This document shows positions 1-50,980 of a stretch of 50,980 bases of DNA, piece after piece. Each line of letters starts with the position of its first letter. Positions within the stretch are counted from its first letter, which is position 1. The DNA comes from Pseudofrankia coriaricola. Lineage in GTDB: Bacteria; Actinomycetota; Actinomycetes; Frankiales; Frankiaceae. The stretch spans positions 1 to 50,980 of the forward strand of contig NZ_MBLO01000136.1 in the NCBI RefSeq assembly GCF_001854805.1, read 5' to 3'. Below the pieces are notes generated by a model that worked only from the letters and a program-made list of their open reading frames with translations, ran no database searches and had not been told where the DNA came from. Position numbers and translations under genes: made by a program.

Positions 1-290
1 GCCACCAGCTCCCGCGACCGGACCGCGCGAGTCTGGGACACCACCAGCGGCACCCTCCGAACGACCCTCACCGGCCACACCGACTGGGTACACGCGGTCG
101 TGTTCTCCCCTGGCGGAACCCTCCTCGCCACCAGCTCCTGGGACAAGACCGCGCGAGTCTGGGACACCACGAGCGGCACCCTCCGAACAACCCTCACCGG
201 CCACACCGGCGCCGTCGGGCCAGTCGTGTTCTCCCCTGACGGAACCCTCCTCGCCACCAGCTCCGCCGACAAGACCACGCGTCTCTGGAC
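1..290 (+). repeat. 126-bp tandem repeats encoding WD40 blades
   Basis: The phrase GCCACCAGCTCC recurs at 1, 127 and 253, giving a period of exactly 126 bp. Units 1 and 2 are nearly identical outside the GH-x-x-V segment. This is a coding repeat inside the WD40 gene. Confidence 0.85.
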
Positions 291-309
291 AATCGGCTAC
301 GAACCCTGA
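1..309 (+). CDS. WD40-repeat protein, C-terminal end (partial)
   Basis: The reading frame is open from the first base and stops at 309, so the gene begins upstream of the window. The visible 102 residues hold about two and a half WD40 blades with the usual marks: GH dipeptide (LTGHT), VFSPDG, LLATSS, DKT and RVWDT/RLW. The unit is exactly 126 bp (42 residues) and units differ mainly in a few variable positions, which suggests recent tandem duplication. In actinomycetes such C-terminal propellers usually follow a kinase, STAND ATPase or helix-turn-helix domain; that part is outside the window. The role is presumably a protein-interaction platform. The lipoprotein 280 bp downstream is not obviously co-transcribed. 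Confidence 0.9.
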   Translation, partial: ATSSRDRTARVWDTTSGTLRTTLTGHTDWVHAVVFSPGGTLLATSSWDKTARVWDTTSGTLRTTLTGHTGAVGPVVFSPDGTLLATSSADKTTRLWTIGYEP

Positions 310-589
310 ACGGTCGCGTCGCCCGAGGGGATCTCACCTCCGGGCTCCCAGCAGGCTGGGTATGTCGCCGAGGAACGAAGTCAACGTCGTGGGTCGGGCC
401 GGACCCGGCGGACAGGACGCCTGCGTCCTCGGCTCCGGTGGCGGCATGGAGCCGCGCCAGCGCCTCGGCAAAGTCGATCACCCAGTTCATGGACGCCACC
501 AAACTGGACAATCTCCGCGGATCGGCAACCATTCGCGGTCGCGGAACGACTTCCCTATGGGGAGGGGACCCAATTCGACGGAGCCATAC
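310..589. other. Intergenic, no clear gene
   Basis: This 280-bp gap lies between the WD40 gene and the lipoprotein. The lipoprotein frame is open back to 362, but a lipoprotein signal peptide starting at 590 makes the upstream part non-coding. On the minus strand, about 345-490 has codon-like third-position GC but matches nothing I recognise. No terminator-like hairpin was seen. Confidence 0.4.
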
Positions 590-1993
590 ATGACCCTGAG
601 ACGAACAGCGCGGACCGCGGCTCTGGCGGTGGTCGCCGTCGCCGCGATCGCCGGCTGTGTACCCGCCGGATTCCCGGGCGGCGGAGGCGGCACAGCGGGC
701 ACCCCGACCGCCTCGCCATCGGTCCGGCCGACCACCTCTCCGTCGGTCCCACCGACCACCACACCGTCGTCGCCGTCCGCCACCCCGGCGGCGACCACGA
801 CACCCCCGCCCACCGCGACCCCGTCCGGACCGGCGTCCAGTGACTGCGGTCGGACGGCGGGCGCCTCGCCGACGGCGAGGATCACCGAGGTCAGCCTGGG
901 GTCCCAGGTGGTCAGCTTCGCGCCGCAGGGCGACACCGACCCGTTGCCGACCGCGATCGCCGCGGCACCGGGCGGGGGGTCGTGGCTGGCCTGGCTGGGC
1001 ACCGACTCCAAGGTCCACCTGGGCAGGCTCGACTGCGGTGACCAGTTGGTCGGTACTCCCACGTCCGTGGACGGGGTCGACCTGCAGGACATCAAGGCCG
1101 ATGCGCAGGGTGTGGTGGTCCTGCTGACCCGTCCCGGCCCGCAGGGCAGCGGGAAGCTGTGCGGCGGAACCTCCAGCCCGACCAAGACCATGTGGATGGT
1201 CCGCTTCGACAACTCCGGCCGGCAGGTGTGGGAGCAGCAGGTCACCAACCTGAGCGGCAGCCTCGGCGGCTACGATCCCGGGGCTCTTTTCGTGTGGTGG
1301 TACAACCACCACGGCACCCTGGCATACGACGGCACCAACTACGCCGCCTACTTCGAGGCCGCGATCACCGTGGCCAACGGCAGCTGCGTCGACATCCACG
1401 AAGGTGACCGGATGCAGGTGGTCAACGCCACCACCGGCTCCCCGGTCTCCGGGCACGACAGTTTCGCCTGGGGCTGCAGCCACGCCTGGGACTCCCACAT
1501 CGTCTGGGACGCCCGGACCGGCCACTTCGCGATGGTCTGCGCCACGGACAACAAGTGCCGCATCGCCCGCCCTGCCACCGGCCAGACCGTCGCGGCCGGA
1601 GTCTGTGACGGGACCCTGTTCGGCGGCAACATCGTGCTGGCCGGTACCCAGGGCTACTGGACGGCCTGGAGCAACGGCAACCAGACGAAGCTGGAGCACT
1701 TCTCCACCGGCGCGTCCGACCAGACGGTCCTGACCGCCGACAAGACCCAACACTCACACCTGGCCGCCTACGGCCCGGCCAAGATGCTCCTGACCTGGAA
1801 GTCCGGAACCTCGATCGCCGCCCAGGTGTACGACTCCACCACCGGCAAAGCCGTGGGCGGCCAGTTCACGATCGCCGCGCCGGACCACACCTACGTCGAG
1901 GCCAAGGACTACACCGACGGCAGCGTCGCCTTCCCCGCCGCCGGCACCTCCACCACCTCCATCCGGATCGTGCGGGTCATGCCGCTCGCCTGA
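590..1993 (+). CDS. Secreted lipoprotein of unknown function
   Basis: The protein is 467 residues. The start at 590 is chosen because it opens directly into a lipoprotein signal: MTLRRTAR, a hydrophobic stretch, then the lipobox AIAGC with Cys23 as the predicted lipidated residue. Residues 30-85 are a Pro/Thr/Ser-rich linker that would span the cell envelope. The remaining 380 residues have repeated Gly/Trp-rich segments and paired cysteines, compatible with a beta-propeller-like or carbohydrate-binding extracellular domain, but I recognise no named family. A purine-rich stretch, GGGGAGGGG, lies about 20 nt upstream of the start and a weaker GGAG lies nearer. The function is unknown; the surface location is well supported. 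Confidence 0.8.
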   Translation: MTLRRTARTAALAVVAVAAIAGCVPAGFPGGGGGTAGTPTASPSVRPTTSPSVPPTTTPSSPSATPAATTTPPPTATPSGPASSDCGRTAGASPTARITEVSLGSQVVSFAPQGDTDPLPTAIAAAPGGGSWLAWLGTDSKVHLGRLDCGDQLVGTPTSVDGVDLQDIKADAQGVVVLLTRPGPQGSGKLCGGTSSPTKTMWMVRFDNSGRQVWEQQVTNLSGSLGGYDPGALFVWWYNHHGTLAYDGTNYAAYFEAAITVANGSCVDIHEGDRMQVVNATTGSPVSGHDSFAWGCSHAWDSHIVWDARTGHFAMVCATDNKCRIARPATGQTVAAGVCDGTLFGGNIVLAGTQGYWTAWSNGNQTKLEHFSTGASDQTVLTADKTQHSHLAAYGPAKMLLTWKSGTSIAAQVYDSTTGKAVGGQFTIAAPDHTYVEAKDYTDGSVAFPAAGTSTTSIRIVRVMPLA

Positions 1994-2055
1994 CCCCGCG
2001 GGAAAGGGACGGTCTCTCCGCCGTCCCACGCCTCGACCGACCTCGACGCCTGCGC

Positions 2056-2308
2056 GACGTGCGCAGCCTGGTCGGCCTGCGTCGCGCGAGCGACGCAGGC
2101 CGACCAGGCCAACTCTCTGCAGGATGGTTCATACGGCTGCGCCCTGGGGTCGATGTCCATCGAGCTGTCCGACGCCGACGAGCCGTCCCGCGCGGCGCTC
2201 TTCGGAACGTTCACGGCCTGGAAAGCACTGATCGCCGACGCCCTCACCCGGCTACGCGACCTCGGGATCCTCGCGAAGGCCGCCGATCCCGGCACCGGCT
2301 TCAGTTGA
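2056..2308 (+). pseudogene. TetR-family regulator, C-terminal remnant
   Basis: One frame from about 2100 to the TGA at 2308 reads like the C-terminal ligand domain of TetR regulators (GCALGSMSIELSDADE, then FGTFTAWKALIADALTRL, LGILAKAADP). The N-terminal HTH is absent and no start codon with a ribosome site precedes it. The similarity stops upstream exactly where a 20-bp perfect palindrome begins. Downstream of LAKAADP the expected last helix is missing too. I infer a decayed, twice-truncated copy. The family assignment rests on pattern memory. Confidence 0.5.
2066..2109. repeat. 20-bp perfect inverted repeat, 4-nt loop
   Basis: The arms 2066-2085 and 2090-2109 are perfectly complementary around the loop GCGA. 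The right arm lies in the TetR remnant frame; the left arm is its reverse complement and marks where TetR similarity ends. It lies 73 nt after the lipoprotein stop, so it could also act as a hairpin terminator, but no T-tract follows. Confidence 0.85.
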
Positions 2309-2894
2309 AGCGCCTGCTCAGCCTGGCCAAGGCCTGACCTGGGACCCGGCCACCCGCGGCCCACCAGCCAAAGGCGAGCACCATGGACCTCACCGAAATC
2401 GCGAACCCGAGTCACCGGGTCGGCCCCGTTGACGGGCAGCAGCGTCTCCATAACCCTGAGGAATCCCTCGACGGCGACCGGGCCGATGGCTACAAGGTCG
2501 GCCTCCCGCAGCGGGCATCCGTGGTGCCACGGGAAGCCACATGATCTGCCCGACCCTGCTGACCTCCGTCGGCACCGTCCAACCGTCGCTTCAGGTCGCT
2601 TATATGCCGGGTTATGCTCTGCCGGTGCTCACCACCGAGGACCAGCCCAACTCGGGCGTCATCCTGCTGAAAAGGCTGTTCTTGGAACAGGTGCCGCTCC
2701 ACGCGGTCCGTCAGGCTCACAGCGGCTGAGGCCAGCGGGCACGTATGAGCACGCCGGTCACGGGCGTACGCGTCACGATTACTCGGCGGTTCACAATGAC
2801 GGCCGATTGTCGGCAGATAGACAGTTTCTCCGCGGACAGCCTCCGCGCAATACGCGTGCTCTCACGTCTGTGAAAGCCATCACACAGGGGGGTC
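2309..2894. other. 585-bp intergenic region
   Basis: It separates the TetR remnant from the FHA-ABC gene. Short open frames exist on both strands but show no family motif and no convincing ribosome site. The stretch around 2590-2620 is relatively AT-rich (TTATATGCCGGGTTATGCT) and may hold a promoter. I see no repeats or RNA gene here. Confidence 0.4.
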
Positions 2895-5800
2895 ATGGAA
2901 GCGGGGGTAACGATGTCAGCCGGGCTGACCGTCCGCAGTGGGCACGAGGTTGTGGCTGTCGTTCCGGCGGGCCAGTCGTGCGTCATCGGGCGGACAACTG
3001 GCGGTGACCCCCTGCTGGCGGACGACCGGGTCTCCCGGCGCCATCTGCTCATCGAGCCGACCCCCGAGGGCTGGACCGCGGTCGACGTCAGCACCTTCGG
3101 CACCTGGCAGAACGGCTGGCGGGTCGGACGGGTCCTGATCCACGAGGAGTCGCACCTGCGGCTCGGCGCGCCGGACGGCCCGATGCTCACCCTGGTGCCG
3201 CATCCGACGGCCGGTCCGGCCGGCCCGCATTCGTCGGCACTGGCGGTGTCCGTCACCGCGGTCGACGAGCCCGCCGAACAGCGGTCCCAGCCCGACGACT
3301 TGTTGGAGCAGCCGCAGGCCGGCCCCTGGGGGCGGCAGGCGGAGCACTGGGACTCCGCCGGGCCTTGGAACCAGCCCGCCGCGTCGACGCCTGTTGGAAC
3401 CTGGGAGCCACCGGTCTCGTCGATCCCGATCGGGCGCTGGGACCCGCAGGCGTACTCGCCCCCCACCAGTTCCTGGGAGCCGCCGGCCGCGCCGCTCCCT
3501 GTCGACCCCTGGGACGCCCGGACGGCCGTGCCGCCCTCCAGCCCGTGGGACGCCGCCCAGCCCGCGCCTAACCCCGGGTCATCTGGGAACCCGCGGGCGA
3601 CGTCCACCCACGCCGCTTCCCGGGACACCGCTTCCTGGGACACCGAGGCACTCCCTCCCCCCACTGGTTTCCCGGCCGAACAGGTCTCGCCGGACCCGGC
3701 GCCGTCCGTCCCGGTCAGTTCCTGGGACCCACCGGCGATCTCGGTCCCAGCTGGATCCTGGGAACCGCCACCACCCGCGGCGCCCCCCACCGGGCCGCGG
3801 GATCAGCACGATCGACACGATCAGTACCTGCCCTGGCCGTCCGCTCCGGACTCCTTGGACCCACTGGGGACCCTCGTCATAGATCGGCCGGACCTGACAG
3901 GCAGGGCGCCGCACGCCGCCGACCCGGCTGCCGGGGCGTCCGCCGTCGCCGGCCGGAACCCGACGCCATCTACCCGACGCCCGGACGACCGGGCCGCGGC
4001 GCCGGCGCGGCGGCACGGGGACAGCCCGGCCATGGGCGACTCCGCGCATCGCGCGGACAGGCCGGCTGGAGCGTCATCCGCGCCGGGCGCGGTCGTCCCT
4101 TCCGAGGTCAAGCGCCATCACGAGCGCCCAACGCTGTTGCCCAAGAAGGCACGTTCTGGATCGGGGCCCCGGATGCCCCCGGCCGAGGGCGGCGCGCCGG
4201 ATACCGCCGCGGGGCTCGGCCGCATCCACACGCTGCGGCCGGGCCGGACGGTGATCGGACGGGCGCTGTCGAGCGACGTCGTCGTCGGGGACCTGCTGAC
4301 TTCGCGGGAGCACGCGGCGCTGTTCGTCGACGCCGAGGGTGTCGAGATCATCGACCTGGGCTCGGCGAACGGCACGTTCGTCAACGGCCGCCGGATCGAC
4401 CGGGCACGCCTGCGGACCGGGGACTTCTTCTCGATCGGGCACCACGTCTTCCACACTGGCGCCGCCTCGGCGGAGAAGAACGCGGTGCCCACACGGCTGG
4501 TCGAGTACCTCGATCACGGTGACGTGACCTTCCAGGTGGACGGGCTGTGCGTCGACGTCGGCGAGACCCGGCTGCTGCACGACGTCACCTTCCGCCTGCC
4601 CGGGCGTGCCCTGCTGGGTGTGATCGGTCCGAGCGGCGCCGGCAAGTCGACGCTGCTGGGCGCCCTGACCGGCTTCCGCCCGGCCGACGTCGGAACCGTC
4701 CGCTACTCCGGCCGCGACCTCTACGCCGAGTACGACGAGCTGCGCCGCAGGATCGGCTACGTCCCGCAGGACGACATCCTGCACACCGCCCTCACCGTCC
4801 GACAGGCCCTCGAGTACGGCGCCCAGCTGCGCTTCCCGGCCGAGACCACCAAGGAGGAACGCGCCAGGCGCGTTGACGAGGTCCTCCTCGAACTCGGCCT
4901 CACCAACCGGACGGGCGAGGCGCGGGCGGAGCGATCCAGCCGGGATCCCGATGACGCCGCCCGTCGCCGCCGCCGTCCAGCCGGCGCTGGCGGCCCCGGC
5001 GACGAGGACCTCGACGACCTCGACGATCCGGCGGACGGCCTCGACGACCTCGACGACCTCGACGACGAGGTGCCCGGGGGCGTCGACCTACCTGGGCTGA
5101 AGGTCTCGAAGCTCTCCGGTGGCCAGCGCAAGCGGACCAGCGTCGCGCTGGAGCTGCTCACCCAGCCGACCTTGCTTTACCTCGACGAGCCCACGTCGGG
5201 CCTTGACCCCGGCCTCGACAAGGAGGTCATGGAGTCGCTGCGCCGTCTCGCCGACGGTGGCCGGACGGTGGTCGTCGTCACCCACAGCGTCGCGAACCTC
5301 GACCTTTGCGACTATCTGCTGGTGCTCGCCAGGGGCGGTCACGTCGCCTACTTCGGTCCCCCGGCGCACGCGCTCGAGTTCTTCCGCCGCGGCAGCTGGT
5401 CGGACGCCTTCCAACTGCTCAAGAACCCGAAGAGCGCGGTCAGGCTCGCCCACCGGTACCGGAACTCGAAGCACTTCATCCGGGGCTCGGCGAGCGTGCC
5501 CAAGCCGCGGCCGGCACCGTTGGAGAACATCCGCCAGCAGTCGGTGCTTTCCCAGGCGCTGACGCTGAGCCGTCGATATCTGCGGGTCATCGCCTCGGAT
5601 CCGGCCTATCTGCGGCTGCTGGTCGCGTATCCGATCGTGCTTGGCCTGATACCGCGGACGCTGCCGTCGAACTACGGCCTGGCCGCGTCGACCAACCCGG
5701 AGGAGGCGAACACCGCTGCGTCGTCGATCCTGCTGATCCTCATCCTTATGGCCTGTTTCATGGGGATGTCCAACTCGATCCGGGAGCTCGTCAAGGAACG

Positions 5801-6416
5801 CGAGATCTACCGCCGAGAACGCGGCATCGGCTTGTCCACGGCGGCCTACCTTGGGTCCAAGGTCGCGGTGCTCGGGATGATCACGACGGTGCAGAGCGTC
5901 GTGCTCACCATGGTCGGCCTGACGGGCATGAAGATCTCGGGTGACGGCGTCCTCACCGGTATGCCGCTGCTGGAGCTCACGATCGCGGTGGCGGCCACCG
6001 CGATCGCCTCCGCGATGATGGGCCTCGTCGTGTCCGCGCTGGTCGACAACGCGGACAAGACGCTGCCGCCGCTCGTCGTGGTCTCGATGGCGCAACTGGT
6101 GTTCATGGGCGCGATGATGCCGCTGGCGGGAAAGGCCGGCCTGGAACAGATCTCCTGGCTCTTCCCCGCCCGCTGGGGGTACAGCGCCTCCGCCTCGGTG
6201 ATCGACCTCATCACGGTCCAGCGGATTGGCGACGAGCGGTTCGCACCCGGAATCCCGGTCGACCCGCTGTGGAAACACACGGCGGCGACCTATCTCATCG
6301 ACCTCGGCGTCGTCGCCGTCATCGGCCTCCTCTGCGCGGTGGTCGCCGCCCGGCTGCTGCGCCGCCTCGACCCCCAGAGCGCCCAGCGCGGCTCTGCCCG
6401 CGCCCGCGGGCGCTGA
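2895..6416 (+). CDS. FHA-FHA-ABC transporter, Rv1747-like exporter
   Basis: The protein is 1173 residues. In order: FHA1 (about 20-100, with IGR and SRRH), a Trp/Pro-rich linker (about 130-310) with repeated SWDPP/SWEPP phrases, FHA2 (about 440-530, with IGR, SREH and NGTFVNGR), an ABC ATPase (about 560-830), and a membrane domain of about six helices (about 895-1155). Walker A GPSGAGKS, signature LSGGQRKR and Walker B LLYLDEPTSGLD are intact. An Asp-rich insert (about 699-725) sits between Walker A and the signature. In mycobacterial Rv1747 the FHA domains bind phosphothreonines set by PknF and control export; the same logic is inferred here. ATG 2913 has a better-spaced GGGGG and may be the true start (1167 residues). 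It appears monocistronic. Confidence 0.93.
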   Translation: MEAGVTMSAGLTVRSGHEVVAVVPAGQSCVIGRTTGGDPLLADDRVSRRHLLIEPTPEGWTAVDVSTFGTWQNGWRVGRVLIHEESHLRLGAPDGPMLTLVPHPTAGPAGPHSSALAVSVTAVDEPAEQRSQPDDLLEQPQAGPWGRQAEHWDSAGPWNQPAASTPVGTWEPPVSSIPIGRWDPQAYSPPTSSWEPPAAPLPVDPWDARTAVPPSSPWDAAQPAPNPGSSGNPRATSTHAASRDTASWDTEALPPPTGFPAEQVSPDPAPSVPVSSWDPPAISVPAGSWEPPPPAAPPTGPRDQHDRHDQYLPWPSAPDSLDPLGTLVIDRPDLTGRAPHAADPAAGASAVAGRNPTPSTRRPDDRAAAPARRHGDSPAMGDSAHRADRPAGASSAPGAVVPSEVKRHHERPTLLPKKARSGSGPRMPPAEGGAPDTAAGLGRIHTLRPGRTVIGRALSSDVVVGDLLTSREHAALFVDAEGVEIIDLGSANGTFVNGRRIDRARLRTGDFFSIGHHVFHTGAASAEKNAVPTRLVEYLDHGDVTFQVDGLCVDVGETRLLHDVTFRLPGRALLGVIGPSGAGKSTLLGALTGFRPADVGTVRYSGRDLYAEYDELRRRIGYVPQDDILHTALTVRQALEYGAQLRFPAETTKEERARRVDEVLLELGLTNRTGEARAERSSRDPDDAARRRRRPAGAGGPGDEDLDDLDDPADGLDDLDDLDDEVPGGVDLPGLKVSKLSGGQRKRTSVALELLTQPTLLYLDEPTSGLDPGLDKEVMESLRRLADGGRTVVVVTHSVANLDLCDYLLVLARGGHVAYFGPPAHALEFFRRGSWSDAFQLLKNPKSAVRLAHRYRNSKHFIRGSASVPKPRPAPLENIRQQSVLSQALTLSRRYLRVIASDPAYLRLLVAYPIVLGLIPRTLPSNYGLAASTNPEEANTAASSILLILILMACFMGMSNSIRELVKEREIYRRERGIGLSTAAYLGSKVAVLGMITTVQSVVLTMVGLTGMKISGDGVLTGMPLLELTIAVAATAIASAMMGLVVSALVDNADKTLPPLVVVSMAQLVFMGAMMPLAGKAGLEQISWLFPARWGYSASASVIDLITVQRIGDERFAPGIPVDPLWKHTAATYLIDLGVVAVIGLLCAVVAARLLRRLDPQSAQRGSARARGR

Positions 6417-6524
6417 CCCGGCTCCGCCAGCTCGGGCCACAAGGGTGCTCGGTCGGCTCAATGGACACGCGCTGCTCGACCGGACGCGGGCCCGCCGAGT
6501 TCAATGGCGGTCGGACCGCGGGTA

Positions 6525-6693
6525 GCAGGCGGGCGAGGTACGGCTGGCCCCGCAGGGAGTGCCAGTCGTAGGGGTTGACGGCGACCGCCCGCACCCGGAG
6601 CAGCACCTCGCCGTCGCCCGGCTCGGGCTTGTCGACCTCGGCCAGCTCCAGGTCGTCGGGCGAGCCGTACCCGCGGAAGACGAACGCTTTCAT
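6525..6693 (-). pseudogene. Zinc-type alcohol dehydrogenase/quinone oxidoreductase, N-terminal remnant
   Basis: From ATG 6693 the frame encodes a typical MDR-family N-terminus: MKAFVFRGYGSPDDLELAE, then PEPGDGEVLLRV and VNPYDWH with RGQPYLARLLPA. Similarity ends near residue 56, before the rest of the catalytic domain and the Rossmann domain. The frame then runs on antisense into the end of the FHA-ABC gene and is not coding there. The gene has lost over 80 percent of its length. Confidence 0.75.
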
Positions 6694-6736
6694 GTGGTGC
6701 CCGCCGCGGCACTCGTGCCTGTGGTGGCGTCCCCGC

Positions 6737-7015
6737 TCATTCGACGGACCTCAGGATCTTCTCGATGGAGGCAGTACGGCCCCGGAGCTCGGCGACGTCG
6801 GTGGCCACCCGCTGCTGGGCGTCCATCGTGTTCTCGGCGAGCTGCTCGAACCGCTGGACGAGCTGCCGCAGGTCCTCCGTCTGCGCGGTCCGGAGCTTCG
6901 TCTTGCGGTAGTCGAAGGTGAACCAGAGGACCGCGATGGTCACGGCTGCGATGGCGAGAAAAAACGCGAGGGCGGCAATCCCCTCACCCGCGCTGAAGTC
7001 ATCGGCGACGTACAT
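6737..7015 (-). CDS. Small single-pass membrane protein with coiled coil
   Basis: This 92-residue protein has a short N-terminal tail, one transmembrane helix (about 13-33, ALAFFLAIAAVTIAVLWF) and a hydrophilic helical C-terminus with heptad-like spacing (LRQLVQRFEQL). Its ATG overlaps the TGA of the upstream ArsR-type gene by one base (TGATG), so the two are translationally coupled. No enzymatic motif is present. It may be a membrane partner or sensor for the regulator, which is inference. Confidence 0.8.
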   Translation of the reverse strand: MYVADDFSAGEGIAALAFFLAIAAVTIAVLWFTFDYRKTKLRTAQTEDLRQLVQRFEQLAENTMDAQQRVATDVAELRGRTASIEKILRSVE

Positions 7016-7365
7016 CAGGAAATCTCCTTGGGTGCGTGACCCTTGTCCGGGTCATGGCTGGTCAGGCTGCGTGCCGCAAGGGCCAGCGCGGGCGCGGTCA
7101 GGCGCAGGTCGAAATCGGTGACCTCGTAGTACTTCATGGCTTTGCCGTCTTCCGAGAGCTCCAGGCTGCCGACGATCAGGCCGGCAGCCTCCAGGCGCTG
7201 CAGGTGCATGTGCATGAGCGGCCTGCTCACGCCGATCACCCGAGCCAGGTGGCTCACGTAGTCACGGCCGGTGGCCAGCGTGGCGACGATGCGCAGCCGC
7301 AGCGGGTTGGCCAGGGCTGCCAGCATCTCGACCAGCTCGTCGCCGGTCGGCCGGGCCTCCGTCAT
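7015..7365 (-). CDS. ArsR-type winged-helix regulator
   Basis: The protein is 116 residues. Residues 10-90 form a winged helix: LAALANPLRLRIVATLATG, VSHLARVIGVSRPLMHMHLQRLEAAGLI, then a wing with GKAMKYYEV. There are no paired cysteines of the metal-sensing kind, so the signal is unknown. It is first in a two-gene operon with a coiled-coil membrane protein. A 9-bp inverted repeat (7374-7403) sits 9 nt upstream of the start, over the leader, and is a good candidate for autorepression. Confidence 0.88.
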   Translation of the reverse strand: MTEARPTGDELVEMLAALANPLRLRIVATLATGRDYVSHLARVIGVSRPLMHMHLQRLEAAGLIVGSLELSEDGKAMKYYEVTDFDLRLTAPALALAARSLTSHDPDKGHAPKEIS

Positions 7366-7373
7366 ACCCCTCC

Positions 7374-7403
7374 TTCACCTGTAAGGGATCTGTGACAGGT
7401 GAA
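7374..7403. promoter_or_regulatory. Inverted repeat, likely ArsR operator
   Basis: TTCACCTGT (7374-7382) and ACAGGTGAA (7395-7403) are perfect inverted copies, 21 bp apart centre to centre, immediately upstream of the ArsR-type gene. Two-turn spacing suits a dimer binding one face of the helix. Assignment to this regulator is by position only. Confidence 0.55.
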
Positions 7404-7685
7404 AAGATAGCACATCATGTGTCCGATGGCACTGACAAAAGATGGCGGAGTGGGTGGGCCCGCGGGTGCGCCACACTGGACGAGCTGCGATCACTGCTCA
7501 CGCTCCGCGACGACCTGTCCGATCAAGGACTCCCCCAGGACCGGCGCAACGAGCTCCACAAGGCGCTCCAGACCTGGATCGCGCCGGCGGAGGACAAGCT
7601 TGCGACCCTGCGCACAAAGACGACCGTCGTCGAGGAGTTCGTCGCCGGCCTCGACTCCAACTCCGACCGGGCCGCCCACAGGTAA
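7392..7685 (+). CDS. Short hypothetical protein, start uncertain
   Basis: From about 7470 to the TAA at 7685 the frame has strong third-position GC and a helical, charged sequence (LTLRDDLSDQGLPQDRRNEL, then LRTKTTVVEEFVAGL), so it looks coding. The earliest start, GTG 7392, lies inside the putative ArsR operator and the first 25 residues have poor codon use. A later start or a 5'-truncated fragment is as likely. No family was recognised. Confidence 0.35.
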   Translation: MTGEKIAHHVSDGTDKRWRSGWARGCATLDELRSLLTLRDDLSDQGLPQDRRNELHKALQTWIAPAEDKLATLRTKTTVVEEFVAGLDSNSDRAAHR

Positions 7686-7757
7686 GGCGAGCAGGCGCCA
7701 CCTCCGGGCGCGCGACGGTCTCGTCAGGCGTGGGCGCGACAAGGTATTGCCACTGGC

Positions 7758-8276
7758 TCACGCTCCGCTGTGGATATAGGCGGCCCACAACGAGGGCGTG
7801 CGGGGCAATCGGTCGCGCAAGGCCCGGGCAGCGCCGTGCAACGCCGCGGCGGACCGGTCTGTGTCCAAGGCGCCGGCTTCGGTGCGCAGGGCGGTGTAGA
7901 ACTCCTCGGCGATCTTCACAGCTATGACGTCGTTGATCTCCCACAGCGTGCCGACGACATGCCGGTAACCGATCGCTTGGAAAGCCGTCGTGAGGTGGAT
8001 GGCCTCATCGAGGAGCGCGGCATTGCGGTTGAGGGCGGCGATCGTCGAGGCCAGGTCGGGCAGGGCATTCCGCGTCGGTTCGTCGAGCTCCACCGTGCCG
8101 AGGGTGACCACGCTCATGCTGGCGGTGGCGCACGCGGACAGGTAGGCGAGGTCGGCCCGGGTCACCCGGGCCGAGGCGAGTCCAGCCACGGTCAACGGCG
8201 CGGTCTGGTGGTCGCTAAGGAGAAGGCGGCTGTGTGCCGGGTCGACGGGGTCGCTGGCGCCATGGCACGCGGGCGT
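7758..8276 (-). pseudogene. CHAT-domain protease, C-terminal remnant
   Basis: The last 172 residues of this frame are the C-terminal half of a CHAT (caspase-like) domain. Present are the ACHG motif with the catalytic His, the SACATA segment with the catalytic Cys, GYRHVVGTLWEINDVIAVKIAEEFY, and the terminal PSLWAAYIHSGA. Similarity begins right at ACHG; everything N-terminal, usually including TPR repeats, is missing. Upstream of 8276 the frame is only antisense to a membrane-protein remnant. Both catalytic residues survive, but no start or ribosome site is visible. Confidence 0.72.
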
Positions 8277-8299
8277 CGCCGTAACCGCCTGACGGAGAG

Positions 8300-8750
8300 C
8301 TTCCACGGCGGCGTCGAGATGTTCCCCGGACCCGGTCCGTTCGAAGAGAACGCCGTCGCCACCAGGCTGGATCACGAGCTCGACCTTGACCTCGCCACCA
8401 TCTGGCCATACCTGTGGCTCACCGTGCCCGACGCCGCCCGCCTCGAGATCACCAACGCACGTGAGACGATCGACCGCGCCACCACCCTGGCAGGCTGGGG
8501 CCTGCTCTACGTCGTGGTCGCGGCGGTGTGGTGGCCCGGTCTGCTCATCGTGATCGCCGTCGTCGCCACCGCGCACCACCGCGGACGCGCGGCAACCGAC
8601 ACCTACGCGCTCCTCCTGGAGGCGACTGTCCGGCTCCACACGGTCGCCCTCGCGCACGGTCTCGGCCTGACCCACACCGGCCCGCTCTCCCGCGAAACCG
8701 GCAGGGCGCTCACCAGCCTCCTCGGAAGCCGGTCCCCCGCCACCGCCTGA
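8300..8750 (+). pseudogene. Membrane protein, C-terminal remnant
   Basis: From about 8319 (a possible ATG) to 8750 the frame encodes an acidic segment, a helix-rich stretch (LEITNARETIDRATTLAGWG) and one strong double hydrophobic segment (LLYVVVAAVWWPGLLIVIAV), then a C-terminal tail. Codon bias is strongly coding. It resembles the C-terminal part of a common actinobacterial membrane protein of unknown function. It is tail-to-tail with no spacer from the CHAT remnant, both cut at about 8270-8300, which suggests a rearrangement joint. A short intact protein of 143 residues cannot be excluded. Confidence 0.5.
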
Positions 8751-9078
8751 CCTCCGAAACAACCTCGCCTACGCGCGACTGTTCCGACAAACCACGTGAC
8801 GGTACGGATCGCAGGTCACGGTGCCTTGTCGCTTGTCGGTGATCCCCGGTTGACGAGGGCCTCCAGCCCGGGCTGTCGTCGGCGAGAAACGGATTGACGA
8901 TCATGCCGGAGTGACCATGGTCAAGGCCCGCAAGCTTCCGCGGCGGGCGGACGATCGACCCGCGCGACCTCAACCGATGGTGAGACGTCATGTGACTTCC
9001 CAGTACGTTCTGGCATCGTCACCTTCCTCTCGTGCCCTCGACCTCGTGTTTCAGGGGATCTCCAGACGAGCGGCTGGG
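8751..9078. other. 328-bp region without recognisable gene
   Basis: It lies between the membrane-protein remnant and the FtsX remnant. Open frames on both strands lack family motifs or ribosome sites. No repeat or hairpin of note. Confidence 0.4.
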
Positions 9079-9378
9079 TCAGGGCGCGGTGAGGGCTTCG
9101 GTGGGCTGGAGGTGGGAGGCGCGCGTGGCGGGGTACAGGCCGGCGACACCGCCGATGGCGAGGGTGGCCCCGAGGGCGAGGAGCATCGTCCAGGGCGGGA
9201 CGACGGTGGGCCAACTCTGGAGGGTCGCGTAGCAGGTGGTGACGCCGACGCCGAGGACGAGTCCCGCGATCCCCCCGAGCGTGGACAGCAGCAGCGCCTC
9301 GGTCAGGAACTGGTTGCGGATGTCGCCGCGGGTGGCCCCGAGCGCGCGGCGAAGCCCCACCTCGCCGCGCGCTCGGGG
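9079..9378 (-). pseudogene. MacB/FtsX-type ABC permease, C-terminal remnant
   Basis: About 100 residues match the C-terminal end of MacB/FtsX permeases: RGEVGLRRALGATR, TEALLLSTLGGIAGLVLGV, a second helix near LLALGATLAIGGVAGLYPA, and the terminal ATRASHLQPTEALTAP. The periplasmic domain and first helices are missing. The frame is cut upstream at the far arm of a 22-bp perfect palindrome (9331-9383). No ATPase partner is nearby. Confidence 0.75.
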
Positions 9379-9383
9379 CCACC
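9331..9383. repeat. 22-bp perfect inverted repeat at FtsX truncation
   Basis: The arms 9331-9352 and 9362-9383 are perfectly complementary over 22 bp with a 9-nt loop. The left arm encodes the conserved LRRALGAT segment of the permease; the right arm is its reverse complement and replaces the rest of the gene. Confidence 0.85.
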
Positions 9384-9452
9384 TCGGGCACGAAACTGAT
9401 TTCTGGCACGGTACAGCTTATGGCGGGCCTTCGGAGCGCAATGCAGGCGGCG

Positions 9453-10064
9453 TCATCCGCTCGAATTCTCCTTGAGGTAGGTGTCATAGATCAGCCGGTC
9501 GTCGGCCGAGAGTGACTCCTGGGGGATGTAGGAGAACCTGAAGTCCGTGTTCACGACGTTGGCTCTGTTGTACAGCTCGTTGTCGGAGGGCGACCATGTC
9601 CCTATCTGCTCATTGACGCTCGGATTGAGCATCATAAATATATTGTCGCTTATCCACCTGTTGACAGTGATTGGATCGTAGGTGGGGTAGAGCTTGCATG
9701 CTCCCGTGGAGTTCCGCCAGTTGAAGTACATCTGCGTGCCGTCCACGAAAGTGCTGAGATATAGATTCTGGCCGTTTTTCTGCAAAGTCCACAGCAGGGC
9801 ACCGTCCGTGGTGGCGGAGCTCGAGTACAGCCATACTCCATCATTGGTGACGTAGGTGTCGAAACCGACGTTGTAGAGGTAGCCACGGAACGGACTTCCG
9901 CTGTCGTACTGACTCTGAGCCAGCCACGCCAGACCAAGTGTCGAGTAGAGGCTTGCCAGCTCCCGATCGAGATCGACCGCCTCTTCTCGGGGCTTCGCTG
10001 TGGACCCGTGCGTTTCGCGCACCTTCTTCAGTACTTCCTGGCGGTATTCCACGGAGACAGGCAT
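9453..10064 (-). CDS. Orphan hypothetical protein, lower GC
   Basis: This 203-residue protein starts at ATG 10064, which has a well-spaced AAGGGAG; the TTG six bases upstream is less likely. An N-terminal charged helical part (to about 40) is followed by an aromatic-rich region with many Tyr, Trp, Asn and Ser residues (GYLYNVGFDTYVTNDGVWLY, DPITVNRWISDNIFMMLNP). There is no signal peptide or membrane helix. Third-position GC is far lower than in neighbours, pointing to recent acquisition. No family was recognised. Confidence 0.75.
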   Translation of the reverse strand: MPVSVEYRQEVLKKVRETHGSTAKPREEAVDLDRELASLYSTLGLAWLAQSQYDSGSPFRGYLYNVGFDTYVTNDGVWLYSSSATTDGALLWTLQKNGQNLYLSTFVDGTQMYFNWRNSTGACKLYPTYDPITVNRWISDNIFMMLNPSVNEQIGTWSPSDNELYNRANVVNTDFRFSYIPQESLSADDRLIYDTYLKENSSG

Positions 10065-10311
10065 GATCAACTCCCTTGGTCTCTCGGGCCACAGGCGCCC
10101 ACACCAAACGTAGATGAGGACGCCGAGTCGAAGGCCGCTGGGCGGACTGGGTTGACGTCAGTCCCCTGAAAACGCCAGAGTCCTCCTTCCCCGGTGACCT
10201 CGCCTGAAACGCCATCATTGAGGCGCCGCGGGCCGCGGCCGTTCTTTGCCTGCGGCCATCCCTCCCGCCGCCAGGCTTACTCGGGGGTTCACCGAAAATC
10301 GGGACTCCGCC

Positions 10312-10518
10312 AGTGATCCTGGGGACAACGGCCGCCGCGCGTGCGAAGGAAGATCATTTTCGCACACCCTTTGGCCCTCTAGTGATCCTGGGGACAACGG
10401 CCGCCGGGCGTGCGAAGGAAGATCATTTTCGCACGCCCTTTGGCCCTCTAGTGATCCTGGGGACAACGGCCGCCGGGCGTGCGAAGGAAGATCATTTTCG
10501 CACACCCTTTGGCCCTCT
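10312..10518. repeat. Three tandem 69-bp palindromic repeats
   Basis: The copies lie at 10312-10380, 10381-10449 and 10450-10518. Each begins AGTGATCCTGGGGACAACGG and ends CCCTTTGGCCCTCT. Each contains a hairpin with arms GTGCGAA and TTCGCAC; in the middle copy the stem is a perfect 11 bp (GGGCGTGCGAA) around an 11-nt loop holding GATC, with outer GGCC sequences able to pair. The period is divisible by three and the copies lack stops in three of six frames. The last copy supplies the TAG stop of the TetR gene. This resembles a REP/MITE-like element. Confidence 0.92.
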
Positions 10519-11158
10519 AGACGGCGAGCTGGCCGGGCGCCGGGACGGAGGGGAGCACGCCAACTGCCCCCATCGACTCGTCAAGGAGGTTCGCGAGCCG
10601 GACCCGGCCCTCGGCAGCGACCCATACCGTCTGGGCGGCGTCCAGGCAGGCGAGCGCGGCGCCGGCGATCGCGACCGCGCGTGGATCGGCACTGTCGGAG
10701 GCCGCGGTGGGTGGACGTGGTGGCAGCCGGGGCGCCAGATGAGGAGCGAGCAGCTCCCGCCAGCGGGACTGCTTTTCCAGATGACGGGCCTTCAGGCTCG
10801 GCGTGTCCCGCAGCATCCGCAGGACAGCCAGCGTGCCGGTGGGGTCGTGGTCGTTGTGTTTCGCGATGACCTCGAAGGCACGACGCAGGGCTGTCCAGGC
10901 TGGCTCGTCGTCGGGGCGCTCGGCGAGGGCGGAGGCGAGTTGCTGACCGCCGTACTCGAGGTTGCCCAGGACTACGTCTTCCTTCGACCCGAAGTAGCGG
11001 AAGAAGCTGCGCTTGGAGATCCCTGCCTCCGTTGCGATCTCCTCAACACTCGTGCCGTCGTAGCCGCGTTCCACGAAGAGCCGCATCGCGATGGACATCA
11101 GATCGGCCTGCACCGCCCGGCGGGTGCGTTCCCGCAGGCCAGGCGAGAGCTCCTCCAT
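10517..11158 (-). CDS. TetR-family regulator
   Basis: The protein is 213 residues. The N-terminal HTH (about 12-60) is classic: ADLMSIAMRLFVERGYDGTSVEEIATEAGISKRSFFRYFGSKEDVV. The C-terminal ligand domain carries long helices and a conserved AALACLDAA segment. It is divergent from the SDR-LLM pair, 100 bp away, and likely represses it; the ligand is unknown. Its stop codon lies inside the end of the third 69-bp repeat, so the native C-terminus may have been replaced when the repeat arrived. Confidence 0.92.
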   Translation of the reverse strand: MEELSPGLRERTRRAVQADLMSIAMRLFVERGYDGTSVEEIATEAGISKRSFFRYFGSKEDVVLGNLEYGGQQLASALAERPDDEPAWTALRRAFEVIAKHNDHDPTGTLAVLRMLRDTPSLKARHLEKQSRWRELLAPHLAPRLPPRPPTAASDSADPRAVAIAGAALACLDAAQTVWVAAEGRVRLANLLDESMGAVGVLPSVPAPGQLAV

Positions 11159-11260
11159 GATCTACAGTGTAACCCAACGTCAAAACTGTCACCGGGTGCC
11201 AGGTTAGGCGTATGGTGCTCGTGGATACATCATGCGACCGGCGACGGCAGGAGCGGCCTG

Positions 11261-12088
11261 ATGGCGGCAGACAGCAGGGTGTGGTTCGTGACGGGGTCGT
11301 CCCGCGGCTTCGGTCGTTCGTTCGTCGCGGCCGCGCTCGCTCGCGGCGACCGCGTCGCGGCGACCGCCCGCGGCCTGGGCAGCCTGGCGGACCTGGTCGA
11401 GGCCAACAGCGAGGCGATCCTGCCGCTGCGGCTCGACGTGACCGACAAGGAAGCGGTGGGTGCGGCCGTGAAGGCCGCGTACGCCCATTTCGGACGTCTC
11501 GACATCGTCGTCAACAACGCTGGGTACGGCCTGGTCGGCGCCGTGGAGGAACTCGACGAGCAGGCTATTCGCGGCCAATTGGAAACGAACTTCTTCGGCG
11601 CGCTGTGGGTGACCCAGGCCGTGCTTCCTTATCTGCGGGAGCAGGGTTCCGGTCACATCGTGCAGATCTCCTCGGTCAGTGGCCTCGCGGCGTTTCCGAC
11701 TCTAGGCGGCTACAACGCGTCCAAGTGGGCGCTGGAGGGGCTCAGCGAGGCGCTGGCTCAGGAGGTCGCGAGCTTTGGGATCGCGGTGACCCTCGTCGAG
11801 CCCGGCCTTTTCGGGACCGACTGGGCCGGCTCGTCCGCCGCTCATGCCACCCCGGATCCCGTGTACGACCAGATGCGCCAGGCCATGGTGGCGATGAATG
11901 GTCAGGCCGAGGTCGGCGACCCCGCTGCCGCCGCGGCGGCGCTGCTGAAGGTCGTCGACGCGGAGAACCCTCCGCTGCGGGTCCTGTTCGGTAGCCAGCC
12001 CGCCCAGGTCGTCAAGTACATCTATGAGCAGCGGCTGAAGACCTGGGCGGACTGGGAACCGGTCGCCCGGCAGGCCCAGGGTTCCTGA
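11261..12088 (+). CDS. Classical short-chain dehydrogenase/reductase
   Basis: The protein is 275 residues. The start at 11261 is chosen for an AGGAG 8 nt upstream and because the Rossmann fold begins at residue 6; the open frame extends far upstream without meaning. The NADP-type TGSSRGFG (11-18), NNAG (86-89), Ser near 138 and Y151-x3-K155 are all present. The substrate is unknown. It is followed after 22 bp by an LLM oxidoreductase and faces a divergent TetR gene, suggesting an inducible small-molecule reduction or detoxification unit. Confidence 0.92.
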   Translation: MAADSRVWFVTGSSRGFGRSFVAAALARGDRVAATARGLGSLADLVEANSEAILPLRLDVTDKEAVGAAVKAAYAHFGRLDIVVNNAGYGLVGAVEELDEQAIRGQLETNFFGALWVTQAVLPYLREQGSGHIVQISSVSGLAAFPTLGGYNASKWALEGLSEALAQEVASFGIAVTLVEPGLFGTDWAGSSAAHATPDPVYDQMRQAMVAMNGQAEVGDPAAAAAALLKVVDAENPPLRVLFGSQPAQVVKYIYEQRLKTWADWEPVARQAQGS

Positions 12089-12110
12089 GATTGAGGGGGA
12101 CACAAGAGCG

Positions 12111-13109
12111 ATGACTGTTCGACCTGCATTATCCTGCGCGTTCCCGCCGAGCTCCCGGGTCGTCGAGTACGCGACGGCCGCCGAGGAACTCGGGTACCGG
12201 CGGATCTGGCTGTACGATTCCCCGGCCCTGTACGGCGACATCTGGATGGCGCTCGGCCGGCTCGCCGCGCAGACCACCCGGATCGGCCTTGGCACCGGGG
12301 TCGCGGTCCCGAGTCTGCGTCATCCGATGGTCACGGCCGCGGCGATCAGCACGGTCGAGGAAATCTCGCCCGGCCGGCTGGTGGTGGCATTCGGTACCGG
12401 CTGGACGGGCCGCATGACCATGGGGCAGAAGCCGATGAGATGGGCCGACCTGGCCGCCTACACCCGGCAGGTGCGCGGCCTGCTGGCCGGCGAGGTCGTC
12501 GACGTCGACGGCGGCGCCTGTCAGATGATGCATGCCCCGGGATATGGGGCGCCGCGGCCGGTCGAGGTGCCGATCTGGGTGGCGCCGGGCGGCCCCAAGG
12601 GATTCGCGGTGGCGCGGGACCTGGCCGACGGCGTCATCGTCTCGGAAGTCCCCAGTGAGCAGGACCGAGGCTGGAACAACTGTGCCCTGCTCATGTTCGG
12701 CACCGTGATCCGACCGGGCGAGGACCACACCAGCCACCGGCTGATCGAGGCGGCCGGCCCCTGCTACGCCACCAGCTTCCACTACGCCTGGCACTACGCC
12801 CCACAGGCCCTGCCCGGCAAGCCGGGCGGTGCCGAATGGCTGGCTCGCCTCGAGGCCGAGCGCCCGGCGCGGGAGCGTCACCTCGCTGCCCACCAGGGTC
12901 ATCTGTGCACGGTGACCGAGCGGGACCGCCCGCTGGTCGACGCGGCTGGTCCGGCGATCCTGGGCTCGGGGTGGACCGGCGACGCCGCCACGATCGCGGC
13001 CCGCCTCGACGAGGCCGGTGATGCGGGCGTGACCGAGGTGGTCTACATGCCGGTCGGTCCCAACATCCCCGACGAGCTACAGGCATTTGCCCAGACAACG
13101 AAAACGTGA
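12111..13109 (+). CDS. LLM-class (luciferase-like) oxidoreductase, probably F420-dependent
   Basis: The protein is 332 residues and starts 22 bp after the SDR, behind GAGGGGGAC. It has the bacterial luciferase barrel pattern: EYATAAEELGYRRIWLYD near the start, TTRIGLGTGVAVPSLRHP, then EEISPGRLVVAFGTGW and a C-terminal AGVTEVVYMPVGP. Actinobacterial members of this subclass commonly use F420. It probably shares its substrate with the SDR and is likely under the divergent TetR. Confidence 0.88.
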   Translation: MTVRPALSCAFPPSSRVVEYATAAEELGYRRIWLYDSPALYGDIWMALGRLAAQTTRIGLGTGVAVPSLRHPMVTAAAISTVEEISPGRLVVAFGTGWTGRMTMGQKPMRWADLAAYTRQVRGLLAGEVVDVDGGACQMMHAPGYGAPRPVEVPIWVAPGGPKGFAVARDLADGVIVSEVPSEQDRGWNNCALLMFGTVIRPGEDHTSHRLIEAAGPCYATSFHYAWHYAPQALPGKPGGAEWLARLEAERPARERHLAAHQGHLCTVTERDRPLVDAAGPAILGSGWTGDAATIAARLDEAGDAGVTEVVYMPVGPNIPDELQAFAQTTKT

Positions 13110-13348
13110 GCCGCCGGCCCCTTGGCGACCACACCAGGACTGTTGCGGCCGGCCGTCGCAGTGGTCTGCGCCGGCAACCAGGATGCTCCGTCATCCTCTG
13201 CTACGAATGCGGTCTCGTCCCGCCTTCCGATAGCGACCTGCCGAGATAGATGCATGCGCACGCTTCTCGTACACTGGGACACCTGGACCGGCGAGCGCGC
13301 GGAGGCGCGGCCGACGGGGACTGCGGGTGGAGGCGGAGATACTGAACC
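13110..13348. other. Intergenic, presumed promoter of the MarR gene
   Basis: A 239-bp gap after the LLM gene. No gene or strong hairpin seen. Confidence 0.4.
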
Positions 13349-13960
13349 GTGCGCATGCAACTTTCGCCCCCGGCGGGCGGCGACGGTGAGCAGCCCGGCG
13401 GCTGGGCCGGGCTCGACGCGGTCCTGCGCCGGGCCGGCGCCGCACTCGACGGGCCGCCGGAGCTGGTCGCGCTGTGGATGTTCGTCGCCCGCGCTGGCCG
13501 CGCGCTGCGCGCCCTCTCGGAGCCGGGGCTGGCCGCCGTCGGGATCGACACCTCGGATTTCGCGATCCTCGCGGCACTGTGGTTTCGCGGCGAGCCGTTC
13601 CGCGCATCGCCCGGGGCGCTCGCCCACGACGTCGGCCTGTCCCAGAGCGGCACCGCCCGCGCGCTGCAGCGCCTCGAGCTGCGCGCCGCGATCCGCCGCC
13701 ACGGCCACCCCGCCGACCGGCGGGCCACGATCGTGGAACTCACCGACGCCGGCGCCGCATTGGTCCACCGCCAGCTCGCCGAGATCTCCGCGACGTTCGC
13801 CGACTGCCTGGACGCCCCGGGCGGCACCCCGGAGGGTGACACGGTCGACCTGCGGCTCGTTGCCGCAGCCTTCGCCGCGTTCGCCGACCGCGTCGAGCAC
13901 GCCGTCCGCGCGAAGACGGTGCCCACGCTGCCGGAGCCCGCTACCACGCCGAGGCACTGA
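13349..13960 (+). CDS. MarR-family regulator
   Basis: This protein of about 203 residues starts at GTG 13349 or ATG 13355. The winged helix lies around residues 65-140: DFAILAALWFRG, PGALAHDVGLSQSGTARALQRLELRAAI, the wing RHGHPADRRATIVELTDAGAAL. It stands alone on the plus strand beside degraded fatty-acid or steroid catabolism genes, which it may once have controlled (inference). Confidence 0.85.
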   Translation: MRMQLSPPAGGDGEQPGGWAGLDAVLRRAGAALDGPPELVALWMFVARAGRALRALSEPGLAAVGIDTSDFAILAALWFRGEPFRASPGALAHDVGLSQSGTARALQRLELRAAIRRHGHPADRRATIVELTDAGAALVHRQLAEISATFADCLDAPGGTPEGDTVDLRLVAAAFAAFADRVEHAVRAKTVPTLPEPATTPRH

Positions 13961-14042
13961 TCGCGGCCTCGCGGCCGGGAGATGAGGACACCCATGGGCC
14001 CGGCCGGGCGCGCGACGATCGTCGGCCTGCACAACACCCGCC

Positions 14043-14195
14043 AAGCCCGTCGGCGCCCGCGCCGCTGACCGGGCGTTCGCCACCGCCGGGCTCGCTCGCG
14101 CGGATGTCGACGTCGCCGAGCTCTACGACCCGTTCTCCTTCGAGGTCATCCGCCAGCTCGAGGCGTTCGGGTTCTGCAAGCCTGGGGAAGGCGGC
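14043..14195 (+). pseudogene. SCP-x-type thiolase, internal remnant
   Basis: About 50 residues read AADRAFATAGLARADVDVAE, LYDPFSFEVIRQLEAFGFCK and end at PGEGG. This is characteristic of non-decarboxylating SCP-x-like thiolases of lipid and sterol side-chain catabolism. Both ends are missing; after GEGG the sequence switches, in a different frame, to an amidohydrolase C-terminus. Confidence 0.7.
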
Positions 14196-14198
14196 TCC

Positions 14199-14518
14199 TC
14201 GACTGGTTCGAGCTCGACAACGTCTGCTGGGAGTCCGACTTCCCGCACTCCGACTCCAGCTGGCCGAACGCCCCCGAGGACGTCATCGCCAACCTCGGCC
14301 ACCTCCCCGACGACACCATCAACAAGATCACCTATGAGAACGCGTTACGCCATTACCAGTTCGACCCGTTCGCGACCCGGCCCCGAGAGCAGTGCACCTC
14401 GGGGGCGCTGCGTGCCGGGGCGACCGACGTCGACGTTGTCACCCGCGTCGGCCGGGCCGCGGACGAGCGCGACCTTGCCGCCTGGAAACGGATGACCTCT
14501 CACGCCGGGCGGGCCTGA
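14199..14518 (+). pseudogene. Amidohydrolase-2 family, C-terminal remnant
   Basis: About 106 residues begin DWFELDNVCWESDFPHSDSS and continue with PNAPEDVIANLGHLPDDTIN, KITYENALRHYQFDP. This is the metal-dependent amidohydrolase C-terminus (metal-ligand Asp in the SDFPH segment, then the NALRHYQFDP tail), ending at TGA 14518. The N-terminal barrel is gone. The CoA-transferase remnant starts four bases later. Confidence 0.72.
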
Positions 14519-14521
14519 CCG

Positions 14522-15203
14522 ATGGCCTCATACCCCCTCGATGACGTCCGCGTCCTGGAACTGGCGACAGGGATCGCCGGGCCTTACTGCGGCAAGCTGT
14601 TCGCCGACGCCGGCGCCGACGTTGTCAAGCTCGAAGGCCCAGGCGGCGACCCGACCCGGTCCTGGTCGGCGTCCGGCGTGCATGCTGACGGCGACGGGGC
14701 GCTCTTCAGATTCCTGAACACGTCGAAACGCTCCGTCGCCGCCGGCATCGACAGCCCGCGCGGCCGGGCGCTCGCCGCCGCCGCCGACGTCATCGTCGTC
14801 GGCGGCGACCTGGCCGCGCAGCCCGCCGGCCCCGGCCCCGCCTTCGTACGCCAGCTGGCGGCGGACAGCCCGCGCGCCGTCGTGCTCGCGATCAGCCCCT
14901 GGGGGCTCGTTGGACCGTGGCCGGACGAGCACCGCCCGGCGAGCGAGTTCCTCTTACAGGCGCTGTGCGGGTCGATCGCGTGGCGCGGTGAGCCCGCCGG
15001 TCCGCCGATGCAGGCCGGCGGCCGGCTCGGTGAGTGGGCGTCCGGCGCCTATGCCGCCGTCGTCGGCCTCGCCGCGCTGCGTGGCGCCCACCTTCGGCCA
15101 GCACAACGACGAGGTCTATGGCGACCTGCTGGGTTTCATGGCCGACGAGATCGACAGATTGCGCGAGAGAATGCTGATCAGCGAACGGCCGGCTGGTGTC
15201 TGA
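14522..15203 (+). pseudogene. CaiB/BaiF family III CoA transferase with internal deletion
   Basis: From ATG 14522 about 190 residues form the family N-terminus: VRVLELATGIAGPYCGKLFA, DAGADVVKLEGPGGDPTR and LNTSKRSVA, through AYAAVVGLAALRGA near 15090. A frame change follows, and about 36 residues of the family C-terminus (FGQHNDEVYGDLLGF, ADEIDRLRERMLI) run to the stop at 15203. The central part carrying the catalytic Asp region is deleted. Full-length relatives are about 400 or 800 residues. It was probably part of the same acyl-CoA catabolic set as the two upstream remnants. Confidence 0.82.
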
Positions 15204-15344
15204 CGTGATGGCTGGACCCGCGCGGCGATGTTGGTCCCGGCCCCTCCCCGCTCCGTCGCCACCAACCTGATCTTCAGCGACACGATCTACCAGCTGTTCC
15301 GCCCCGACCTCGACGTGGCGGCCCGACTGCGAGGAGAACCGACC

Positions 15345-16331
15345 ATGGCCATATCCGACGACCTGCCGGCGCTCGCGGTGCCGGCGCGTGAGATCCCGGT
15401 TCCGCGGTCGGTGAGCCCCCAGGCGCGGGCCATGCTGGCTATGGGGCGGACGGAGACACGCGAGTACCCCGCCCTGGATGACGCCGACGCATGGCGGGCG
15501 ATGATCAAAGCCGCGGACGAGGCGGTCCTGTCCATGCTGCTCGGGCGGGCGTCGGGACTCCCGTCCGACGTGGAGGAGATCGAGGTCGCCGGGGTTCGGG
15601 TCTACACGATCAGGCCCCAGGACGTGCCCGTCGACGACCGGCGCGTATTCCTCGACGTTCACGGCGGTGCCCTGATTATGGGCGGTGGTGAGTGCTGCCG
15701 GGTCATGGGTGCCGGTACCGCCGCGCGCGTCGGCGCACCCGTCTGGGCGGTCGACTACCGGATGCCACCCGACCACCCGTACCCGGCGCCGCTGGACGAC
15801 TGCGTCGCCGCCTACCGCGCGCTCCTGGAAGAGCATCGGCCGGATGAGATCATCGTGGGTGGGGCGTCGGCCGGCGGCAACCTGGCCGCCGCGCTCATCC
15901 TGAGAGCGCGCGACGAGGGACTGCCGTTACCGGCGGCCGCGGTGCTGAACACGCCGGAAGTCGACCTCACCGAGTCGGGAGACACCTTCCAGACCAACCT
16001 CGGCGTCGACACCGTCCTGCCTCGCAGTCTGATGCCCGCCAACCTTCTCTATGCCGGCGGGCACGATCTCGCCGACCCCTACCTGTCGCCCTTGTTCGGC
16101 GACTTCGCCAAGGGCTTTCCACCCACGCTGCTCGCCAGCGGGACACGCGACCTGTTTCTGTCGAACACGGTGCGCATGCACCGGGCCCTGCGAGCGGCGG
16201 GCGTGCCGGCCGAGCTGCACGTGCTCGAGGCCGCGCCGCACGCCGCCTTCCACGGAGCCGCGCCCGAGGACCGGGACCTCGACCGTGAGGTGCGCCGCTT
16301 CGTCGACCTCCACTGGGGCAGGCTGGCGTGA
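15345..16331 (+). CDS. Alpha/beta hydrolase (HSL-type esterase)
   Basis: The protein is 328 residues. The start at 15345 is chosen for GAGGAG eight bases upstream; the frame is open further back but that stretch looks like debris. The oxyanion motif HGG (106-108), nucleophile Ser175 in GGASAGGN, Asp269 in GTRD and His303 in HAAFHG form the expected triad of the hormone-sensitive-lipase group. It likely hydrolyses small carboxylic esters or lactones; the substrate is unknown. It is convergent with two SDR genes. Confidence 0.9.
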   Translation: MAISDDLPALAVPAREIPVPRSVSPQARAMLAMGRTETREYPALDDADAWRAMIKAADEAVLSMLLGRASGLPSDVEEIEVAGVRVYTIRPQDVPVDDRRVFLDVHGGALIMGGGECCRVMGAGTAARVGAPVWAVDYRMPPDHPYPAPLDDCVAAYRALLEEHRPDEIIVGGASAGGNLAAALILRARDEGLPLPAAAVLNTPEVDLTESGDTFQTNLGVDTVLPRSLMPANLLYAGGHDLADPYLSPLFGDFAKGFPPTLLASGTRDLFLSNTVRMHRALRAAGVPAELHVLEAAPHAAFHGAAPEDRDLDREVRRFVDLHWGRLA

Positions 16332-16404
16332 CGGCGGTCCGGCCTCCTTCTGGAAAGCCGGACCCACACGGTCGCCACCCTCAGCGGCTCGAGCAATGAC
16401 GCCG

Positions 16405-17220
16405 TCAGCGGAAGTTCGCCGCGTCGCCCTGGTCGGGGAGGTCGAGCAGGGCGGCGTAGTCGACGAACGCGCGTAGGGTGTTGCCACCGTCCACGGTAAG
16501 CAGTTGTCCGGTCACCCAGGAGGACTCGGGTCCGGCGAGGTAGCGGACGGCCTGGGCCTGGTCCTCGACCTCGCCGTGCCGGTTGAGGGCCTGGTTGGCC
16601 AGGAACTGGGCCATCATCGCCTGGTTCGTGAGGGCCTTGGCGGTGGTCGGGGTTCGGGTCATTCCCGGGCGGACCGCGTTGACCCGGATGTTGAGCCGGC
16701 CGAGTTCGTCGGCGGCGACCCTGACCAGCTGGTCCACCGCCGCCTTGCCGGCGGCGTAGGACGCGATGTACCGGGTGGAGAGGGTTGCCGCGGTCGAGGA
16801 GATCGCGACGAACGAGCCGCCGCCGGCGCGCACCATCGCCTGCCCGGCGTACTTGAGCAGCAGGTAGACCGGGCGGACGTTGCGGTCGATCTCCTGGCTG
16901 AACTGGTCGTCGCCGTACAGCAGCACCGGCCAGATGCCGCCGCCGCCGGGGACGACGACGGCGATGTGCAGCCTGCCGTCGTCGGAGGCCGCATCGACCG
17001 CTTCCCGAACCTGGGTGCCGTCGAGGGCATCGGCGACGTGGTGGGCGACTGTGAGCCCCTCCTCGGCCAGCGTCTTCGCGGCGCCGACGAGCTTGGACTC
17101 GGTTCGACCGACGATCGTGACCTGGGCTCCGTCCCGCACGAGCAGACGGGCGGAGCCCAGGCCGATGCCGCTGCCACCGCCGATCACGATGGCGTGCTGT
17201 CCGGCCAACGGCTTGCTCAT
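16405..17220 (-). CDS. Short-chain dehydrogenase/reductase
   Basis: The protein is 271 residues. It has the glycine motif GGGSGIG near residue 14, Ser142, and Y155-x3-K159 in ASYAAGKAA, with PGMTRTP and a terminal TVDGG. The usual NNAG is replaced by VVPGGGG, seen in some actinobacterial SDRs. It lies 120 bp downstream of another SDR on the same strand and probably shares its transcript. Confidence 0.9.
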   Translation of the reverse strand: MSKPLAGQHAIVIGGGSGIGLGSARLLVRDGAQVTIVGRTESKLVGAAKTLAEEGLTVAHHVADALDGTQVREAVDAASDDGRLHIAVVVPGGGGIWPVLLYGDDQFSQEIDRNVRPVYLLLKYAGQAMVRAGGGSFVAISSTAATLSTRYIASYAAGKAAVDQLVRVAADELGRLNIRVNAVRPGMTRTPTTAKALTNQAMMAQFLANQALNRHGEVEDQAQAVRYLAGPESSWVTGQLLTVDGGNTLRAFVDYAALLDLPDQGDAANFR

Positions 17221-17340
17221 TCCCGGCCTCCCTGGGCGGTGGTGGCCGGCGGGCGACCCGGGGGCGTCGGGGGCCCGGCCGGCGACTCTTCCGATGGTTT
17301 TCCGGTGCGGGGCGGTGGCCTGTATCGAGCCTGGCGAGGC

Positions 17341-18093
17341 CTACTCGAACGAGCCGCCGCCGTCCACGTGCAGGGTGAGCCCGGTGACGTAGCCGGCGTC
17401 CGGGCCGGCGAGGTAGACCGCCGCGCGGCCGATGTCGTGTTCGGGGTCGCCGACCCGTTTGACCGACAGGCCGGCGACCGCCTGCTCGAGCTCGCGTGGA
17501 TGCTGGTCGAAGAATCGGCGCATGCTCTCGGATGAGGCGAACGGGGCGATGGCGTTGACGGTGATGCCGTGCTGTCCCCATTCCCGTGCGGCGGCCTTGG
17601 TCAGCCCGCCGACGGCCGCTTTCCCGGCGATGTAGGTGCCGAAGCCGGGCAGGCCCTGTAGTTCCGATCCGGAGCGCAGGTTGATGATCCGCCCGTCGCC
17701 CTTCAGGTGCGGGAAGGCGGCGCGCATGAACGACAGTGTCGCGCCCGGCCCGGTCGCCAGGGCCAGGGCAAGATCCTGGTCGGTGGCCTCTTCCAGGGGC
17801 ACCCCTGACCGTGCCGCCATCGCGTTGTTGACGAGGATGTGCAGCCCGCCGAACCGTTCGACGGCCGCCGTCACGCAGGCATCCACCTGCTGGGAGTCGC
17901 GGATGTCGCAGGGGTAGGCGAGGGCCTGGGCGCCGCGTTCGGTGATTTCTTTGGCCACCCGTTCGGCGTTGTCGGCGTCCAGGTCCGCCACCGTGACGCG
18001 GGCGCCTTCGGACCCGAGCGCCAGCGCGATCCCGCGGCCGATGCCCTGGCCGGCTCCGGTCACGATCGCCACCCTGCCGTCGAGGACGCCCAT
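17341..18093 (-). CDS. Short-chain dehydrogenase/reductase (FabG-like)
   Basis: The protein is 250 residues. The start at ATG 18093 is chosen because AAGGGGAG lies 6-7 nt upstream and MGVLDGRVAIVTGAGQGIG follows directly; TTG 18111 and ATG 18099 are in frame but poorly spaced. TGAGQGIG (12-19), NNAMA in place of NNAG, a Ser near 141 and Y154-x3-K158 are visible, ending in a HVDGGGS segment. It is the first gene of a likely two-SDR operon. An AT-rich leader (about 18150-18175) holds the probable promoter. Confidence 0.9.
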   Translation of the reverse strand: MGVLDGRVAIVTGAGQGIGRGIALALGSEGARVTVADLDADNAERVAKEITERGAQALAYPCDIRDSQQVDACVTAAVERFGGLHILVNNAMAARSGVPLEEATDQDLALALATGPGATLSFMRAAFPHLKGDGRIINLRSGSELQGLPGFGTYIAGKAAVGGLTKAAAREWGQHGITVNAIAPFASSESMRRFFDQHPRELEQAVAGLSVKRVGDPEHDIGRAAVYLAGPDAGYVTGLTLHVDGGGSFE

Positions 18094-18202
18094 CTGCATC
18101 TCCCCTTCCAATTCCCGGGCTCCGCCTCGCGCCGAGGCAAACCGCGGCTAAAATATACAATCTACACTATGGTTCATGGTGGAGCTCAGGCGCTGGCCCG
18201 TC

Positions 18203-18472
18203 TCACGGTTTGATCAGGCTGGAACACGATGCCTTCACCGTCTCGACATACTTCTTGTCCTTGAGGCCCACCAGCGCCGCGCACGGAACGTTCACGACGT
18301 GGTTGATCGGCCACTGCGTCGCCGGCAGGGCTCCCTCCACGCTGTGCGTGAAGCCGCTGTTGGCGCTCTCGAGGAAGGAGTCGACGGTCAGGTCTCTCCC
18401 GGTCTTCTCCAGCACACTCAGGAAGAGGTCGGCGGACCAGTACCCGGCCAGCGCGGGCAGGCTGAGCACCTG
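18203..18472 (-). pseudogene. Branched-chain amino-acid-type substrate-binding protein, C-terminal remnant
   Basis: About 88 residues read as the end of a LivJ/LivK-like periplasmic binding protein: LSLPALAGYWSADLFLSVLE, GRDLTVDSFLESA, WPINHVVNVPCAALVGLKDK and the tail ending SSLIKP. The signal peptide and first lobe are missing. Similarity stops at about 18472, where a methyltransferase scrap begins on the other strand. Confidence 0.72.
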
Positions 18473-18479
18473 GTTCGGC

Positions 18480-18605
18480 CTGGACTGGCGGCTGATCGGT
18501 GTCGACATCTCCGCGCCCCAGGTCGACCTCGCCCGCCGCAGGGGCCTCATCGCGGTGGTCGCCAGCGCCGGGCGGCTCCCACTTGGTGACCAGTCCGTCG
18601 CTCGT
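18480..18605 (+). pseudogene. SAM-dependent methyltransferase, internal remnant
   Basis: Forty-two residues carry the SAM-binding signature of class I methyltransferases: WRLIGVDISAPQVDLARRRG, then VVASAGRLPLGDQSV. The acidic GVDIS loop and the LPLGDQSV strand are in order and correctly spaced. Nothing else of the enzyme is present. Confidence 0.65.
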
Positions 18606-18677
18606 GCCGAGAGGAGTGCGTGCCAGTTCCGCGGAATGATGAGCACGCCTCCGGGTCCTGGCCGCGGTCTGGTGCGG

Positions 18678-18706
18678 TTGACCGCGCGAGTAGATGGTAC
18701 TAATAA
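18678..18706 (+). promoter_or_regulatory. Promoter of the GntR gene, near-leaderless
   Basis: TTGACC (18678-18683) and TAATAA (18701-18706) are separated by exactly 17 bp. Transcription would begin about 18713-18717, at or just before the GntR ATG (18717), giving a leaderless or near-leaderless message. The -10 lies inside an imperfect inverted repeat GTACTA-N7-TAGCAC, a plausible autoregulatory GntR site. Confidence 0.6.
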
Positions 18707-18716
18707 TACTAGCACT

Positions 18717-19064
18717 ATGAGATGGGCGGTTGATCATTCTTCGCGGGAGGCATTGCCACTCCAGATCGTGGCGTGTGTACGCCGGGGCGTGGCTTCGGGG
18801 GAGCTTGCCGTCGGCGAGCAGCTGCCGCCGGCGGCCGAGCTGGCGGGGGCACTGTCGGTCGACCGCAACACGGTGTTGGCCGCCTACCGGCAGCTGCGCG
18901 ACGACGGCGTGCTGGAGTTCCGTCGGGGCCGCGGGGCACGGGTCGCGTCCGCCGTCACGGAGCCGGCCCCGGTTACCGAGGCGGCCCAGACGCTCGTGGC
19001 TGTTGCCCGCCAGCACGGCCTGGGGCGCCACGACCTGCTTCGCCTCATCGAGAAGCTGACGTGA
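18717..19064 (+). CDS. GntR-family regulator, YtrA-like
   Basis: The protein is 115 residues. A GntR winged helix fills residues 10-80 (LPLQIVACVRRGVASGELAV, GEQLPPAAELAGALSVDRNT, VLAAYRQLRDDGVLEFRRGR), with only a short tail (VAVARQHGLGRHDLLRLIEKL) instead of a ligand domain. That length is typical of the YtrA subfamily, which usually governs an adjacent membrane transporter. The next gene, 22 bp on, encodes a membrane protein. No ribosome site is visible, which agrees with the leaderless promoter. Confidence 0.9.
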   Translation: MRWAVDHSSREALPLQIVACVRRGVASGELAVGEQLPPAAELAGALSVDRNTVLAAYRQLRDDGVLEFRRGRGARVASAVTEPAPVTEAAQTLVAVARQHGLGRHDLLRLIEKLT

Positions 19065-19086
19065 CACATCGAGAGGATGGTGCCCA

Positions 19087-19593
19087 ATGACGGCATCCGA
19101 GCTACCCGGCCAGGGCCGGTACTCGATCTACACCGGCCGAGTGACGAACTGGCCGCTGGTGGTGGCTCTCGGCGCCGCCCTGATGGTGCCGCTGCTGCTC
19201 CTTGGAAGCCTGTCGCACGGCAGCTGGCTCGACCCGGCCGGCCCCGCGATCCCGCTGCTGGTAGCCGCTGCCGCCGTGCTCATCAACGTGCTGACCGGAT
19301 TGAGCGTCAGGACGGCGGCGGGACCCAACGGGATCTCGGTCCACTGCGGGGTGCTCGGATGGCCACGCCGCACCTACCGCCTGGAAGAGATCGAGCGCGC
19401 CGAGGTGATCGACCTGTTGCCGTCGCTGTGGCGCGTGTCCCTCGGCTTCTGGTGGACCCCTCGCCACATCTACTTCACGGTCCGGACCGGACCCGCCCTG
19501 CGGCTAGCCATGCACACCGGCCGACGCGTGACGATCACCGTACCGGACCCCCACGCCGCGGTCACGATCATCCGCGAGGCGAAGTCCGCGTGA
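19087..19593 (+). CDS. Two-TM membrane protein with PH-like domain
   Basis: The protein is 168 residues. Two transmembrane helices (about 23-45 and 52-73) are followed by a soluble beta-rich domain with GISVHCGVLGWPRRTYRLEE, then a ..FWWTPRHIYFTVRTGPALRL pattern like bacterial PH domains. It is probably co-transcribed with the GntR gene. The function is unknown; a membrane stress or transport accessory role is inferred from the YtrA-like neighbour. Confidence 0.82.
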   Translation: MTASELPGQGRYSIYTGRVTNWPLVVALGAALMVPLLLLGSLSHGSWLDPAGPAIPLLVAAAAVLINVLTGLSVRTAAGPNGISVHCGVLGWPRRTYRLEEIERAEVIDLLPSLWRVSLGFWWTPRHIYFTVRTGPALRLAMHTGRRVTITVPDPHAAVTIIREAKSA

Positions 19594-19750
19594 CAATTCG
19601 ACTCGACGTCGAGTACGCCTTGCCCCACTCGGTCTCCGCGACAACGCACGGAAATGGGCGTGCTCGCTGGATGAGGACGAGCTGATCGAGCATTGGGCGC
19701 CAACCCCCGGGTCCGCCGAACCCAATAACAAGTCGGCACTTCACCGCCGT

Positions 19751-20644
19751 TCACCTCACGAACGTGTCACGGTGCCTTTCCAAGAATTGACGGAGTGACG
19801 TGGCCTGCCGTCCGATCACCGTCTCGATAGTGTCGTAGACATCGGCCGGGTCGACCAGCGAGCCGTTGATTGTCCGCTCGAAAGTGTTGCGGACACAGCT
19901 CATGTAAATGGGATCGTAGCCTGCCGCGACCATTTGCTCGTAGAAGATCCGCGGTTCCGCTGGCTCGTACCGCCAAGGCCGTCCCGTTACCTCACCGAGC
20001 AGGTCGGCGATCTCGGTGATCGACGCGGCCTCGGCGGCGAGGTCGTAGGCGCGTCCGTGGTGTGGCTTGGGATCGCGCAGCACCGTGGCCGCCACGGCGG
20101 CGATGTCGCCGATGTCCACCCAGTTCGGCCGCCCGTCGCCGACGAAGTGGGTGAGAACGCCGGGCGCCCCCAGGCTGAGCCGCAGATTCTGCATGAACCC
20201 GGATGGTCGTACGTGCGTGAAACCGAGCCCGGAGCGCTCGATGTACGCCTCGACGAGCTGATGCCAGATGAAGTGGGCGACGGTGGTGTCCTCGGCGGCG
20301 GAGACGCCGAGATGAACCACATGAGATACTCCCGCCCCATTCGCCGCATCGACGGCCGCCTTGGATTGGGCGAGCATCCGGACGTCATAACCGGTGAGAA
20401 TAAATACCTTGTCAATCCCCTCAAAAATCGACTGGATAGCGTCGAGCCCGCCCGTCTCCGCGTCGTCCAGATCGAGATGACGCACCTCGATCCCGCGTTC
20501 CCGCAGCGGGCGTGCCGCCTCCTGTCGGCGGGTTGCGGCGACCAGACGAAGCAGCCCCGTCTGGTGATCGGGAACGAGTTCGTCGATGAGCGTCGAGCCG
20601 ATCGCTCCGCTGGCTCCGATGACCAGAACTGCTGGTGGCGACAT
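19751..20644 (-). CDS. NmrA-like NAD(P)-binding protein
   Basis: The protein is 297 residues. An N-terminal Rossmann motif GASGAIGSTLIDEL, then HLDLDD, VVHLGVSAAED and FTHVRPSGFMQNL are typical of atypical SDRs of the NmrA/NAD(P)H-azoreductase group. The classical YxxxK is absent, as in that group. The gene is divergent from a MerR regulator with a textbook MerR operator between them, so it is probably induced by the MerR ligand. Confidence 0.9.
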   Translation of the reverse strand: MSPPAVLVIGASGAIGSTLIDELVPDHQTGLLRLVAATRRQEAARPLRERGIEVRHLDLDDAETGGLDAIQSIFEGIDKVFILTGYDVRMLAQSKAAVDAANGAGVSHVVHLGVSAAEDTTVAHFIWHQLVEAYIERSGLGFTHVRPSGFMQNLRLSLGAPGVLTHFVGDGRPNWVDIGDIAAVAATVLRDPKPHHGRAYDLAAEAASITEIADLLGEVTGRPWRYEPAEPRIFYEQMVAAGYDPIYMSCVRNTFERTINGSLVDPADVYDTIETVIGRQATSLRQFLERHRDTFVR

Positions 20645-20688
20645 GTCCTCTCCCTTGGGTCGAGTCTTCGGCGTGCCGACCTGAAGGA

Positions 20689-20719
20689 AGGTAAAGCCTC
20701 ACGTCAGCGTGAGGGTCAA
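20689..20719 (-). promoter_or_regulatory. MerR-type promoter/operator for the NmrA gene
   Basis: Reading the minus strand, TTGACC (20719-20714) is followed by a long 19-20 bp spacer and TTACCT or TACCTT (about 20694-20688). Inside the spacer lies the perfect palindrome CCTCACG-TCAG-CGTGAGG (20697-20714). An over-long spacer carrying a dyad is the hallmark of MerR-activated promoters. Confidence 0.8.
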
Positions 20720-20737
20720 GTGATTAGAATAGCGATC

Positions 20738-21115
20738 ATGCGAATCGGTGAGTTGGCGCATCGCACCCGGGTGAGCGTCCGGGCCCTGCGCTACTACGAG
20801 GAACAAGGTCTCCTGGTGCCCGCCCGGGCCGCCAACGGCTACCGTGAATACCCCGAGGCGGCCGTCGATCTGGTCAGTTGCATCCAGTTGTTGTACGCGG
20901 CGGGTCTGTCCAGCGCCAAGGTCGCCAAAGTGCTTCCCGCCGCATGCCGCGAAACCAGAGGCATGGTCGTCGTGTCCGCCGAGGTCAACGGGGAACTGCA
21001 AGGAGTGCGCGCCCGCCTGGCAGAGGAGATCGAGGAGCGCCAGGCGTCGCTGCGCCTGCTCGACGAGGTCATGGCGGCCGCATGCCAGGTCGGCGCCCGG
21101 AAGGCCGCGGCTTAA
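20738..21115 (+). CDS. MerR-family regulator
   Basis: The protein is 125 residues. ATG 20738 opens directly on the MerR HTH (MRIGELAHRTRVSVRALRYY, EEQGLLVPARAANGYREYPE), followed by the dimerisation coiled coil (about 75-115). There is no metal-binding cysteine pattern, so an organic or redox ligand is likely. It is divergent from the NmrA-like gene. A GGCCGCT-GT-AGCGGCC hairpin at 21131-21146 may terminate it. Confidence 0.92.
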   Translation: MRIGELAHRTRVSVRALRYYEEQGLLVPARAANGYREYPEAAVDLVSCIQLLYAAGLSSAKVAKVLPAACRETRGMVVVSAEVNGELQGVRARLAEEIEERQASLRLLDEVMAAACQVGARKAAA

Positions 21116-21130
21116 CGGCCGCTGCGTTCA

Positions 21131-21146
21131 GGCCGCTGTAGCGGCC
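21131..21146. terminator. Short hairpin after the MerR gene
   Basis: Seven perfect GC-rich pairs (GGCCGCT/AGCGGCC) around a 2-nt loop, 16 nt after the MerR stop. The loop is tight and there is no T-tract, so terminator activity is tentative. Confidence 0.3.
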
Positions 21147-21316
21147 CGGGCGTTGAGGCCCTGGAGTCCTAGCTCTGAGATGCCGGACTGATCACATGGC
21201 AGGACGGGAGTATCGAGCCGAGCGCAGTGGGCCGATGTCACGCATGGATGACCCTATCAAGATGATCTTCCGGCGGTCGATGCGGGTCGAGGTCCGGACG
21301 GTGTTCGACAAGCCCG
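21147..21316. other. Intergenic, nothing recognised
   Basis: It lies between the MerR gene and the VOC gene, which are convergent. I see no gene or repeat. Confidence 0.4.
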
Positions 21317-21625
21317 TCAGGACGCGACGTGGATATCAACGACGCGTCCTTCGGGGTCGTGCAGAATGTGGTCTCCTGGCTCGAGAAAGAGACCCACCTC
21401 GCCCTGGCTTACGGTGAGGCCCAGGCGGATCATGCCGGTCTCACCTCGACTGCCCGCGGGATACAGTTCGAGAACAGCACCCCCGCTCAAGGCGGCGGCA
21501 TAGTGTTCCGGACCGGAACCATGACGCTCCCGCTCGAACGCGAGCCCCAGGCTTCGGTAGAAGTCGCGACAGGCGGACACGTCAGCACAGTAGAGAACGA
21601 TAAGAATGATCTGCGCGCCCGCCAT
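21317..21625 (-). CDS. VOC/glyoxalase-fold protein, short
   Basis: The protein is 102 residues. It has the VOC layout: IILIVLYCADVSACRDFYRS, LGLAFERERHG, a middle beta region and the ending ILHDPEGRVVDIHVAS. Most single-domain members are about 115-125 residues, so the middle may be slightly shortened. The metal-ligand set is not clear. It lies 60 bp downstream of the cupin gene on the same strand and may be co-transcribed with it. Confidence 0.75.
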   Translation of the reverse strand: MAGAQIILIVLYCADVSACRDFYRSLGLAFERERHGSGPEHYAAALSGGAVLELYPAGSRGETGMIRLGLTVSQGEVGLFLEPGDHILHDPEGRVVDIHVAS

Positions 21626-21685
21626 CCGCCCATGATATTTCCTCTACGAGGTCCCGCCATCCAAGCCGGGTCGGGTCGGGTCGGA

Positions 21686-22177
21686 CTAAGCGTCCCCGCC
21701 GGGGGCGACGCACCAGGGGTTCTCCTCGTAACGGATGTGGTACTTCGCCGCGATCGGGTTGATCTTCGCCGGATCGAGTGCGCCGTTCGTGAGAACGGTC
21801 GGGCCGGCCTCGAACAGGTCCTCAAGGTACTTCTCCCAGCCTCCGGGCGAGGAGATCTGCAGGACCCGCGGCGGTGGCGTCGACACGCGGCGCAGGGCAT
21901 GCGGGACGCCCTGGGGAAGCAGGGTGAACATGCCACGCGTCGCGGTGTAGGACCGGTCGTCGAAGTCGACGCCGAGCTCACCGTCGAGCACGTAGATGCA
22001 CTCGTCCGCCCCAAGATGGACGTGCCGGGGGATGTCGACGGCGACCGAGACCTCCAGCAGGGAGAACCGTCCGCCGGTGTCCTCCGTCCTCGCTTTGACC
22101 GCGAAGGCGGGCGGCAGCGGGAACCGCCCAGGGCGGATCTGGCCCTCGTCGAGCATGATGAAGCGACCGTCAGACAT
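21686..22177 (-). CDS. Cupin-domain protein (quercetinase-like fold)
   Basis: The protein is 163 residues. The start at 22177 has GGAGG nine bases upstream. The cupin motif 1 region reads PRHVHLGADECIYVLDGELG (two His and one Glu as metal ligands) and motif 2 reads FTLLPQGVPHALRR. It could be a dioxygenase or a ligand-binding single cupin. The divergent TetR gene and the strong dyads between them indicate substrate-controlled expression. Confidence 0.85.
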   Translation of the reverse strand: MSDGRFIMLDEGQIRPGRFPLPPAFAVKARTEDTGGRFSLLEVSVAVDIPRHVHLGADECIYVLDGELGVDFDDRSYTATRGMFTLLPQGVPHALRRVSTPPPRVLQISSPGGWEKYLEDLFEAGPTVLTNGALDPAKINPIAAKYHIRYEENPWCVAPGGDA

Positions 22178-22208
22178 GATCAGCGACCTCCAGCTATGAG
22201 GTAGTTCT

Positions 22209-22242
22209 GGAACAGTCTGTTCCGAAGATATGGAACAGACTG
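22209..22242. promoter_or_regulatory. Compound palindromic operator between cupin and TetR genes
   Basis: There are three related half-sites: GGAACA-GTC-TGTTCC at 22209-22223, and CAGTCTGTTCC (22213-22223) mirrored perfectly by GGAACAGACTG (22232-22242) over an 8-bp spacer. Overlapping dyads of this kind fit a TetR dimer-of-dimers site controlling both directions. Confidence 0.75.
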
Positions 22243-22360
22243 CCCCACAGTTGGCAGGTATGCAAGTGGCTGATGGCCGCGTCGGCCTCAGGTCAGCCTG
22301 GGGCAGCCTTCGGCTCGGCTCCCGGCAGGCCGACGGGTGAAGAAGGGGAGGTCGCGGAGG

Positions 22361-22963
22361 GTGACCAGTAAGGCCGGACGTCCGTCGGGTGCGGGAACAT
22401 CGGATCCGCGGGTGCTGCGCAGCCGCGCCGCCGCGCTCTCGGCGGCCCGCGCGATCCTCCTCGAGGGCGGGTCGGAGGCTGTCACCCACGTCGCCGTCGC
22501 CGCCCGCAGCGGGGTCGGACGCACAACGCTGTACCGGCACTGGCCGGACACCATCGCGCTGCTGCGGGACGTGCTCCGGGAGCAGATGGAGATCGATCAC
22601 AGCGTTCCCATGGGCGACCTGCGCGACGACCTGGTCCGCGAACTGGAGGTCGTGCGCGACCAGCTGCATCAGCCCCCGCTCGAGCGGACGATGCGGACGA
22701 TGATCGAGCGTGCGCCCACCCATCCCGCCTACAGCGAGCTCAAGGAGTTCCTCTATCGGGAAGGCACGCGTGTCCTCGCCGAGGTGGTGCGGACCGGTAT
22801 CGCGCGGGGCGAGCTTGCCCGGCAGCTTGACCCGGACCGAGCCGTCGACCAGCTGGCCGGACCACTGATCTATCGGCGACTGCTGGCCGGACGGACGTTC
22901 ACCGCCGACTACGTCCGGGATCTCGTCGACGACTTCCTCCGGGCCCACAGCCCCCGGCCGTGA
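22361..22963 (+). CDS. TetR-family regulator
   Basis: The protein is 200 residues. The start at GTG 22361 is preferred because AAGGGGAGG lies nine bases upstream; GTG 22337 is in frame but lacks a site. The HTH (about 20-65) reads RAAALSAARAILLEGGSEAV, THVAVAARSGVGRTTLYRHW. The C-terminal domain has the ARLDPDRAVDQLAGPLIYRRL-like pattern of TetR_C groups. It is divergent from the cupin gene and probably binds the dyads between them. Confidence 0.9.
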   Translation: MTSKAGRPSGAGTSDPRVLRSRAAALSAARAILLEGGSEAVTHVAVAARSGVGRTTLYRHWPDTIALLRDVLREQMEIDHSVPMGDLRDDLVRELEVVRDQLHQPPLERTMRTMIERAPTHPAYSELKEFLYREGTRVLAEVVRTGIARGELARQLDPDRAVDQLAGPLIYRRLLAGRTFTADYVRDLVDDFLRAHSPRP

Positions 22964-23015
22964 ACGGGCGCGCTTCGCTGCGGCATGCCCGAGACGAGGG
23001 GCGGCGAGCGCGCGG

Positions 23016-24146
23016 TCAGCCGCGGAAGTACGTTCGCAGGTCACCGACGAGGACGTCGGGGCGTTCCATCGCGGCGAAGTGTCCGCCGTCCGGGAACTCC
23101 GACCAGTGCACGATGGCGGAGTTGTCGCGTTCGGCGAACGTCCGGATCGTCGTGAAATCGTCGGCGAAGACCGCCACGCCGGTCCGCGAGGGGTTCACCT
23201 CGGGCTCGCGTGCCGCCCTGGCCTCCTCGAAGTGGTAGCGACCCGCGGTCGCCTGGGTGTTCGTGAACCAGTACAGCGAGACCTGGGTGAGGATCTGCTC
23301 GCGGCTCACAAGGCTGGTGCCGTTGCCGAAGTTGTTGAACAGCTCGCTCCAGGCCAGCTGCCCGACCGGCGAGTCGGCCATGGCCACCGCCACGGTCTGC
23401 GGGCGGGTCGCGTTGATCTGGTTGTAGCCGCCGACGGACTGGAACCACTTGAGGTGCTCGAGCGCGGCGTAGTCCTTCGGCTCGAGCTTCGCGAACTCCG
23501 CCGGGTCGCCGGAAGGGAACGAGAACAGCTGCAGCACATGCAGGCCGAGGAAGCCCTCCGGCTGCAGGAGACCCAGCTCGCGAGAGATCATCGCGCCGGC
23601 GTCGCTGCCGTGCACGCCGTACGACTCGTACCCGAGCCGCCGCATCAGCCTGTCGACCGTCTGGGCCACCCGCCGCATGGTCCAGTCGCGGCCGACGAGC
23701 GGCGTGCTGTAGCCGAAACCGGGGATCGACGGCACCACGACCGAGAACGCGTCGTCGGCGCTGCCACCGTGAGCGACCGGGTCGGTGAGCTGGTCGATCA
23801 TGTCCAGGTAGTCGACGAACGAGCCCGGGTAGGTGTGCAGAAGCAGCAGCGGGGTCGCGTTCTCCTCCTTCGACGGTACGTGGACGAAGTGCACGGTCTG
23901 GCCGTCGATCTCGGTCAGGTAGTGCGGGAACGCGTTCATCCGGGCTTCCTGGGCGCGCCAGTCGAACTTCGTCACCCAGTACTCGACCATCTCGGCGAGA
24001 TAGCTGTTCGGGACGCCGTACTCCCAGTCGTCGGTGGGAGCGGGCTGCGGCAGCCGGGTGCGGGCCAGGCGCTCGCCGAGGTCGTCAAGGTCGGCCTGCG
24101 GAACCTCGACGCGGAACGGGCGGATGTCGTTCGTGGTCTTCGTCAT
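23016..24146 (-). CDS. Epoxide hydrolase (N-terminal EHN domain plus alpha/beta fold)
   Basis: The protein is 376 residues. The EHN domain (about 8-110) is recognisable from FRVEVPQADLDDLGERLART, and the Y-x-x-x-W-x-x-x-F-DWR stretch. The hydrolase core has nucleophile Asp182 in GSDAGA and His356 in DGGHFAA. The oxyanion motif is H104-TYPGS instead of the usual HGWPGS. It likely hydrates small epoxides during detoxification or catabolism. It is divergent from a WYL regulator with a palindrome between them. Confidence 0.92.
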   Translation of the reverse strand: MTKTTNDIRPFRVEVPQADLDDLGERLARTRLPQPAPTDDWEYGVPNSYLAEMVEYWVTKFDWRAQEARMNAFPHYLTEIDGQTVHFVHVPSKEENATPLLLLHTYPGSFVDYLDMIDQLTDPVAHGGSADDAFSVVVPSIPGFGYSTPLVGRDWTMRRVAQTVDRLMRRLGYESYGVHGSDAGAMISRELGLLQPEGFLGLHVLQLFSFPSGDPAEFAKLEPKDYAALEHLKWFQSVGGYNQINATRPQTVAVAMADSPVGQLAWSELFNNFGNGTSLVSREQILTQVSLYWFTNTQATAGRYHFEEARAAREPEVNPSRTGVAVFADDFTTIRTFAERDNSAIVHWSEFPDGGHFAAMERPDVLVGDLRTYFRG

Positions 24147-24165
24147 GGCCCCAACCTAGAAGCCG

Positions 24166-24188
24166 TATAGGAACACCTGGTTCCTATA
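24166..24188. promoter_or_regulatory. Palindromic operator between epoxide hydrolase and WYL regulator
   Basis: TATAGGAAC (24166-24174) and GTTCCTATA (24180-24188) are perfect mirror copies around ACCTG. The site lies in a 60-bp divergent gap, so one bound regulator could control both genes. Confidence 0.75.
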
Positions 24189-24206
24189 TATGAGACGATC
24201 TCCGGC

Positions 24207-25262
24207 GTGCTCGAAACATCGTCCCGGCTGCTCGCGCTGCTGGCACTCCTGCAGTCTCGACCGACCTGGACGGGATCGGAGCTGGCGGACCGACTCACGG
24301 TCACCACCCGCACCGTCCGCAACGACATCGACCGGTTGCGCGACCTCGGCTATCCCGTGGACGCGGTCCGCGGGCCCGCCGGCTACTACCAGCTCGGCGT
24401 CGGGGCGAAGCTGCCGCCGTTGCTGCTGAGCGACGAGGAGGCGGTGGCCGTCGCGATCGGCCTGCGCGCGGGCCGCGGTGTCAGCGGGATCGAGGACAGC
24501 AGCGCGCGGGCGTTGAGGAAGCTCGAGCAGGTACTTCCGCATCGGCTGCGGCGTCAGGTGAGCGCTCTGCACGAGGCGACGTCGGAGGGCCCGACGAACA
24601 CCGGCAGCAACGTTCCGGACCCGGTCGTGGACTCGGCGGTGCTCGCGACGATCGCCGCGTGCATCCGGGACCACGAGCTGCTTCGCTTCGACTACACCGC
24701 CCCCGCCCGCGCGGACGAGTCGCCGCGGCGCAACGACGCGTCGGCGCCCTTCGGAGACTGGCCAGTCCTCGTCGAGCCATACCGGCTGGTGAGCTGGGAA
24801 CGGCACTGGTACCTCGTTGCCCGCGGCCCGGAGACGGGCGCGTGGCACACCTACCGCGTCGACTGGATCGCGCTCCGGATGACGACCGGACGCCGGTTCA
24901 CGCCGTCCGAACTGCCCGGCGGCGACTACCCGAGCTTCGTGCTGCGCGACGTCGCCCACGCCGGGTGGAAGGTACACGTGCGGATCACCGTCCACGCACC
25001 GGCGAGCGAGGTGCTCTCGCGGATCAACCCGACCGTCGGCGTGGTGGAGGCGACCGACGACTCCACCTGTGTCCTCGTGACAGGAGGAGACAGCATGGAG
25101 ATCATCGCGGTCTACATCGGCATGCTCGGCTGCGACTTCACGGTCACCGAACCACCCGACCTCATCGAGCACCTCCGCGCGCTCGGCAACCGCTACCTCG
25201 GGGCCATCCAACCCCAACCCCAGGCTGGATCCTCCGAAACGCCGAGCTCCCGCCGGCGCTGA
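24207..25262 (+). CDS. WYL-domain (YafY-like) transcriptional regulator
   Basis: The protein is 351 residues and starts at GTG. The N-terminal winged helix (MLETSSRLLALLALLQSRPT, ELADRLTVTTRTVRNDIDRL) is followed by the WYL core (about 150-235; LLRFDYTAPAR, VEPYRLVSWERHWYLVARGP) and a C-terminal WCX extension. WYL domains sense nucleic-acid or nucleotide ligands in some systems; in actinomycetes many control a divergent enzyme. Here that is the epoxide hydrolase. No clear ribosome site is visible; a TATATAT lies 13-20 nt upstream, so the transcript may have a very short leader. Confidence 0.92.
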   Translation: MLETSSRLLALLALLQSRPTWTGSELADRLTVTTRTVRNDIDRLRDLGYPVDAVRGPAGYYQLGVGAKLPPLLLSDEEAVAVAIGLRAGRGVSGIEDSSARALRKLEQVLPHRLRRQVSALHEATSEGPTNTGSNVPDPVVDSAVLATIAACIRDHELLRFDYTAPARADESPRRNDASAPFGDWPVLVEPYRLVSWERHWYLVARGPETGAWHTYRVDWIALRMTTGRRFTPSELPGGDYPSFVLRDVAHAGWKVHVRITVHAPASEVLSRINPTVGVVEATDDSTCVLVTGGDSMEIIAVYIGMLGCDFTVTEPPDLIEHLRALGNRYLGAIQPQPQAGSSETPSSRRR

Positions 25263-25510
25263 CACCCCTGTGTTGTCGACCGGCCCGAGTCCAGACGCGC
25301 CGCGTCCACATCCTCGGCGTGACCGCCCGGCGGGCCATCGTTCAGGAGAACTTCGCCGCCGGCCGGCCAGGTGGCGCGGACACTATGGTCCAAGTGTCGT
25401 AGACGAGGCCGGCTGGGACGCGGTCGACGCGCTCGTCCGGTTCCTCGGCGACACTCCCACACGATCGAGGTGCCCAACGATGTCGGCGCCGCGCGGTCGG
25501 CGATCGTGGG
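25263..25510. other. Intergenic between convergent WYL and MFS genes
   Basis: A 248-bp gap. A short plus-strand segment near 25400-25465 is codon-like (VVDEAGWDAVDALVRFLGDT) but I cannot assign it. No hairpin noted. Confidence 0.35.
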
Positions 25511-26995
25511 TCAGATTTGGGGCCGACGGCGGCGGAGCCCAAGTGCGACGGCGACGGCGGCGATCAGGACGATCACGGAGGTAGCGCGGTAGCCGGCTGC
25601 CATGGCGTCTGTGAAGGCATTGACGGCTTGGGTGTAGATCGTTGGTCCGAGCTGTTGTGCGGCGCCGAGTGTCTGGGAGGTGGAGTCGGCGTGTTCTTGC
25701 AGGGAGGTCGGCAGGTTGTTGGCGAAGTGGCTGGTGAGGATGGTGCCGACGACGGCGACTCCGAGGGCGGCGCCGATTTCGCGGGTAGCGCTGTTGAGTC
25801 CGGATCCCATGCCGGCGCGGGCTGGTGGGAGCGAGGTCATGATGCCTGTGGAGAGGGTTGGCACGCTGAGTCCCATGCCGGTTGAGATGGCCAGGAGCGC
25901 CAGGCCGTAGGGCGGGTAGGGAGTTGCGGAGGTGACGTAGGACAGCGCCGCGAGACCGGCGGCGAGGAGGATCATGCCGCCGGTGACGACAGTGCGGGTG
26001 CCGATTCGTCTGGCGATGGCGACGCTGCGGCGACTGATGGCGATCATGCCGATGGGGAGCGGCAGGATGGCCAGGCCGGTGACCAATGGGGAGTATCCCT
26101 TGGCGTACTGGAGGTATTGGGCGTTGACGAAGAACAGCGCGAACAGGCCGAAGAAGACGGCTGCGACGCCGATCGTCCCGGTCCGTAGCTTGGCGATGGC
26201 GAAGACCCGCGGATCGAGGAGCGGGTGCGTGCCTCGCAGGGCGTGAGTGAGGAACAGCGCGAACAGCAGCGTCGCGGCGGCGAATGAGCCGAGTACGAGC
26301 GCAGAGGTCCAGCCGTGGTCCGGGCCTTCGATGATGCCGAAGAGGAGCGCGAAGACGGTCGCGGTGAGAAGGGCCGTACCGACCAGGTCGAGGCTGGCGC
26401 GGTGCCGTTCACCGCGCGGCGCGACGCGCACCACCGCGACAGCGAGCAGCAATGCGAGTGGTCCGATGACCAGGAACAGTCCCTGCCAGGGCAGCCATTG
26501 CAGGACGAGGCCGCCGCCGAGGGTGCCGAGGGCGCCGGCGGCGCCGGTGGCAGCGGTCCAGGTCGCGATGGCGTGGGGTTTGCGTTCGGGCGGCGTGACC
26601 TGCATGAGCAGCGACAAGGTGGCCGGCATGACCAGGGCAGCGCCGAGCCCAGTCACCACCCGCCCGGCCAGCAGCATCGTGACATTCGGCGCGGCAGCCG
26701 AGAACAGGCAGCCGACCGCGAAGACTCCCAGTCCGGCGAGGAGCACGCCCTTGCGACCGATCCGGTCACCGAGCGCTCCGGCAGGGATGAGGAGGCAGCC
26801 GAACACCAGAATGTAGGCGTCGACGATCCACAACAGTTCCGTGGAGTTCGGGTGCAGGTCGCTGCCCGACAACTTCGGCAGGGCCAGGTTGATCGCGGCG
26901 ACCATCGCGACCACCACCACCACACACGACGACATCAGCGCGGGCATCGCCCGCGACGGCGCCGAGCGCGCGGCGTCGGGAGTGTCGACAGACAT
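25511..26995 (-). CDS. MFS transporter, DHA2 (14-TM) drug exporter
   Basis: The protein is 494 residues. The start at ATG 26995, or GTG 26998, follows AAGGAG. About fourteen hydrophobic segments are visible. Motif A reads GALGDRIGRKGVLL between TM2 and TM3, and motif C lies in TM5 (GAAGALGTLGGGLVLQW), which marks proton antiporters. It resembles EmrB/QacA-type multidrug exporters of the inner membrane. It follows the flavoenzyme gene on the same strand with a hairpin between. Confidence 0.93.
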   Translation of the reverse strand: MSVDTPDAARSAPSRAMPALMSSCVVVVVAMVAAINLALPKLSGSDLHPNSTELLWIVDAYILVFGCLLIPAGALGDRIGRKGVLLAGLGVFAVGCLFSAAAPNVTMLLAGRVVTGLGAALVMPATLSLLMQVTPPERKPHAIATWTAATGAAGALGTLGGGLVLQWLPWQGLFLVIGPLALLLAVAVVRVAPRGERHRASLDLVGTALLTATVFALLFGIIEGPDHGWTSALVLGSFAAATLLFALFLTHALRGTHPLLDPRVFAIAKLRTGTIGVAAVFFGLFALFFVNAQYLQYAKGYSPLVTGLAILPLPIGMIAISRRSVAIARRIGTRTVVTGGMILLAAGLAALSYVTSATPYPPYGLALLAISTGMGLSVPTLSTGIMTSLPPARAGMGSGLNSATREIGAALGVAVVGTILTSHFANNLPTSLQEHADSTSQTLGAAQQLGPTIYTQAVNAFTDAMAAGYRATSVIVLIAAVAVALGLRRRRPQI

Positions 26996-27049
26996 CACAA
27001 AGGACTCCTTGGTCAGGCCAGGGCCACGCAGCGGTGGGCGTGGGAATCA

Positions 27050-27076
27050 GGCGGCCTGCCAAGAGGGCAGGCCGCC
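27050..27076 (-). terminator. Hairpin between flavoenzyme and MFS genes
   Basis: Arms GGCGGCCTGCC (27050-27060) and GGCAGGCCGCC (27066-27076) are perfect over 11 bp with a 5-nt loop, 33 nt after the flavoenzyme stop. There is no T-tract, as is common in high-GC actinomycetes. It would separate or attenuate expression of the MFS gene. Confidence 0.6.
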
Positions 27077-27108
27077 GCTCCGTGGGACGGACGGAGACAG
27101 GGAGGGTT

Positions 27109-28104
27109 CTAAAGTCCGTGCCGGCGATCGCCGAGCACGGTCTGGGAGACGCGGGCCTCCATCGCGGCGGAGAACACGCCACCAGCGGCGTAGTGGTCCT
27201 CCACCGCGCGTTCGACGTCCTCCTGTACCAGGTCGGCGTTGATGGCGATCGCCGCCGCAGACCCGGCGCCGGCCGAGGTAATCACCTGGGCACGCGGATC
27301 GACCACGTTGCCGGCGGCCCACACACCGAAGGTGTTGGTCCGGCCGGTGGCATCGACGGCGGCGAAGCCGGCCGCATTGACCTCGCAGCCCAGACCGGCC
27401 AGCAGACCATCGGCGTGCGGCAGGTTGCCGGGCCGGACGAACACCGCCGTCCGCGCAATCACCCGACCATCGACCAGCTCGACACCGACCAACCGGTCGG
27501 CCTCGACCACCAGCCGCGCGGCCTCACCGCTCACGACCCGAATCCCGCGTGCCTCCAACTGGACGCGTTCGGCTGAGGTCAGGTTGCAGGTGTGGACGAA
27601 GAAGACCACGTCGTCGGACCACTGCCGCACCAGTTGCGCGTGCTGTACAGACCCGGGCTGGGTGCCCAGCACCCCGATGGGCTGGTCCCGGACCTCCCAC
27701 CCGTGGCAGTACGGGCAGTGCAAGAGATCCCGGCCCCACCGCTCGCGGACTCCGGGGATCGGCGGCAGTTCGTCGCGGACACCGGTCGCGACCAGGATCC
27801 GCCGCGCCTTGAACACCCGGCCGCCGGCCAGGCGAACGAAGAACCCGGCGTCGATCCCCACCACCCGATCCTTGACCAACTCCACGCCGTAGTAGGTCAC
27901 CTCGGCCCGTCCCGCGGCCAACAGGTCGGCCGGCGGCACTCCGTCGCGGGACAGGAACCCCTGCATGCGGGCCGCGGGAGCGTTGCGTGGCGCTCCGGCA
28001 TCGATCACGGCGACCCGGCGCCGCGCCCGGCCCAGCACCAGCGCCGCACTCAAGCCGGCCGCTCCGCCGCCGACCACCACCACGTCATAGACCGTTGTCT
28101 CCAT
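27109..28104 (-). CDS. Thioredoxin reductase-like FAD oxidoreductase
   Basis: The protein is 331 residues; GGAGG lies eight bases upstream of ATG 28104. FAD motif GGGAAG (12-17), redox pair C130-P-Y-C133 in LLHCPYCHGWE, and C-terminal GVWAAGNVVDP are in thioredoxin-reductase order. The middle pyridine-nucleotide motif is weak (GVLGTQPGS rather than GxGxxA), so the NADPH-binding ability is uncertain. Similar enzymes close disulfides in natural products such as gliotoxin or holomycin, or act as ferredoxin-linked reductases. The XRE-cupin regulator is divergent and the MFS exporter is downstream. Confidence 0.88.
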   Translation of the reverse strand: METTVYDVVVVGGGAAGLSAALVLGRARRRVAVIDAGAPRNAPAARMQGFLSRDGVPPADLLAAGRAEVTYYGVELVKDRVVGIDAGFFVRLAGGRVFKARRILVATGVRDELPPIPGVRERWGRDLLHCPYCHGWEVRDQPIGVLGTQPGSVQHAQLVRQWSDDVVFFVHTCNLTSAERVQLEARGIRVVSGEAARLVVEADRLVGVELVDGRVIARTAVFVRPGNLPHADGLLAGLGCEVNAAGFAAVDATGRTNTFGVWAAGNVVDPRAQVITSAGAGSAAAIAINADLVQEDVERAVEDHYAAGGVFSAAMEARVSQTVLGDRRHGL

Positions 28105-28194
28105 AGCGATCACCTCCACCCCGAGGGTTCGCCTACGGCTCGGATTTGACAATTTCTGTTGCCATTTCCGGGAACGCGTACTGGACTGGCTGGT

Positions 28195-28836
28195 ATGGAG
28201 AACTCGCCAGCAATCACGGCCGCGCTGGCCGAAGTCGGTCCCCGCCTCAAGCGGGCGCGAGCCCAACGGGGCATCACCTTGACCGAACTGGCCGCGGCGA
28301 CCGGGATCTCCAAGAGCACTCTGTCCCGGCTGGAAGCCGGCCAACGCCGGCCCAGCCTGGAACTGCTCCTACCGATCGCGCAAGCCCATCAGGTACCCCT
28401 GGACGAGTTGGTCGGCGCGCCCGAGGTCGGCGACCCCCGAGTCCGGTTCACTCCACGGCACCGCCACGGCCGCATCGTCGTCCCGCTCACCCGGCAACCA
28501 GGCGGCCCGCATGCCTGGAAAGTGATCATCCCGCCCGAACCGATCGAACCCGAACTTCGCACCCACGAGGGCCACGAATGGCTCTACGTGCTGTCCGGAC
28601 ACATGCGACTGATCCTGGCCGACCACGACATCACCATGGGCCCCGGCGAAGTCGCCGAGTTCGACACCCGGCTGCCGCACTGGTTCGGACCCGCAGGCGA
28701 TGCGCCCGTCGAAATCCTCAGCCTGTTCGGCCCGCAAGGCGAACGCATCCACGTCCGCGCCACCCATCGCAAGATCGACAACGTGCGACCACCGTCAACC
28801 AATCGCAGCCGTACTGGTGGTCGCCGCACCATGTAG
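28195..28836 (+). CDS. XRE-family regulator with C-terminal cupin
   Basis: The protein is 213 residues from ATG 28195. The HTH (about 11-65) reads PRLKRARAQRGITLTELAAA, TGISKSTLSRLEAGQRRPSL. The cupin (about 115-185) reads THEGHEWLYVLSGHMRLILA, then MGPGEVAEFDTRLPHWFG. Such regulators sense small molecules through the cupin. It is divergent from the flavoenzyme, which it likely controls. A perfect TTGACA lies at 28146-28151 but no good -10 follows, which may mean activator dependence. Confidence 0.92.
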   Translation: MENSPAITAALAEVGPRLKRARAQRGITLTELAAATGISKSTLSRLEAGQRRPSLELLLPIAQAHQVPLDELVGAPEVGDPRVRFTPRHRHGRIVVPLTRQPGGPHAWKVIIPPEPIEPELRTHEGHEWLYVLSGHMRLILADHDITMGPGEVAEFDTRLPHWFGPAGDAPVEILSLFGPQGERIHVRATHRKIDNVRPPSTNRSRTGGRRTM

Positions 28837-28882
28837 CGCACGAGCCTGCCGGAAGCACCGACGATGCAGACCCGCCTCATCG

Positions 28883-29150
28883 TCACGTCTGCGCCGGGCG
28901 CCGCGCCGCGACACCCTTCGTCAGCAGCCACATCGTCAGGCCGAGCTCACCAACGACAGCGGGGCAAGAAGGACCGCGCTCGCCGGACCGCCGTAGTCCG
29001 TGACAAGCAGGCCGGCGAGGCTGTCGACGGCGTAGCCGACGCCTGCGGCGACAAGCACGACGGCGAGCGCGCGCGGGACATACCGCGACCGGTACAGCAG
29101 CAGACCCGAGCGCGATCAGATGGACACCGAAGACGACGAGTGCCAACTGG
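28883..29150 (-). pseudogene. DUF4386-like membrane protein, frameshifted C-terminal remnant
   Basis: Three short pieces in two frames reconstruct one membrane segment: DAVFQLALVVFGVHLIALG, then after a frame change LLYRSRYVPRALAVVLVAAG and VGYAVDSLAGLLV, then back to VGELGLTMWLLTKGV and the stop near 28885. The order and content match the C-terminal helices of DUF4386 proteins. There are at least two frameshifts and the N-terminus is missing. Confidence 0.65.
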
Positions 29151-29550
29151 AAGACGGCGTCGCGTCGGCGCGCGACCTCGACCCGCGCGGCCCTTGCCCG
29201 CCGCCCCTGGGCGATCGGCCTCATGGACTCGCGGACCAACCCGGCCCCGCCACCCTCCGCCACCACGACGCGTTGATCGGGAACCTACGCGGCGCAGGCT
29301 TCTCCCTTGCGAGCGCCGCCTCCGCGATCGCCGTTCTGGACAGCTACATCTACGGTTTCGCGCTCCAGGCACTCAGCCTGCCGTTCGAGACCCCCGCCGA
29401 GGTCGAGAACGTCGCTGCGCCGATGCTGAGCCAACTGACCGCGGACTATCCCCATCTCACTGAGATGATCAGTGGACCACGCCCTCAGGCCCGGCTACTC
29501 CTTCGAGCACGAGTTCGAGATCGGACTCGACCTGATCCTGGGTGTCCTCG
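29148..29550 (+). pseudogene. TetR-family regulator, C-terminal remnant with two frameshifts
   Basis: Read through three frames, the segment gives RRRATSTRAALARRPWAIGL, MDSRTNP, then GPATLRHHDALIGNLRGAGF, LDSYIYGFALQALSLPFET, YPHLTEM, then DHALRPGYSFEHEFEIGLDL. This is the tetracycline-repressor-type C-terminal domain. A base is missing near 29243 and an extra base is present near 29471. The DNA-binding domain is absent; the piece starts back-to-back with the DUF4386 remnant. Confidence 0.72.
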
Positions 29551-29605
29551 ACCTCGGCGCCAACGTCATCAAGGTGGAGCCGCCCGAGGGAGAGGCGACG
29601 CCACC
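29543..29605 (+). pseudogene. CaiB-type CoA transferase scrap fused to the TetR remnant
   Basis: In the same frame as the last TetR piece, the sequence switches to VLDLGANVIKVEPPEGEATP. This is the conserved N-terminal strand of family III CoA transferases (compare DAGADVVKLEGPGGDPTR in the remnant at 14522). Only about 20 residues remain. Confidence 0.5.
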
Positions 29606-29622
29606 GGCCGCCCAGGAACAAC

Positions 29623-29680
29623 CGGGCACGCCATCATCCGCATCGACGCGGACCGGATCATCAGCTGGGGACTCGATTAA
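29623..29680 (+). pseudogene. SnoaL/NTF2-like C-terminal scrap
   Basis: GHAIIRIDADRIISWGLD followed by TAA resembles the last two strands of SnoaL-like domains. The piece is too short for certainty. Confidence 0.35.
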
Positions 29681-29939
29681 CCCGATCAGCTAGAAAAAAG
29701 CAGGCGCGCCTTTCCCGCCGGGCGCAGCGCACGACCACACCACAACTGATGTTCCAGAACATTCCAATTCGCCCAGAACGGACAAGGGAAAGGGATGGCA
29801 CGTCGTAGCTGCGCATGACACCGCGACGAGACCCCGTCCGGCGGAACGCAGCCCCGCTCCCCGCCCGAAGCGGACAGGACTGGGTCGTGCTGGCTGGACC
29901 GGTCCCGGGTGTGATCGACGCCCTCGGGGGTTCGAGCTC

Positions 29940-30060
29940 GACACACGAGCAGTCCCTCGATCTGACCGATGAGCACAGCCGCAAGCTCGGCGTCCAGGCC
30001 AGTGTCAACGCCAGCCTGTCCCAGCTCCCTGAGGCCAGTCAACGCCGCTACCTGGAATGA
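29940..30060 (+). pseudogene. Possible NB-ARC/STAND ATPase scrap
   Basis: LTDEHSRKLGVQASVNASLS, QLPEASQRRYLE resembles the segment joining the NB-ARC domain to its winged helix in bacterial STAND proteins. It stops immediately after YLE, where the AVFPED-like continuation is expected. No Walker motifs nearby. Confidence 0.35.
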
Positions 30061-30148
30061 GCTGGACGGGGCAGACCTCAGGAACGCACTCCTGGTCCAG
30101 GCGAGTGGCGTGTGCGCGATCGCTCCCGGCACAATTGGGGGACCGCTG

Positions 30149-30929
30149 ATGGTCAGCGCCTCCCGACGCCCGCAAGGAGCACCTCATCACCGGCATCGTC
30201 GTCCCCGAAGCGGACGGACCCACCGTCGTCGGGGGCAGTGCTGTCGGAGGCGGTGCCGTCGGGCGGTCACCGCTTGTGGTTCTCGTGCATGGAGCGCGCG
30301 ACCAGGCGTCGAGCTTCGACCGCGTCGCCGAGGCCTTGGGCGGAATAGACGTCATCTCGTACGACCGCCGCGGCTGGGGCGAGAGTCCGGCCTGGGATGG
30401 CGCGCACGCCGGAATCGCCGGTCACACCGACGATCTCCTTGCCATTGTCGGGGATCGGCCCGCGACGGTCGTCGGGCACAGTTGGGGCGGCCACGTCGCG
30501 GTGGCGGCGGCCATTCGCCGGCCCGACCTCATCATGTCCGTCGGCCTCTGGGAGACGGCCATCCAGTGGGCGCCCTGGTGGCCGGTGGAGCATCGGCAAC
30601 TCATCATCGACGCGGTCGAGCGGGTGAAAAGGAAGCCGCCGGGAACGCCCCAACAAGACCGCGAGAGAACGCTGTTCGTGGCGGAGGCGACGGAGATGAT
30701 GTCCCCGCCGTACGACTTGGCCCGCCTGAAGGTCGGGTGCATCGCGGGCTATGGGACGGGCCCCTATCCCCTTTTCGGACCCGGCGTGCGAGCCTTCGCC
30801 GAACTCATGGGGGTCGAGTTGTTCGAGCTGCCCGACGCCACCCATATGGCCCATCGCGAGAATCCGGAAGATTTCGCGCGGTTCGTGCGGCGTGCGATCG
30901 CGCTGGGCCAGCCGACCGGAGCTTCCTGA
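30149..30929 (+). CDS. Alpha/beta hydrolase, start region frameshifted
   Basis: The main frame runs from at least 30150 to 30929 and encodes a compact hydrolase: VLVHGARDQ, SYDRRGWGES, nucleophile Ser in VVGHSWGGH, and a late DATHMAHRE with the catalytic His. The only in-frame start is GTG 30276, which would begin inside the first core strand. A well-placed ATG at 30149, with GGGGGA six bases upstream, is one base out of frame. Either a 1-nt insertion after the start codon has broken the gene, or the start is unusual. Confidence 0.7.
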
Positions 30930-31065
30930 CTGCCGCGGCGTCCCGCCAGCATTCGCCTGGGTAGGTTCCAGGCCAACGTCGCCGTGTCACGTACGGTTCA
31001 GCAGTCCTTTGATCACATGGAAGGATCGTCGTCTTTGCGTTGCGCTGGGTTGTCTGGCGATCTGG

Positions 31066-31857
31066 TCAGGTCTCCAGGTCAGTGGGGATACCGATGGGCA
31101 GCCAGCGGATGCGGTCGCGGACGTCCGGCGGCGCGTCCGCGAACTCGCGTTCGATGACGGTCCGGGGTTGCTGGAAGTGCTTCCATCCCTCGTAGTGCAC
31201 GGGTACGGCGGTGTGCGGTCGCACGGCGCCGAGCAGGTCGACGGCGTCGCGGGCGGTCATGGTGTAGCGCAGCGGCCCGGTGACCGGGAAGCGCACACCG
31301 CCGAGGTGCACCAGCGCTAGCCCGACCGGCAGCCGGTCGGCGACCTGCCGGACGCCTCCGTAGAGGACGGTGTCGCCGGAGATCCACAACACACCGTGCC
31401 GCTGTCCGTCCCAGCGCAGGGCGAAGCCGACGACGTCGCCGACGATGGGGTGGCTTAGCGGCGGTCCGTGCCGGCAGGGGGTGGCGGTGACCTCGATGGA
31501 CGGTCGGCCTTGACCCTCCAATGTGGTCGATGCCCATGGGCTCAGCCCTCGCGCACCGCCGCCGAGCCGCGCCGCCCCGGACACCGTGGTGACGACCGTG
31601 CCCGCCGAAGGCAGGAGCTTCCGACCGGCATCGTCGAGGTTGTCGCCGTGGTGGTCGTGGGTGAGCAGCACCGCGTCGATGGGCCCGAGCGCGTCGGCCG
31701 GGATGGCCGGGTCGGCCAGCTTGCGGGACGAGGTCCCCCAGCCGAACGCGTACGTGCGTCCGGCCGGGTCGAACGTCGGATCGGTCAGCAGCCGCCAGCC
31801 CGCGAACTCGATGAGCACGGTCGGTCCGCCGATGTGGGTGACACGGACAGGGCTCAT
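31066..31857 (-). CDS. MBL-fold metal-dependent hydrolase (UlaG-like)
   Basis: The protein is 263 residues. It shows VRVTHIGGPTVLIEFAGWRL, LTDPTFDPAG, the metal motif LLTHDHHGDN, a central CRHGPP, GDTVLYGG and a C-terminal PVHYEGWKHF. These are the marks of UlaG/RomA-type metallo-beta-lactamase-fold hydrolases. Its start overlaps the stop of the upstream alpha/beta hydrolase by four bases (ATGA), so the two are coupled. Confidence 0.9.
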   Translation of the reverse strand: MSPVRVTHIGGPTVLIEFAGWRLLTDPTFDPAGRTYAFGWGTSSRKLADPAIPADALGPIDAVLLTHDHHGDNLDDAGRKLLPSAGTVVTTVSGAARLGGGARGLSPWASTTLEGQGRPSIEVTATPCRHGPPLSHPIVGDVVGFALRWDGQRHGVLWISGDTVLYGGVRQVADRLPVGLALVHLGGVRFPVTGPLRYTMTARDAVDLLGAVRPHTAVPVHYEGWKHFQQPRTVIEREFADAPPDVRDRIRWLPIGIPTDLET

Positions 31858-32654
31858 GACCGTGCGTGCCGCAGGGCCCAGTCGAGGACGTAGTCGGCGA
31901 TCTCCTCCCAGCCCTTCTGGGCGGGCAGCAGGTGCGCGTACCCGTCGTACTCCTTGATCTCGGTGATGGTGTTGGACTTGTAGTGCTTGGCGTTCGACTG
32001 CTGGATGGCCGGCGGCATGATGTGGTCCTCGCTGCCGGAGATGAACAGCAGCGGTGCGCGGTCGTCGTTGTGGTAGTTGACCCAGGTGTCCTGGTGGCCG
32101 GGCTGGAAGTTGGCCAGGACGCTGCCCCAGAGGATCCCGCCGTTGGCGGGGATGTGGTAGCGCTCGTAGAGGGCGCGGGACTCCTCCTCGGTGAACGTGT
32201 TGGTGAACGCGTACGTCCACTGCTCGAGCGAGAGCCCGACGGACTTGTGCCGGTTGGCCGGGCTCTTGAGCACCGGGAACGTGGACTTCACCTGGGACAG
32301 CGGCGTAACTCGGACACCCTCGGTGGGCGCCGAGTTGAGCGCGACGCCCGCGGCGCCGCGGCCGTGGTCGAGCAGGACCTGGGTGAACGCGCCACCGGCC
32401 GAGTGACCCATGATGATCGGCGCTCGGTCAAGGCCGTCGATGATCCCTTCGATCTTCTCGATGATCGCGGGAACGGTGACGTCAACGATGATCTCCGGGT
32501 CGGCCCGCAGGGCCTCCACCTCCACCTCGAAGCCCGGGTATCCCGGGGCGATCACCCGGTACCCCTTCGCCTCGTAGTGCGTGATCCAGTGCTCCCAGCT
32601 GCGCGGTGTCACCCAGAAGCCGTGGACGAGAACGATCGTGTCGGGCGTGGTCAT
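31854..32654 (-). CDS. Alpha/beta hydrolase
   Basis: The protein is 266 residues. It has IVLVHGFWVTPRSWEHWI, GYPGFE, nucleophile Ser in IIMGHSAGG, LLFISGSEDHIMPP and a late GYAHLLPA. The HGFW and GHSAGG signatures place it with small non-haem chloroperoxidase/esterase relatives. It starts 8 bp after the LuxR/hydrolase chimera and overlaps the MBL gene by 4 bp, forming a three-gene unit. Confidence 0.9.
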   Translation of the reverse strand: MTTPDTIVLVHGFWVTPRSWEHWITHYEAKGYRVIAPGYPGFEVEVEALRADPEIIVDVTVPAIIEKIEGIIDGLDRAPIIMGHSAGGAFTQVLLDHGRGAAGVALNSAPTEGVRVTPLSQVKSTFPVLKSPANRHKSVGLSLEQWTYAFTNTFTEEESRALYERYHIPANGGILWGSVLANFQPGHQDTWVNYHNDDRAPLLFISGSEDHIMPPAIQQSNAKHYKSNTITEIKEYDGYAHLLPAQKGWEEIADYVLDWALRHARS

Positions 32655-32662
32655 GGGTTCCC

Positions 32663-33010
32663 CTAGGGTGTGCCAAGGAAGGCGAGCAGGTCTTCAGAGA
32701 GGTGCTGCTTGTGGGTGTCGGCGATGCCGTGCGGCGCGCCGGGGTACACGGTGAGCGTCGCGTCCTTGATCCGGTCGGCGGACGCCTTTCCGCCGACCTC
32801 GAACGGGAAGCCGGTCTCGGACTCCACCCCGGCGACCCGGATGACCCGGATGACCCGGAGGTCGGTGGCGGCGCCGGCGGCGTGCTCGAGCAGCGCGGTC
32901 TTGCCGATGCCGGCGTCACCTTGGAGCAGAGAACGCCGCTGAGCCCCGACGCGTACGGCCACGACGAGTTCATCGAGGCGTTCGCGCTCCTTCATCCGCC
33001 CCCTGAGCAC
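32663..33010 (-). CDS. Chimeric ORF: LuxR/LAL-type ATPase start fused to haloperoxidase tail
   Basis: The ORF is 115 residues from GTG 33010 (GGGGGAG close upstream). Residues 1-65 match the N-terminus of large LuxR (LAL) regulators: a Walker A GDAGIGKT, then LLEHAAGAATDLRV and RVAGVESETGFPF. From residue 66 it becomes the C-terminus of a non-haem chloroperoxidase: FEVGGKASADRIKDATLTVY, PGAPHGIADTHK with the catalytic His. The frame is uninterrupted and the joint falls at PFE, a short stretch both parents share. It has neither a complete ATPase nor a complete hydrolase, so it is probably non-functional, though it has a translation start. Confidence 0.75.
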   Translation of the reverse strand: MLRGRMKERERLDELVVAVRVGAQRRSLLQGDAGIGKTALLEHAAGAATDLRVIRVIRVAGVESETGFPFEVGGKASADRIKDATLTVYPGAPHGIADTHKQHLSEDLLAFLGTP

Positions 33011-33117
33011 GGCTCCCCCTCGGTAACACTTCGATGGGAACCCTAGGAGCGGAGCGCGCCGGTGACGGGGCTGTGCGTGCACCGTTGTCGGCTCACCGTG
33101 CACACCAGGCGGCGCAC

Positions 33118-34104
33118 ATGGGATTTGTTCTCGACACAGCGGACCTGCCGCCGGGCGAGCGGATCGACGCGGTCTACGCGGCGATGATGGCGGCGTCCGT
33201 CCCGTCGTACGTGACCCACGAGAACCCGGACGGCGATATCCGCACTCGCCTTGAGCTCTGGGACCTCGGCGCCGCCAACATCTTCACCGCCCGATCCTCC
33301 GGCCTCCGGCTGCTCCGCACGGCGAAGCAGGCCAAGCAGGACGCCGCGCCCGTGGTCGCGCTCTCCGTCCAACTACTCGCAGACGGCCACCACGAGCAGC
33401 TCGGCCACCGGCAGATCGTGCGGCCCGGTGCGCTGATGATGGTCGACCTTTCGTCGTCGTACGACTTCTCCTGGACCGGCGTGGGCGGCGCCGGCTGCAT
33501 CCAGATTCCGTTCGACCAGGTCGGCCTCCCAGTAGACGTCATCCGCCGCGCGGCGGCCAACCTGCGCTGCAGCCCGCTGTACGGCCTGGTAACCGACCAC
33601 GTCGCCCACCTGGTCCGGGACGCCCCCAGCCTCAGCGCCGACCCGGCCGCCTCCACGCTCGGCCGCGGCAGCATCGAGCTGGCCCGCGCCCTCCTGGCAT
33701 CCGCCGCGCACGCCGAGCCGCACGCCCGCGCCGTGCTCGCCGAAACGCTGCTCACCCAGATCCGCGCCTACTGCCGCCAGCACCTTGCCGACTCCGACCT
33801 GCGGCCGGCCGTCATCGCGGCCACCCACAACATCTCCCTGCGCTACCTGTACAAGATCTGCGCCCAGGCCGACTTCAGCCTCGAACAGTGGATCATCGGC
33901 GAGCGGCTGCGGGGCGCCCGAGAGGAACTGATGCGGCCGGAGAGCCGCCACCGCACGATCGCGATGGTCGCCCGACGCTGGGGCTTCAGCGACCCCACCC
34001 ACTTCACCCGCCGGTTCCGCGGCACGTACGGCCTCACCCCGCGCGAGTGGCAGCGCATTTCCGCGGAACAGCACCGAGCCGCGAGCGGGCAAAGCTCCGA
34101 GTAG
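33118..34104 (+). CDS. AraC-family regulator
   Basis: The protein is about 328 residues; ATG 33118 is chosen since the recognisable domain begins there, though the frame is open from 33034. An N-terminal AraC-binding-like domain (about 1-190) is followed by the double HTH (about 225-315; AATHNISLRYLYKICAQADF, RRWGFSDPTHFTRRFRGTYG). It is divergent from the chimera/hydrolase/MBL unit and may regulate it. Confidence 0.88.
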   Translation: MGFVLDTADLPPGERIDAVYAAMMAASVPSYVTHENPDGDIRTRLELWDLGAANIFTARSSGLRLLRTAKQAKQDAAPVVALSVQLLADGHHEQLGHRQIVRPGALMMVDLSSSYDFSWTGVGGAGCIQIPFDQVGLPVDVIRRAAANLRCSPLYGLVTDHVAHLVRDAPSLSADPAASTLGRGSIELARALLASAAHAEPHARAVLAETLLTQIRAYCRQHLADSDLRPAVIAATHNISLRYLYKICAQADFSLEQWIIGERLRGAREELMRPESRHRTIAMVARRWGFSDPTHFTRRFRGTYGLTPREWQRISAEQHRAASGQSSE

Positions 34105-34233
34105 AGTCCTGCTCTGACCTTTTGCCCTGGAACCGGCTGCCCTGATCAACGCCAACGGCGAACTCCAACCGCACACCCGCTGACGGTCGAGAAGAGCGGT
34201 CAGGCGGACTGGCCGCGGGCAGCCTCCCCGGTC

Positions 34234-35031
34234 TCAGGGCCTCCACAAGTAGGGGGTCGTCGTACTCACCTTGACCAGGCCTGAGCGCTCGAGGATCGGC
34301 CGGGAGTACTCGGTCGAGTCGCTGTGGATGAGTGTCTTGCCAAGGGCCAGCGCGGATCGGGCGCGGGCGGCCGTCAGCGCACGATAGATGCCGCGGCCGC
34401 GCCATTCCTCGAGCGTGGCGCCGCCCCAGATCCCCGCGAAGTCGCTGTCCGCGACTGGTTCGAGCCGGCCGGCGCTGACGATCCGTCCCTCGGATTCTGC
34501 AACCCACAGCTCCATCCCGTCGCCGCGCGCCAGCCTGCGCAGCAGCACGTCGGCCATCTCGTCGGAGACGGGCTCACCGAAGGTCTTGTCCTGCATCGCG
34601 CTCATGGCGCGAACGTCCCGCTCCTCGCTGATCCGCCGCAGCGTGACGCCGTCGGGCAACGGCACGTCAGCCACCAGGGTCGCGACCTCGCCGATCATGA
34701 TCGACTCGGGCTCGTCAGGGCTGAACCCGTGGGCGACCAGGGATTCGGGCAGGCCGGGTGCCCGGTCGTGACCGCGCGTCTTCCACTCCACCCTCTTGAT
34801 CGAGGTGTCGGCCCGATAGTGCGCCAGTGCCGCCGACACCAGCCCGCTGATCTCGTGCGCGTTCGCGTCACCGAGGTCGCGGTAGGTGACGAAGCCCCGC
34901 CCGCCGGCGAACGTCACCAGGCGGAGCGGCCCAAGCCGGGTGACCGAGACCGCGCCCGGCGTCTCGGCATCGGTACGTAACTGCTCGTCGTAGGCCCGGA
35001 GGAGCTCGGCTTTATCCAACACTCCCGTCAT
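34234..35031 (-). CDS. GNAT-family N-acetyltransferase
   Basis: The protein is 265 residues with the start at ATG 35031 (ATG 35037 is also possible). The C-terminal half is a GNAT fold: VTLRRISEERDVRAMSAMQD, an acceptor-side segment, then GATLEEWRGRGIYRALTAAR with the R-G-x-G-I/Y acetyl-CoA loop and a SDSTEYSRPILERSGLV tail. The N-terminal half is a GNAT-like pseudo-domain. The substrate is unknown. Confidence 0.88.
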   Translation of the reverse strand: MTGVLDKAELLRAYDEQLRTDAETPGAVSVTRLGPLRLVTFAGGRGFVTYRDLGDANAHEISGLVSAALAHYRADTSIKRVEWKTRGHDRAPGLPESLVAHGFSPDEPESIMIGEVATLVADVPLPDGVTLRRISEERDVRAMSAMQDKTFGEPVSDEMADVLLRRLARGDGMELWVAESEGRIVSAGRLEPVADSDFAGIWGGATLEEWRGRGIYRALTAARARSALALGKTLIHSDSTEYSRPILERSGLVKVSTTTPYLWRP

Positions 35032-35075
35032 CCTCATGACCTGCTGCAGAACCGGCAACTCGATTTCGCATCGAG

Positions 35076-35329
35076 GTGATACTCAGCGCGCTTACCGCCG
35101 ACTACAACCCCGCCTCGGTGAACACCGCGGCCGGCGTCTACCACCGGCAGGGCCTCACCTGCGTGGCGTGCCGCCGCGACGCGTCCGTCCGATTCTCCGA
35201 CGGCCTCGACATCGTCGAGGCCGGCCCGAGCGACGCGCCTCTGGCGTCCCGACACGGCCGGCCCGCCCAGCCAGGAGGCGGAGGCCAGCGGCAACGTCCT
35301 GACCCGCACACCCGACTGGCGGCACGCGG
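35076..35329 (+). pseudogene. DUF574-type SAM methyltransferase, C-terminal remnant
   Basis: Segments in two frames give LTADYNPASVNTAAGVYHRQ, FSDGLDIVEAG, then LWRPDTAGPPSQEAEASGNV. The RFF-DGL-x-LVEPGL...WRPD tail is characteristic of the actinobacterial DUF574 methyltransferases. A frame change near 35240 separates the parts, and the SAM-binding half is missing. Confidence 0.6.
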
Positions 35330-36214
35330 CTACGGGCGCCAGGCGGTCGAGTGCAGCCACGCCGCCAGCGTCATGGCCTTCGGGTGCAGGGCGCGCAGGG
35401 CCGGCAGGTCGGGGCGTTCCATCGCGCCGGAATCGAACCAGTCGAACATCTTCGCGACCTCCTCGTCGAAGGCACGCAGCTGCTCGAGCGGGGTCTGGTG
35501 GAAACGTGCCGGAATCCCGGCCGCTTCGCCGAACCGTTCGGCCATTCCCGCGGCGGAGAGGTCGTCGCCCGCGATCACGAGGGTCTGACCGATAAACGTC
35601 TCGGGCTGGTCGAACGCCAATGCCGCAAACTCGCCGATATCGGGGATCGAGATCAGCGGCAGCTGGCTGGTCGGGCGCAGGGCCAGGGCGACGATCAGCC
35701 CGCCGTCGGCCAGGACGGGCCGGGTGACGGTCGTGAAGTTCTCCATGAAGAACACCGGCCGAAGCACGGTGGCCGGCAGGCCAAGACCCCGGATATGCGC
35801 TTCGATGCGCCCCTTGCTCTCCAGGTGGGGAATTCCGGTGTTCTGGTCGGCGCCGGCGACCGAGCTGTACACGAAGTGCGCGACGCCGGCTTCCGCCGCG
35901 AGGTCGGCGACGGCCTTTCCGCGCCGTACCTCGGCCTCGACATCCTCCAGGCTCACGGTGCCCGAGGTCACGCTGGTCAGCATCAGGAAGACGCCGCCCA
36001 CGCCGCCCATGGCCGCGCGCATCGATGCCAGGTCGTCCAGATCGCCGGCGACGAGCCGCGCCCCCGCCGCGCGTAGTTCCCGCGCGGCGGGCCGGTCGGG
36101 GTCACGTACCAGCGCGTGCACAGTCCGCCCGCGCCCCAGCAGCGCCCGGGCCACCGCGCCGCCCTGCTGGCCGGTCGCGCCGATGACAAGAACCGATTCT
36201 TTGTGATCATCCAT
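35330..36214 (-). CDS. NmrA-like NAD(P)-binding protein
   Basis: The protein is 294 residues. VLVIGATGQQGGAVARALLG, LVRDPDRPAA, VAGDLDD, FVYSSVAGADQNTGIPHLES and LRPVFFMEN are typical of NmrA/HSCARG proteins, which sense the NADP(H) state or act as quinone reductases. It is unrelated in detail to the NmrA gene at 19751. Its 3' end directly abuts the methyltransferase remnant. Confidence 0.9.
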   Translation of the reverse strand: MDDHKESVLVIGATGQQGGAVARALLGRGRTVHALVRDPDRPAARELRAAGARLVAGDLDDLASMRAAMGGVGGVFLMLTSVTSGTVSLEDVEAEVRRGKAVADLAAEAGVAHFVYSSVAGADQNTGIPHLESKGRIEAHIRGLGLPATVLRPVFFMENFTTVTRPVLADGGLIVALALRPTSQLPLISIPDIGEFAALAFDQPETFIGQTLVIAGDDLSAAGMAERFGEAAGIPARFHQTPLEQLRAFDEEVAKMFDWFDSGAMERPDLPALRALHPKAMTLAAWLHSTAWRP

Positions 36215-36391
36215 GGAACGTCACGCTAGCGACGGTCACGGCCGACAACCTGGTGGCAATGTTGCTACTCAGGACAGGCCCGCCGGGGCATTGGGTGCCG
36301 CCCAGCCCGGCTGGCCTCCTCGATAGAAGGGTTGTCCGCCGCACGTCGAGCAGGCTGTGTTCTTGCGACGTTCTTACGACCGCGAGCGCGC

Positions 36392-37060
36392 TCAACGATC
36401 AGGCGGCGGGGCCGGTTGGACGAGGCCGTGGTCGAAGGCGAAGACGACGGCGGCGGCCCGGTCGCGCAGGCTGAGCTTGGCGAAGAGGTGGCCGATGTGG
36501 GTCTTGACGGTTCCCTCGCCGAGGACGAGCTCGCGGGCGATCTCCTGGTTGGTCGCGCCGCGGCCGATCAGCGCCAGGACCTGCCGCTCACGGGCGGTCA
36601 GGACGTTCAGCGCGGCACCCTGGACCGGGACGAGGCCGGGGGCAGCCCGGTAGGTGGTGAGCACGTGCCCGGTCACGGCCGGGTCGAGCCACGCGCCGCC
36701 GGCCGCGACGGTGCGCACCGCGCGCTGCAGGTCCTCGGCGGGCACGCCCTTGAGCAGGAAACCGGACGCGCCGGCGCGCAGCGCCGCCGCCAGGATCTCC
36801 TCGTCCTCGAACGTGGTCAGCACCAGGACGGGCGGCGGGTCGGCGAGCCGGCGCAGCGCCGCCGTGGCGGCGACACCGTCCACGACCGGCATCCGGACGT
36901 CCATCAGCACTACGTCCGGTCTGCAATGAGCGACGGCCGCGGCCACGCCCGCGCCGTCCGAGCACTCACCAACGATCTCGAAGCCGAACCTGGCCCGCAG
37001 GATGCCCTTCAGACCCACCCGGACGAGTTCCTGGTCGTCGACGAGCAGCACTCGGATCAT
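36392..37060 (-). CDS. Response regulator, NarL/LuxR type
   Basis: The protein is 222 residues. The receiver domain has the acidic pair DD near residue 8, phospho-acceptor Asp54 in VLMDVRMP, Thr in VLTTFEDEE and Lys in FLLKGVP. The LuxR HTH (about 152-210) reads LTARERQVLALIGRGATNQE, IARELVLGEGTVKTHIGHLF. Its start overlaps the kinase stop by 4 bp. It is the last gene of a four-gene exporter/two-component operon. Confidence 0.95.
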   Translation of the reverse strand: MIRVLLVDDQELVRVGLKGILRARFGFEIVGECSDGAGVAAAVAHCRPDVVLMDVRMPVVDGVAATAALRRLADPPPVLVLTTFEDEEILAAALRAGASGFLLKGVPAEDLQRAVRTVAAGGAWLDPAVTGHVLTTYRAAPGLVPVQGAALNVLTARERQVLALIGRGATNQEIARELVLGEGTVKTHIGHLFAKLSLRDRAAAVVFAFDHGLVQPAPPPDR

Positions 37061-38580
37061 GGCGTGGCCAGCGCGTCTGCCGTGGCCGGCGACGCCGTCG
37101 GCCGAGCCGCCGCTGGCCTGGACGACGCCAGTTCGGGCGCCGCAGGCTTGGACGATGCCAGTTCGGGCGCCGCAGGCTTGGACGATGCCGGTTCGGCCGT
37201 CGGCTCTGCCGGCTCCGGCCCCGGCCCGGGCTCCAGTGGCGTCGGCGACGCTGGCTCCGCCGGCTTCGAGCGTGGCCGCGATGGCGCCCGCGAGGACGTC
37301 GTTGACCGCGTCGGCGCTGGCACGGCGACCTGACCGCCGGTGCCAGCCGGCAGTGGGATCTCGGCATGTACTCGCCAGCCGGAGCCGCCCGGCCCGGCGG
37401 CGCAGGTGCCGCCGAGCGCCTCTGCCCGCTGCCGCATCCCGACCAGGCCCAGCCCGCCGCGGGCGCCCGCGACGCGGGTCGTCATGGCCTGCGTCATCGC
37501 CGCCGCGGCCGTGGTGGTGCCCGTGGCGGCTGCCGCGGCGGCGGTATCGCTGACCAGCGTGGTGTCGCGGACAGGCGGGTGAGTGTCGATGGTGAGTGAC
37601 AACCGGCCGTGGGTGACGGCCAGCCGGGCCGTTGACGCGGCGCCGGGCGCGTGCCGGACGCTGTTCGTCAGCGCCTCCTGCAGGATGCGGTAGACGGCCA
37701 GCCCGGTGGTGCTCGGCAGGCCCGCAAGGTCGCCGGTGACTTCCAGGGCCACCGGCGCCCCGGCGGCGCGGTACCCCTCGACCAGGTCAGGAATCCCGGT
37801 GGCGTCGGGCAGCGGGACGTGCGATGGGCCGGTGGCACGGTCACGCATCAGCCCGACCACCTGGCGCACCTCGGTGAGGGCGGCCCGGCCGAGCCGCTCG
37901 GCCTCCGCCAGCGCGCGGGCCGCCTCCGCCGGGTCCTCCTCGACGGCGAGACGGGCGCTGGAGATGTGCAGCAGGGAGACGGTCAGCGAGTGCGCCACGA
38001 CGTCGTGCACCTCGCGGGCGATCCGGTTGCGTTCCTCGGCGACCGCCCGTTCGGCCAGCCCGGCCTGAGCCTGCCGCAGTTGCTCGGCGAGGGTGTGCTC
38101 GCGGCGAGCGAGCCAGCAGCAGAAGGTCGCGAAGGTGGTGCCGGCGGCCCACGCGCCCCACCCAGGGTCGGGGGAGGTCAGTGCCTGCACCCCGAACAGC
38201 GCGAGGGCGCCGGCCCAGAACGGCAGCCAGACCGCCGGTGCCGCGATGGCCACCAGCCAGCCCGCGAGGACCACCAGCGCGAACCAGCCAACATTCGACG
38301 AGGAGCCGGCGCAGACCACGGCCGCGCCGGCGGCGGCGGCGACCGCCGCCGCCGGCGCGCGCAGCCGGTGGCCGGGCCGCACGAGCAGCACGGCGACGAC
38401 GGCGATCCCGGCCGCCACGAGCCGCGCGGCGTCGGCCCCGCGCCAGCCAACCCCCTGCCAGGCCACCCCGACGAGCGTGAACAGCGCGAAGGCGACCGGC
38501 GGTCCCCACCGGGCGGCCCACGGGCCCAGCGCGTTCATGGGGCGCATGGTACGGCGATCGCCAGCCGGAATCAGGCTCAC
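37057..38580 (-). CDS. Sensor histidine kinase, HisKA_3 type
   Basis: The protein is 507 residues from GTG 38580, or ATG 38547/38538. Four to five hydrophobic segments (about 25-155) replace an extracellular sensor, suggesting membrane-stress sensing as in LiaS/DesK kinases. The phospho-acceptor H192 lies in REVHDVVAHS; the N box is EALTNSVRHAPG and the G box GGLGLVGMRQRAEALGG. An Ala/Thr-rich insert separates the two boxes. The C-terminal 90 residues are a Pro/Ala/Ser/Glu-rich tail built partly from 30-bp tandem repeats, unusual for this family. Confidence 0.93.
   Translation of the reverse strand: MSLIPAGDRRTMRPMNALGPWAARWGPPVAFALFTLVGVAWQGVGWRGADAARLVAAGIAVVAVLLVRPGHRLRAPAAAVAAAAGAAVVCAGSSSNVGWFALVVLAGWLVAIAAPAVWLPFWAGALALFGVQALTSPDPGWGAWAAGTTFATFCCWLARREHTLAEQLRQAQAGLAERAVAEERNRIAREVHDVVAHSLTVSLLHISSARLAVEEDPAEAARALAEAERLGRAALTEVRQVVGLMRDRATGPSHVPLPDATGIPDLVEGYRAAGAPVALEVTGDLAGLPSTTGLAVYRILQEALTNSVRHAPGAASTARLAVTHGRLSLTIDTHPPVRDTTLVSDTAAAAAATGTTTAAAAMTQAMTTRVAGARGGLGLVGMRQRAEALGGTCAAGPGGSGWRVHAEIPLPAGTGGQVAVPAPTRSTTSSRAPSRPRSKPAEPASPTPLEPGPGPEPAEPTAEPASSKPAAPELASSKPAAPELASSRPAAARPTASPATADALATP
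37111..37200. repeat. Three 30-bp coding repeats in the kinase tail
   Basis: Units at 37111-37140, 37141-37170 and 37171-37200 each encode a ten-residue AAPELASSKP-like unit. Copies differ by a few bases. They lie in the disordered C-terminal tail of the histidine kinase. Confidence 0.85.
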
Positions 38581-38586
38581 GGCAAA

Positions 38587-39462
38587 CTACCGCGAGGTCA
38601 GCGAGCTGCGGCGGGCGGAGACAGCCAGGGCGACCAGCGCCAGCGCGACGACGGCCACGAGCGGGCCGGTGGCGTCGCCGATGCCGAGCCACGGCTCGCG
38701 CACCGCTTTCGTAACCAGGGTCAGCGGCAGCGGGCCGGCGATCACGCGCAGCGCCGAGCCCATCACGGCCGGCGGTGGCCCGCCGGCGCCGAGCAGGAAC
38801 GACGGGAAGAAGAGCAGCAGCCCCACCGCCTGCGCCGAGCGGGCCGAGGGCAGCAGCGTGCCCAGCAGGACGCCGATGCTGACGAAGGCGACCGCGCCGG
38901 CGGCCAGCCCGACGGCCACCCGCCACCAGCTGTGCGGGGTCGGCACGCCATAGACAGGGGCGGCGACGGCCAGCAGCACGGCACCGGCCAGCGCGATGGC
39001 CACGAGCCCGGCAACCAGCTGCGCGGCGGCGAACGACCAGCGGCTGAAGCCGGCGGCGGCGAACCGGCGCAGCACCCCGCGCTCCCGGTAGGACGCGATG
39101 TGCACCGGCAGCATGACCAGCCCGGCGGCGGCGATCACGACCGTCAGATAGGACGCGACATACCAGTGCGCCGGATCCGTCCCGCCGAAATCCTCGTCCG
39201 GCGAGCGTCCGAACGAGCCGCCGATGATCAGCATTGTTACGACCGGGAAGGCGAACACGAAGAACATCGTCATCGGGTCACGGACGGTCAGCCGCAGCTC
39301 GGCGCGGATCAGCCGGCGCACGGCCCCGCGCCCGGCCGCCTCGCCGGCGTCCGTCGCCGTGGCTGTACCCGCCGTCGCCGTCGTGGTGGTGGTCGGTGCG
39401 GTGGCTGGCGTCGTCACCGCGTCGGTGGCGGTGGCGAGCGAGGGCTCCATGGTGGCGGTCAT
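38587..39462 (-). CDS. ABC-2 type exporter permease
   Basis: The protein is 291 residues. An unusual Thr/Ala-rich N-terminal tail of about 45 residues precedes the permease: RRLIRAELRLTVRDPMTMFF, then about six membrane helices with the SYRERGVLRRFAAAGFSRW loop of ABC-2 permeases. Its ATG overlaps the ATPase stop (ATGA). With the ATPase it forms an exporter of the drug/lantibiotic-resistance type, controlled by the downstream two-component pair. Confidence 0.92.
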   Translation of the reverse strand: MTATMEPSLATATDAVTTPATAPTTTTTATAGTATATDAGEAAGRGAVRRLIRAELRLTVRDPMTMFFVFAFPVVTMLIIGGSFGRSPDEDFGGTDPAHWYVASYLTVVIAAAGLVMLPVHIASYRERGVLRRFAAAGFSRWSFAAAQLVAGLVAIALAGAVLLAVAAPVYGVPTPHSWWRVAVGLAAGAVAFVSIGVLLGTLLPSARSAQAVGLLLFFPSFLLGAGGPPPAVMGSALRVIAGPLPLTLVTKAVREPWLGIGDATGPLVAVVALALVALAVSARRSSLTSR

Positions 39463-40496
39463 TGCTGGGCTCCGATCAGTTCCGCGGTGAAGGGGCCGGC
39501 ATGGTAGGCGGGAGTGGCTGACGTGGCGGTCGGTGCGGTGGTGGAGGTGTCGTCGTCGCGCAGCAGTCGGAGCAGCGCGGCCTCGAGATCGGGCAGTTCC
39601 ACCCGCAGATCGGCGGGGATCCGGCCGCGGCGCACGAGCTCGGCGCCGACGTGGGCGATCACCGGCCGGTCGCCGTGCACCCGGACCTGGTCGCCATGCA
39701 CCGAGACGTCCCGAACGCCCGGCAGCGCGCGCATGGCCCGAACCAGCTCGCCGGCCTCGCCCGCGTCGCCGATCCCGCTCGCGTCGCCGCGGTCGCCCGG
39801 CGGCCAGCCGAACTGGACCCGCGCCCAGCCCGCGTGTCGGTCCACCAGCCGCGCGGGCGGCCCGGCGTCCAGCACCCGCCCGCGGCGCATGGCCACCACC
39901 CGGTCGCACAGCGCCTCGGCCTCGTCGAGCTCGTGGGTCACCAGCAGCACGGTGGTGCCCTCGTCGCGTAGCTGCCGGACCGCCGACCACACGCCGCGCC
40001 GGGCGGCCGGGTCCAGACCCTGGGTGAGCTCGTCCAGGATCACCAGCCGCGGCCGGTTCAGCAGTGCCAGGACCAGGAACAGCCGCTGTCGTTCGCCGCC
40101 GCTGAGCGAGGCGAACGCCGATCGGCGGCGCTCCGCCAGCCCGAACTGGTCAAGCAGCTCGCCGGCCGGCCGGGCGCGGCCGGTGGCGAACAGTTCGACC
40201 GCCTCGTGCACCCGGAGCCGGTCGGGCAGCGCCGAGTCCTGCAGCTGGCTGCCGACCCAGCGGCGGACCCGGTCCGCGTGGCGCACCGGGTCCAGGCCGA
40301 GAACCCGTACCGTCCCGGCATCCGGGCGCCGCAGCCCCTGGACGCACTCCACCGTCGTGGTCTTGCCGGCACCGTTGGCGCCGATCAGACCGACCACCTC
40401 GCCGGCCGCCACGTCGAGATCCACGTCGTCGACGACGACCCGCTCGCCGTAAGCCTTGCGCAGGCCGCGCACCATCACCACTGGAAGATCTGTCAT
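39459..40496 (-). CDS. ABC transporter ATP-binding protein (DrrA/CcmA-like)
   Basis: The protein is 345 residues. Walker A GANGAGKT (39-46), signature LSGGERQR (about 132), Walker B VILDELTQGLD, and H-loop LLVTHELDEAEAL are in order. Walker B reads DEL rather than the usual DEP. Residues 225-320 form the DrrA-type C-terminal regulatory domain. It is first in the operon ATPase-permease-kinase-regulator, the layout of peptide/antibiotic-sensing resistance modules. Confidence 0.94.
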   Translation of the reverse strand: MTDLPVVMVRGLRKAYGERVVVDDVDLDVAAGEVVGLIGANGAGKTTTVECVQGLRRPDAGTVRVLGLDPVRHADRVRRWVGSQLQDSALPDRLRVHEAVELFATGRARPAGELLDQFGLAERRRSAFASLSGGERQRLFLVLALLNRPRLVILDELTQGLDPAARRGVWSAVRQLRDEGTTVLLVTHELDEAEALCDRVVAMRRGRVLDAGPPARLVDRHAGWARVQFGWPPGDRGDASGIGDAGEAGELVRAMRALPGVRDVSVHGDQVRVHGDRPVIAHVGAELVRRGRIPADLRVELPDLEAALLRLLRDDDTSTTAPTATSATPAYHAGPFTAELIGAQQ

Positions 40497-40535
40497 GCCG
40501 CCAATGGTTCGCCGCCGCGGCCACCGGCACATCGA

Positions 40536-40573
40536 CCCACGGGCAGAACCGCGGCTCTGCCCACGGGCAGAAA
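40536..40573. promoter_or_regulatory. Repeated palindromic site upstream of exporter operon
   Basis: The phrase CCCACGGGCAGAA occurs twice (about 40536-40548 and 40560-40573). The second copy completes a perfect palindrome, TCTGCCC-AC-GGGCAGA (40556-40571). It lies 40-77 bp upstream of the ATPase start and is a candidate binding site for the operon's response regulator. Confidence 0.5.
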
Positions 40574-40833
40574 ACCAGGCCACGGCTCTCCCGTCCCCGA
40601 GGGAGGGCCATCGCCCGCGGGCGGGCTCCTGGAGTCTCTGGTGGCCGGGCCGGCGTTCCGGCGCTGGGGAGCGACCCGGCTGCTCGCCGTTGGCTGCGTC
40701 GACACGGTGCTGCTGGTGCTGCTGGTGCTGCTGGTGCTGCCGGTGCTGCCGGTGCTGCCGGTCGCGCTCGGCGCCGGCGCCCTCCCATTGCGGCCGGCGC
40801 TGTCGCCGCGGGCGCCGGCGCAGGCGTGCCGAG

Positions 40834-40874
40834 GCGCCTCCGTGGGTGGGGTGCCCCCGGACCCACGGAGGCGC
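40834..40874 (-). terminator. Hairpin terminator after the DHFR-like gene
   Basis: Arms GCGCCTCCGTGGGT (40834-40847) and ACCCACGGAGGCGC (40861-40874) are perfect over 14 bp with a 13-nt loop, beginning 17 nt beyond the stop of the minus-strand DHFR-like gene. There is no T-tract. Confidence 0.7.
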
Positions 40875-40891
40875 TTTCCGGCCGAGGTCAG

Positions 40892-41470
40892 CTAGACGTC
40901 GCGACCAACCCGGTAGGTGAGGTGGACGAGATTGTCACCGATGGTCCGGGCCTGGACGAGGCGCAGGCCTTTCTGGTCGCCGGTCTCACCGAAGAGACGC
41001 TCGCCGGCCCCGAGCACCACCGGGAAGACGGACAGCCGCAGCTCGTCGACCAGGTCGTGCTCGATCAGCGTGCGCCCGAGCTGATAGCTGGCGTAGACGA
41101 GGATCTCCCCGTCCAGCGCATCCTTCAGCTTCGAGACCTGGTCCACCACGTCGCCCCCGAGGACGGTCGCGTTGCTCCACCTGGGCTCGTCGACGGTCGA
41201 GGACACGACGTACTTGGGCAGGCCGTTCAGCCGGTCGGCGAAGTCGCCGCTGCGCGACAGCCACCGCGCGGCGAACCACTCGTCACTGCGCCGACCGAGC
41301 AGAAGGGCCTCGGCGCCCAGCGCCTCCTCGAACGAGATCGTGAACCACGCATCGAGGTCCTTGCCCCCGAACTGGTTGAACCAGCCGCCCAGCCGGAAGC
41401 CCTCCTGGCCGTCCGGGTCCTGGACGACTCCGTCCAGTGAGGCGTTCGTGCTGATAATGATCTTTCCCAT
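40892..41470 (-). CDS. Dihydrofolate reductase-like (RibD C-terminal domain) protein
   Basis: The protein is 192 residues. MGKIIISTNASLDGVVQDPD, LLLGRRSDEWFAARW, PKYVVSSTVDEPRW and a C-terminal VDELRLSVFPVVLGAGERLF are the marks of the stand-alone RibD_C/DHFR-like family common in actinobacteria. The reductive substrate is unknown. It is divergent from a SigX5-type sigma factor and, from other genomes, such a pairing is frequent (recalled, not checked). Confidence 0.9.
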   Translation of the reverse strand: MGKIIISTNASLDGVVQDPDGQEGFRLGGWFNQFGGKDLDAWFTISFEEALGAEALLLGRRSDEWFAARWLSRSGDFADRLNGLPKYVVSSTVDEPRWSNATVLGGDVVDQVSKLKDALDGEILVYASYQLGRTLIEHDLVDELRLSVFPVVLGAGERLFGETGDQKGLRLVQARTIGDNLVHLTYRVGRDV

Positions 41471-41620
41471 CGCGTCTCTCCGGTGTCGGGTTGTGTTGTC
41501 ACCTGCCACCGATGTAGACACCGCGACGTCGAAAAGGGGGCGTCGGCGGGCCGCCCCCTTTGCCCCCGGGCCGGTGTCCATACAGACGAGCGACGAGACG
41601 CGAAGGGAAGTGATCCGAGG

Positions 41621-42637
41621 GTGTTGGATGTGGCCGCCGACTTGATCTCCAGAGCGCGGGCCGGGGACGGCGACGCGTTCCGGCAGCTGACCGAGCCGTA
41701 CCGCCGGGAGCTGCTGGTGCACTGCTACCGGATGCTCGGGTCGTTCCAGGACGCCGAGGACGTCCTGCAGGACGCGCTGCTGGCCGCCTGGCAAGGCTTC
41801 GCCGGGTTCGAAGGACGCGCCTCGCCGCGAACCTGGCTCTACCGGATCGCGACGAACCGGTGCCTCAACGCGCGCAGGTCGGCCAGCCGACGCCTGGCCA
41901 AGGAGTGGGACGTGCCCAATGTCGGACCGCCCGAGCCGACCCGGCTCGGCGAAGTCGTATGGCTCGAGCCAATGCCCGACGCCCTGTTCGAGAGCGCGGT
42001 CGACGCGCCGCTGGGCCCGGAGGCCTGCTACGAGCAGAACGAAGCCATCTCTTTCGCCTTCGTGACCGCCCTTCAGGTCCTGCCGCCCCGTCAGCTCGCC
42101 GTGCTCATCCTGCGCGACGTCCTCGGATTCCACGCGAACGAGGTGGCCGAGATGCTCGACTCGAGCGTCGAATCGGTCAAGAGCGCGCTCAAGCGCGCTC
42201 GCGCCGGCCTGGAGCAGCGACGGATGGCTAACGACGACCGCGAACCACCGCCCGCCTCCGACTCCCCCGCCGAGAACGCGATCGTGGCGAAATTCGCGCA
42301 GGCGTGGGAATCCGCCGATCTCGACGCGCTGGTGGACCTTCTGACCGACGACGTGTTCATGTCGATGCCGCCGATGCCCTTCGAGTACGAGGGCCGAGAC
42401 GTCGTGGCCCGCTTCTGCGCCAGTATTTTCAGCGCGGGTCGCCGGTTCGACCTCGTCCCGACGCGAGCCAACGGTCAGCCGGCGTTCGGAGCCTACCTGC
42501 GCTCTCCCAACGGCATCAGCCACGGGACCGGCCTCTACCTCCTCACCCTCACCGGCGATCGGATCTGCGCCCTGACCCGCTTCGACAACAGCGTGCTCCC
42601 GTCGTTCGGGCTACGGCGATCGATCCCCAGCCGATAG
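41621..42637 (+). CDS. ECF sigma factor, SigX5 subfamily with SnoaL-like C-terminus
   Basis: The protein is 338 residues. GTG 41621 is chosen as the first in-frame start downstream of GAAGGGAAG. Sigma region 2 (about 8-80; EPYRRELLVHCYRMLGSFQD, RTWLYRIATNRCLNA) and region 4 (about 130-185; LPPRQLAVLILRDVLGFHAN, EVAEMLDSSVESVKSALKRA) are clear. Residues 205-320 form a SnoaL-like domain ending in PFDNSVLPSFGL-like sequence. In this group the C-terminal domain takes the place of a separate anti-sigma factor, and none is encoded nearby. Confidence 0.93.
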   Translation: MLDVAADLISRARAGDGDAFRQLTEPYRRELLVHCYRMLGSFQDAEDVLQDALLAAWQGFAGFEGRASPRTWLYRIATNRCLNARRSASRRLAKEWDVPNVGPPEPTRLGEVVWLEPMPDALFESAVDAPLGPEACYEQNEAISFAFVTALQVLPPRQLAVLILRDVLGFHANEVAEMLDSSVESVKSALKRARAGLEQRRMANDDREPPPASDSPAENAIVAKFAQAWESADLDALVDLLTDDVFMSMPPMPFEYEGRDVVARFCASIFSAGRRFDLVPTRANGQPAFGAYLRSPNGISHGTGLYLLTLTGDRICALTRFDNSVLPSFGLRRSIPSR

Positions 42638-42849
42638 CCGGCATCCCAACGATCGACTTCCGCACTGACGACGCTCGGCCGGGTGGGGCGCTGAACCGAG
42701 CGCGGCGCGCGTTGCCACGGGACGGCGGGAGACCAAGGCGGCTCCGGAGCACCAGGGGGCGACTGCCGCCTCAGGACACCGGTCCAGGCGCCGCGCGCAA
42801 ACGCCTTCGCCGAACGCTGGCTCCGCCGGTCGGGTCGAGCGACCCGGGG

Positions 42850-42880
42850 GCGCGCAGCCGCACCATGATCGGCTGCGCGC
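42850..42880 (+). terminator. Hairpin, possible sigma-gene terminator
   Basis: Arms GCGCGCAGCCG (42850-42860) and CGGCTGCGCGC (42870-42880) are perfect over 11 bp with a 9-nt loop. Its distance from the sigma stop (over 200 nt) makes assignment uncertain. Confidence 0.5.
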
Positions 42881-42893
42881 GGGAATGCCGTGC

Positions 42894-42934
42894 GACTCGG
42901 TCACACGCACGTGTCGTATGGGTGTGACCGAGTC
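42894..42934 (-). terminator. Hairpin terminator after the helicase gene
   Basis: Arms GACTCGGTCACAC (42894-42906) and GTGTGACCGAGTC (42922-42934) are perfect over 13 bp with a 15-nt loop. They begin 3 nt beyond the helicase stop on the minus strand. Confidence 0.7.
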
Positions 42935-42937
42935 TGG

Positions 42938-44392
42938 TCAGCGGGCGCGGCGTGCGCTGAACGTCGCGGCGCTGTGGGTCGGTCGCGACCTGGGTCGCTC
43001 GGCGGTCGACGGGGCGGCCTCGTGATCGGGTGAGTTGGTACGAGCCGTGGCCATCGGCGGTCGAGACGCCGTGGCCCGCCCGGCGCGGTGGCCGTGGTTG
43101 CCGGCGGGGCGGCGTCCACGCCGTCTGCCTGTTCGAGGTGTCGGCTCGGTGCCGCGGTCTCCGCCAACCGGCATGCGTTGGGCTGGACTGGTTCTGGTCT
43201 CCGCCTGGATCGCGATCGCGGGGCTGGTGAGCGACCGAGCGCCGGGGGCGAGCGTGGAGAGTATCGGGTGATCGGCGGATGCGACCCGTGTGGTCGTCGG
43301 CCTGATGCCGGCGGCGCGGGCCAGCTGCGTGACCTCACGGATCTGCTCCGTGGTCGCCAGGGTGATGACGGTGCCGCTGTTGCCGGCGCGCGCGGTGCGC
43401 CCGGAACGGTGCAGGTATGCCTTGTGGTCGGCCGGCGGGTCGGCGTGGATCACGAGGGCCACGTTGTCGACATGGATGCCGCGGGCGGCGATGTCCGTGG
43501 CGACCAGCGCCGAGGCCCGGCCTGTCTGGAAGTCGTCGAGGTTGCGGGTACGGGCGTTCTGGCTCAGGTTGCCGTGCAGCTCGACCGTGGGCACGCCGGC
43601 GCGGTTGAGGTGGCGGGCCAGAGCCTTGGCGCCGTGCTTCGTGCGGGTGAACACGACCGTGCGGCCTGGTGCGCTGGACAGGTCGACGAGCACGGGGAGC
43701 CGGCTGTCCCGCTCGACGTGCAGCAGATGGTGCGCCATGGTGCCCACCGGGGACTGGGCGGAGTCGGCCTCGTGTACCGCGGGTTTGCTGAGGTACTGGC
43801 GCACCAGGGTGTCGATGGCCTTGTCCAGGGTGGCCGAGAACAGCATTCGCTGCCCGCCGGCCGGGGTCTGGCCGATCAGCCGGCGTACGGCGGGAAGGAA
43901 CCCCAGGTCGGCCATGTGGTCGGCCTCGTCCAGCACGGTGACCTTTACCTGGGCCAGCGAGCAGTGCCCCTGCGCGAGGAGATCCTCGAGCCGGCCGGGG
44001 CAGGCCACGACGATGTCGACGCCCCGCCGGATCGCGGCCACCTGCGGGTTCTGACCGACGCCGCCGAACACGGTGCACGAGGTGAGGCCGGCCGCGGCGG
44101 CGAGCGGCCGCAGAGCCGTGTCGATCTGCGCGGCGAGCTCGCGGGTGGGCGCCAGAATCAGCGCGCGCGGAGCCCCTGCTCGGGCCCGGGGCCCGCCGGA
44201 CAGCCGCGCGACCACGGGCAGGAGGAACGCGAGCGTCTTGCCGGACCCCGTGCGGCCGCGGCCGAGGACGTCACGTCCAGCGAGCGCGTCCGGCAGCGTC
44301 GCCCGCTGGATGGGGGTGGGGATCTCGATGGCGAGACGGGTGAGAACGTCGGTCAGGCGCGCAGGCACGCCAAGATCGGTGAACGAAGACAA
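42938..44392 (-). CDS. DEAD-box RNA helicase
   Basis: The protein is 484 residues. Motifs in order: Q motif IPTPIQ, motif I GRTGSGKT (with a Gly where Ala/Ser is usual), PTRELA, GG, DEAD, SAT, then the C-terminal VFTRTKHGA, VATDIAARGIHVD and HRSGRTARAG. The last 110 residues are a basic, Arg/Pro/Thr-rich tail that probably binds RNA. The likely role is RNA remodelling in ribosome assembly or cold adaptation. Confidence 0.95.
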   Translation of the reverse strand: MSSFTDLGVPARLTDVLTRLAIEIPTPIQRATLPDALAGRDVLGRGRTGSGKTLAFLLPVVARLSGGPRARAGAPRALILAPTRELAAQIDTALRPLAAAAGLTSCTVFGGVGQNPQVAAIRRGVDIVVACPGRLEDLLAQGHCSLAQVKVTVLDEADHMADLGFLPAVRRLIGQTPAGGQRMLFSATLDKAIDTLVRQYLSKPAVHEADSAQSPVGTMAHHLLHVERDSRLPVLVDLSSAPGRTVVFTRTKHGAKALARHLNRAGVPTVELHGNLSQNARTRNLDDFQTGRASALVATDIAARGIHVDNVALVIHADPPADHKAYLHRSGRTARAGNSGTVITLATTEQIREVTQLARAAGIRPTTTRVASADHPILSTLAPGARSLTSPAIAIQAETRTSPAQRMPVGGDRGTEPTPRTGRRRGRRPAGNHGHRAGRATASRPPMATARTNSPDHEAAPSTAERPRSRPTHSAATFSARRAR

Positions 44393-44552
44393 GAAAAAAT
44401 CGCTATCTGTGTGGATGTCCCGCCGACAACCGGATCCGAGGATCTCGACCGGTTACGCGCGGAGCCGAGGCCCGATGCTGAGCAGCGGGTGCTACGACGC
44501 GCGGACAACTCGCGGCAGGAGCTCGACGAGCTGATGCAGTCAGCATAGCTGG
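44393..44552. other. Region between helicase and integrase remnant
   Basis: Upstream of the helicase start lies an A-rich stretch (about 44385-44400). On the plus strand about 44430-44548 has coding-like composition and ends in a stop (LRRADNSRQELDELMQSA) but has no assigned family; it may be another gene scrap. Confidence 0.35.
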
Positions 44553-45096
44553 TCCGTGCGCCGCATCGGTGCTGACCAGTGCGGTGAGGCCCGCCGCACA
44601 GCGCCCGCTCGATGGTCAGAACCCGACCGTCCAGGTCGCAGCGGCGCAGGCAGGCCAGTTCACCCCGGCGGGCACCGGAATCGGCCGCAAGCCGCACCAA
44701 CAGCAAATTTTGCTCGGCGGTGAACAGCGCCCGCGCAGGCCCGGCGCGGTCCAGGCGGGCGCGTACCACGTGTTCGGCGGCGGCGACCTGGGCCTCGGCG
44801 GTGCGCAGAAGCTGGCAGACCTCGGCGAGGGTGTGGTGGCGTCGCGGTACCGGCCGCCGTGGGCCCTTCACGCCGGCAAGTGGGTTGCTAGGCAGAAGCT
44901 CTTCGTCGACTGCCCAGGACACCGCCGAACGCAGGGCAAGCCAGCGGCCGGACACCGTCGGCACCGACAGGCCCTCCTGCTGCCAGCGCCGGATCGCCGC
45001 CCGCACATATCCGGGCGTGAGCGCGGCCAGTCGTCGCCGCGCCAGCCGGTCGGCCAGCGGCGTCTGGACCACATGCCGGTGTGAGGCCAGGGTCAC
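44553..45096 (-). pseudogene. Tyrosine recombinase/integrase, truncated remnant
   Basis: The frame carries the SAM-like core-binding domain (ALTPGYVRAAIRRWQQEGLS, VSGRWLALRSAVSWAVDEEL, PSNPLAGVKGP) and the first part of the catalytic domain including the first conserved Arg in DSGARRGELACLR. It ends shortly after ERAL; the His-x-x-Arg and Tyr motifs are absent. The N-terminal arm-binding domain is also missing. It is a remnant of an integrative element. Confidence 0.75.
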
Positions 45097-45134
45097 AGGT
45101 CACCAGGCGTGCGACGCGGTGAGGTCGGGGATCA

Positions 45135-45310
45135 TGACGGGCCGTGGTGTCACGGTCGTGTTCCTGGTGCGCAGGCTGCTCGCAATGGCCGGTGTGGGTG
45201 GTCGGCCCCACGAGATAGAGGTCGAGATCGCCGTCCCGCGCCACCAGGTGGCGATAGTGCGTCGCGGGGTCGCCCGGCCGCGGATAGCTGGCCGTCGGCG
45301 ACATAGCATC
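45135..45310 (+). mobile_element. IS transposase N-terminal scrap, in frame with peroxiredoxin
   Basis: VVFLVRRLLAMAGVGGRPHE, IEVEIAVPRHQVAIVRRGVA, RPRI is close to the N-terminus of integrase-core transposases, where the usual form reads DVEIAVLRHQLAVLRRQVARPR. Only about 57 residues remain. The frame continues without a stop into the peroxiredoxin start at 45317. Confidence 0.65.
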
Positions 45311-45316
45311 GCCCAC

Positions 45317-45781
45317 ATGCTCGACCCAGGCGCCCGCGTTCCTGTCTTCGCCCTCCCGGACCAGGACGGGAGGTTGGTCGCCTCGACTGCGCTTGCGGGG
45401 CACTGGGCGTTGTTGTGGTGGTATCCCAAGGCCGGGTCGCCCGGCTGCACCATCGAAGGTCAGGAACTACGAGACCAGGCCGAGCAGTTTCAGGCAGCCG
45501 GCTGTCTCATTGTGGGCCTGTCGTTCGACACACCTGAAGAGAACAAGGCTTGGGCCGAGGAACAGGGCTTCGAGTTCCCGCTGCTTTCGGATGTGGACCA
45601 CAGCGTGGGGCGCCTGTTCGCGGTCGAGCGGGACCCAGACGACCAGTACGCCGCCTTTCCGCTTCGAGTGTCATACCTGGTCGATCCCGATGGCGTCGTC
45701 CGCAAGACATATGTCGTCGCCGGTGTCCAGGAGCATGCCGTCTCTGTACTGTCCACTCTCGCCGAGCTGGGCCGGGCATGA
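45317..45781 (+). CDS. Peroxiredoxin, BCP/AhpC-TSA type
   Basis: The protein is 154 residues from ATG 45317. The thioredoxin-fold core has PVFALPDQDGRLVAST, peroxidatic Cys44 in SPGCTIEGQELRD, GLSFDTPEENKAWAEE and FPLRVSYLVDPDGVVRKTY. The usual BCP resolving Cys five residues after Cys44 is absent; Cys63 could substitute or the enzyme may be 1-Cys. It reduces peroxides in the cytoplasm. Its stop overlaps the start of the VIT1-like gene by 4 bp. Confidence 0.92.
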   Translation: MLDPGARVPVFALPDQDGRLVASTALAGHWALLWWYPKAGSPGCTIEGQELRDQAEQFQAAGCLIVGLSFDTPEENKAWAEEQGFEFPLLSDVDHSVGRLFAVERDPDDQYAAFPLRVSYLVDPDGVVRKTYVVAGVQEHAVSVLSTLAELGRA

Positions 45782-46608
45782 GTGAGGACGTGCCCGCGGG
45801 GGTCGTTCCGTTCCTGCCCGCCGGCCACCGAGCGTATCGAGCACACCGACCGGCGTGGCCGCTGCGCACGACCGCCGCGAGTCGGCCCACCGATCCGGCA
45901 TTCGATGCAGCCGATCTTGCTGACCAGGTAGCCCGGGTCGCGCGTGGCGGCGCGCGAGCCGCGGTGCTGGGCATTAACGACGGCCTCGTCACCAACATCT
46001 GCCTCATTCTGGGCATGGCCGGCGCGCACGCGTCGCCCGGCACCGTCCGTCTGGCCGGGTTCGCCAGCCTGCTCGCCGGCGCGCTGTCGATGGCTGCGGG
46101 TGAATGGGTCTCCGTACGCAGTCAGGCCGAACTCTACGGTGGCCTGCTTGTCAAGATCCGGCGACTGGTCACGCGTAACCCACGATTGATGCTCGACGAG
46201 CTCTCATCACGCCTAGAGGCCGCGGGATTCGCCCGGGCAACCGCGCAATCCGCGCCAGCAGAGCTCGCGCTGGACGAGGAGCGGTTTCTTGCCTTCACCG
46301 CTCAGATCGTGTTTGGCATCAGTCCCGCCGGGCTCGGCTCGCCACTGACCGCCGCGACCACATCGCTCGCCTACTTCGCCGGGGGAGCCCTCATACCGCT
46401 CGCGCCCTGGTGGTTCCTGCGCGGCGTCCCCGCCGTATCCGTGTCCATCGCCCTGACCGCCATCGCCAGCATCCTCGTCGGGGCCGGCATCGCCCGCTCC
46501 AGCGATCACTCGATGAGGCGTGGGGCGCTGCGCCAGCTGGCTATCATCCTGGCCGCAGCGGCAGCCACCTACAGCATCGGAAAGCTGTTCGGCTCAACAG
46601 TGAGTTGA
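45778..46608 (+). CDS. VIT1/CCC1-family Fe/Mn transporter
   Basis: The protein is 276 residues. An unusually long hydrophilic N-terminus (about 60 residues) precedes the first helix. Family marks are INDGLVTNICLILGMAGA, GALSMAAGEWVSVRSQAEL, then a cytoplasmic helical loop and two more helix pairs ending near SIGKLFG. CCC1-type proteins move Fe2+ or Mn2+ out of the cytoplasm. Coupling to a peroxiredoxin suggests joint defence against iron-driven peroxide stress. Confidence 0.9.
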   Translation: MSEDVPAGVVPFLPAGHRAYRAHRPAWPLRTTAASRPTDPAFDAADLADQVARVARGGARAAVLGINDGLVTNICLILGMAGAHASPGTVRLAGFASLLAGALSMAAGEWVSVRSQAELYGGLLVKIRRLVTRNPRLMLDELSSRLEAAGFARATAQSAPAELALDEERFLAFTAQIVFGISPAGLGSPLTAATTSLAYFAGGALIPLAPWWFLRGVPAVSVSIALTAIASILVGAGIARSSDHSMRRGALRQLAIILAAAAATYSIGKLFGSTVS

Positions 46609-46611
46609 CCG

Positions 46612-46700
46612 ACGAGGAGACGCGCGCCGAGATGGAGGCGAGCGTGCCGCTGAAGTACGTCAACGCCTTCTTCCACTTCTACGTCGACGGCGCTCTCGAC
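46612..46700 (+). pseudogene. NmrA-like protein, C-terminal scrap
   Basis: ETRAEMEASVPLKYVNAFFH, FYVDGALDES resembles the C-terminal segment of NmrA-type oxidoreductases (M-E-A-x-x-P-x-K-Y-V-x-A-F-F). It starts just after the VIT1 stop and is cut where the bluB 3' end begins. Confidence 0.5.
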
Positions 46701-47350
46701 GAGTCGCAGTCGTTGTCGTCGGCGGTCGGATGCCAGCGTTCCTGGTGGACCGCCTGGCGAAGCGGGCGCCGGTTCGCCCAGCCGTGGCGCTCGAGGTCGG
46801 GGATGGATTCGTGGTGGGTTACCGGTCCGAGGCACAGCCACGCGACGGGTCGGATGTCCGCGGGGATGGCGAGCAGGTCGCGGACGAACGCTTCCCGGTA
46901 GAAGGAGACCCATCCCACGCCGAGACCCTCGGCCGTGGCCGCGAGCCACAGGTTCTGGATCGCCAGGCAGACGGAGTAAAGACCTGCGTCGGCGATGGCG
47001 TGTCGGCCCAGGACCGCCGGCGCCCCGCGTCGCTGGTCGTAGGTCACGACCAGCGACAGGGACGACTCCATCACCCCGTCGATCTTTATCCGGCTGAAGC
47101 GGGCGGCCCGTTGTTCGGCAAGCGACGCGGCGAAGACCTCCCGCTCGCACCGAACGTGGGCGTGAAAGGCCCGCCGTGTGCGCCGGTCGGTGACGAGGAT
47201 GAAGTCCCAGGGCTGGCTGAGTCCGACACTCGGCGCGGCGTGTGCGGCCTCGAGCACCCGCTCGAGGATCTCGCTGGGGATCGGCGCGCCAGTGAACTGG
47301 CCGCGCACGTCGCGGCGCTGGTGGATCACGTCGTACAGATGCGTAGGCAT
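46679..47350 (-). CDS. bluB: BluB, 5,6-dimethylbenzimidazole synthase
   Basis: The protein is 223 residues from ATG 47350, with GGGAG six bases upstream. It has the nitroreductase-like fold of BluB: YDVIHQRRDVRGQFTGAPIP, AAHAAPSVGLSQPWDFILV, a long middle insertion, and LAATAEGLGVGWVSFYREA. BluB cleaves reduced FMN with oxygen to make the lower ligand of vitamin B12. The cobalamin riboswitch upstream strongly supports this. It appears alone, without other cob genes in the window. Confidence 0.94.
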   Translation of the reverse strand: MPTHLYDVIHQRRDVRGQFTGAPIPSEILERVLEAAHAAPSVGLSQPWDFILVTDRRTRRAFHAHVRCEREVFAASLAEQRAARFSRIKIDGVMESSLSLVVTYDQRRGAPAVLGRHAIADAGLYSVCLAIQNLWLAATAEGLGVGWVSFYREAFVRDLLAIPADIRPVAWLCLGPVTHHESIPDLERHGWANRRPLRQAVHQERWHPTADDNDCDSSRAPST

Positions 47351-47384
47351 GGCAGGCTCCCGCTGTCCGGCCGCCCCAGGGCGG

Positions 47385-47573
47385 CACCCGCGCGGGGCCG
47401 GTCTTCGGACTCCCGGATCGACGCCGACCGTCCGCCTTCCCGGACTGTTAGGTCCAGTGGCCGCGCTGAGCGCGTGGACGGGGACTCCCCGGTTACCGCG
47501 GCGGGCCCGTGCCGGACTTCCACCGGCTTCCCGATTCTCCCCGGTCACCCGGGGCACCCCGCAAACGATGCCG
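47385..47573 (-). ncRNA. Cobalamin riboswitch
   Basis: The minus strand upstream of bluB has the expected blocks in order: GGTGCCCCGGGTGACCGGGG, GGGAAGCCGGTGGAAGTCCG, the GCACGGGCCCGCCGCGGTAA core, GCCACTG, GGGAAGGCGG, and the B12 box GGAGTCCGAAGACCGGCC (about 47396-47413). A small hairpin GCCGCCC-TG-GGGCGGC follows before the ribosome site and may be the expression platform. When adenosylcobalamin binds, bluB expression should fall. Confidence 0.93.
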
Positions 47574-47855
47574 CCGTGCACGCTATCAGGGCCTGGTGCC
47601 CGCCGCCGGGCTCGTTGGCCGGTCTGGACGAGGCCCACACCAGAGCCCGATGATCCCGGTTTGGCCGGCGTCCCCCGATCGTCCGCCGTCGTCCACCGGC
47701 TTGGCTGCCACGCTGGCTGCCACGGAACTCCGGGCGGGGCCTGTCAGCTCGGCTGCCGGTCGGCGAAGCTCTGGGCCGTCGCCGACCGCGGGTTAGCATG
47801 GCCGCTTGTCATCGAGCTAGCGGCAAATCGTGCCGAAGATCAACAAGGAGTGCGG
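47574..47855. other. Intergenic, divergent promoters
   Basis: It lies between the riboswitch and the NTF2-like gene. No gene was recognised; it must hold the bluB promoter. Confidence 0.4.
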
Positions 47856-48290
47856 TTGAGTACGACGGCAAACAAGAACATGGTGTTCAGTTTCTTCGAG
47901 AACCTGTCGGTGGGGCGCATCAAAGCCGCCATGGACCTGATGGACGAGAAGGCTACGTGGTTGGTGTCCGGAAAGCCGGAGCACATCCCGCTGGCGGGCA
48001 CATACACCAAGCAGAAGCTCGTCGATCTGCTCGGCTTGGTAGGAACGGTCATGCCGGCTGGGATAGAAATGACCATCACCAGTGGAACAGCGGAAGGAGA
48101 TCGGGTCGTCGTCGAAGCCGAGGTGCGCGGGGTGTCGCCGGCCGGAAAGACGTACGACAACCGGATCTGCTTTGTCGTCGAAGTGCGCGGCAGCACGATT
48201 CAGTCCGTGCGCGAATACTACGACACGATTCACACCAACGATGTCCTGTTCGACAGGACGTACTCCAACGAGGCCCTCGTGGAGAATTAG
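47856..48290 (+). CDS. SnoaL/NTF2-like protein
   Basis: The protein is 144 residues. TTG 47856 is chosen because AAGGAG lies exactly five bases upstream; no ATG fits. The fold is visible from FSFFENLSVGRIKAAMDLMD, KATWLVSG, LAGTYTKQKLVDLLGLV, VVVEAEVRGVSPAGKTYDNR and FVVEVRGSTIQSVREYYDTI. Lower GC than neighbours at the start. It may be a small isomerase, cyclase or binding protein; the substrate is unknown. Confidence 0.85.
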   Translation: MSTTANKNMVFSFFENLSVGRIKAAMDLMDEKATWLVSGKPEHIPLAGTYTKQKLVDLLGLVGTVMPAGIEMTITSGTAEGDRVVVEAEVRGVSPAGKTYDNRICFVVEVRGSTIQSVREYYDTIHTNDVLFDRTYSNEALVEN

Positions 48291-48529
48291 CTCCTCATCC
48301 GTATGGCCGGCCGTTCAGGAGTCGCGGGGGCGCCGGGTCCGCCGATACGGGGGCCAGCCGGCCAGAGCCGGGTGAGCTGGTGCGGGGTGAGGGGCTGGGC
48401 GTAGACGGCACGGAAGACCTTCCCCACGGTGTCGGTGTCAACGGTGTCGGCGAGCATGACGAACCAGTCGATGCCGACGGGGCAGGCCCACAGGTAGCTC
48501 GAACTCGACCCGACGCAGGTCGGGGAGCC
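48291..48529. other. Coding-like scrap, unassigned
   Basis: The minus-strand frame 48287-48541 contains YLWACPVGIDWFVMLADTVD, TDTVGKVFRAVYAQPLTPHQ, which looks like real protein but has no start with a ribosome site and no family I can name. It directly follows the truncated end of the IS256 remnant. Confidence 0.35.
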
Positions 48530-48741
48530 CGGGTGTCCCACTCCCGGCTCCGGTAACCGTTGCGACGATTCACCCGATCGGGCGAGATCTCACCGTATTC
48601 CGCTCCGCACAGCGCGTCCGCCTCCGCGGACATCAGGGAATCCGCGAACCTTTTCACCAGCGCGCCCAGCAGATCCGGACTCGCCATCATCAGTTCCTTG
48701 CCGACGAGTTCCGCGTCGGGCACAGTCGGTCGCACGGCCAT
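48530..48741 (-). mobile_element. IS256-family transposase, N-terminal remnant
   Basis: From ATG 48741 (GGAGG upstream) about 70 residues match the Transposase_mut N-terminus: LLGALVKRFADSLMSAEADA, LCGAEYGEISPDRVNRRNGY, RSREWDTR. The element is cut right after REWDTR, losing the whole DDE catalytic core. The segment 48742-48835 upstream is probably the original 5' end of the element. Confidence 0.85.
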
Positions 48742-49035
48742 CGCAGTGTTCCTCCGTCTTCGAGTTCTTTGGTCGGTTCTCGAAGAGGATCACGCGGTGG
48801 CCGTCCCAGTTCACGGACCGCCACTCCAGCAAGTCACTGGTCGATCACATCCCGTACACCACGTCCGTCGCCGCTGCGCCACCAGGTGGGTCGGCCGCGC
48901 ATGCCGTGGTGCCAGGCATCGGTCTGCTGGCGCAGTGCGGCGAGGCGGTCGTTGTCCCGCGAAGGAAGCCCGCGTCACGGAGTCCCAGTCCGAGTCTCAG
49001 GTAAGCGGATCGAGGCGCTGCGGCGTATAGGGGGT

Positions 49036-49530
49036 GTGAAGCAGCTGGAGTTCAGGGAGTTCTACCAAGCCAGCCAGGACGCATGCCTGCGGGCAGTCTT
49101 GGCGAGCGTGGCTGATCGGCAGCTGGCCGAGGACCTGGTCGCCGAGGCGTTCACTCGGGCCTGGATGGCGTGGCCGAAAGTCAGCCGCCATCCGGCGCCG
49201 CGCGCATGGATCGTGCGTACGGCGCTCAACACCCGGGTCTCGTGGTGGCGTCGGCGGCGACGGGAAGTAGCGCTGGACGGTGTTCCCGACGTCGCGGCTA
49301 GCACGGTCAGTGACCCCGGTCTGGACCCCCAGCTGCTGGCCGTGCTGCGTCAACTGCCGCGGCGGCAGCGGGAAGTGATCGCGTACCGGGTCTTCCTCGA
49401 CCTCGACACCGGCACCACGGCCAAGGTGCTCGGGATCGCCCCGGGAACCGTCGCCGCCCATCTGTCGCGGGCCGTTGCGACACTGCGCGGCCACCTCGTT
49501 ACCGCAGACAACCCGGAGGTTGGGCAATGA
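49036..49530 (+). CDS. ECF-type RNA polymerase sigma factor
   Basis: The protein is about 164 residues; GTG 49036 is the likeliest start but has no good ribosome site. Region 2 reads FREFYQASQDACLRAVLASV, LAEDLVAEAFTRAWMAWPKV, RAWIVRTALNTRVSWWRRRR; region 4 reads LRQLPRRQREVIAYRVFLDL, TAKVLGIAPGTVAAHLSRAV. Its stop overlaps the next gene by 4 bp, the usual arrangement with an anti-sigma partner. Confidence 0.9.
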   Translation: MKQLEFREFYQASQDACLRAVLASVADRQLAEDLVAEAFTRAWMAWPKVSRHPAPRAWIVRTALNTRVSWWRRRRREVALDGVPDVAASTVSDPGLDPQLLAVLRQLPRRQREVIAYRVFLDLDTGTTAKVLGIAPGTVAAHLSRAVATLRGHLVTADNPEVGQ

Positions 49531-50225
49531 GCGACCACGACATGGACGTACTGGACGTGCTGAAGGATTCGCTGGACGACATCACCATGGACACACCGGT
49601 CGAGCAGATCGAGGCCGCGGGCCGGGTGCGCCGGCGCCGGCGCCGCATCGTGGGCATGACGGCGGGCGTCGCGGCAGCCGCGGGGCTTGCGCTCGGCGTC
49701 CCGATGTACGGCAGCCCGTCGACCGCGCCGCCGACGGCGGGCGACAGCACCGGGGCGGGCGCCGTGCACATCCGTACGGTGGCATACACCGTGGACACCG
49801 TGAGCGACGGCACGGTTCATGTGACGTGGGACAAGGAGATGTACATCAAGGACCACGCGGGCCTGGAGGCCGCGCTGCGCCAGGCCGGATTCCCGGTGCT
49901 CATCAAGGAGGGCGAGTTCTGCAAGGGCCCGCAGGACGACGGAACGCTCGACCCGAGCGGCTCAGGGCCCGGGGTCAGGGACGTCATGAAGGGCGAGCGG
50001 GGAGACGATGGGAGGGTCACCTTCGTCTTCACCCCCTCGGCGATGCCGGCCGGGACTCAGCTGTTCATCGGCTACCTGAACGAGGCCCAACTGGCCGCCA
50101 CGAACGGGAATCCGGGATCCGTCGAGCGCCTGGTGCCCACGGGAGTACCGCTGACGTGCACCACGGACGCGCCGCCCGCGCACGTCGTTCGTGGCGGGTC
50201 CGAGGGCGACGGCGCGCGCAAGTAG
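49527..50225 (+). CDS. Membrane protein, putative anti-sigma partner
   Basis: The protein is 232 residues. A cytoplasmic N-terminus of about 35 residues (DMDVLDVLKDSLDDITMDTP) leads into an RRRRRR stop-transfer cluster, a single transmembrane helix (about 42-60) and a secreted C-terminal domain. This is the topology of small actinobacterial ECF partners. No zinc-binding HxxxCxxC motif is present. Overlap with the sigma gene supports co-function; its sensory signal is unknown. Confidence 0.8.
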   Translation: MSDHDMDVLDVLKDSLDDITMDTPVEQIEAAGRVRRRRRRIVGMTAGVAAAAGLALGVPMYGSPSTAPPTAGDSTGAGAVHIRTVAYTVDTVSDGTVHVTWDKEMYIKDHAGLEAALRQAGFPVLIKEGEFCKGPQDDGTLDPSGSGPGVRDVMKGERGDDGRVTFVFTPSAMPAGTQLFIGYLNEAQLAATNGNPGSVERLVPTGVPLTCTTDAPPAHVVRGGSEGDGARK

Positions 50226-50418
50226 CGGAACGTCGCGTCGGCCGGAGCGAGCAGGGCGAGGGGCAGCCGGCGCAGGCCGCGGCGAAAGCGCGTAGGTCGG
50301 CCGCGGGCCGGTACGCCTGTGGACTATGCCTCCCGGACCTGCCGGATCGGCTAGGCCGATCCGGCACGGGACTCCAGACGTCGGCCCGCTGATCGTCCCG
50401 GGCGGGCGTCCGAGCCGG
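50226..50418. other. Convergent intergenic
   Basis: It contains only the hairpin at 50340-50366. Confidence 0.5.
50340..50366. terminator. Bidirectional hairpin terminator
   Basis: TGCCGGATCGGC (50340-50351) and GCCGATCCGGCA (50355-50366) pair perfectly over 12 bp around a TAG loop, between two convergent genes. Confidence 0.6.
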
Positions 50419-50980
50419 TCAGGTAAGCCGCAGCCCGCCGTCGCAGGGCAGGACCACGCCGGTGATGAAGCTGTTCTCCAGGACCGCGACAATCGCCGCG
50501 GCGACGTCATCGGGTCGGCCATTGCGCCGGACCGGAGTCCGACGTGCGAACTGGTCGAACGCGGCCCGTCGGGCGTCTTCTGGCATTTCGTCCCACCAGC
50601 CGGTCTCGATGACGCCGGGGGACACGGCGTTGACTCGCCGTGGGGCCAGCTCGACAGCGAGTGGTCGCACCGCGGCCTCCAGAGCGCCGTTGACCGCGGC
50701 CAAGCCCGCGGTCCCCGGCAACGCGGCCTGCGCCGAACCCGCGGTCACCAACGTGATCGAGCCGTCCTCGGCGAGTGTCGGTAGCGCCAGCGCCACGGCC
50801 CGCAGATGGGCGACCGGCTTCCCCAGAAACGCCCCGGCGAGGTCGGTGTCGGCGAGCTCCGCCGCCGGACCGGCCCCGCCACGCCGGGTGACTGTGACGA
50901 CCAGGTCGCTGATCGGTCCCGCCTCGCTGAAGAACCGCCGCAACGCGCCGACGTCCTCGGCATCCACCTCAAGTCCCCTG
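50419..50980 (-). CDS. Atypical SDR-family oxidoreductase (partial)
   Basis: The frame is open to the window edge, so the N-terminus lies beyond 50980. The visible part has SDR features: ITLVTAGSA at the Ser strand, LAVELAPRRVNAVSPGVIET, GRPDDVAAAIVAVLENSFIT, GVVLPCDGG. The catalytic Tyr-x-x-x-Lys is replaced by GLAAVNGAL, so it cannot use the standard mechanism. This divergent form occurs in actinobacteria; the function is unknown. Confidence 0.85.
   Translation of the reverse strand, partial: RGLEVDAEDVGALRRFFSEAGPISDLVVTVTRRGGAGPAAELADTDLAGAFLGKPVAHLRAVALALPTLAEDGSITLVTAGSAQAALPGTAGLAAVNGALEAAVRPLAVELAPRRVNAVSPGVIETGWWDEMPEDARRAAFDQFARRTPVRRNGRPDDVAAAIVAVLENSFITGVVLPCDGGLRLT

Follow-up and report, generated by a model that had tools for sequence, protein, structure and literature searches.

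A dispersed and recently mobile 69-bp palindromic element of Pseudofrankia that inserts precisely and with good reading-frame compatibility

Here we describe a 69-bp palindromic element of Pseudofrankia coriaricola that is real, dispersed and recently mobile, and that combines precise insertion with good reading-frame compatibility. The element came to attention in a window of 50,980 nucleotides (the whole stretch of DNA that was analysed), in which a sequence-only reading had noticed three near-identical tandem units of 69 bp next to a regulator gene. The features of this locus are as follows.

10306 to 10311, plus strand: left flank TCCGCC, a degenerate version of the target hexamer CCCGTY
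10312 to 10380, plus strand: element copy 1, which starts with AGTGATCC, ends with CCCTCT and has an imperfect stem
10381 to 10449, plus strand: element copy 2, with a fully paired stem and the loop GGAAGATCATT
10450 to 10518, plus strand: element copy 3, the same sequence being present at at least six other places in the genome
10519 to 10520, plus strand: AG dinucleotide, present at both ends of most insertions
10517 to 11158, minus strand: TetR-family regulator gene with TetR_N and TetR_C_14 domains

Alignment and TRF bore out the three near-identical tandem units at 10312-10518. Over 76 nt, copy 2 shares 95% and copy 3 shares 96% identity with copy 1, and TRF placed the units head-to-tail with spacings of 69 and 69 and 97% matches. 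The claim that each copy forms a strong hairpin held for copy 2 (-18.5 kcal/mol, z -2.6) when the units were folded as DNA and compared with shuffled sequences; copy 3 was weaker (-12.9 kcal/mol, z -1.1), and shuffles folded as well as copy 1 itself (-10.9 kcal/mol, z -0.2). GATC was located in the hairpin loop, as stated. Matched changes at stem positions were found across the genome-wide family but not among these three copies, because copies 1 and 3 carry a C-A mismatch at stem pair 29-55. The original observation is thus partly confirmed, in that the units are real and strong hairpins are not found in all three, and we consider it very probable that the three units form a local cluster of copies of a palindromic element that is mobile but non-autonomous. 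The window also contains a 30-bp unit repeated three times in tandem (37108-37196) and a 9-bp unit repeated about six times in tandem (40705-40762), both lengths being multiples of three, as well as a 126-bp tandem repeat of 2.3 copies at the window start (1-288), which, at a guess from the DNA, could belong to a WD-type repeat protein.

The element is dispersed through its own genome (G000), where a 69-nt unit query returned at least 46 copies with 97-100% identity over 68-69 nt, a lower bound because scoring covered just 40 of the 202 candidates of the first look. A 23-nt core, allowed up to 3 mismatches, matched 177 places in the 11.2-Mb genome, the first 100 of which were listed, while the reversed control matched none. 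Extending the search to 35 genomes of the family with a 34-nt pattern, we found 180 places in G000, 35 in G004, 18 in G001, 11 in G003 and one each in G002, G005 and G006, but none in G007, which belongs to the same genus, or in 27 genomes from other genera. All seven genomes with a match are from the element's own genus and, among the genomes compared, the element family was found in one genus only. The unit is spread through its own and sister genomes, as a dispersed element should be, and local duplication alone is rejected as an explanation of a repeat that occurs genome-wide. Plasmid and phage sequence searches gave no match for the element, viral contigs contained none, and the exact pattern was absent from genome_contigs in a search that may have omitted near records. 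At least ten G000 contigs (C40, C56, C57, C65, C106, C135, C191, C255, C264 and C265, with C106 judged from a short locus) end in or at an element, so the true copy number is higher than counted. Array lengths are probably underestimated as well, with contigs breaking at arrays; element arrays break short-read assemblies.

For a closer description of the unit, 200 units or part-units were taken from the fetched stretches (140 from G000, 35 from G004, 19 from G001 and 6 from G003). Grouping of the G000 units delimited 107 loci, not counting copies inside assembly gaps, which are missed: 84 single, 16 double, 6 triple and 1 fourfold, so that two to four units stand at 23 of 107 loci. Covariation was analysed in 98 distinct 69-nt units (66, 18, 11 and 3 from the same four genomes). 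The 16 stem pairs were standard pairs in 94% of cases, compared with 39-57% when one side was slid, and pair 29-55, for instance, occurs as CG (37), TA (33), GC (13) and AT (3). Both the Watson-Crick fraction (0.87 versus 0.78 in shuffles) and the number of pair types (23 versus 20.5) were reached by 0 of 1000 shuffles. With related copies and a structure taken from one family unit these values are strong but give no true probability, and derivation of the stem model from a family unit makes the control lean toward the claim. The comparison shows that the stem is preserved through compensating changes. In the inner stem, 25 G-T and 35 A-C cells are about equal in number, a balance that would agree more readily with selection on the hairpin as DNA than as one-strand RNA, and an Rfam search returned one microRNA family far below threshold. 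The unit ends TGATCC and AGAGGG are mismatched by eye, leaving the element without evident terminal inverted repeats.

Within an array, the median difference between units is 3.5 positions (23 arrays, 38 pairs, range 0-22), whereas first units of different arrays differ at 16 positions (253 pairs). Since units are alike within an array and less so between arrays, the tandem copies probably derive mainly from local duplication, and local duplication following a single insertion is the simpler reading of the arrays, although in 16 of the 38 pairs from one array there are at least 8 differences, some of them due to indels. Repeated insertion into the unit's own end is less likely, given that the units of an array have private variants in common. 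A second palindromic repeat (CGGACCTCCCAGATCGCTTCGCGATC) occurs at 38 places with up to 3 mismatches (control 0) and, in 7 of the 30 loci shown, is nested within the 69-bp element, always at one and the same internal position; the presence of this composite at different loci indicates that it moved as a unit. At 30 of the 38 G000 places (L159-L188), copies of this second family (CAGACCTCCCAGATCGCTTCGCGATCCGGCAGGGACCCC) are clustered in both direct and inverted orientation.

Precise insertion is seen at the flanks. Counts over 83 left flanks of first units in G000 gave C57 C75 C59 G45 T57 for positions -6 to -2 and T (44) or C (34), together 78, for position -1, and 100 right flanks gave A79 at +1 and G86 at +2, with nothing clear farther out. 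Where the left end is canonical (n=68), AG stood at the right in 65 loci and the exact hexamer CCCGTY preceded the unit in 16. For 18 young copies we then fused the two flanks in silico, and 15 of these joins served as queries against the genus. An element-free relative aligned across the join for all 15 queried sites. Judged by eye, both flanks were well aligned in about eight of the 15 (L096 with L278, L027 with L301, L029 with L302, L043 with L270, L049 with L286, L072 with L271, L098 with L300 and L195 with L308), and otherwise the alignment was chiefly on the genic side, the left flank of L088 and L198 being aligned over just 8-18 bases. AG follows the join in the best relatives of 14 of the 15 sites, with AT in L300, while the more distant relatives L317 and L273 have GA in place of AG. 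Empty sites read, for example, CCCGTT/AG (L278, L304, L307), CCCGCT/AG (L270, L305) and CTCGTC/AG (L302), where the slash marks the join. Because the hexamer is found in element-free relatives, it is the target and not part of the element. Comparison of the loci thus shows that what is inserted is a single 69-bp unit, no more and no less, placed between AG and a hexamer that resembles CCCGTY. The 15 empty sites revealed no target duplication beyond AG, and the products leave the cut bond within AG indistinguishable. The right end of the unit, CCCTCT/AG, itself resembles the target.

This target often coincides with a stop codon, and the stop is retained at that codon. Gene calls were based on open frame and GC3-GC2 alone, without annotation, and a set of 54 canonical loci was used, which omits 53 of the 107 (14 with a short flank, 20 with the right AG absent and 19 with a non-canonical left end). 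Read from the flanks, 33 of the 54 sites were a stop codon before insertion, 16 as TAG on the left and 17 as TAA, TGA or TAG on the right. The frame giving an immediate stop was used by 16 of 19 plus-strand genes on the left and 18 of 26 minus-strand genes on the right, the right-side exception without a pre-existing stop being the window's TetR locus. As background we drew free sites from the same stretches and matched them by target score, with the lower quartile and the median of the occupied sites as cut-offs. Stops were found at 26/41 occupied versus 38/437 free sites at or above the lower quartile (Fisher 2e-15) and at 18/27 versus 8/75 at or above the median (Fisher 7e-8), in a control that leans toward the claim because the score was trained on occupied sites; for the exact motif the enrichment was weak (7/14 occupied versus 9/35 free). 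A first background, in which 35 exact CCCGTYAG sites were set against 40/67 loci (Fisher 0.002), was unmatched and has been superseded by the score-matched control. This looser set of 67 loci has 40 in a stop frame, and of its 34 gene calls on the right side 7 fall in the single truncating frame. The pattern may reflect either a preference for stop-codon sites or the loss of truncating insertions.

A stop at the element end is therefore a common pattern of the family and extends beyond the TetR-family gene, at whose 3' end the window's array sits. There, as the sequence-only reading had proposed, copy 3 supplies the stop, a TAG at 10517-10519 on the minus strand that takes two of its three bases from copy 3. 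Removal of the array in silico extends the frame by seven codons (WRSPDFR) before a TGA, and on this reading the insertion would have created a new stop for the gene. We sought an array-free orthologue in the genus, where the nearest relatives, at 54% or less, were not close enough to serve; the best named match of the gene is in Nocardia (60%), followed by Parafrankia and Frankia.

Three of the six frames are open in the tandem canonical unit, as had been noted, but shuffled units have a mean of 2.7 open frames and 56% of them have three or more. We therefore reject the idea that three open frames are special, since they are usual for this composition. On insertion at CCCGTTAG, the stop would be kept in both stop frames, 23 residues would be added in three frames with the downstream frame unchanged, and one frame would be truncated, while at CCCGTCAG the CAG frame truncates as well. 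In the three read-through frames the unit gives 23 predicted residues, and copies of this kind are found in conserved protein genes. Among 130 loci from four genomes, nine frames cross a copy and show coding signal both before and after it, and seven of the nine, in six genes, were accepted; the in-frame candidates L027 (minus strand) and L104 had been set aside before the domain search. The expected 23-residue additions were thus recovered in predicted proteins of six kinds, less surely a seventh, and in three frames.

GlnE: in-frame copy in G004 (L158), at the same place in G000 (L045)
PrmC: in-frame copy in G001
CcdA: in-frame copy in G000, two units, 46 residues
Glycosyltransferase: in-frame copy in G000
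NRPS adenylation domain: in-frame copy in G000
FtsK/EccC-like ATPase: in-frame copy in G004, the weakest case (24 bits only, usual ends absent)
SDR (adh_short): in-frame copy in G000 (L195), outside the coding-signal filter

The SDR of L195 is predicted to read ...PTGPL[VILGTTAAGCAKEDHFRTPFGPL]AGKAAIVTG, and its element-free relatives read ...AGPLAGKAAIVTG (L308, G004) and ...AGALAGKVAVVTG (L309, G001). When the predicted proteins were compared with solved structures, the PrmC, NRPS and CcdA inserts mapped to places where the relatives have short links, the CcdA insert being set in a longer loop of CcdA's own. The glycosyltransferase insert falls between the two domains of the protein. The FtsK-like insert is located within the domain and is itself partly aligned, and the GlnE insert precedes the second catalytic domain and is not covered by the alignment. 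GlnE is a regulator of glutamine synthetase, and its in-frame copy is shared by two genomes; an insert at the same place in L045 and L158 is thus old and tolerated. The glycosyltransferase frame (L082:3918-5831) contains two in-frame inserts, a composite near the N-terminus and a unit with a partial unit between the domains.

How could such an element move? We envisage a form in which the ends are joined as CCCTCT/AG/TGATCC, either as a double-stranded circle or as a single-stranded hairpin. A trans-acting recombinase or transposase would connect this form to CCCGTY/AG, reading mainly the left side of the join, and gene-truncating insertions would be mostly lost or stop-codon sites preferred. 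It is conceivable, if tentative, that we are dealing with a new class of minimal mobile DNA, in which a 69-bp hairpin is moved by an undescribed enzyme into a one-sided 8-bp stop-codon target and the host protein is left unchanged or extended by 23 residues in five of the six frames at CCCGTTAG.

A known type of enzyme may also be responsible. DEDD (IS110/IS1111) and serine recombinases perform double-strand exchange at a 2-bp core, and a mini-element using a recombinase of this kind, with AG / CT as the core and a circular form, is a possibility that we regard as doubtful. It would account for AG at both ends and for the absence of any other duplication, but IS110-family guide RNAs match both sides of their target and here the left half alone is clearly conserved. 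A mini-IS of the IS110 family with 29- and 16-bp ends has been found to move (PMC11187229), and G000 has five IS110-type matches, a count that may miss other members. In stretches of 3.2-3.5 kb, however, these five loci contain no exact CCCTCTAG, AGTGATCC or GACAACGG, and L190 and L191 carry one CCCGTCAG each.

We think it unlikely that the element is REP-like and depends on a tyrosine transposase of the Y1 (HUH) type, related to those of RAYT/IS200-IS605, which would transpose single strands, cut after CCCGTYAG and use the hairpin as recognition site. IS200/IS605-derived elements have a one-sided target and a hairpin, and the present element agrees with this mode in its one-sided target, the lack of evident terminal inverted repeats, a duplication limited to AG and a hairpin that resembles the target at its 3' end. 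Moreover, AACGG before the stem complements CCGTT of the target, a reading of the sequence that chance could produce, and REPs lie mostly downstream of coding regions (PMC3733652). The proposed search for a RAYT spoke against such an enzyme, since the PF01797 (Y1 transposase) profile had no match in G000, G001, G003 or G004, three of which are draft assemblies, and among eight genus genomes matched only G007, which is itself free of the element. A hand count on contig C1 of G004, with dnaA located, the terminus assumed opposite and the second contig excluded, gave 17 copies with and 19 against replication; this count, which older copies underlie, shows no orientation bias and gives lagging-strand insertion no support. 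Among 84 listed left ends, of which the five outside the core list were read and the rest assigned by eye to units already known, none began a larger, autonomous copy. A transposase gene enclosed by two copies was also considered, and none of four stretches read by eye looked like such an arrangement; between the inverted arrays of L112 lies an apparent ABC transporter pair. A search for IS91-type Y2_Tnp gave no match but carries no weight, its control being equally silent.

The positions of the copies might instead reflect a selected function at gene ends, in mRNA 3' ends or termination, and not target choice. A hairpin directly at stop codons recalls the positions of REPs, and among the 67 loci the element is oriented opposite to the gene in 25 cases and in the same direction in 15, but before the element arrived the sites already had a target-like sequence and served as stop codons, and the G-T to A-C balance of the inner stem does not point to one-strand RNA, so that we judge this explanation improbable. 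Spread of an immobile repeat via gene conversion or segment duplication, although compatible with diverged copies common to orthologous sites such as GlnE in two genomes, is extremely improbable and is refuted for the 15 young copies compared, whose flanks are mutually unrelated and whose sites are empty in relatives.

A mobile element of this kind behaves like REP, MIRU and RPE, each in different respects, and lacks two features of the REP/RAYT system. Like REPs of the GTAG and CGTC super-families, which are high-copy short palindromes, many downstream of genes and some in tandem clusters, it is a palindromic repeat of high copy number (177 core matches, control 0). Its carriers lack a PF01797 match and the repeat lacks a GTAG/CGTC tag, because the empty sites of relatives already contain the hexamer that precedes the unit, which so belongs to the target. 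It also differs from REPs in length (69 bp versus 20-40), in its direct tandem units and in a target hexamer that exists before insertion; the word Actinobacteria is absent from the main text of the REP paper (PMC3733652). MIRUs of mycobacteria are tandem units of 46-101 bp scattered in the chromosome (PMC3914561) and are apparently mobile, inserting at a translation signal in a way that hardly affects the gene (PMC12548453). As a dispersed direct tandem unit of 69 bp, our element falls within this range, but MIRUs are described at start codons with coupling whereas it stands at stop codons, and the likeness is one of size and arrangement. Rickettsia palindromic elements (RPE) are palindromic units in frame inside conserved proteins (PMC2229807), which the predicted in-frame copies resemble; the 69-bp element differs from RPEs of 105-146 bp in that its target is defined, empty sites exist and stop codons provide a second niche. 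With small elements derived from IS200/IS605 it shares the lack of inverted repeats and of a larger target duplication (PMC2817692), but its carriers have no matched Y1 transposase and G004 shows no strand bias. The terminal inverted repeats and duplication of more than 2 bp of DDE-type MITEs were not found; further stem-loop families are treated in PMC2267715. The sequence-only reading had mentioned similar translated repeats in Frankia proteins, and no such report was found in the literature searched. Nor did we find a published account of the 69-bp repeat, which is weak evidence of absence as few subscription journals were covered. Apart from this point and the RAYT, the earlier interpretation is supported.

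Collectively, one element with precise empty sites unites three separately known themes: palindromes as in REPs, insertion at translation signals as in MIRUs and in-frame palindromes as in RPEs. This makes it possible to test both movement without a RAYT and the notion of a mobile element that is kept harmless by reading frames, and the element may supply GlnE, PrmC and other proteins with new segments.
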